The position numbers and the translations under genes were made by a program. Positions 1 through 24,404 of a stretch of 24,404 nt of DNA are shown here, piece after piece; within the stretch, counting starts at the first letter, position 1, and every line of letters starts with the position of its first letter. The notes under the pieces are model-generated. The model was not told the DNA's origin, did not search any database, and saw nothing but the letters and a program-made list of their open reading frames with translations. Source of the DNA: Phycisphaerae bacterium (GTDB lineage Bacteria > Planctomycetota > Phycisphaerae > Tepidisphaerales > Tepidisphaeraceae). The DNA lies in assembly GCA_030448225.1 (NCBI GenBank), contig JAUJNJ010000043.1, positions 17,530 to 41,933 on the forward strand, given 5' to 3'.

Positions 1-1722
1 CGCCGCCTGCGCGTTGCGCTTCTCGAACTCGCTGCACCAGCCCTTCACTTCCAGGTCATTGAAGATCTTGCTCACGACGCGGCGGAGCAGGCCCTTGAGG
101 CTCGCGTTCTCCAGCGCGACGAGCGAGCGGACGGCCTCCTCCTTGTAGCTCTCGTAGAGGCGGTGGCAGCGGTCGTCGGCCTTGAACTCGGCGATGACCT
201 GGCGGACGCGCTCGGGCACGGTCACGCCGTTGTCGCTGGCCGTGCGGCGCCAGACGCTCTCCATGAACGGCTTGGCCTCGCCGCGAGCCCGCTCGTTGGC
301 GACGGCCAGCAGGAGCGAGGGGCGGAGCTTCGTGATGTCGTCGGGCGCGTGACCGCCCTCGGCGAGGTCGTCGAGGTCGTCGTGGATCTGGTAGGCAATC
401 CCCAGGGCCTCGCTGTACTTCGTCAGCACGTCGCGCACGTCCTCGTCGGCGCCGGCGTAGAGCGCGCCGAGGCGCAGCGCGACCTCGAACGCGGGGGCCG
501 TCTTCTTGCGGAAGATGTCGAGCACCTTCAGCGACGACAACGGCTCCGGGTTGCGCACCCAGCAGAGTTCCTCGCCCTGCCCGACCGACAGCGTGCGGTG
601 GCCGAGCGCGGCCACGCGCAGCATCTCGGCCTTGGCCGGCGCGTCGGCGGCGCACTCGGCGAGGAGCCGGTACCCCTCGCCGAGCAGGAAGTCGCCCACG
701 TTGAGCGCGATCGCGACGCCGTGCTCGGCGTGGACGGTCGCCTCGCCGTAGCGGGTGTCGTCCCCGTCCTCGATGTCGTCGTGGATGAGGCTGGCCTTGT
801 GGAAGCACTCGACGGCCAGCGCCACCTTCCGCAGGTCGAGCGGGAGCGGCGCGTCCGGGTCACCCTCGCGCAGCGCCTTGTACGTGCAGACGGTGAGGAA
901 CGGCCGCCACCGCTTGCCGTCCTTGGCGAGCCAGGCCCGGGCGATGTCGTCGGTCTGACCCTGGCTGGGGCCGAGGATCTCGGCGAGCGTATCCGCCGCG
1001 AACCAGCCGTTGATCTCGTCGCGGACGGCGTCGAGGTCCATCCGGCGGGTCTTGTCGTCGCTCGACAGGTGGATGATCTCCCACACCGTGTCGAGGTCGA
1101 CGTTCGTGTCGACGCAGTCGTCCTGCAGCAGCGGGATGGCGATGCCCGGGACGGCCGCCGCCTCCATGAACGGGAACGCCTTCTCCAAAACCGACAGGCA
1201 GCTCACGCCGACGATCGCCTCGATTTTGCCCGTCTCGATGATCGCCATCACGATCGCCGACCCCTCGGCCACGAGCACCGCGTAGCCGAGGCGCTCGGCC
1301 TCGTCCTGCAGATCCTGGATCGAGCAGAGGCCGCACTTCTTGCAGAGCAGGCCGAACTCGTCGAACGGGGCCGGGCACTTCGCCTCGATGCGGAGGCACT
1401 TGGGCATCAGCAGCAGCCGGCGGTCGTAGGGGATGCCGGCCAGTTGCTCGCGCCACGCCTCGTTGTTGATGGTGACGGCGCAGTAGTCGCGGTACTTGAC
1501 GTCGAGCCCGTGCAGTTCCATCAGCCGGTCGGCATGGACGCGCAGCTCGTCGAGCGGCATCGGCGGGACGGGCTTGTAGTCGGCGACGTACTGCCGGATC
1601 AGCCGGCCCACCCGATCGCGCTCGCCGCGGGTCTGCGGGATCGAGTCCTGCGGCGCCCGCATCTGCTGGACGGGCACGGCCTTGGGCAAACTGATCACGG
1701 GCATCTGACTGAGTAACTCCAT
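1..1722 (-). CDS. DUF116 - polyprenyl diphosphate synthase fusion (3' end cut by window)
   Basis: The frame is open for 574 codons and runs off the window start. Residues about 70-220 look like DUF116: a run of cysteines (C109, C116, C127, C130, C133, with the text LLCKKCGLCSIQDL) and a later GVSCL and DDCVDTNVDLD, as expected for a probable iron-sulfur domain of unknown role. Residues about 245-574 are a trans-polyprenyl synthase, which joins isopentenyl diphosphate units to an allylic diphosphate. It has GKRWRP (269-274), the first aspartate motif DDIED (315-319) and the second DDLDD (448-452), so the catalytic set is complete. The ATG at 1722 directly follows an inverted repeat and has no good Shine-Dalgarno sequence. 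An ATG at 1704 lies 12 bases after GGAG and is the alternative. It is the last visible gene of a six-gene row. Chain length and product cannot be read from the sequence. Confidence 0.88.
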   Translation of the reverse strand, partial: MELLSQMPVISLPKAVPVQQMRAPQDSIPQTRGERDRVGRLIRQYVADYKPVPPMPLDELRVHADRLMELHGLDVKYRDYCAVTINNEAWREQLAGIPYDRRLLLMPKCLRIEAKCPAPFDEFGLLCKKCGLCSIQDLQDEAERLGYAVLVAEGSAIVMAIIETGKIEAIVGVSCLSVLEKAFPFMEAAAVPGIAIPLLQDDCVDTNVDLDTVWEIIHLSSDDKTRRMDLDAVRDEINGWFAADTLAEILGPSQGQTDDIARAWLAKDGKRWRPFLTVCTYKALREGDPDAPLPLDLRKVALAVECFHKASLIHDDIEDGDDTRYGEATVHAEHGVAIALNVGDFLLGEGYRLLAECAADAPAKAEMLRVAALGHRTLSVGQGEELCWVRNPEPLSSLKVLDIFRKKTAPAFEVALRLGALYAGADEDVRDVLTKYSEALGIAYQIHDDLDDLAEGGHAPDDITKLRPSLLLAVANERARGEAKPFMESVWRRTASDNGVTVPERVRQVIAEFKADDRCHRLYESYKEEAVRSLVALENASLKGLLRRVVSKIFNDLEVKGWCSEFEKRNAQAA

Positions 1723-1827
1723 AGTTGCTAGTTGCTAGTTGTCTGTTGCTAGTTAAGCGTTACCAAGCCTGTTGGCCCGCCCGCCGCTTTTCTTCCACTA
1801 GCAACTAGCAACTCACAACTAGCAACT
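1723..1827. repeat. Inverted pair of TAGTTGC heptamer arrays
   Basis: The left array (1723-1754) repeats TAGTTGC with variants. The right array (1797-1827) repeats ACTAGCA, its complement. The arms match at 26 of 31 positions and enclose about 42 bases. The pair fills almost the whole gap between the radical SAM stop (1832) and the ATG at 1722, so a transcript of the row could fold into a hairpin ending at that start codon. It resembles in style the heptanucleotide tandem repeats (STRR) known from cyanobacteria. A shared origin is not shown. Confidence 0.85.
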
Positions 1828-1831
1828 CCTG

Positions 1832-3031
1832 CTATCCGTACGCGCCGAAGCCGAAGAACCAGTTCTTCTTCGCGAAGCGGTACATCCAGTGTTCCTCGGG
1901 GATCTCGTTGCCCGGGTTGTGCTGGCTGTTCCGGCCGGTCATCGCCTCGAGCTCGGCCAGGCCGGCGCCCGCCTCGCGGTGGGTGGTGTCCTTCGCGCCG
2001 TGCTTGAGGACGAGGCTCTTCACGAGGTCCGGGCGCTCCATCACGATGCACCCCTGCGTCGCGCCGGCGGAGGCCTTGCGGAAGTCGGCGAGGTACTCGC
2101 TGTCGCGGAACACGTGCATCAGGTTCCGCTCGTCGTGGATCGTCTCCTTCGCGAACTGGATGATCGGGCACGGCTCGATCTCGCCCCACGGGTTGATGTG
2201 GTGGCTGATGCCGGTCGCCATCGGGCACAGCGCCTCGCCCTTGTCGTCCCAGTAGGCGTCGATCACGCCGATCGGCATTTTCCAGCGGAGTTGCACGATG
2301 AACTTCCGCACGCGCAGGATCTGTTCCGGCGTCAGGCAAAGTTCCGTCGACGGGTTGGCGCCGACCGGCCGGTAGGTGTGGTACCAGACGTAGTGCACGC
2401 CGGTGTCGATGAGGCGCTGGACCCACTGCTCGCTCAGCAGGTCGTCGATGTTCGTCTGACAGACGCTCGTGGCGACGCCGGTGATGAGGCGGTGCTTGAG
2501 GCAGTTCTCCAGCCCCGCCATCGTCTTGTTGTAGACGTTGAGCCGGCCCCGCCGCTGGTCGCTCACGACCGTGTTCCACTCGACGATGATGATCGGCGTG
2601 CAGTTGCCGAGGCGTCGCAGTTCTGCGTCGATCTCGTCGTGGATGAGCTGGACGTTGGTGAATATCTCGAAATAGCACTCGGTGAGGAGGCCGAGGATCT
2701 CCAGCAACTGCGGGTGCATGAACGGCTCCCCGCCGAGGATGCCGAAGAAGCTGTTGCCCTGCTCCTTCGCGTCGGTGATGAGGCGGTCCATCTGGTCGGC
2801 GTCGATGTAGTGGCGCGGGCCGTCGACCTTTACCCAGCACCCCTGGCAGCGCAGGTTGCAACTGTTGATGATCGAGATGTAAAGGAACGGCGGGAAGTAC
2901 TCGCCCTTCTTGATCCGCTTCTTGAACCGCTGGACCGACCGCATCCCCTTGTAGCCGAAGTTGTAAGCGAACTTCCACAGAAGCCGCTTGTCGGTCGTGG
3001 CGAGCATTCGTTTGGAAATCTGCAACAGCAT
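1832..3031 (-). CDS. Radical SAM enzyme with SPASM-like C-terminal cysteines
   Basis: This intact 399-residue protein has the radical SAM motif CNLRCQGC (C58, C62, C65), which binds the [4Fe-4S] cluster that cleaves S-adenosylmethionine, and GGEPF (100-104), which contacts the cofactor. Three further cysteines (C269, C288 in IEPCPI, C328) are spaced like a SPASM or twitch auxiliary cluster site, which is an inference. The N-terminus is basic (about residues 1-45) with no clear membrane helix. The ATG at 3031 gives the full family N-terminus. It lies between the ferredoxin-type gene and the DUF116-prenyl synthase, with repeat arrays in both gaps. The substrate is unknown. HpnH of hopanoid synthesis was considered because of the isoprenoid neighbour, but the text around the cluster motif does not match my memory of it. 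Confidence 0.88.
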   Translation of the reverse strand: MLLQISKRMLATTDKRLLWKFAYNFGYKGMRSVQRFKKRIKKGEYFPPFLYISIINSCNLRCQGCWVKVDGPRHYIDADQMDRLITDAKEQGNSFFGILGGEPFMHPQLLEILGLLTECYFEIFTNVQLIHDEIDAELRRLGNCTPIIIVEWNTVVSDQRRGRLNVYNKTMAGLENCLKHRLITGVATSVCQTNIDDLLSEQWVQRLIDTGVHYVWYHTYRPVGANPSTELCLTPEQILRVRKFIVQLRWKMPIGVIDAYWDDKGEALCPMATGISHHINPWGEIEPCPIIQFAKETIHDERNLMHVFRDSEYLADFRKASAGATQGCIVMERPDLVKSLVLKHGAKDTTHREAGAGLAELEAMTGRNSQHNPGNEIPEEHWMYRFAKKNWFFGFGAYG

Positions 3032-3054
3032 TCGGTGCTCGTAAGAAATTTATC

Positions 3055-3199
3055 GAACCACGAAGTCACGAAGACACGAAGCAGTGACGCGCCAGCAAAA
3101 CAGGCTCTTTCAATTCGGTAACATCAATCTGGTTGTTCAACTGCGTGACCAGCGCCAGTTCGTTTGGGCCCGCTTCGTGTCTTCGTGCCTTCGTGGTTC
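3055..3199. repeat. Inverted pair of CACGAAGN octamer arrays
   Basis: The left arm is 3055-3082 and the right arm 3172-3199. Each holds three CACGAAG-type units, and the arms are reverse complements at 27 of 28 positions. They enclose about 89 bases with no gene. The right arm runs into the stop codon of the ferredoxin-type gene (3198-3200), so the repeat supplies part of that TGA. The left arm ends 24 bases before the radical SAM start at 3031. Confidence 0.88.
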
Positions 3200-4034
3200 A
3201 ACTCGCCCGCGAAGCCGCCGCGGCGGCTTTGGCTTTGATCTGTTCGAGCGAGGGGAGCGCGTCCATCACTTCCTGCGGGATGCCGAGGCCCTCCTGGAGC
3301 TTGGCGAGGCAGCGCTTGCGCTCTTCCAGCGCCCGCTTGTCGTCGCGCTCGCGGGCGAAGCGCTGCTTGGCGCCGGCGCTGCGCTCGCGGAGGGCGGCGT
3401 AGATGTCGCCGCCGAGCAGGGCGCTGATGTCGACCTTCATCTTCTCGCGGTGAAGGTCTTCCTCCTTCACCTCGTCGCCGTTGATCGGGCCGCCCTTGTA
3501 CTTCGGGAAGAGGATCGCCACCTCCGGGCAGACGCGCGAGCAGGCCGGGCAGTCGGTCTTGCAGTTGCTCGCCTTGGCGACCTTGATCTTCCCCTCGGGC
3601 GCGCCGTACACGTCGAACAGGCAGAAGCTGAGGCACTGCATGCAGTTCGTGCAGCGGTCGTAGTCGATGACCGGGAACCACGGCTTCCACGTCTTCGGCT
3701 CCGGCGCGCCGTTGCGCAGCTCGGCCCGCAGTCCGACGACGAGGTCCTGCACCTGCGCGGGTGAGAGTCCGTCGATCTGCCGGAAGTGGAGCGTGACGCC
3801 GCCGCCGTCGCCTTCGGCGCGAGCCGGCTTCTCCTCGTCGAACCGGCCGATCACGACGAGGTCGCCGGAGACCGAGGCGTTGACGTGGCCGCCGGGGCGG
3901 ATGCTGGTGACGGCGTACCCCTTGTCGAGCAGGTTGCTGATCACCTGTGCGCGGGCCTCGGCCTCCAGCGCGCGGCTGCCGACGCCTTCGTACAACGCGA
4001 CGCGGAACACGGGGGCGGCTGCGGTGGCGTTCAT
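3198..4034 (-). CDS. Ferredoxin-type protein with two [4Fe-4S] sites
   Basis: This 278-residue protein has an N-terminal part of about 115 residues that I do not recognise. Two cysteine groups follow: C128, C131, C134, C138 (CTNCMQCLSFC) and C158, C162, C165, C169 followed by proline (CKTDCPACSRVCP). Both fit binding of a [4Fe-4S] cluster, so the likely role is electron transfer. The C-terminal 90 residues are charged, probably helical, and end in an alanine-rich tail. The start codon at 4034 overlaps the stop of the upstream gene by ATGA, which indicates translational coupling and makes a paired function likely. An upstream in-frame extension to 4163 lies wholly inside the neighbouring gene and was not used. 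It probably passes electrons to or from the HdrA-like partner or the radical SAM enzyme, which is inference. Confidence 0.85.
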   Translation of the reverse strand: MNATAAAPVFRVALYEGVGSRALEAEARAQVISNLLDKGYAVTSIRPGGHVNASVSGDLVVIGRFDEEKPARAEGDGGGVTLHFRQIDGLSPAQVQDLVVGLRAELRNGAPEPKTWKPWFPVIDYDRCTNCMQCLSFCLFDVYGAPEGKIKVAKASNCKTDCPACSRVCPEVAILFPKYKGGPINGDEVKEEDLHREKMKVDISALLGGDIYAALRERSAGAKQRFARERDDKRALEERKRCLAKLQEGLGIPQEVMDALPSLEQIKAKAAAAASRAS

Positions 4035-4384
4035 CGGTTCACCTCTGCCAGCGGCGCGCCGTTCAGCATGAGTTCCACGACGTCTTCCGGCTGCTGCACC
4101 CGCATGTTGCCGATCTGCACGAGGTCGTCGCTCAGCGTCACGTCGGCGGCATTGAACAGCCACTTCACCGCCCGCGCGTAGCAGGCGGCGATTTTCAGCG
4201 GCCCACCGGCGGCGAGTTGGGCGAGCATCGGGTCACGCTTGGCCGACATCTCGCACAGGTCGGCGACGGCGTCGAACGCCACGCCCGACTCGGCCAGCCG
4301 GCGCAGGACCTCGCGCTTCGTCTCCGGCGGGACGACCTGCGCGTAAGCGCAGTGGCAATAGAGGATTTTCGCGGGTTCGGCCAT
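4031..4384 (-). CDS. Small HdrA N-terminus-like iron-sulfur protein
   Basis: This 117-residue protein has exactly four cysteines: C10 and C12 in ILYCHCAY, C44 in ADLCEM, and C68 in KIAACYARAV. The CHC start and the AAC segment about 55 residues later resemble the N-terminal domain of HdrA, the heterodisulfide reductase flavoprotein, which carries a [4Fe-4S] cluster. Here the domain stands alone, with no FAD-binding part attached and none elsewhere in the window. The start at 4384 was chosen because it begins with the conserved segment. An in-frame extension upstream is arginine-rich and unlike coding sequence. The gene overlaps the next by four bases. The resemblance is from memory of motif spacing, so the family is probable, not certain. 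Confidence 0.75.
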   Translation of the reverse strand: MAEPAKILYCHCAYAQVVPPETKREVLRRLAESGVAFDAVADLCEMSAKRDPMLAQLAAGGPLKIAACYARAVKWLFNAADVTLSDDLVQIGNMRVQQPEDVVELMLNGAPLAEVNR

Positions 4385-4502
4385 GGTCGCAGCTACTTGT
4401 ACACGCGGTCGCGCGGAACGTGCAACCCTTGCCCGGGAACGCCGAGTGTCATGCTCGCCCCGGACTCGCCCCGTGTTCACAACGACATGATTCCATACCT
4501 GC

Positions 4503-5612
4503 TCAGGGCACGATCATCCGGTGCGTCGGGTTCGGCCGGCCGGGGCGGAAGTGCTCGACGTGGTCGAGGTTCATGCCGATGCCGGAGTGGCCTTGCGCGA
4601 AGGCGCTCAGCGCCTCGCCCAGCACGCCGCGCAACACGTCCGGATCGCCCTCGGCCCGCAGGTTGACGATCAACTCGCCCGCCTCCAGTTCCTCCTGAAG
4701 CGAGTGCGACCGCTCGGGCGAGCCGTCGCTGCGGACGAGGTTCAGCACCGCGAGGTCGTTGCCCTCCGCCGGCGTGAGCGTCATCTTCAGGTGCGCGATC
4801 TCCACGCCCTCGCGGCCGAGGCGGTACTGGATCTCGCGGGCGAGGAACGGCAGGACCGCGTTCCCGTCGAACGGGTCGTCCGACTCGACGCGGATCGTCG
4901 CGTTGAGCCACCCGAGCAGCGCCTCGCCCTCGGCGTACTCGTCGTAGTCGATCTCCATCGACGCGCCGGACGCGAGTTCGCCGCGCGCGAGCAGGTCGAA
5001 CCAGTCGTTCAGGCCCGCGCCGTGCCGGGCGGACGCGGACACGATCGTCGCGCGCGGCGCCCGCGCCTCGATCGCCTCGCGCAGCTTCGCCAGCCGGTCG
5101 GCCGAGATCAGGTCCACCTTGTTGATGACGATGACCTCCGCCTCCTCGAGTTGCTTGAGGTAGACGTAGACGACCTTCGGCGAGAACGCCTTGCCCTCTT
5201 CGACGCCGAGCACGCGGAGCGCGCGGATCGGGTCGACGAGCACGGTCAGCGGCGCGACGGTGAAGTCGTCGCCGTAGATCCGCCGAAGCGGGTAGCTCAC
5301 CGTCGCCTTCAGGTCCGTGCAGCTCCCCACCGGCTCGGCGATGAACACGTCGGGCCGCGTCTCCTTCGACAGGGCCGTGGCGGCGTCGACGAGGGAGTTG
5401 AACTTGCAGCAGAAGCACCCGCCGGTGATCTCCTCGACCGGGAAGCCGTGGGCGCCGAGCATGGCGGTATCGACGAGGTTGACGCTCTGGTCGTTCGTGA
5501 TGAGGCCGACCTTCAGGCCCTGCGCCGCCAGGTGCTCGGCGAGCTTGAGGACGGCCGTCGTCTTCCCGGCCCCGAGGAAGCCGCCGATCATGATGTAGCG
5601 TGCTTTGGGCAT
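4503..5612 (-). CDS. CobW/COG0523-family GTPase, putative metal chaperone
   Basis: This intact 369-residue protein has Walker A GFLGAGKTT (11-19), the family metal-binding motif CFCC (C66, C68, C69) and the guanine-specificity motif NKVD (164-167). VFIAEPVGS (89-97) lies in the switch region. The C-terminal half (about 200-369) has the usual variable CobW C-terminal portion. COG0523 proteins hydrolyse GTP to deliver metal ions such as zinc or cobalt to client enzymes, and the client is often encoded nearby. Here the neighbours are a lipoyl carrier and iron-sulfur proteins, so the client could be one of these. The metal cannot be read from the sequence. About 118 bases without a recognisable gene separate it from the HdrA-like gene. 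Confidence 0.9.
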   Translation of the reverse strand: MPKARYIMIGGFLGAGKTTAVLKLAEHLAAQGLKVGLITNDQSVNLVDTAMLGAHGFPVEEITGGCFCCKFNSLVDAATALSKETRPDVFIAEPVGSCTDLKATVSYPLRRIYGDDFTVAPLTVLVDPIRALRVLGVEEGKAFSPKVVYVYLKQLEEAEVIVINKVDLISADRLAKLREAIEARAPRATIVSASARHGAGLNDWFDLLARGELASGASMEIDYDEYAEGEALLGWLNATIRVESDDPFDGNAVLPFLAREIQYRLGREGVEIAHLKMTLTPAEGNDLAVLNLVRSDGSPERSHSLQEELEAGELIVNLRAEGDPDVLRGVLGEALSAFAQGHSGIGMNLDHVEHFRPGRPNPTHRMIVP

Positions 5613-5631
5613 GGGGTCCTGATTCTTAAGG

Positions 5632-5722
5632 CGTAGTGCGTAGTGCGTAGTGCGTAAGAAGATTCGGGATCGCGGTGCGTTTACTTTTTTTACGCACTAC
5701 GCACTACGCACTACGCACTACG
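5632..5722. repeat. Inverted pair of GCGTAGT heptamer arrays
   Basis: The left array (5632-5656) has about three and a half GCGTAGT units. The right array (5691-5722) has about four and a half complementary TACGCAC units. The 25 bases of the left arm pair perfectly with the right arm. The 34-base loop holds a run of T. The pair sits between the GcvH-like stop (5732) and the CobW start (5612). Its unit is a heptamer, as in the array at 1723-1827, but with a different sequence. Confidence 0.9.
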
Positions 5723-5731
5723 AGATTCCCC

Positions 5732-6202
5732 TCACTCCCCGTACTGCCCCTTCATCTTGTCGATCGTGGCGTTCAACACCCCGATATACCCGTCGACGGG
5801 CATGCTGTTGGCCTCGGGCGTGCCGCGGACGAGGTAGAGCCAGCCGTCGCCGTAGGGGTCGGAGTCGACCAGGGCGATCTCGGCGTCGAGCTTGGGGTTG
5901 CCGCGTTCGAAGGTGCCGTCGACGACGGAGTAGACGTCGCTCATGGCCTTGAACCCCTCGACCCACCCGATCGTCTGCCCGACCGTGATCGCCTGCCCGG
6001 CCTTGGCCTCGAACCCGTGCTCGACGATCTCGCCGAGCATGCGGGTGGCGAACTTCGTGAAGCCGACGCGGTAGAGGTCCGCGTCGTCGCCGCCCTGCCG
6101 GGCGAGCCAGAAGTGCGACCGCGTGTAGAGCCGGTCGGCGGGGAGGCGCGTGGTGAAGCGGGAGTTCTTGTACCTGACGACGTCGTCACACGGGTCGGCC
6201 AT
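5732..6202 (-). CDS. GcvH-like lipoyl carrier protein
   Basis: This 156-residue protein is somewhat longer than a usual glycine cleavage H protein (about 125-130). The fold text is clear: SHFWLAR (29-35), YRVGFTKFATRMLGEIVE (44-61), then VEGFKAMSDVYS (81-92), where K85 matches the lysine that carries lipoic acid. The C-terminal WLYLVR fits the H-protein strand. No glycine cleavage P, T or L gene is in the window. Its neighbours are a CobW GTPase, iron-sulfur proteins, a radical SAM enzyme and a prenyl synthase, so it may act as a swinging-arm carrier in another pathway. Lipoyl-binding H-like proteins outside glycine cleavage are known from sulfur-oxidising Hdr systems. The start at 6202 was chosen because the upstream frame is arginine/proline-rich. 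It is the first gene of the row. Confidence 0.88.
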   Translation of the reverse strand: MADPCDDVVRYKNSRFTTRLPADRLYTRSHFWLARQGGDDADLYRVGFTKFATRMLGEIVEHGFEAKAGQAITVGQTIGWVEGFKAMSDVYSVVDGTFERGNPKLDAEIALVDSDPYGDGWLYLVRGTPEANSMPVDGYIGVLNATIDKMKGQYGE

Positions 6203-6371
6203 CGCGCGGGAAACTCCGGGGCAAGGAAGACGGTGCCAAGCCGCGGGAGCATACGGGCGCGATCGGCGGCTTTCCACCGGCCGCCGGGGAAGGCCGCGGC
6301 GGCGGCGGGCGGCCGTCGCGGGCGAGACCGAGACGCGTCGAGGGGGTGCGGCGCCGCGTTCGTCGGCGGCG

Positions 6372-7550
6372 TCACTTCGCCTGCATGTCCCAGACGGGCG
6401 TCTGCGGCTCGGGGTCGCGCCGCCATCCGTCCTTCGCCGACAGGTACCCGCCGTAGGCCTGGGCCAAGAACCGGCCGGTCCGGTCGAAGGCGAGGTCGAA
6501 CGCCGGGTCGCACGGCACGAACGTGTGGACCGACTTCATCGTCGCCAGGTCCCACAGTTCGAACCCGTTCTGCGCCGCGATCGCCAGGTGCTTGCCGTCG
6601 GGGTGGGTGGCCAGCGCCGTCGGCGTGTGCGGGCCCTCGATCCGCCGGCGGTGGCGGCCGTCGGCGGCGTCCCACTCGTGGACCTGCCCGAGGAACCCGA
6701 GCGAATAGACCTTCGTGCCGTCGGGGGAGAAGTCCGCGCCCTGGAGGTGCGGCATGCCGCGCGGCTCGGTCGGCGGGAACACCCGCCACATCTCGTCGCC
6801 GGCCACGAGGCTCCGACAGACGAGGTGGCCGTTCGACCCGCCGGTGACGACGCGCGACCCGTCGGGCGAGACCGCGAACGCGACGACCGTGCCGTGCTGC
6901 GCCTGCTGGATGTCGCGGATCGACTCCTCCTCGACGTCCCACTCGCGCAGCGTGCCGTCGACGCCGGCCGAGAGCAGGACGCCGTCCGGCAGGAACGCGA
7001 GGTTGGTCACCGTGCCGCGGTGCCAGCCGAGCAGCGCGACGACCGCCGGCGGCTTGGCCGTCACGTCCCACACGATGACCTGCCCGTCCTTGGCGCCGGT
7101 GGCGGCGAGGCGCCCGTCGCGCGAGAACGCGGCCGAGTAGACCCCGGCGCCGTGGCCCTCGAGCACGGCCAGCCGCGCGCCGGTGGCCGGGTCCCACAGG
7201 GCGGCCGTCGTGTCGTGCGACGCCGTGAGGAGCGTGCCGGACGTGGGGGAGAACGCAACGGCCTGGATGCCGTCGTAATGCCCGCGGAGGCGCCGCGTCG
7301 CCGCCGACTCGCTCGCCGCCGCGCGCTCGGCGCGGGCGGCGTCGGCGGCCTGCTTCGCCGCCAGCGCCTTGGGCGAGAGCCCCTCGGTCGACACGGCCGG
7401 CGCCGCCACCGCCGCCGCCGTCCCCGCCGTCGCCGGGACTCCGGCCGCCCCGATCGTCCCGGACTGAAGGTACGTCGCCGCCGCCGCCACGCCGACCACG
7501 GCCAGTCCCGCCGCGGCCAACAGGATGAGTCGTCGTTTTCCGCTCGCCAT
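6372..7550 (-). CDS. Membrane-anchored WD40-repeat protein
   Basis: This is a 392-residue protein. A basic start (MASGKRR) is followed by a hydrophobic helix at about residues 7-27, then a 60-residue alanine-rich linker. About seven WD40 blades follow, recognisable by repeats of the type AVAFSPTSGTLLTASHD, ALWDPATG, VIVWDV, REWDVEEE and ELWDLATM. WD40 propellers bind partner proteins; the partner is unknown. The helix could be an uncleaved anchor or a signal peptide, so the propeller is probably outside the cytoplasm. Three ATGs are possible, at 7577, 7553 and 7550. The last two follow AAAGGGGAG, and 7550 has the better spacing. It is divergent from the lipoprotein gene at 7937 and 169 bases from the GcvH-like start, probably a separate unit. 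Confidence 0.85.
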   Translation of the reverse strand: MASGKRRLILLAAAGLAVVGVAAAATYLQSGTIGAAGVPATAGTAAAVAAPAVSTEGLSPKALAAKQAADAARAERAAASESAATRRLRGHYDGIQAVAFSPTSGTLLTASHDTTAALWDPATGARLAVLEGHGAGVYSAAFSRDGRLAATGAKDGQVIVWDVTAKPPAVVALLGWHRGTVTNLAFLPDGVLLSAGVDGTLREWDVEEESIRDIQQAQHGTVVAFAVSPDGSRVVTGGSNGHLVCRSLVAGDEMWRVFPPTEPRGMPHLQGADFSPDGTKVYSLGFLGQVHEWDAADGRHRRRIEGPHTPTALATHPDGKHLAIAAQNGFELWDLATMKSVHTFVPCDPAFDLAFDRTGRFLAQAYGGYLSAKDGWRRDPEPQTPVWDMQAK

Positions 7551-7577
7551 CATGCTCCCCTTTCGCCTGCCACCCAC

Positions 7578-7936
7578 ATCATAACGACGCCCCAGTCAAC
7601 TCGCCCGGGGGCGGGTCCTACGAGCCTCCACCGAGCACGGTCACCGCGGTCGGCGTCATCCTGTAAGCAGCGAAGGATCTCCCGTGCTTCTGGCGACATT
7701 TGCGGGAGATCATTCGCTGCGTTCAGGAGGAGCGTGATTGCCATTCGCCGCGTTTCTTGAAGCTCGTAGGCCCGGCTCGCTGCAGGGGCGGCGGAATCCC
7801 GCGGGCGTCGCTCAGCGCCCGTCACTATTACACCGGGGCACTTTGCCGGGTACAAATATCGGGCGGTCGCGGGGGGAATATGTCCGGGACGTTCCTCCGG
7901 GTCGACGAGAAGCTGTAACCATCTGCGAGGGGTGCG
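7578..7936. other. Divergent intergenic region
   Basis: These 359 bases separate the WD40 gene (minus) and the lipoprotein gene (plus), so promoters for both should lie here, though no clear -35/-10 pair is visible. The main structure is the imperfect palindrome at 7657-7730. Short open frames across it look like translated repeat, not genes. Confidence 0.6.
7657..7730. repeat. Imperfect palindrome, probable dispersed repeat
   Basis: The core arms 7667-7684 and 7703-7720 are reverse complements at 17 of 18 positions with an 18-base loop. Weaker pairing extends to 7657-7730, about 24 of 28 per arm. The core text GCAGCGAAGGATCTCCCG resembles a short repeat I have often seen in intergenic DNA of unrelated environmental bacteria. 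That is memory, not a search. Only one copy is present here. Confidence 0.7.
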
Positions 7937-9577
7937 ATGAACGCAAATGCGCTGCGCGTGCCGTGGACGTTGATCGCGGTCGGGCTGCTCGCGGCCTGTG
8001 CCGTCCCCGATCGTGCCGCGGCCCGGCCGCCCGAGCCGTCGCTGATCGACGTGGTCCCCGACGCGGACGTGGAGGCGTGGGTGGAGAACCTCGCCTCGGC
8101 CGAAGCGCCCAAGCGCGAGGCCGCCGTCTCCCGGCTCAAGAACCTCCCCGGCACCGCGTCGGCCACGGTGGAGCGCCTGGCGGCGGACGAGGCGCTGGCG
8201 CCGGCGGCCAAGGCCGCGCTCAAGCCGGTCCTGCCGGTGATCGCGGCGCGCGCGCGGCGGTTGCAGTCGATCAGGGCGGCGCACGAACTGAACCTGCGGA
8301 CGATGCTCGAGGTCTACGACCGGCAAGCCAAAAAATCGCCCCGCAGGGAAGACGCCGTCCGCGCCGCCAACACAGACTGGGTGTATCCCCAACAGTTCCG
8401 CACGCCGGACGAGACGCCCGAGGCGCGGTCGCGCTGTTCAAGCGGGCGGCTGGACGTGGGCTGCGACGACCCGTCCGTGCGTTACCTCGCCGCCCGCGCG
8501 GACCGGGCGGCGGCCCACCCGGGCCGGCCGCCGGCGCTGCCGCGCCTCATCGCCGCCGCCAGCGACATGGCGCAGAGCGGCTACCCGCCCGAGCGGAAGG
8601 TGATCGCGGCGGCCGTCGCGTTCACCGAGATGGCCGCGACCGCCGGGCCGGAGCCGGACACCGGCCTGCTGGAGATCTGCCTCGACCACCTGCCGGCCGC
8701 GTTCGCGTCGGCCAACCGCACGCCGGACGACGCGCTGGAATTGGCCTGGATGATCCACCGGATGCTCGCGCGCGACGGCGACAAGGTGGAGGCGTTCGAG
8801 CGCCTCTACCCGATTTATGCCGCCGCCCGGCCGAAGGAGGACATCGGGCCCCTGCTGTTCAAGGGCCGGGCGATGATCGACGCCGCCTGGGCCGCCCGCG
8901 GCAACGGGCTCGGGCACACCGTCACCGACCGGGGCTGGCAACAGTTCCACGACCGCCTCGGCGCCGCCGGGGAGGCGCTGACGCGCGCGTGGGAGCTCGA
9001 CCCGACCGACGCCCGCGCCGCCACCGAGATGATCGTCGTCGCGATGGGCCTGGAGGGCGATCGGCGCGAGGCGGTCGACCTGTGGTACCGCCGCGCGATG
9101 ACGGCCGACCCGGACAACTTCGAGGCGTGCCACCGCATGCTCTACTACCTCTACCCGCGGTGGCACGGCAGCCACGAGGAGATGATCGCGTTCGGCCGCG
9201 AGTGCATGGCCGGCGGCAACTGGCGCGGCCGGATCCCGCACATGCTCGCCGACGCGCACGCGCAGGTCGCCCGCGAGGTCGACGACGAGGCCGCGTACCT
9301 CGCCCAGCCGCACGTCTGGGCGGACGTGCGCGCGTGCATCGAGGGCATGATGGCGGCGTTCCCGGAGATGACGTTCTACCCCAGCAGCCTGGCGATGTGG
9401 GCCTGCGACGCCGGCCAGTGGCGCGACGCCGCCGCCCTGTTCAAAAAGATCGGCGACAACCCGGACCTGGCCGCGTTCGGCAGCAAGGCGATGTACGACT
9501 ACTACCGCCGCAAGGCCGAACGGCGCGCCGCGTCATCCGGCCCCGCGGCGGCACCGGTGAAAGCTGACGAGCAGTAG
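7937..9577 (+). CDS. DUF4034-like TPR lipoprotein
   Basis: This 546-residue protein has a lipoprotein-type signal: a hydrophobic stretch ends in LLAAC with C21 as the probable lipidated residue, so it should be membrane-attached outside the cytoplasm. Residues about 35-100 are alanine/leucine-rich helices. The second half reads like tetratricopeptide-type helices with text such as AWELDPTDARAATEMI and ADPDNFEACHRMLYYL. It then has YPRWHGSHEEMIAFGRECM, which matches my memory of DUF4034 proteins. No catalytic motif was seen and the function is unknown. The gene is monocistronic by position: its nearest neighbours are on the other strand. A long overlapping frame in another phase was rejected because it lacks such features. 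Confidence 0.78.
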   Translation: MNANALRVPWTLIAVGLLAACAVPDRAAARPPEPSLIDVVPDADVEAWVENLASAEAPKREAAVSRLKNLPGTASATVERLAADEALAPAAKAALKPVLPVIAARARRLQSIRAAHELNLRTMLEVYDRQAKKSPRREDAVRAANTDWVYPQQFRTPDETPEARSRCSSGRLDVGCDDPSVRYLAARADRAAAHPGRPPALPRLIAAASDMAQSGYPPERKVIAAAVAFTEMAATAGPEPDTGLLEICLDHLPAAFASANRTPDDALELAWMIHRMLARDGDKVEAFERLYPIYAAARPKEDIGPLLFKGRAMIDAAWAARGNGLGHTVTDRGWQQFHDRLGAAGEALTRAWELDPTDARAATEMIVVAMGLEGDRREAVDLWYRRAMTADPDNFEACHRMLYYLYPRWHGSHEEMIAFGRECMAGGNWRGRIPHMLADAHAQVAREVDDEAAYLAQPHVWADVRACIEGMMAAFPEMTFYPSSLAMWACDAGQWRDAAALFKKIGDNPDLAAFGSKAMYDYYRRKAERRAASSGPAAAPVKADEQ

Positions 9578-9931
9578 CGACTTCCCGCGTACGCACGGGG
9601 AGACGCCGTCATCCTCCCCGCCCGCTCGCCCCCGCTCGGCCGCGGGCCGTCGCTTCGCGATTTCGCGAGGCGGGATCGCCGTTGTTGACGGCATCGTGAA
9701 CTTGGCCGCTCCTGTTCCGCATCATTCGGAGTGGGCCGCGTCACCAATGCACGGTCGGTTGACCGACAGGCGCGCAGCGCAGCATCCTGCCGGGCTCGGT
9801 TTGCGGAAAAGGTGACGGGTGCACCGCGTCACTCATGGTCGCCCCGCCGTGCCATTGAGGTGTGATCCGCAAGGTAGAGGCTCTCAAACGGTGCCACGTA
9901 CAACCCTTGCCAAACCTCGCGATGGATTCTG
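9578..9931. other. Intergenic region between convergent genes
   Basis: These 354 bases separate the DUF4034-like gene (plus) from the small membrane protein gene (minus). A compact hairpin lies at 9651-9672, with arms of ten bases around TT and one G-T pair, but no T-run follows, so terminator function is doubtful. Nothing else recognisable was seen. Confidence 0.5.
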
Positions 9932-10405
9932 TCACGCCCGTCCCTCTTCACGCTTCTCCGCTACCTCTCCACTCGTCCCCGCTTTGGTTGTGACTGGCGG
10001 CAACCCGCGTGCCCGACCTCGGCCCCTCAAGCCGTTCGCCAGATGCGCGAAGATGCTGCCACACCAGGCCACCATGAGCAGGAATGCGGTGATGAGCCCG
10101 TCTTCCCTCATCCGGGATACGGCATCAAACCCTTGATCCTGTAGCGTTCGATACATGCAAATTTCAAAGGCGACAAAGGCGGACAGGTTGAACGCGAGTG
10201 CCGCGAAGAGAGCCCTGTTCAGCAGAAAAAGGCCGATGAGAAATGGGCCGACCGCTGCTGCCAAGACAAACGCTTGAAGCGCCGAATAACTCTGAGAATA
10301 CGCCCACCTCCCGGCGAGGGCACCGAGCGGAACGAAACCAAAAATGATCACGCTGGTTCGTGACAATTGAGCTGGCACGCCAGTCTCGATCGGTTGATCG
10401 GCCAC
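9932..10405 (-). CDS. Small four-helix membrane protein, unknown function
   Basis: The 157-residue protein starts with GTG at 10405. It has four hydrophobic segments at about 18-32, 44-63, 65-84 and 104-123, and a basic, polar C-terminal tail of about 30 residues. I do not recognise the family. The base composition is visibly less GC-rich than in the surrounding genes, as in the acetyltransferase gene upstream, which suggests a later arrival. The two genes are separated by 230 bases with a palindrome, so co-transcription is uncertain. The start codon is weakly supported, with only a poor AGG upstream. Confidence 0.6.
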   Translation of the reverse strand: MADQPIETGVPAQLSRTSVIIFGFVPLGALAGRWAYSQSYSALQAFVLAAAVGPFLIGLFLLNRALFAALAFNLSAFVAFEICMYRTLQDQGFDAVSRMREDGLITAFLLMVAWCGSIFAHLANGLRGRGRARGLPPVTTKAGTSGEVAEKREEGRA

Positions 10406-10474
10406 CTGTTGATAGTACGGCCAGATGTGAAGAATGCGACGCCCCTGTACCCCACGGTCTGAGCGATCGCGGTG

Positions 10475-10532
10475 TGGCGGGAAATCGCCTCCTTGGCCCG
10501 AAGGTTAAAATGCCAAGACGCGATTTGCCGCC
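10475..10532. repeat. Imperfect palindrome upstream of the membrane protein gene
   Basis: The arms 10482-10497 (AAATCGCCTCCTTGGC) and 10512-10526 pair with one gap and about two mismatches. Outside these arms GGCGG pairs with CCGCC, extending the structure to about 23 base pairs with a 14-base loop. A short translated frame across it is not a gene. It looks like a dispersed intergenic repeat, but only one copy is here. Confidence 0.55.
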
Positions 10533-10635
10533 GGCGGCGGCGGCGTTTCGGCGGTGCGCTCAAATGCATTGCAGTCGTCGATCGCGGACGGTCATCCTTT
10601 ATGGTGAGCACTGCGCGTGGCGTGGTGCGAGAGCG

Positions 10636-11154
10636 TTAACCGCGGGCCGGACGATCGATCGCGTAGATCTGGTCCGCGAACCCTCCGAAGAGAACTTCCT
10701 TTTCGTGGGAGAGGCCTATCTTCCGGGCCACGTTGATCGATGCGGAATTCCGGGGGTCGATGATCGAGATCATCCGGGACAGATTTAATGTGCCGAAACC
10801 ATAATCGCGTACCGCGCGCTCCGCCTCGGTCGCAAAGCCCCGACCCCAGAACTCGCGCGCCAGTCGGTAACCGATCTCCGTCTCCGGCTGCCCGCCGACA
10901 TCACTAAACCGGCTCAGCCCGCAAAATCCGATCACGCTTCCGCTGCTCCTTTCGACCACGGCCCAAAGACCAAATCCCCATTTCGAGTAGAAGTCCTCGA
11001 GGCAGCCGCGGAGCCAGTTCCGCACCCACGCGGAATCCTTTGTCCCGTCGCCGTACCGCATGACTTCCGGATCGGCGAAGACGCGGTCCATCGCCTCCCC
11101 ATCAACGATGTGAAAGTGCCGGAGCATCAAGCGCTGGGTCTCGGCAATAACCAT
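10636..11154 (-). CDS. GNAT-family N-acetyltransferase, RimJ/RimL type
   Basis: The 172-residue protein starts with the usual TQRLMLRHF strand of RimJ/RimL-like acetyltransferases. It has SGSVIGFCGL for the central strands and EIGYRLAREFWGRGFATEA, which contains the acetyl-CoA pyrophosphate-binding loop (about 101-110). SASINVARKIGL near the end is the typical last helix. Such enzymes transfer acetyl from acetyl-CoA to an amino group on a protein terminus, amino acid or small molecule. The substrate is not predictable here. The length is normal and the frame is intact. Base composition is lower in GC than the flanks, so it may be acquired accessory DNA. Confidence 0.85.
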   Translation of the reverse strand: MVIAETQRLMLRHFHIVDGEAMDRVFADPEVMRYGDGTKDSAWVRNWLRGCLEDFYSKWGFGLWAVVERSSGSVIGFCGLSRFSDVGGQPETEIGYRLAREFWGRGFATEAERAVRDYGFGTLNLSRMISIIDPRNSASINVARKIGLSHEKEVLFGGFADQIYAIDRPARG

Positions 11155-11423
11155 GAGCGGGGTGGCTAGCGCCCGTCATCCGCGGCGGGCGCGGCGGAGC
11201 ATGATCGCCGTTTTTGCGCGCGCCGGGGCGATTGGCCCGGTCAAAAGTAGGGTCGTCACCCGTCGTGTCAATCGCGACCGTCGGTACTGGGTAGGGTCGG
11301 GAGCCGGCGCGTCCTCTATCCCGCGACGCCGTTACGTTGGTCCCTACCAACTGCCCCCCGGATCGCTACAAATACGGCGGCCGGTGGTTGGATCGACTGC
11401 TCGAGGGAAGGGAGCCGCAGGAC

Positions 11424-12383
11424 ATGGCGAAGGTTCGCAAGGCCGTCATCACCGCCGCCGGGCGGGGGACGCGGCAGTACCCGGCGTCGACCGCGGTGCA
11501 GAAGGAGATGTTCCCGCTCGTCGACCGCGACGGGCTGACCAAGCCGGTGATCCAGATCATCGGCGAGGAGGCGATCGACTCCGGCATCGAGGAGATCTGC
11601 ATCATTACCCAGCCGGGCGAGGAGGCGGCCTACCGCGACTACTTCCGGCGGATGACCGACACCGAGTCGCGCAGCTTCCGCGGCAAGGACTGGGCGATCC
11701 TCGAATCGGAAAAGCTCGGCCACTTCGGCCAGCGGCTTCACTTCGCGGAGCAGTCGTCGCCGGAGGGGTTCGGGCACGCGGTGTACCAGGCGAAGGAGTT
11801 CGTCGGCGACGACCCGTTCCTGCTGCTGCTCGGCGACCACATCTACATCAGCGACTCGAAGGACCGCTGTGCCCGCCAGCTCATCCGCGTGTACGAGCAG
11901 TACATGCTAGAGGCCGTCACCGGCGTGCAGCCGACGGTCGAGCGGCAGCTTCACCTGTTCGGCGTGATCCGCGGCGGGCCGGTCGACCCGAACAAGGGGA
12001 TCTACCGTGCCGAGCTCATCATTGAGAAGCCGTCGATCGAGACGGCGAGGGATCAGCTCGCCACGCCGATGTTGCCGGCCGGAAATTACCTCGCGCACTT
12101 CGGCATGCACGTCTTCTCGCCGCGGATCTTCGACTCGCTCGAGCACCTCATCAAGAACGACCTCCGCGAGAAGGGCGAAATCCAGCTCACCGCCGCCCAG
12201 GAACATCTGCGTCAACAAACGGGCGACAAGTATTGGTGTCTAGTCACACAAGGGCAGCGGTACGACACCGGCATCCCGTACGGGCTCATGGAGACGCAGT
12301 TGGCGCTTTCGCTCAACGGCATCCACCGGACGGAAATTTGTGAGGCGATCGCCCGGATCCTCGCGATGCAAGTGAAGTCCTGA
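11424..12383 (+). CDS. galU: UTP-glucose-1-phosphate uridylyltransferase (GalU type)
   Basis: The 319-residue protein begins MAKVRKAVITAAGRGTR, the nucleotide-binding signature of sugar-phosphate nucleotidyltransferases. QKEMFPLVD (26-34) gives the conserved lysine and proline of bacterial GalU proteins, and LLLLGDHIYI supplies the GD that binds metal. The length fits GalU. The reaction makes UDP-glucose from UTP and glucose-1-phosphate for envelope and storage polysaccharides. The ATG at 11424 follows GGGAG and AGGA. An in-frame extension to 11337 is not conserved-looking and lacks a better ribosome site. It stands alone, 184 bases before the Crp/Fnr gene. Another nucleotide specificity cannot be excluded from motifs alone. 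Confidence 0.85.
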   Translation: MAKVRKAVITAAGRGTRQYPASTAVQKEMFPLVDRDGLTKPVIQIIGEEAIDSGIEEICIITQPGEEAAYRDYFRRMTDTESRSFRGKDWAILESEKLGHFGQRLHFAEQSSPEGFGHAVYQAKEFVGDDPFLLLLGDHIYISDSKDRCARQLIRVYEQYMLEAVTGVQPTVERQLHLFGVIRGGPVDPNKGIYRAELIIEKPSIETARDQLATPMLPAGNYLAHFGMHVFSPRIFDSLEHLIKNDLREKGEIQLTAAQEHLRQQTGDKYWCLVTQGQRYDTGIPYGLMETQLALSLNGIHRTEICEAIARILAMQVKS

Positions 12384-12567
12384 AGCAGCCCCCGCTTACC
12401 CAACCGACCCCGTCCGCCGCGCGCCCGCGCCGCGTGCTTTCGCACGCGCTTTCTCGGCCTTCAATCCCGAACATATTTATGTGAGTGAGCGTACCTTCGA
12501 TCTCAGGTCGGGAAGGTTTTTCTGTGACAATTCTTACTTCCTCCGCAGACGAAGGAGTCGCTGCCGT

Positions 12568-13302
12568 ATGCAAGATTTTCCGGGGAACATCTCAGACGTG
12601 AAGGGTACGACGGGGGACGCCGACGGCGTCACGTTGGGCGACCTGCTGATCCGCCCGTCGCTCGGCGCACGGACGCTGGAGACGATGGCCGGGCGGGTGC
12701 TGTTCGAGCCGGACGCGCCGGCGGCGGACCTGTTCTTCATCCAGAGCGGGCAGGTCCGGCTCTACCAGAACGGGCCGGACGGCTCGACGCGCCTCGTCGA
12801 GATCCTCGGCCCCGGCGACTGGTGCGGCGTGGCCGCGCTGGCGAACGAGCCGACGTACAACATGCGCGCCGTCGCGGTGACGGCGGCGGTGGTCGTGCAG
12901 GCGCCGGTGAAGCGTTGGCTGGCGACGCTGTCGGAGCACCCGACGCTCGCCGCCCAGTGGATCGGCAAGCTCGCCGCCAAGCTCCAGGCCGCCCGCGCCG
13001 ACGCCGCCTGCCTCGTATTCGACGACTGCAACAGCCGGCTGATCCGCACGCTGCTGCACTTCTCGCGGACGGCGGCGGCGAGCCCGCTCGACGACGGGGG
13101 GATCGTGCTCCGCATCACGCACCAGCAGCTCGCGCAGGCCGTCGGCGCGGCGCGGGAGACGGTCAGCCTCGCGCTCACGCAACTCCGCCAGCGCAACCTT
13201 CTGCGGACCGGGCGCAACCAGCTGTTCTTCAACCCGCAGACGCTTGAGAACTTCTGCCAGCGCCCACAGGGCGCGCCGGCGCGCGACGAGCAGGTCGCCT
13301 GA
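12568..13302 (+). CDS. Crp/Fnr-family transcription regulator
   Basis: This is a 244-residue protein. Residues about 22-145 are a cyclic-nucleotide-binding-type beta roll (LFFIQSGQVRLYQNG, ILGPGDWCGVAALANEPTYNMRA in part), followed by a dimer helix. A winged helix-turn-helix lies at about 183-225, with ITHQQLAQAVGAARETVS as the DNA-contact helices. The canonical Fnr iron-sulfur cysteine set is absent; only scattered cysteines are present. The effector is unknown, and the cAMP-contact arginine/serine pair of Crp is not evident. The ATG at 12568 follows GAAGGAG by 10 bases, better than the in-frame ATG at 12481. The targets are unknown. Confidence 0.88.
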   Translation: MQDFPGNISDVKGTTGDADGVTLGDLLIRPSLGARTLETMAGRVLFEPDAPAADLFFIQSGQVRLYQNGPDGSTRLVEILGPGDWCGVAALANEPTYNMRAVAVTAAVVVQAPVKRWLATLSEHPTLAAQWIGKLAAKLQAARADAACLVFDDCNSRLIRTLLHFSRTAAASPLDDGGIVLRITHQQLAQAVGAARETVSLALTQLRQRNLLRTGRNQLFFNPQTLENFCQRPQGAPARDEQVA

Positions 13303-13561
13303 ACGCCGGACGCCGAGCGCCTGAGTCCGCTACGCCGGACCATGCGATTGAACTGGGATACGAGCGCGGCCGCTCGCGCCTCCGCCGACCCGGGCATGGG
13401 GCCCGATTCGTGCCGAGCCGCGAGCGGCCTTGCCGTTGACGGCCTGTCGACGCGGGACGATCTAGGTTCGGTCTGCGTCCTACCGGGACTCCGGCTTCGA
13501 TGCGGCGAGACCGGGACCGCCCGCCACGCCGTTCACGCGCACCGAGTCAACCGGCGCGGTA

Positions 13562-14597
13562 TCAGACCCGGAACGGGCGGTCGTTCAGATGGCCGGCGGC
13601 GTTGGTGCCGACGAGCGGGGCCACGGTCGCGCGGACGATCACGCGGTCGCGGCCGCCCTCCTTCGCGCGGTAGAGCGCCGAGTCGGCGGCCGCCACGAGT
13701 TGGTCGGGCGACGCGGGCGTGTCGCCGCGGGTCGAGCCGACGCCGATCGACATGCTTGCGCCCTCGGTCCGCCGCAGCACGGCGGCCGACGCCTGGCGGT
13801 ATTCATCGCGGATGCGCTGGGCGACCTGCACGGCGTCGTCGGCCGACGCGTGCGGCAGCAGCAGGATGAACTCGTCGCCGCCGTAGCGGGCCGCCACGTC
13901 CATCCGCCGCAGGTTCGCGCCCGATCACCCGCCCCGCCATCAGCAACTGGTCGCCGACCAGGCGCGCCTGGTAGTCGTTAATCGCCCGCCATGCCGTCGC
14001 CGACCATCACGCACGCCGAAGTCCTGGTCGTAGCGGTGGCTCTCGTTCAAACTGCTCGATCACCTTCCCGAAGTGCCGCCGGTTGTACAGGCCGTCGGCG
14101 GGTCGGTGGCGACCTCCTCGACCTTCTTCAGCGACTGCTCGAGCTGCACGTTCTTCTCGCGCGGCTCCTCGAACGCCTTCGCAGCTCGACGCGCGGCGTA
14201 GTTTCTCGCGCATCACCTTGGCGACGGTCAGGTTCTTCTCGACGACCGAAGTCGTGAACCAGGTAGTCGCCGAACTTCACGACGTAGTCCGTCGCGCTTG
14301 CGGATCGCCTCGGCGAGCGACGCGGTGACGTTCTCGCCGGTGACCATGATCACCCAGGGTCGTGCAGCAGGCGCGGATCTGCCCGAGCAGGTCCAGGCCG
14401 GTGCAGTCGGGCAGGTTGTAGTCGGACAGGATGAGGTCGTAGCTGCCGAGGTCCAGCGCCAGCGCGGCGGCACCGCTGTCGGCCTCGGCGACGGTGCCGC
14501 GGCCGAAGTGTTCCTCGAGGGTCTCTCGGATCAGCTCGCGGCAATTGAGGAGGTCGTCCTCGATGATGAGAATCTTGATGGTGCTGATGTTCGTCAC
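13562..14597 (-). CDS. Response regulator-GGDEF diguanylate cyclase (frameshifted as sequenced)
   Basis: Read from a GTG at 14597, the protein starts with a receiver domain (ILIIEDDLLNCRELI, then LILSDYNLPD with the phospho-acceptor aspartate, then VIMVTGENVT). A coiled linker (VQLEQSLKKVEEVA) follows. The GGDEF domain begins near GLYNRRHFGKVIEQ and ends at 13562. The active-site text is RRMDVAARYGGDEF: an intact GGDEF preceded by RxxD at the standard five-residue spacing, the c-di-GMP inhibitory site. At least five frame changes between about 13,918 and 14,360 are needed to read it through, at about 345 residues. All domain motifs survive, so sequencing error is likelier than decay. It should make c-di-GMP under control of the upstream kinase. 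It is the last gene of the signalling operon. Confidence 0.8.
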
Positions 14598-14744
14598 GGC
14601 TGCTCTCTCGCCCCCCCCAGGGTGTCGGAGCCGACGGGCAAGACGTACGTTACGTCTCCGCGCGCGGCAAATCGGTCGAACGTACCCCGCTGCCGCGGCG
14701 CGGCGTCCTCCGGCCGTGCCGTGCGCCCCGCCCGCGCCCCGCCG

Positions 14745-15345
14745 TCAACGCCGCGCTGCTCGGCCCGGCAGGTGGTGGCGCGGGTACTGGTGGATCGTCA
14801 GCCAGTAGTTCGTGCTCGCCAGCACCGTGCGGAGGAACTGCTCGGCGTTGGCTTCGCGCTGATCGTGTACGAGTTGGCGCGTTGGCGCCGCCTCGGCCAT
14901 CTACGCCCTCCTCGGCGACGCCGGTCCGCTGTCGACCAGGATGTCGCGGAACCCCTCCTGGCGCGAAGATCCACCTCGGGGTCTGCTGTCCGTTGAGACC
15001 CGGCATCTCGGTGTCGAGGAAGATCAGGCCGGGCGACGCGTCGGCGTGCGGCCTCGCGGCGGAAGCTCACCGCCTCGCGGCGCGTCGGCGACCTCGAACA
15101 CGCTGTTGCTCACCTTGCACTCGGCGATCGCGTCGCGGATCAGCAGGCGGCAGTCGGGTCGTCGTCGTCGACGAGCAGGATCGTGATCGCTCGATGTCGC
15201 GGCTCAGCGTCAGCGAGCCGTACTTCGAGCATCCCGTGGCCGTGATGCTGATGCGCCGTCGGCGGCCGCCGCGTTCGTCGTCGTCGTCGTCGTCGTTGTT
15301 GCTGCAACCATGACAAGATCCTTCTTCCCGGCTTCGTTCCGTCAC
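14745..15345 (-). CDS. Single-domain response regulator, Rcp1-like (frameshifted)
   Basis: The receiver domain can be pieced together: ITILLVDDDD, then LLIRDAIAECKVSNSVFEVADA, then GLIFLDTEMPGLNGQQT with the phospho-acceptor aspartate. The end carries SYTI, AEQFLRTVLAST, and NYWLTIHQYPRHHL. Several single-base losses break it, for example near 15,190 and 15,165. Two starts are plausible. A GTG at 15345 overlaps the kinase stop by GTGA and follows GGAAGGA; it reaches the receiver domain without a frameshift. An ATG at 15311 follows AAGAAGGA; it would give a poly-threonine N-terminus and needs a frame correction. The gene sits directly after the histidine kinase, so phosphotransfer from it is likely. 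There is no output domain; it probably works by protein contact. Confidence 0.72.
15275..15295. repeat. TCG trinucleotide microsatellite
   Basis: Seven TCG units in a row (followed by TTG TTG) lie at the kinase/response regulator junction. Depending on frame they encode poly-Thr or poly-Asp at the N-terminus of the response regulator. The copy number could be affected by the error-prone sequence here. Confidence 0.75.
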
Positions 15346-17180
15346 CAGCGTCCTTCCGTCTTCCGCTGCGCGTCGTCGTCGCCCGACCCCCCGGGCTTCG
15401 CCACCTCGACTGACATGGCCACTGAAGTGCCAGCCACGCCACGCTGACGCGTCCGGCTTGTGCTCTCCTCAGGCGGCGCGACCTGCTCGGCCTGCGGCGG
15501 GCGCGGCACGTACTGCCCGTTTGATCGTGAAGCGGAACGTGCTGCCCGCCCAGGCCGCGCTCTCGGCCAGATCGTGCCGTTGGCCGTCTCGACGATGCTC
15601 TTCACGCTCGCCAGCCCCACGCCCCTTGCCGACACTGCCTGCACGGCGGCGCGGCCGCGGCGGAAGACGTGAAACCTTGTCGAGGTCCTCGGAAGATCGA
15701 TCCCGATGCCAGTGTCGCGGACGCTGAACTCCGCCTCGTCGCGTCGCGACGCTCACCGACGCCTCACGCACCGGCGCGCGCCCGCCGGCCTGCGGCGCAT
15801 ACCGTCGCCATGTACTTGATCGCGTTGTCGACGAGGTTCTGGAACACCTGCCGCAGCCGCGCGCTCTCGCAGAACAGGACGGGGAACGGCGTCTCGGCGA
15901 TCGCCGCGATCGCGGCTCGCGGAGGTCGTTCTCGAACAGGTCCCCGAGGTCCGCCAGCATCGGCGCGACCTCGACCGCGCTCCTCGACTTCTGCGACGCG
16001 TCTTGATCCGCGACAGCTCGAGCAACTCGGTGATCAGGTCCGTCTCGACCTCGACGTTCTTCTGGATGCGGCTCGAGGCGGTGGACGATGTCCTCGTCGA
16101 ACCGGTCGCGGTACTTCATCAGCAGCATCGTGGCCATGCGGCGATGTTCCGCAACGGCGCGTTGAGGTCGTGGCTGACGGCGCGGAGGAAGTCCTCCTTC
16201 TCGGCGATCTCGCTCTTGAGCCGGCGGTTGGCCGCCTCGAGCTGCCCGGTGCAGCTTGCGACCTTCTGCTCGAGGTCCGCGTTGGCGCGGCTCGAGGCTC
16301 GCGTTGGCCTCGGCGAGCTTGCGGTTGGCCGTCTCCAGTCCTGCTGCTGGCGGCGGACGCGGTCGACCATCTGGTTGAACGATCGGGCGAGCGTGCCGAT
16401 CACGTCGGGGCGGTGGACGGCGACCGGAGTGTCGAGGTCGCCGGCGGTGATGCGGTCGGTCGCGTGGACGAGCTCGCGGATCGGCAGGAAGATCCGGTGG
16501 ATCAGGCCGTAGACGAGCGGGAAGCTGACGAGCGATACGGTCGCGCCGATCAGCACGAGCATCTGCGACGCCCCGCGTCGGGTGCGCTCGTCGTGCGCGT
16601 GGCTGAAGCAGACGCGGACGTACCCGACGACCGCCGCCCCCGACGCGCCCCGCCCGCCGCCGTGCCGGGCGACAGCGGCGTGACCGAGGCGGTGACCTGC
16701 AGGTAGCGGCCCAGCGCGGGCGACTCCATCTCCTGCACGCGGCAACGCCGCCGCCCGGCCCGCGGTCGGCCGGCGAGGTCGGCCAGTTCAGGTTCCCGTC
16801 CTCGCTCGCGACCGACAGCAGGCACCCCCGCCGCGATCATAGAATGCGGTCGCGACGACGCCCTTGTTCTTCAGCAGGTCGCCGCCGACGCGCGCAATTC
16901 CGCGACGTTGCCGTCGATCAGCGGCGTCTCGCTCGCCATCGCCAGCGTGTGCGAGATCGCCGTCGCCTGCTGGCGCACGACCCGCTCCATCGCCCCGCGG
17001 CTCTCGGTCATGAAGAACCAGCAGCTGCCGCCGAGCATATGCCGACATCAGAAACGCCGAAGCCGATCGTCAGCTTCCCCTGCGGCCCTGACCCGACAGC
17101 CGACGGTACCCACGGCGCTGCTGCCGCCAGGAGCGGATCGAGCGGGTGACGTCGTGCTGGGTCGTCGTGCTGGGCGTCAT
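15342..17180 (-). CDS. Membrane sensor histidine kinase (frameshifted)
   Basis: About 610 residues after correction. The order is: an N-terminal hydrophobic segment (KLTIGFGVS region); an extracytoplasmic sensor part (GDLLKNKGVVATAFYDRG); a second membrane helix (MLVLIGATVSLVSFPLVYGL, near 16,520); a HAMP domain (FLPIRELVHATDRITAGDL to FNQMVDRV); a coiled coil (about 16,220-16,370); a HisKA H-box SHDLNAPLRN with the phospho-histidine (about 16,160); and an ATPase domain with N-box QNLVDNAIKY (about 15,830), G1-type DTGIGI, and GVGLASVKSIVE. Frame changes occur about every 50-150 bases, for example near 16,337, 16,296 and 16,139. The ATG at 17180 lacks a Shine-Dalgarno sequence and sits just after a hairpin, so the start is uncertain. 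It should sense an outside signal and phosphorylate the two receivers downstream. Confidence 0.82.
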
Positions 17181-17187
17181 GCGAAAG

Positions 17188-17213
17188 GGGGCGGACGCAA
17201 TGGCGTCCGCCCC
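17188..17213. terminator. Strong hairpin, probable terminator after the flotillin gene
   Basis: The perfect 11-base arms GGGGCGGACGC (17188-17198) and its complement (17203-17213) enclose four bases. On the minus strand, CTTTCGC follows, a short T-run, then the kinase ATG at 17180. It lies between the flotillin end and the kinase start. Terminator or regulatory hairpin are both possible. Confidence 0.55.
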
Positions 17214-17461
17214 TATTCATCGTCGGCGTTCGGAGCGGGTTAATCTGCGGCGAGAATTCGGCCGCGGTCGCGGCGGACGCGGACGTGATAAAACCGCCCC
17301 GGACGGAGCAGTCTCGCGCGAAAGTGGAACCGGGCGGGCAAAACGACGCGGGCGGCGAGCTGCTGCCCGACGCCCCGGTGGGACGGTCGATCTTCTCCCG
17401 GCGTGTTATCGCCCCTGCGTCGCGCGGCTCGCGCCTGCGGCGGGACGCGGAAGCGGGCCTT

Positions 17462-19177
17462 TCAGAGGCTAAGACAGCCCGCCGCGCGCCGCCCGGCTTG
17501 GCCGGTGCGGCGGCGGCTGCCGTCGCCCACGGCCGGGCCCACGGGCGCGCGTTGCCGGCGGTCGTGGCGGTGGCGGGCGAGCCGTTGGCGTAGCTGCCGT
17601 CCTGGTTCAGCTTCACCGAGGTATTCCGGGATCTCCACGCCGCCGATGTCCTTCATCATGAAGCATCGGTGGGAGCGTCTGCGACATGCTCTGGAGGAAA
17701 TTGCTGACCGATCCCTGGCCGTTGCCCGAGCCGCCGTTGTTGCCGCCCCCCTCCCAGACGACGACCTTGTCGAACTTGATGTTCGAGATCGCCTTGGGCT
17801 GGTCTCGGCGAGCTTGTCGAGGTGCTCGAGCATCAGGAGTTGGAACGCCTGCTGCGCGCCGGCGGCCTCGATGATCGCTTCAGGCCGTCGCCCTTGGCCT
17901 GCAGGATCTCGAAGTTGCCGCGCGCCCCTCGGCCTGGAGCTTGGCGAAGATCGCGGCGGCCTCGCCCTCGGCCTCGATGCGGCGCTTCTCGGACGCGGCC
18001 TCGCGTCGACGATCGTGCGGGCCTTCTCGGCGGCGGGCGAGCGCTCGAGGGCGCGCGACGGCTCGGCCTCGACGCGCTCGGCCTCGGCGACGGCGGCCTT
18101 GGCCATCGCGCGGTTCTGCGCCTCCGCGACCGCCGCCTCGGCCTCGCGGCAGGCGTCTCGCCGACCTGGTAGCTCTCGGCCTGCTTCACCTGGAGCTGCG
18201 CTGCGTCGCGACGACCTCCGCCTGCGCCCCGCGCTCGCCGGCGATCGCCTTGGCGTTGGCGTCGGCGATGCTGATGCGCATCTCGCGGCTCGGCGTTCTT
18301 CAGCTGCGTCTCGTGCTCGTAGGCGGCGGTCTGCTCGCCGATCTTCTGCTCCTTCTCCAGCGTCGCCACGCGGATCGCCTGCTCCTGGGCGGCGCTGCGC
18401 ACGCCGATCTCGCGGAGCTTGTTGGCCGTCGCGACGCTCACCATCTTGTCGCATGCGCCTCGGCGACACGGACGTCGCCGAGCTTCTCCTGCTCGGCCAC
18501 GTCGCCGCGGGCCCTGCTGCACGGCCTGGCTGGCGGCCTTCTGGCCGATCGCCTCGATGTACCCCGACTCGTCGTTGATGTCGGTGATGTTCACGTTGAT
18601 CAGCACGAGGCCGATCTTCGCAGTTCCGGCTCCAGCGGTGCTGGATGTTCTGCGAACGCCTCGCGGTCGCGGTTGATGTCCTCGATCCGCATGCTGGCGA
18701 TCACCTGGCGGAGCTGGCCGAAGATGATGTCCTGCGCTGCTTCATGATCTGCGCGGGCGTCAACCCGAGCAGGCGGATCGCCGCGTTGCCCATGACGGCC
18801 GGCTCGGTGCCGACGGCGACCGTGAACACGCTGGGGACGCGCGCTGACGCGGATGTTCTCGATCGACAGCGCGTCGCGCATGCGGATCTCGATCTGCATC
18901 GGCTCGAGCGTCGGCCAGTCGTAGTCCTGGATGACCGGGACGACGAACGCCGCCCCGCCGTGGATGCACTTGGACGTGTTCCCGCCGCCCACCTTGCCGT
19001 AGATCACCAGCACGCGGTTGCTCGGGCACCGCTTGAACCGGTTGATGAGCAGCAGGTACATCACGAGCAGGATCGCGGCCAGCGCGCGACGATGAGGATC
19101 GTGTAGGCGGTGCCCGACAGCTCGCCGTCGACGAGTTGCGCGAGCGTCCGTGGGAACGCGGGGAGTACGTTGAACAT
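17462..19177 (-). CDS. Flotillin-family SPFH protein (frameshifted)
   Basis: About 570 residues after correction. A membrane helix (TILIVALAAILLVMYLLLI) near the N-terminus is followed by the SPFH/band-7 domain (NRVLVIYGKVGG, GGAAFVVPVIQDYDW, MRDALSIENIRV, QDIIFGQLRQVIASMRIED, LINVNITDINDESGYIEAI in part). A long helical region rich in Glu-Ala repeats follows (EREMRISIADANAKAI, AEAAVAEAQNRAMAKAAV), then GGAQQAFQLLMLEHLDKLAE and VWEGGG near the end. This is the flotillin plan; such proteins scaffold membrane microdomains. The ATG at 19177 follows GGAAGGA. The C-terminal end is uncertain: 17462 is the first stop compatible with the last clear segment. It starts seven bases after the NfeD-like stop, the usual partner arrangement. 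Confidence 0.82.
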
Positions 19178-19183
19178 GGGTCG

Positions 19184-19778
19184 TCATCCTTCCGTATTGC
19201 GGGGCCGCGATCACCTCGACCGTGTCCGGGCCGATCACGTCGACCACGACGATCTTCGAGCCGGTCGGCAACAGGTCCTGGAACGTGGCGGCTTCGTACT
19301 CGGCCGTGCGGTTCTGCACGTCGACGTGATCTTGCCGGCGGCGGTCTTGTTCCCCGGGACCGTGACGTAGACGGTGCCGGTGAGTCCGACGGTGCGGTCG
19401 ATCTCGATGGTCCCGTCCGCCTGGAGGCATCATGCCGCGCATCGCCAGACCTACGCCCGCCATCGCGGCCACGCCCGCGCCCGATGCGGCGGCGAACGAC
19501 GCGACCGGGTGCCAGCGGGCCGACGTGGTGGCGAGGCCGACGAGGCCGAAGAACGTGAGGCCGGCCACGAGGTTGCGGAACGTGAGGAACCCCATCAGCC
19601 ACGAGACGCCGCCGTGCGACGCGCCTCGCCGTGGTCCCCGCGGCGTCGCCGTGGTCGAGATGAACGTCGTGCCCGCCGCCGACGTCGTCGTGACCGCCGA
19701 GGCCCAGCAGGGACATGACGAGTTGGAACGCGAGCAGGATGCCCCCACCACCGCGCAGATGAGAAAGATTTGCGTCAT
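19184..19778 (-). CDS. NfeD-like membrane protein, flotillin partner (frameshifted)
   Basis: About 200 residues. The N-terminus MTQIFLICAVVGG and the following segment are hydrophobic, then a His/Asp/Gly-rich loop. A block with two more helices follows (FLTFRNLVAGLTFFGLVGLA, and AAASGAGVAAMAGVGLAM). The C-terminal part (GLTGTV, VDVQNRTAEYEAATF, LLPTGSKIVVVDVIGPDTV) fits the small soluble OB-fold domain of NfeD proteins. NfeD and flotillin genes are often paired; here they are six bases apart and co-oriented. At least two frame changes are needed. The ribosome site before the ATG at 19778 is weak. Confidence 0.72.
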
Positions 19779-20216
19779 CGTGTGCCCCGTACGACCCGCC
19801 AATCTTCGGACGCCCGACGCCGGGCGTCCATTCTACGGCATGCACCATTTCTACCAGGATGACGGTAAACTGCCGCAACGTTACAGCGCGAAGATCAGTA
19901 GCGGTCGCGGCGAACGTGGAGCCATTATCGCGAGCGGCGGCGGCCGGGGCGGCGGCCGAACATCCGAACGGCGAGACCATGCGCATTCTCTCCGGTGGCC
20001 GGTCGGCGGCGACGGCGGCGTATCCTCGTCCGGTCGGGTCGACCGTCCTCGTACGGCGGACGCCGCCAGCACGACGCCGGCGTCTCGTGCAAAATGTGCA
20101 CGCGGCGCGTCGGACGCTGGTAGGTTCCGCGTCGCCGCAAGAGCTGGGGGATCGCCGGGGCACCACCGCGGGACGGCGGGCCGTCAGGGACGACACCGGA
20201 CACGAGGACGATCAAG
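19779..20216. other. Divergent intergenic region
   Basis: These 438 bases lie between the NfeD-like gene (minus) and the repeat protein gene (plus). Several frames are open because of GC bias, but none has a recognisable protein or a good start. Promoters for both sides are expected; none can be pinned down. GAGGACGATCAAG at the right edge is the ribosome site for the next gene. Confidence 0.5.
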
Positions 20217-21644
20217 ATGAAACGTTTCGCCCGTATGACGACCGCCGCCGCCCTGTTCGCCGCCGCCGTGCCCGTGCTGGCCCTCGCCGGCGACGACGGC
20301 GGCGGCGGCGCCTGATCGACGACCCCGCCGCCGGTCGCCACGTCGCCGACGACCACGATGCCGCCGCCGACCGACGACGCGCCGGCGACGACGACCTCCT
20401 CGGCGCAGCTGCCGCTCCCGCGGTCGCGGCCGCCGGGACCTCCACCGCCGCCGCCGGGACTCCGGCCCCCGCCGCTTCTGCCGCGGATTCGGAAGCGGTC
20501 GCCGCCGCCACGGCTCGCGCGCGAACTGGTCGACAAGGGCGTCGCCTACCTCAAGGCCCAGCAGAAGCCCGATGGCGGCTGGCAGAGCGAGAAAAGCCCC
20601 CGGCGATCACGGCGGCACAGCGGCGGCGGAAGGCGATCGCCGCCGCCCGCCCCCGCCGACGCGAAGGCGGAGTACGTGAAGAAGGGTTCGACCGGCTCGT
20701 GTCGTTCCAGGTCGAGAACGGCGGGATCTACAAGGACCTGCTCGCCAACTACAACACCGCCATCGCCGTCAGCGCGGCCAGCCGAGGTGAACGACCCGGC
20801 GTACAAGCCGCAGCTCGACAAGGCCGTCACGTACCTCCGCGGGCTCGGTGGACGCCCGACACGCGGCCGGAGTACATCGCAAGCCCGGCGAGAAGGTGCC
20901 GGAGCAGAACGCCGGCAAGCAGGTCGTGAAGGACGAGAACGACCCGTTCTTCGGCGGCTGGGGCTACGGCGGCCGCAGCCGCGGCGGCGGGCGGCCCGAT
21001 CTGTCCAACGCGCGGCTCGCGATCGAGGCCTTGAAGGAGGCGGGACTGAAGGAGGACGACCCGGCGTTCCAGAACGCCATCAAGTTCGTCACCCGCCAGC
21101 AGAACAACTCGAGACCAACGACCGCCCCTGGGCCGGCGACGACGGCGGCTTCGCCTACGGCCCGGCCGACAACGGCCAGGCGAAGCCGAGCCGGCGAATA
21201 CAAGGACGACGCCGGCGAGCGCGCCTCCGCGGCTACGGCTCGATGACCTACGCGGGCCTGAAGTCGATGATCTACGCCGGGCTGAAGAAGGACGACCCCG
21301 CGTGAAGGCCGCGTGGGACTGGATAACGAAGAACTGGTCGCTCGACGAGAACCCGGGCATGCGCTCAACAAGCCAGAGGCGGCCAAGCAGGGCCTGTACT
21401 ACTACTACCACACGCTCGCCAAGGCCCTCAACGCGTACGACGAGCCGACGATCGTCGACCCCGCAAGGCAAGCGCCACGACTGGCGTCGAGTTCGTCGAG
21501 AAGCTCGCCTCGCTCCAGAAGCCCGACGGAAGCTGGACCGGCGACAAGAAGTGGATGGAGGACAACGGCGTCCTCGCCACGTCCTACGTCGTCATCGCGC
21601 TGCAGGAGACGATCGAGGACCTGAAGCAGCACTCGGGCAAGTAG
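20217..21644 (+). CDS. Secreted protein with squalene-cyclase/prenyltransferase-type repeats (frameshifted)
   Basis: About 475 residues after correction. The start [20 protein letters not shown] and LALAGDD form a signal peptide. A low-complexity Ala/Pro/Thr/Gly linker of about 70 residues follows. Then come alpha/alpha-barrel repeats of the squalene-hopene cyclase/prenyltransferase type: [79 protein letters not shown], and [20 protein letters not shown]. The QW-type motifs are clear, but I see no DXDD acid motif of the true cyclase, so catalysis is doubtful; such exported proteins are common in planctomycetes. The ATG at 20217 follows GAGG. About 15 indels, mostly single lost C or G, occur (for example near 20,600, 20,685, 20,782, 21,112, 21,301 and 21,362). 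A strong terminator follows. Confidence 0.82.
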
Positions 21645-21660
21645 GCCGGGCGGCGTGACC

Positions 21661-21702
21661 AAACGCGAGCGGGCGAGGCACGAGCCTCGCCCGCTCGCGT
21701 TT
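21661..21702. terminator. Perfect 18-bp bidirectional terminator
   Basis: The arms 21661-21678 and 21685-21702 are perfect reverse complements of 18 bases around a six-base loop. The stem ends in AAA on one side and the right arm runs into GTTTTCATT, so it can act on both strands as an intrinsic terminator. It lies 16 bases after the stop of the repeat protein gene and separates it from the next gene. Confidence 0.9.
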
Positions 21703-21758
21703 TCATTGGGAACCGTGCTCGCCCGGTAGGTACGATCCCCGCCGGAGGAACGAGCACC

Positions 21759-22427
21759 ATGGACAAGCCGGAAGATGTCGTCCGCCTCGACACGATCACC
21801 GTTACGGCCGACGTCAAGGAAGAGTTGAGGGCGTCGATGGCGGACCTGTACGTCAACATCGTCGGCAGCTCGTTCTTCACCGGGTCGATGGCCCTGAAGA
21901 AGACGAAAGAGGTGAACGAACTCGTCACCGCGGCGGCCGCCGCCGGGTCGGGGAGGGGGACGTCTACCTCGAGTCCGTCCGCGGCCGCGGCGTCGGCGGG
22001 CGTGCTGCGCAGGAACTCGTCCGCGATACCGCCTTCGCGTGCGCTGTGCGACCCTCGAGGTCGTCGGCGAGGCGATCGCGCATCACGGCGCGAAGAACAC
22101 GGGCTCGATCAATCATCTGGCGTTACCCGAATGCCGAAGGGGTCGGTGATCGACTTCTCGACGCCGCCACGCGCTCGCCCACGAACGGGCGAGCGCATCG
22201 CTTCCCACCTCGGCATCTACGCTGACCGGCGTGCGCAACTTTGACGCGAAGATGTCGGACCCCGGGCGCTGCTCGACCCGTTCGCGCATTTCTCGCCGCA
22301 CGGCAACACCATGGACAAAACGATGGATCGATCAGTGGGCACGCTCGACATGGTCGTGTCGCACGTGAAGGAGGTGCGCTGCGCGTCGGGGTCGATTACT
22401 GCGTCGCCGGCTACAACGGAGACGTAG
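21759..22427 (+). CDS. SIMPL/DUF541-like protein (frameshifted)
   Basis: The ATG at 21759 follows GGAGGA by nine bases, a strong ribosome site. The first 65 residues read cleanly (RLDTITVTADVKEELRASMA, DLYVNIVGSSFFTGSMALKK, then TKEVNELVTAA). Later segments are in other frames: GDVYLESVRGRGV, IIWRYPNAEGVGDRLLDAA, and TLDMVVSHVKEVR near the end, then VGVDYCVAGYNGD. The pattern of a short beta strand, residue-sharing helix and KTKEVNELV resembles SIMPL (DUF541/YggE) proteins, a family linked to stress tolerance but of unknown mechanism. No signal peptide is seen. The end is uncertain: a TAG at 22425-22427 is the nearest stop in a plausible frame. It precedes the peptidase gene on the same strand. 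Confidence 0.6.
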
Positions 22428-22539
22428 CGCGCCAACGCCGCCGGCCGCTTGACCCCGGCCGGCCTCGGATCGTCACGCTCCGCTTCCGGCCGCCGCATTT
22501 CGGCGTATGTTCGCCCGGAAAGAAGAAGCTGAAACACCG

Positions 22540-23542
22540 ATGAACATCGCCCTTCTGAAGGAACTGTCCGAGGCCCCCGGCGGCAGGCGCGAGGAGCGCG
22601 TCCGCGAGATCCTCGAACGCGAGACGCAAGCTGTTCGACGAGGTGACGACCGACCCGATGGGCAACCTCATCGCGAGGAAGCGGTCGAAGCGGGCCCGGC
22701 GGCGCGTGCTGCTCGCCTGTCACATCGACGAGATCGGGTTCTACGTGCGGCACGTGGACGACAAGGGGTTCGTGAAGATCCACAACGCCGGGTCGTTCGA
22801 CACGCGCAACCTGCTGGCCCGCCGGGTGATCCAGTCGAGCGGCGGCGGCGACCTGATCGGCCTGATGAACCCGGGCGGGCGGCCGATCCACATCGCCAAG
22901 GACGAGGACCGCAAGAAGATCCCCGCCATCACCGACTTCTCGATCGACCTTTGCCTCCCGCCGGACGACCGTGAAGCGGATGGTGCCCATCGGCGACCCG
23001 GTGACGCTCGTGCAGGCGTTCGCCGAGATCGGCCAGTGCGTCACCGGCAAAACCTCGACAACCGCGTGGCGGCGTTCGTCGCGATCGAGGCGGTGCGCTG
23101 AGCGGCGACGCCCGCTTCGAGGTGGTGCTGGCCGCCACCGTGCAGGAGGAGGTCGGCCTGCGCGGCGGCCCCGCGGCGTACGCGTGCGAGCCGGACGTCG
23201 CCGTCGCGATCGACACCACGCTCTGCGTCGACACGCCGGGCGTGCCGGAGGACGAGCGCGTCACGAAGCAGGGGACGGCGTCGCGCGCGACGATCATGGA
23301 CTCGGCGTCGATCGGCACCCGCCTCATCGACGAGTTCGAGGCCGTCGCCCGCAAGCGCGAGATCGAGTCAGCTCAGCATCCTCCCCCGCGGCGGCACCGA
23401 CGCCGCGCCGATGCAGCGGGCGCGGCGGCGTGCGGACGATGACGCTCTCGATCCCGACGCGCTACATCCACACCGTCACCGAGTGCGTCCACAAGCGGAC
23501 CTGCAGGCGATCGACCTGCTGGCGGCATGGCTGGAGGCGTAG
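22540..23542 (+). CDS. M42-family metallopeptidase (frameshifted)
   Basis: About 335 residues after correction, normal for the family. All expected active-site pieces are visible: ACHIDEIGF with the first metal histidine; LDNRVAAF with the bridging aspartate; TVQEEVGLRGG with the catalytic glutamate and metal glutamate; VAIDTTLC with a metal aspartate; and IPTRYIHTVTE with the last histidine. These are cytosolic di-metal aminopeptidases of the glutamyl-aminopeptidase/TET type. Also RGGTDAAPMQ near the end fits. Frame changes occur near 22,585, 22,625, 22,970, 23,050, 23,098, 23,285 and 23,370. The survival of every active-site residue argues that the breaks are sequencing errors. The ATG at 22540 gives MNIALLKELSEAPG, the usual start. 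It follows the SIMPL-like gene by about 110 bases. Confidence 0.85.
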
Positions 23543-23726
23543 CCGACCGCACCAGTTCGGCCGCGACAGAGTCTGGCGCGGCCGCACGACATCCGCCGAG
23601 CGCCGAGGCCGCCGCGCGGTCGATCGGCGGGAGGGACGCAGGGCGATCAGGGCGGACGCACCGCGGCGCGATAACCCCGCGGCGACGCGAGGCACGCCAT
23701 CTTTTGCAGTTAACCGATGCCCGCGG

Positions 23727-24159
23727 TCACGAGGCGGCATCGCGGACGACGGGGTCGCGTTCCTGAAGGTCGAGCGGGTCCGCATCGCGCGCCTTCAGCA
23801 CGAGGAGGCGAAGGACCGCCGATCGCCGGAACAGTTGCCAGCCGCGGTGGACGGCCAGCTCGATCGCGCGCGCCGAGGAGGCCGAGGCGTTGACGAACAG
23901 GGCGAGCAGGACGTGCGTGTCCTCGGCCACCATGCGCGCTGCGACACCGCGCCGACGAGCGCGATCAGGATCCCGGGCAGCGAGAGGACGAGGGGACGAT
24001 CGACAGCGCAGCGCGCGTAACCCGCGCCGCAGCGCGCAGGATCAACAGCCCGACGGTGCGCGCGGCCAGGCCGAGGCCCCGCCGAGGCGACGGCGAAGAG
24101 CTTTGCGGGGTGGCCGTCGCGCTGTACGCGAGCGGGATCGAGGGCTGCGGGTCGCTCAT
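23727..24159 (-). CDS. Small hypothetical membrane protein (frameshifted)
   Basis: About 140 residues after correction. It starts MSDPQPSIPLAYSATATP, a polar N-terminus. A hydrophobic region follows (LGLAARTVGLLILRAAA, RVTRAALSIV and, after frame changes, LPGILIALVGAV), then EDTHVLLALFVNASASSARA. The end is polar (RLLVLKARDADPLDLQERD). The hydrophobic segments suggest one or two membrane helices. I do not recognise the family. It is convergent with the peptidase gene, 184 bases from it. The ATG at 24159 has no clear ribosome site. At least one frame change near 23,950 is needed. Confidence 0.45.
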
Positions 24160-24404
24160 GCCGGCGACTATGGAAAATCCGCGCGGGGCGGCCACCGCGT
24201 CGCGTCCGCCGTTCCCGCCTCGTGCCCGGCGGCGCGTCTGGTCTGTTCGTCGGATCTGATTGGTCAATGCGGTGGGGCGCGTGGTCGTCGCACCGACGGC
24301 GCCGTGGGCGGATGATCCACCTGCCATGCGGAGCAGGATCGGGCGCGTTTTGACCGGTTCAGCCGGCCATGCGGGTGAGCGGGGCCGACGTCGCGCGGCG
24401 CCGC
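24160..24404. other. Window end without a recognised gene
   Basis: These 245 bases lie upstream of the small membrane protein gene and run to the window end. An ATG at 24370 on the plus strand could open a gene that continues beyond the window (MRVSGADVARRR), but nothing supports this. No repeat or hairpin stands out. Confidence 0.3.

Follow-up and report, generated by a model that had tools for sequence, protein, structure and literature searches.

A conserved gene row with a DUF116-prenyl synthase fusion and a radical SAM enzyme, a candidate isoprenoid-modifying system in several bacterial phyla

Six genes at the left end of the window

The window, by which we mean the whole 24,404-nt stretch of DNA that was analyzed (a Phycisphaerae bacterium, assembly GCA_030448225.1, contig JAUJNJ010000043.1, positions 17,530 to 41,933), carries a row of six genes between bases 1 and 6202. 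All lie on the minus strand; in the direction of reading they encode:

5732..6202, minus strand: GcvH-like lipoyl-carrier protein, 156 aa (PF01597, 69.4 bits), with attachment lysine
4503..5612, minus strand: CobW-type GTPase, 369 aa (PF02492, 90.2 bits, cut-off 20.7), with a GGCFCC motif
4031..4384, minus strand: four-cysteine protein similar to HdrA's N-terminal domain, 117 aa
3198..4034, minus strand: N-terminally extended two-cluster ferredoxin, 278 aa (Fer4_2, 24.7 bits, cut-off 24.5; cysteine pattern)
1832..3031, minus strand: radical SAM enzyme, 399 aa (PF04055, 42.3 bits, cut-off 29.5), with CxxxCxxC
1..1722, minus strand: DUF116-polyprenyl synthase fusion, 574 aa, without a stop in the window (PF01976, DUF116, 127.7 bits, cut-off 25; PF00348, 142.2 bits, cut-off 27)

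The preliminary description of this DNA had reported six same-strand genes with these motifs, which coordinates, Pfam scores and the ATGA overlap confirm. It had also called the genes intact: none has an inner stop (third-position GC is 0.88-0.97), but the fusion gene, 574 codons of which lie in the window, reaches base 1 without a stop. Listed relatives of the fusion protein are mostly 567-598 aa long. From the GcvH-like gene to the fusion, the intergenic gaps measure 119, 118, -4, 166 and 109 nt, the negative value being the ATGA overlap between the genes for the HdrA-like protein and the ferredoxin. Inverted repeats occur in three of the row's spacers. Scans against Pfam and NCBIfam covered eight proteins of the window; five of the six row proteins exceed curated Pfam cut-offs, the ferredoxin narrowly, and none of the six attains any NCBIfam cut-off. 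For the searches described below, the ferredoxin query spanned 3198-4043, three codons longer than the gene starting at 4034.

The synthase half of the fusion carries the motifs of its family. Its first aspartate motif, DDxxD with H/L/N upstream, is present at all 111 loci compared (at locus L045 it was confirmed by direct reading), and the residues F(-8), A(-5) and S(-4) ahead of this motif are found at 109/111 loci, plus L045 on direct reading. D448, D449 and D452 of the second aspartate motif are invariant in a 12-row alignment. The NCBIfam name that scores best for this half is family 2 encapsulin cargo polyprenyl transferase, which we dismissed at 123.1 bits against a cut-off of 450. In the predicted structure, residues 91-230, within the DUF116 half, have block pLDDT values of 37-69, too low for a structural comparison. 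Makarova et al. (2015, PMC5898192) noted a fusion of the same two families, DUF116 and polyprenyl synthetase, in Pirellula staleyi (Psta_0175) and predicted that DUF116 binds metal and transfers electrons. The section of that paper on the fusion deals with the fusion only and mentions no radical SAM, ferredoxin, GcvH, CobW or cyclase neighbors.

Among the other row proteins, the radical SAM enzyme retains CxxxCxxC in 63 of the 70 members of its cluster, the other seven being fragments that start at the first bases of a contig. The GcvH-like protein falls below the cut-offs of both NCBIfam GcvH models and was rejected as the H protein of glycine cleavage (TIGR00527, 71 versus 115.85 bits); the attachment lysine, followed by alanine, is present in all 38 members of its cluster (33 by pattern, 5 by reading the sequences), and by this residue we predict it to be a lipoylated carrier. 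The four-cysteine protein has no Pfam match, and its resemblance to HdrA comes from a match below the safe level of the tool. Foldseek returned nothing for it at E ≤ 0.001, and when PDB sequences were searched with a profile, the two matches were at chance level. We rejected its identification as a full-length HdrA with an FAD domain, given its length of 117 aa and the lack of a Pfam match. At loci L058 and L059, which are the same contig in two bins, the gene for the HdrA-like protein has an in-frame TAA at a nearly invariant tyrosine position; since the codon is TAA and replaces tyrosine, a selenocysteine reading was rejected.

Conservation of the row across phyla

Using a 12-row alignment of the fusion protein as query, we scanned GTDB genome contigs and found at least 375 relatives. 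The best 80 of them, which we took further, are mainly Verrucomicrobiota by title and also include Planctomycetota and Acidobacteriota, and the order of the row recurs in all three phyla. Not every one of the 80 is an independent case, as L058 and L059 illustrate. At 21 of the 47 loci with 8 kb of upstream sequence, all six genes lie on one strand in the order seen in the window, confirming the earlier expectation that they would be neighbors in related genomes. Near the fusion, these 47 loci hold the radical SAM gene 28 times, the ferredoxin 28 times, the HdrA-like gene 27 times, the GcvH-like gene 25 times and the CobW gene 23 times; at the other end of the range, 17 loci lack all five in the vicinity.

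Where the row splits, its genes remain together as blocks. Twelve of these 17 loci belong to genomes that were searched, and ten of the twelve genomes carry the radical SAM gene elsewhere. Ten places with such a split-off radical SAM gene were inspected: seven of them also hold the ferredoxin, joined six times by the HdrA-like gene and three times by GcvH, and at the other three no further row gene was seen. Across 40 fusion-bearing genomes the radical SAM gene was detected in 36; the four genomes without a match may in some cases reflect assembly gaps.

The fusion occurs in 12/96 sampled genomes of Verrucomicrobiota (drawn evenly), 35/149 of Planctomycetota and 2/149 of Acidobacteriota. Co-occurrence was profiled on 80 of the Verrucomicrobiota genomes, 12 carriers and 68 non-carriers, a sample that represents one phylum and is uncorrected for kinship. 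The radical SAM enzyme is present in 12/12 carriers and 0/68 non-carriers, barring one weak paralogue match (1.2e-26), and the same split was obtained for the ferredoxin and for a cyclase encoded next to the fusion in relatives and described below (in genome G093 as two pieces). The DUF116 family was present in 9/9 carriers tried and 0/3 non-carriers. That radical SAM enzyme, ferredoxin and cyclase are, at the thresholds applied, either all present or all absent is our chief reason for regarding these genes as one system. Pairwise distances among fusion proteins also correlate with those of their partners, with r of 0.91 for the radical SAM enzyme, 0.92 for a toroid protein likewise described below, 0.75 for the cyclase, 0.72 for CobW and 0.91 for GcvH, and for each partner 0/500 permutations gave a value as high; this shows joint inheritance, not function.

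By the synteny and co-occurrence counts, the arrangement of the row exceeds chance, and the proposal of the preliminary description that the row is one functional unit is backed by them. That the row genes and their partners outside the window form one system is well supported, and this system spans several bacterial phyla, beyond the planctomycetes.

Constant and optional partners of the system

Comparing neighbors at 111 loci, we identified two further proteins that often come after the fusion gene: an alpha/alpha toroid of about 299 aa at 60 or more loci and a cyclase of about 610 aa at 45 or more. Genes resembling cysteine desulfurases lie near the cluster at 18 or more loci; all three counts are lower bounds because many loci are short. 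A match to PF13243 (1e-32) places the cyclase in the squalene-hopene-cyclase superfamily. Its acid motif reads DxDDT in 42 of 45 sequences and DADDS in one, the other two being truncated, and the DxDD aligns with the DVDDTA of squalene-hopene cyclase. In the window, the toroid and cyclase genes would sit to the left of base 1, so we infer their presence in the source organism from its relatives. The two loci of highest identity come from Phycisphaerales MAGs: L001 includes the first part of the toroid gene, and L002 has both toroid and cyclase, the latter cut by the contig end.

The GcvH-like carrier, on the other hand, is an accessory and optional part of the system. Its orthologue (at least 177 bits) is present in 4/12 Verrucomicrobiota carriers and missing from 8/12; all other matches in the 40 genomes searched scored 86 bits or less and were taken as the ordinary H protein. 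Several divergent loci keep the ferredoxin, the radical SAM enzyme and the fusion, mostly with toroid or cyclase, and have no GcvH or CobW nearby. The presence of the carrier goes along with a haem-copper oxidase (PF00115), found in 21 of the 23 carriers with a GcvH-like orthologue versus 3 of the 11 without. For this comparison 35 carriers were picked; G014 could not be classified and was left out, and G166, G186 and G224 were classed as GcvH-less from the locus alone. In other carriers, a NapH/NosR-like membrane iron-sulfur protein is often found in place of GcvH. These patterns of GcvH, oxidase and NapH/NosR-like protein are correlations among related genomes.

A proposed route to a cyclic isoprenoid and its alternatives

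The constant partners are the prenyl synthase fusion, the radical SAM enzyme, the ferredoxin and a class II-type cyclase, which speaks for the earlier suggestion that modification of an isoprenoid is the likely business of the row. We propose, with a probability of about 0.6, that most of a conserved biosynthetic system is encoded in the row and that this system makes a cyclic isoprenoid on which radical SAM chemistry acts, where both the chemistry and the product are read from the protein families encoded. The synthase half of the fusion would first make an all-trans prenyl diphosphate. Its length may be about C25, because alanine stands 5 and phenylalanine 8 residues before the first aspartate motif, a pairing that we take to set this chain length. 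The squalene-hopene-cyclase-like enzyme and its toroid partner would then cyclise the prenyl diphosphate by protonation, and the radical SAM enzyme would modify the chain or ring, with electrons supplied by the two-cluster ferredoxin and aided by the HdrA-like protein and the cysteine-rich DUF116 domain. In genomes that mostly encode haem-copper oxidases, the lipoyl carrier and the CobW GTPase, at times along with a cysteine desulfurase, may serve as redox or sulfur carrier and in cofactor supply; other genomes would often use a NapH/NosR-like membrane iron-sulfur module instead.

Class II cyclases are familiar members of terpenoid clusters, and a bacterial class II terpene cyclase with a squalene-hopene-cyclase-like fold that presumably acts on a prenyl diphosphate has been solved (PDB 7xq4). 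The cyclase of the system matches it less well (8.1e-15) than it matches a solved squalene-hopene cyclase (4.9e-34). We know of no diphosphate-acting class II cyclases that come with such radical SAM and iron-sulfur partners.

The product might instead be a new class of membrane redox lipid, a cyclised and radically modified prenyl compound that, like a quinone or methanophenazine, would shuttle electrons between iron-sulfur proteins and the membrane, and would do so in several phyla. We consider this unlikely, although some observations favor it: at 7 of the 111 loci, the cluster adjoins parts of a module in which PQQ/NHL-type propellers are combined with two ferredoxins, one of exported type and one a NapH/NosR-like membrane protein, and the membrane protein (at 1e-30 or better) is found in 10/12 Verrucomicrobiota carriers, one of them the genome of the query itself, versus 1/56 non-carriers. 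At the same threshold, however, just 3/12 further carriers have it, and genome G099 encodes it without the cluster. Its scores fall far under the cut-offs for both NapH (43.1 versus 213.05 bits) and NosR (44.4 versus 1000 bits), and no head-group gene was recognized among the recurring neighbors.

In hopanoid synthesis, a class II-type cyclase (squalene-hopene cyclase) and the radical SAM enzyme HpnH act on one isoprenoid. The row shares this pairing and differs in its fused prenyl synthase and its iron-sulfur partners. A hopanoid variant, in which the cyclase would work on squalene and the radical SAM enzyme in the manner of HpnH, draws on the superfamily of the cyclase, on a weak match to HpnH and on the squalene/phytoene synthase family (PF00494), present in 40/51 carriers. 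The family is absent from the remaining 11, including the complete chromosome of Sulfidibacter corallicola (G032), so the system is not simply hopanoid synthesis. Both equivalog assignments were rejected, far under the cut-offs: 96.6 versus 431.1 bits for the cyclase of locus L005 as squalene-hopene cyclase (TIGR01507), and 38.9 versus 225.05 bits for the radical SAM enzyme as HpnH (TIGR03470). The constant fusion to a prenyl synthase would be left unexplained, and we regard this variant as improbable.

More doubtful still is a pathway centered on the lipoyl protein, be it a sulfur or a C1 pathway akin to sHdr, which the preliminary description had offered as its other option. Here the GcvH-like carrier with its invariant lysine adjoins an HdrA-like domain, and the cysteine desulfurase-like genes noted above would fit. 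The carrier's absence from two thirds of the Verrucomicrobiota carriers (8/12, as given above) speaks against such a step as the center of the system, and the terpene cyclase and prenyl synthase would have no role in it. The row coincides with neither sHdr nor glycine cleavage, an outcome that would have spoken against the earlier proposal of an undescribed system: among the eight scanned window proteins there is no HdrB-type (CCG) domain and no lipoate ligase, nor are there the P and T proteins of glycine cleavage, and both assignments were rejected. The likeness to the sHdr system of sulfur oxidation with its lipoate-binding protein LbpA, as far as the relevant parts of its description go (PMC6067878), consists in a GcvH-like carrier beside Hdr-related iron-sulfur and radical SAM genes; the row differs in having a stand-alone HdrA-like domain only, without HdrB-type subunits or lipoate ligase, a single radical SAM enzyme and a carrier that is optional.

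Bacterial protein prenylation, with the fusion supplying the prenyl donor and the toroid transferring it, is hardly credible: among solved structures the toroid comes closest to beta chains of geranylgeranyltransferase type II (3.8e-11), but toroids of the cyclase type are only slightly weaker matches (9.7e-10), and the toroid's DLYYT motif presumably puts a tyrosine at the place of the zinc-ligand histidine, which counts against prenylation.

Should this prove to be an isoprenoid pathway, then soil and water bacteria would contain a sizeable lipid or cofactor that has been overlooked, DUF116 would gain a concrete role, and a lipoyl carrier would be linked to terpenoid genes. Carriers include Chthoniobacter flavus Ellin428 and Sulfidibacter corallicola M133, named strains in which the missing compound could be sought.

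We found no description of this gene set in the open-licence PubMed Central literature, and a subscription paper may hold one. The cluster does not appear in the consulted parts of two surveys (PMC8692599 and PMC11868695). In the former, one Opitutales cluster includes a squalene-hopene cyclase and could be an instance of the system.

Inverted repeats in the spacers of the six-gene row

When inverted repeats were listed across the entire window, the top three entries all fell within spacers of the row:

Window 1722-1827, inverted repeat between the DUF116-prenyl synthase fusion gene and the radical SAM gene
Window 3055-3199, inverted repeat between the radical SAM and ferredoxin genes
Window 5624-5723, inverted repeat between the CobW and GcvH-like genes

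Tandem heptamers make up two of the three, with differing units (TAGTTGC versus GCGTAGT), while the remaining one consists of CACGAAG-type units. Across 1.98 Mb encompassing the relatives' loci and the window, we identified four exact inverted tandem pairs, all of period 7, two of which lie in the window and span 92 nt each; the same 1.98 Mb held none of periods 5, 6 or 8-11. The spacer inverted repeats possibly belong to a repeat-element class or act as a terminator.

A propeller and membrane ferredoxin module

We also describe a module that recurs among the loci and comprises PQQ/NHL-type propellers, an exported-type ferredoxin and a NapH/NosR-like membrane ferredoxin. Parts of it adjoin the cluster in L083, L084, L086, L088, L090, L091 and L099, and the loci carrying such parts mostly lack GcvH. 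One sampled genome, G099, has no fusion gene yet encodes the NapH/NosR-like protein, and the module is therefore not strictly bound to the cluster:

G099 C77:103639-104736, NapH/NosR-like membrane protein (6.1e-59)

Other neighbors and an HdrA-like gene with an in-frame stop codon

A small Fic/Doc-type gene (death-on-curing family) is present in 7 of the 111 loci compared, including L015, L016 and L036; in Verrucomicrobiota it often separates the toroid gene from the fusion gene. Two further features were recorded:

L058:3077-3400 and L059:3077-3400, HdrA-like gene with an in-frame TAA
L005:4625-5776, cysteine desulfurase-like gene near the cluster

The TAA replaces a nearly invariant Tyr, and L058 and L059 represent one contig placed in two bins. 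The L005 protein barely exceeds the NCBIfam DndA cut-off (484.3 versus 480 bits).
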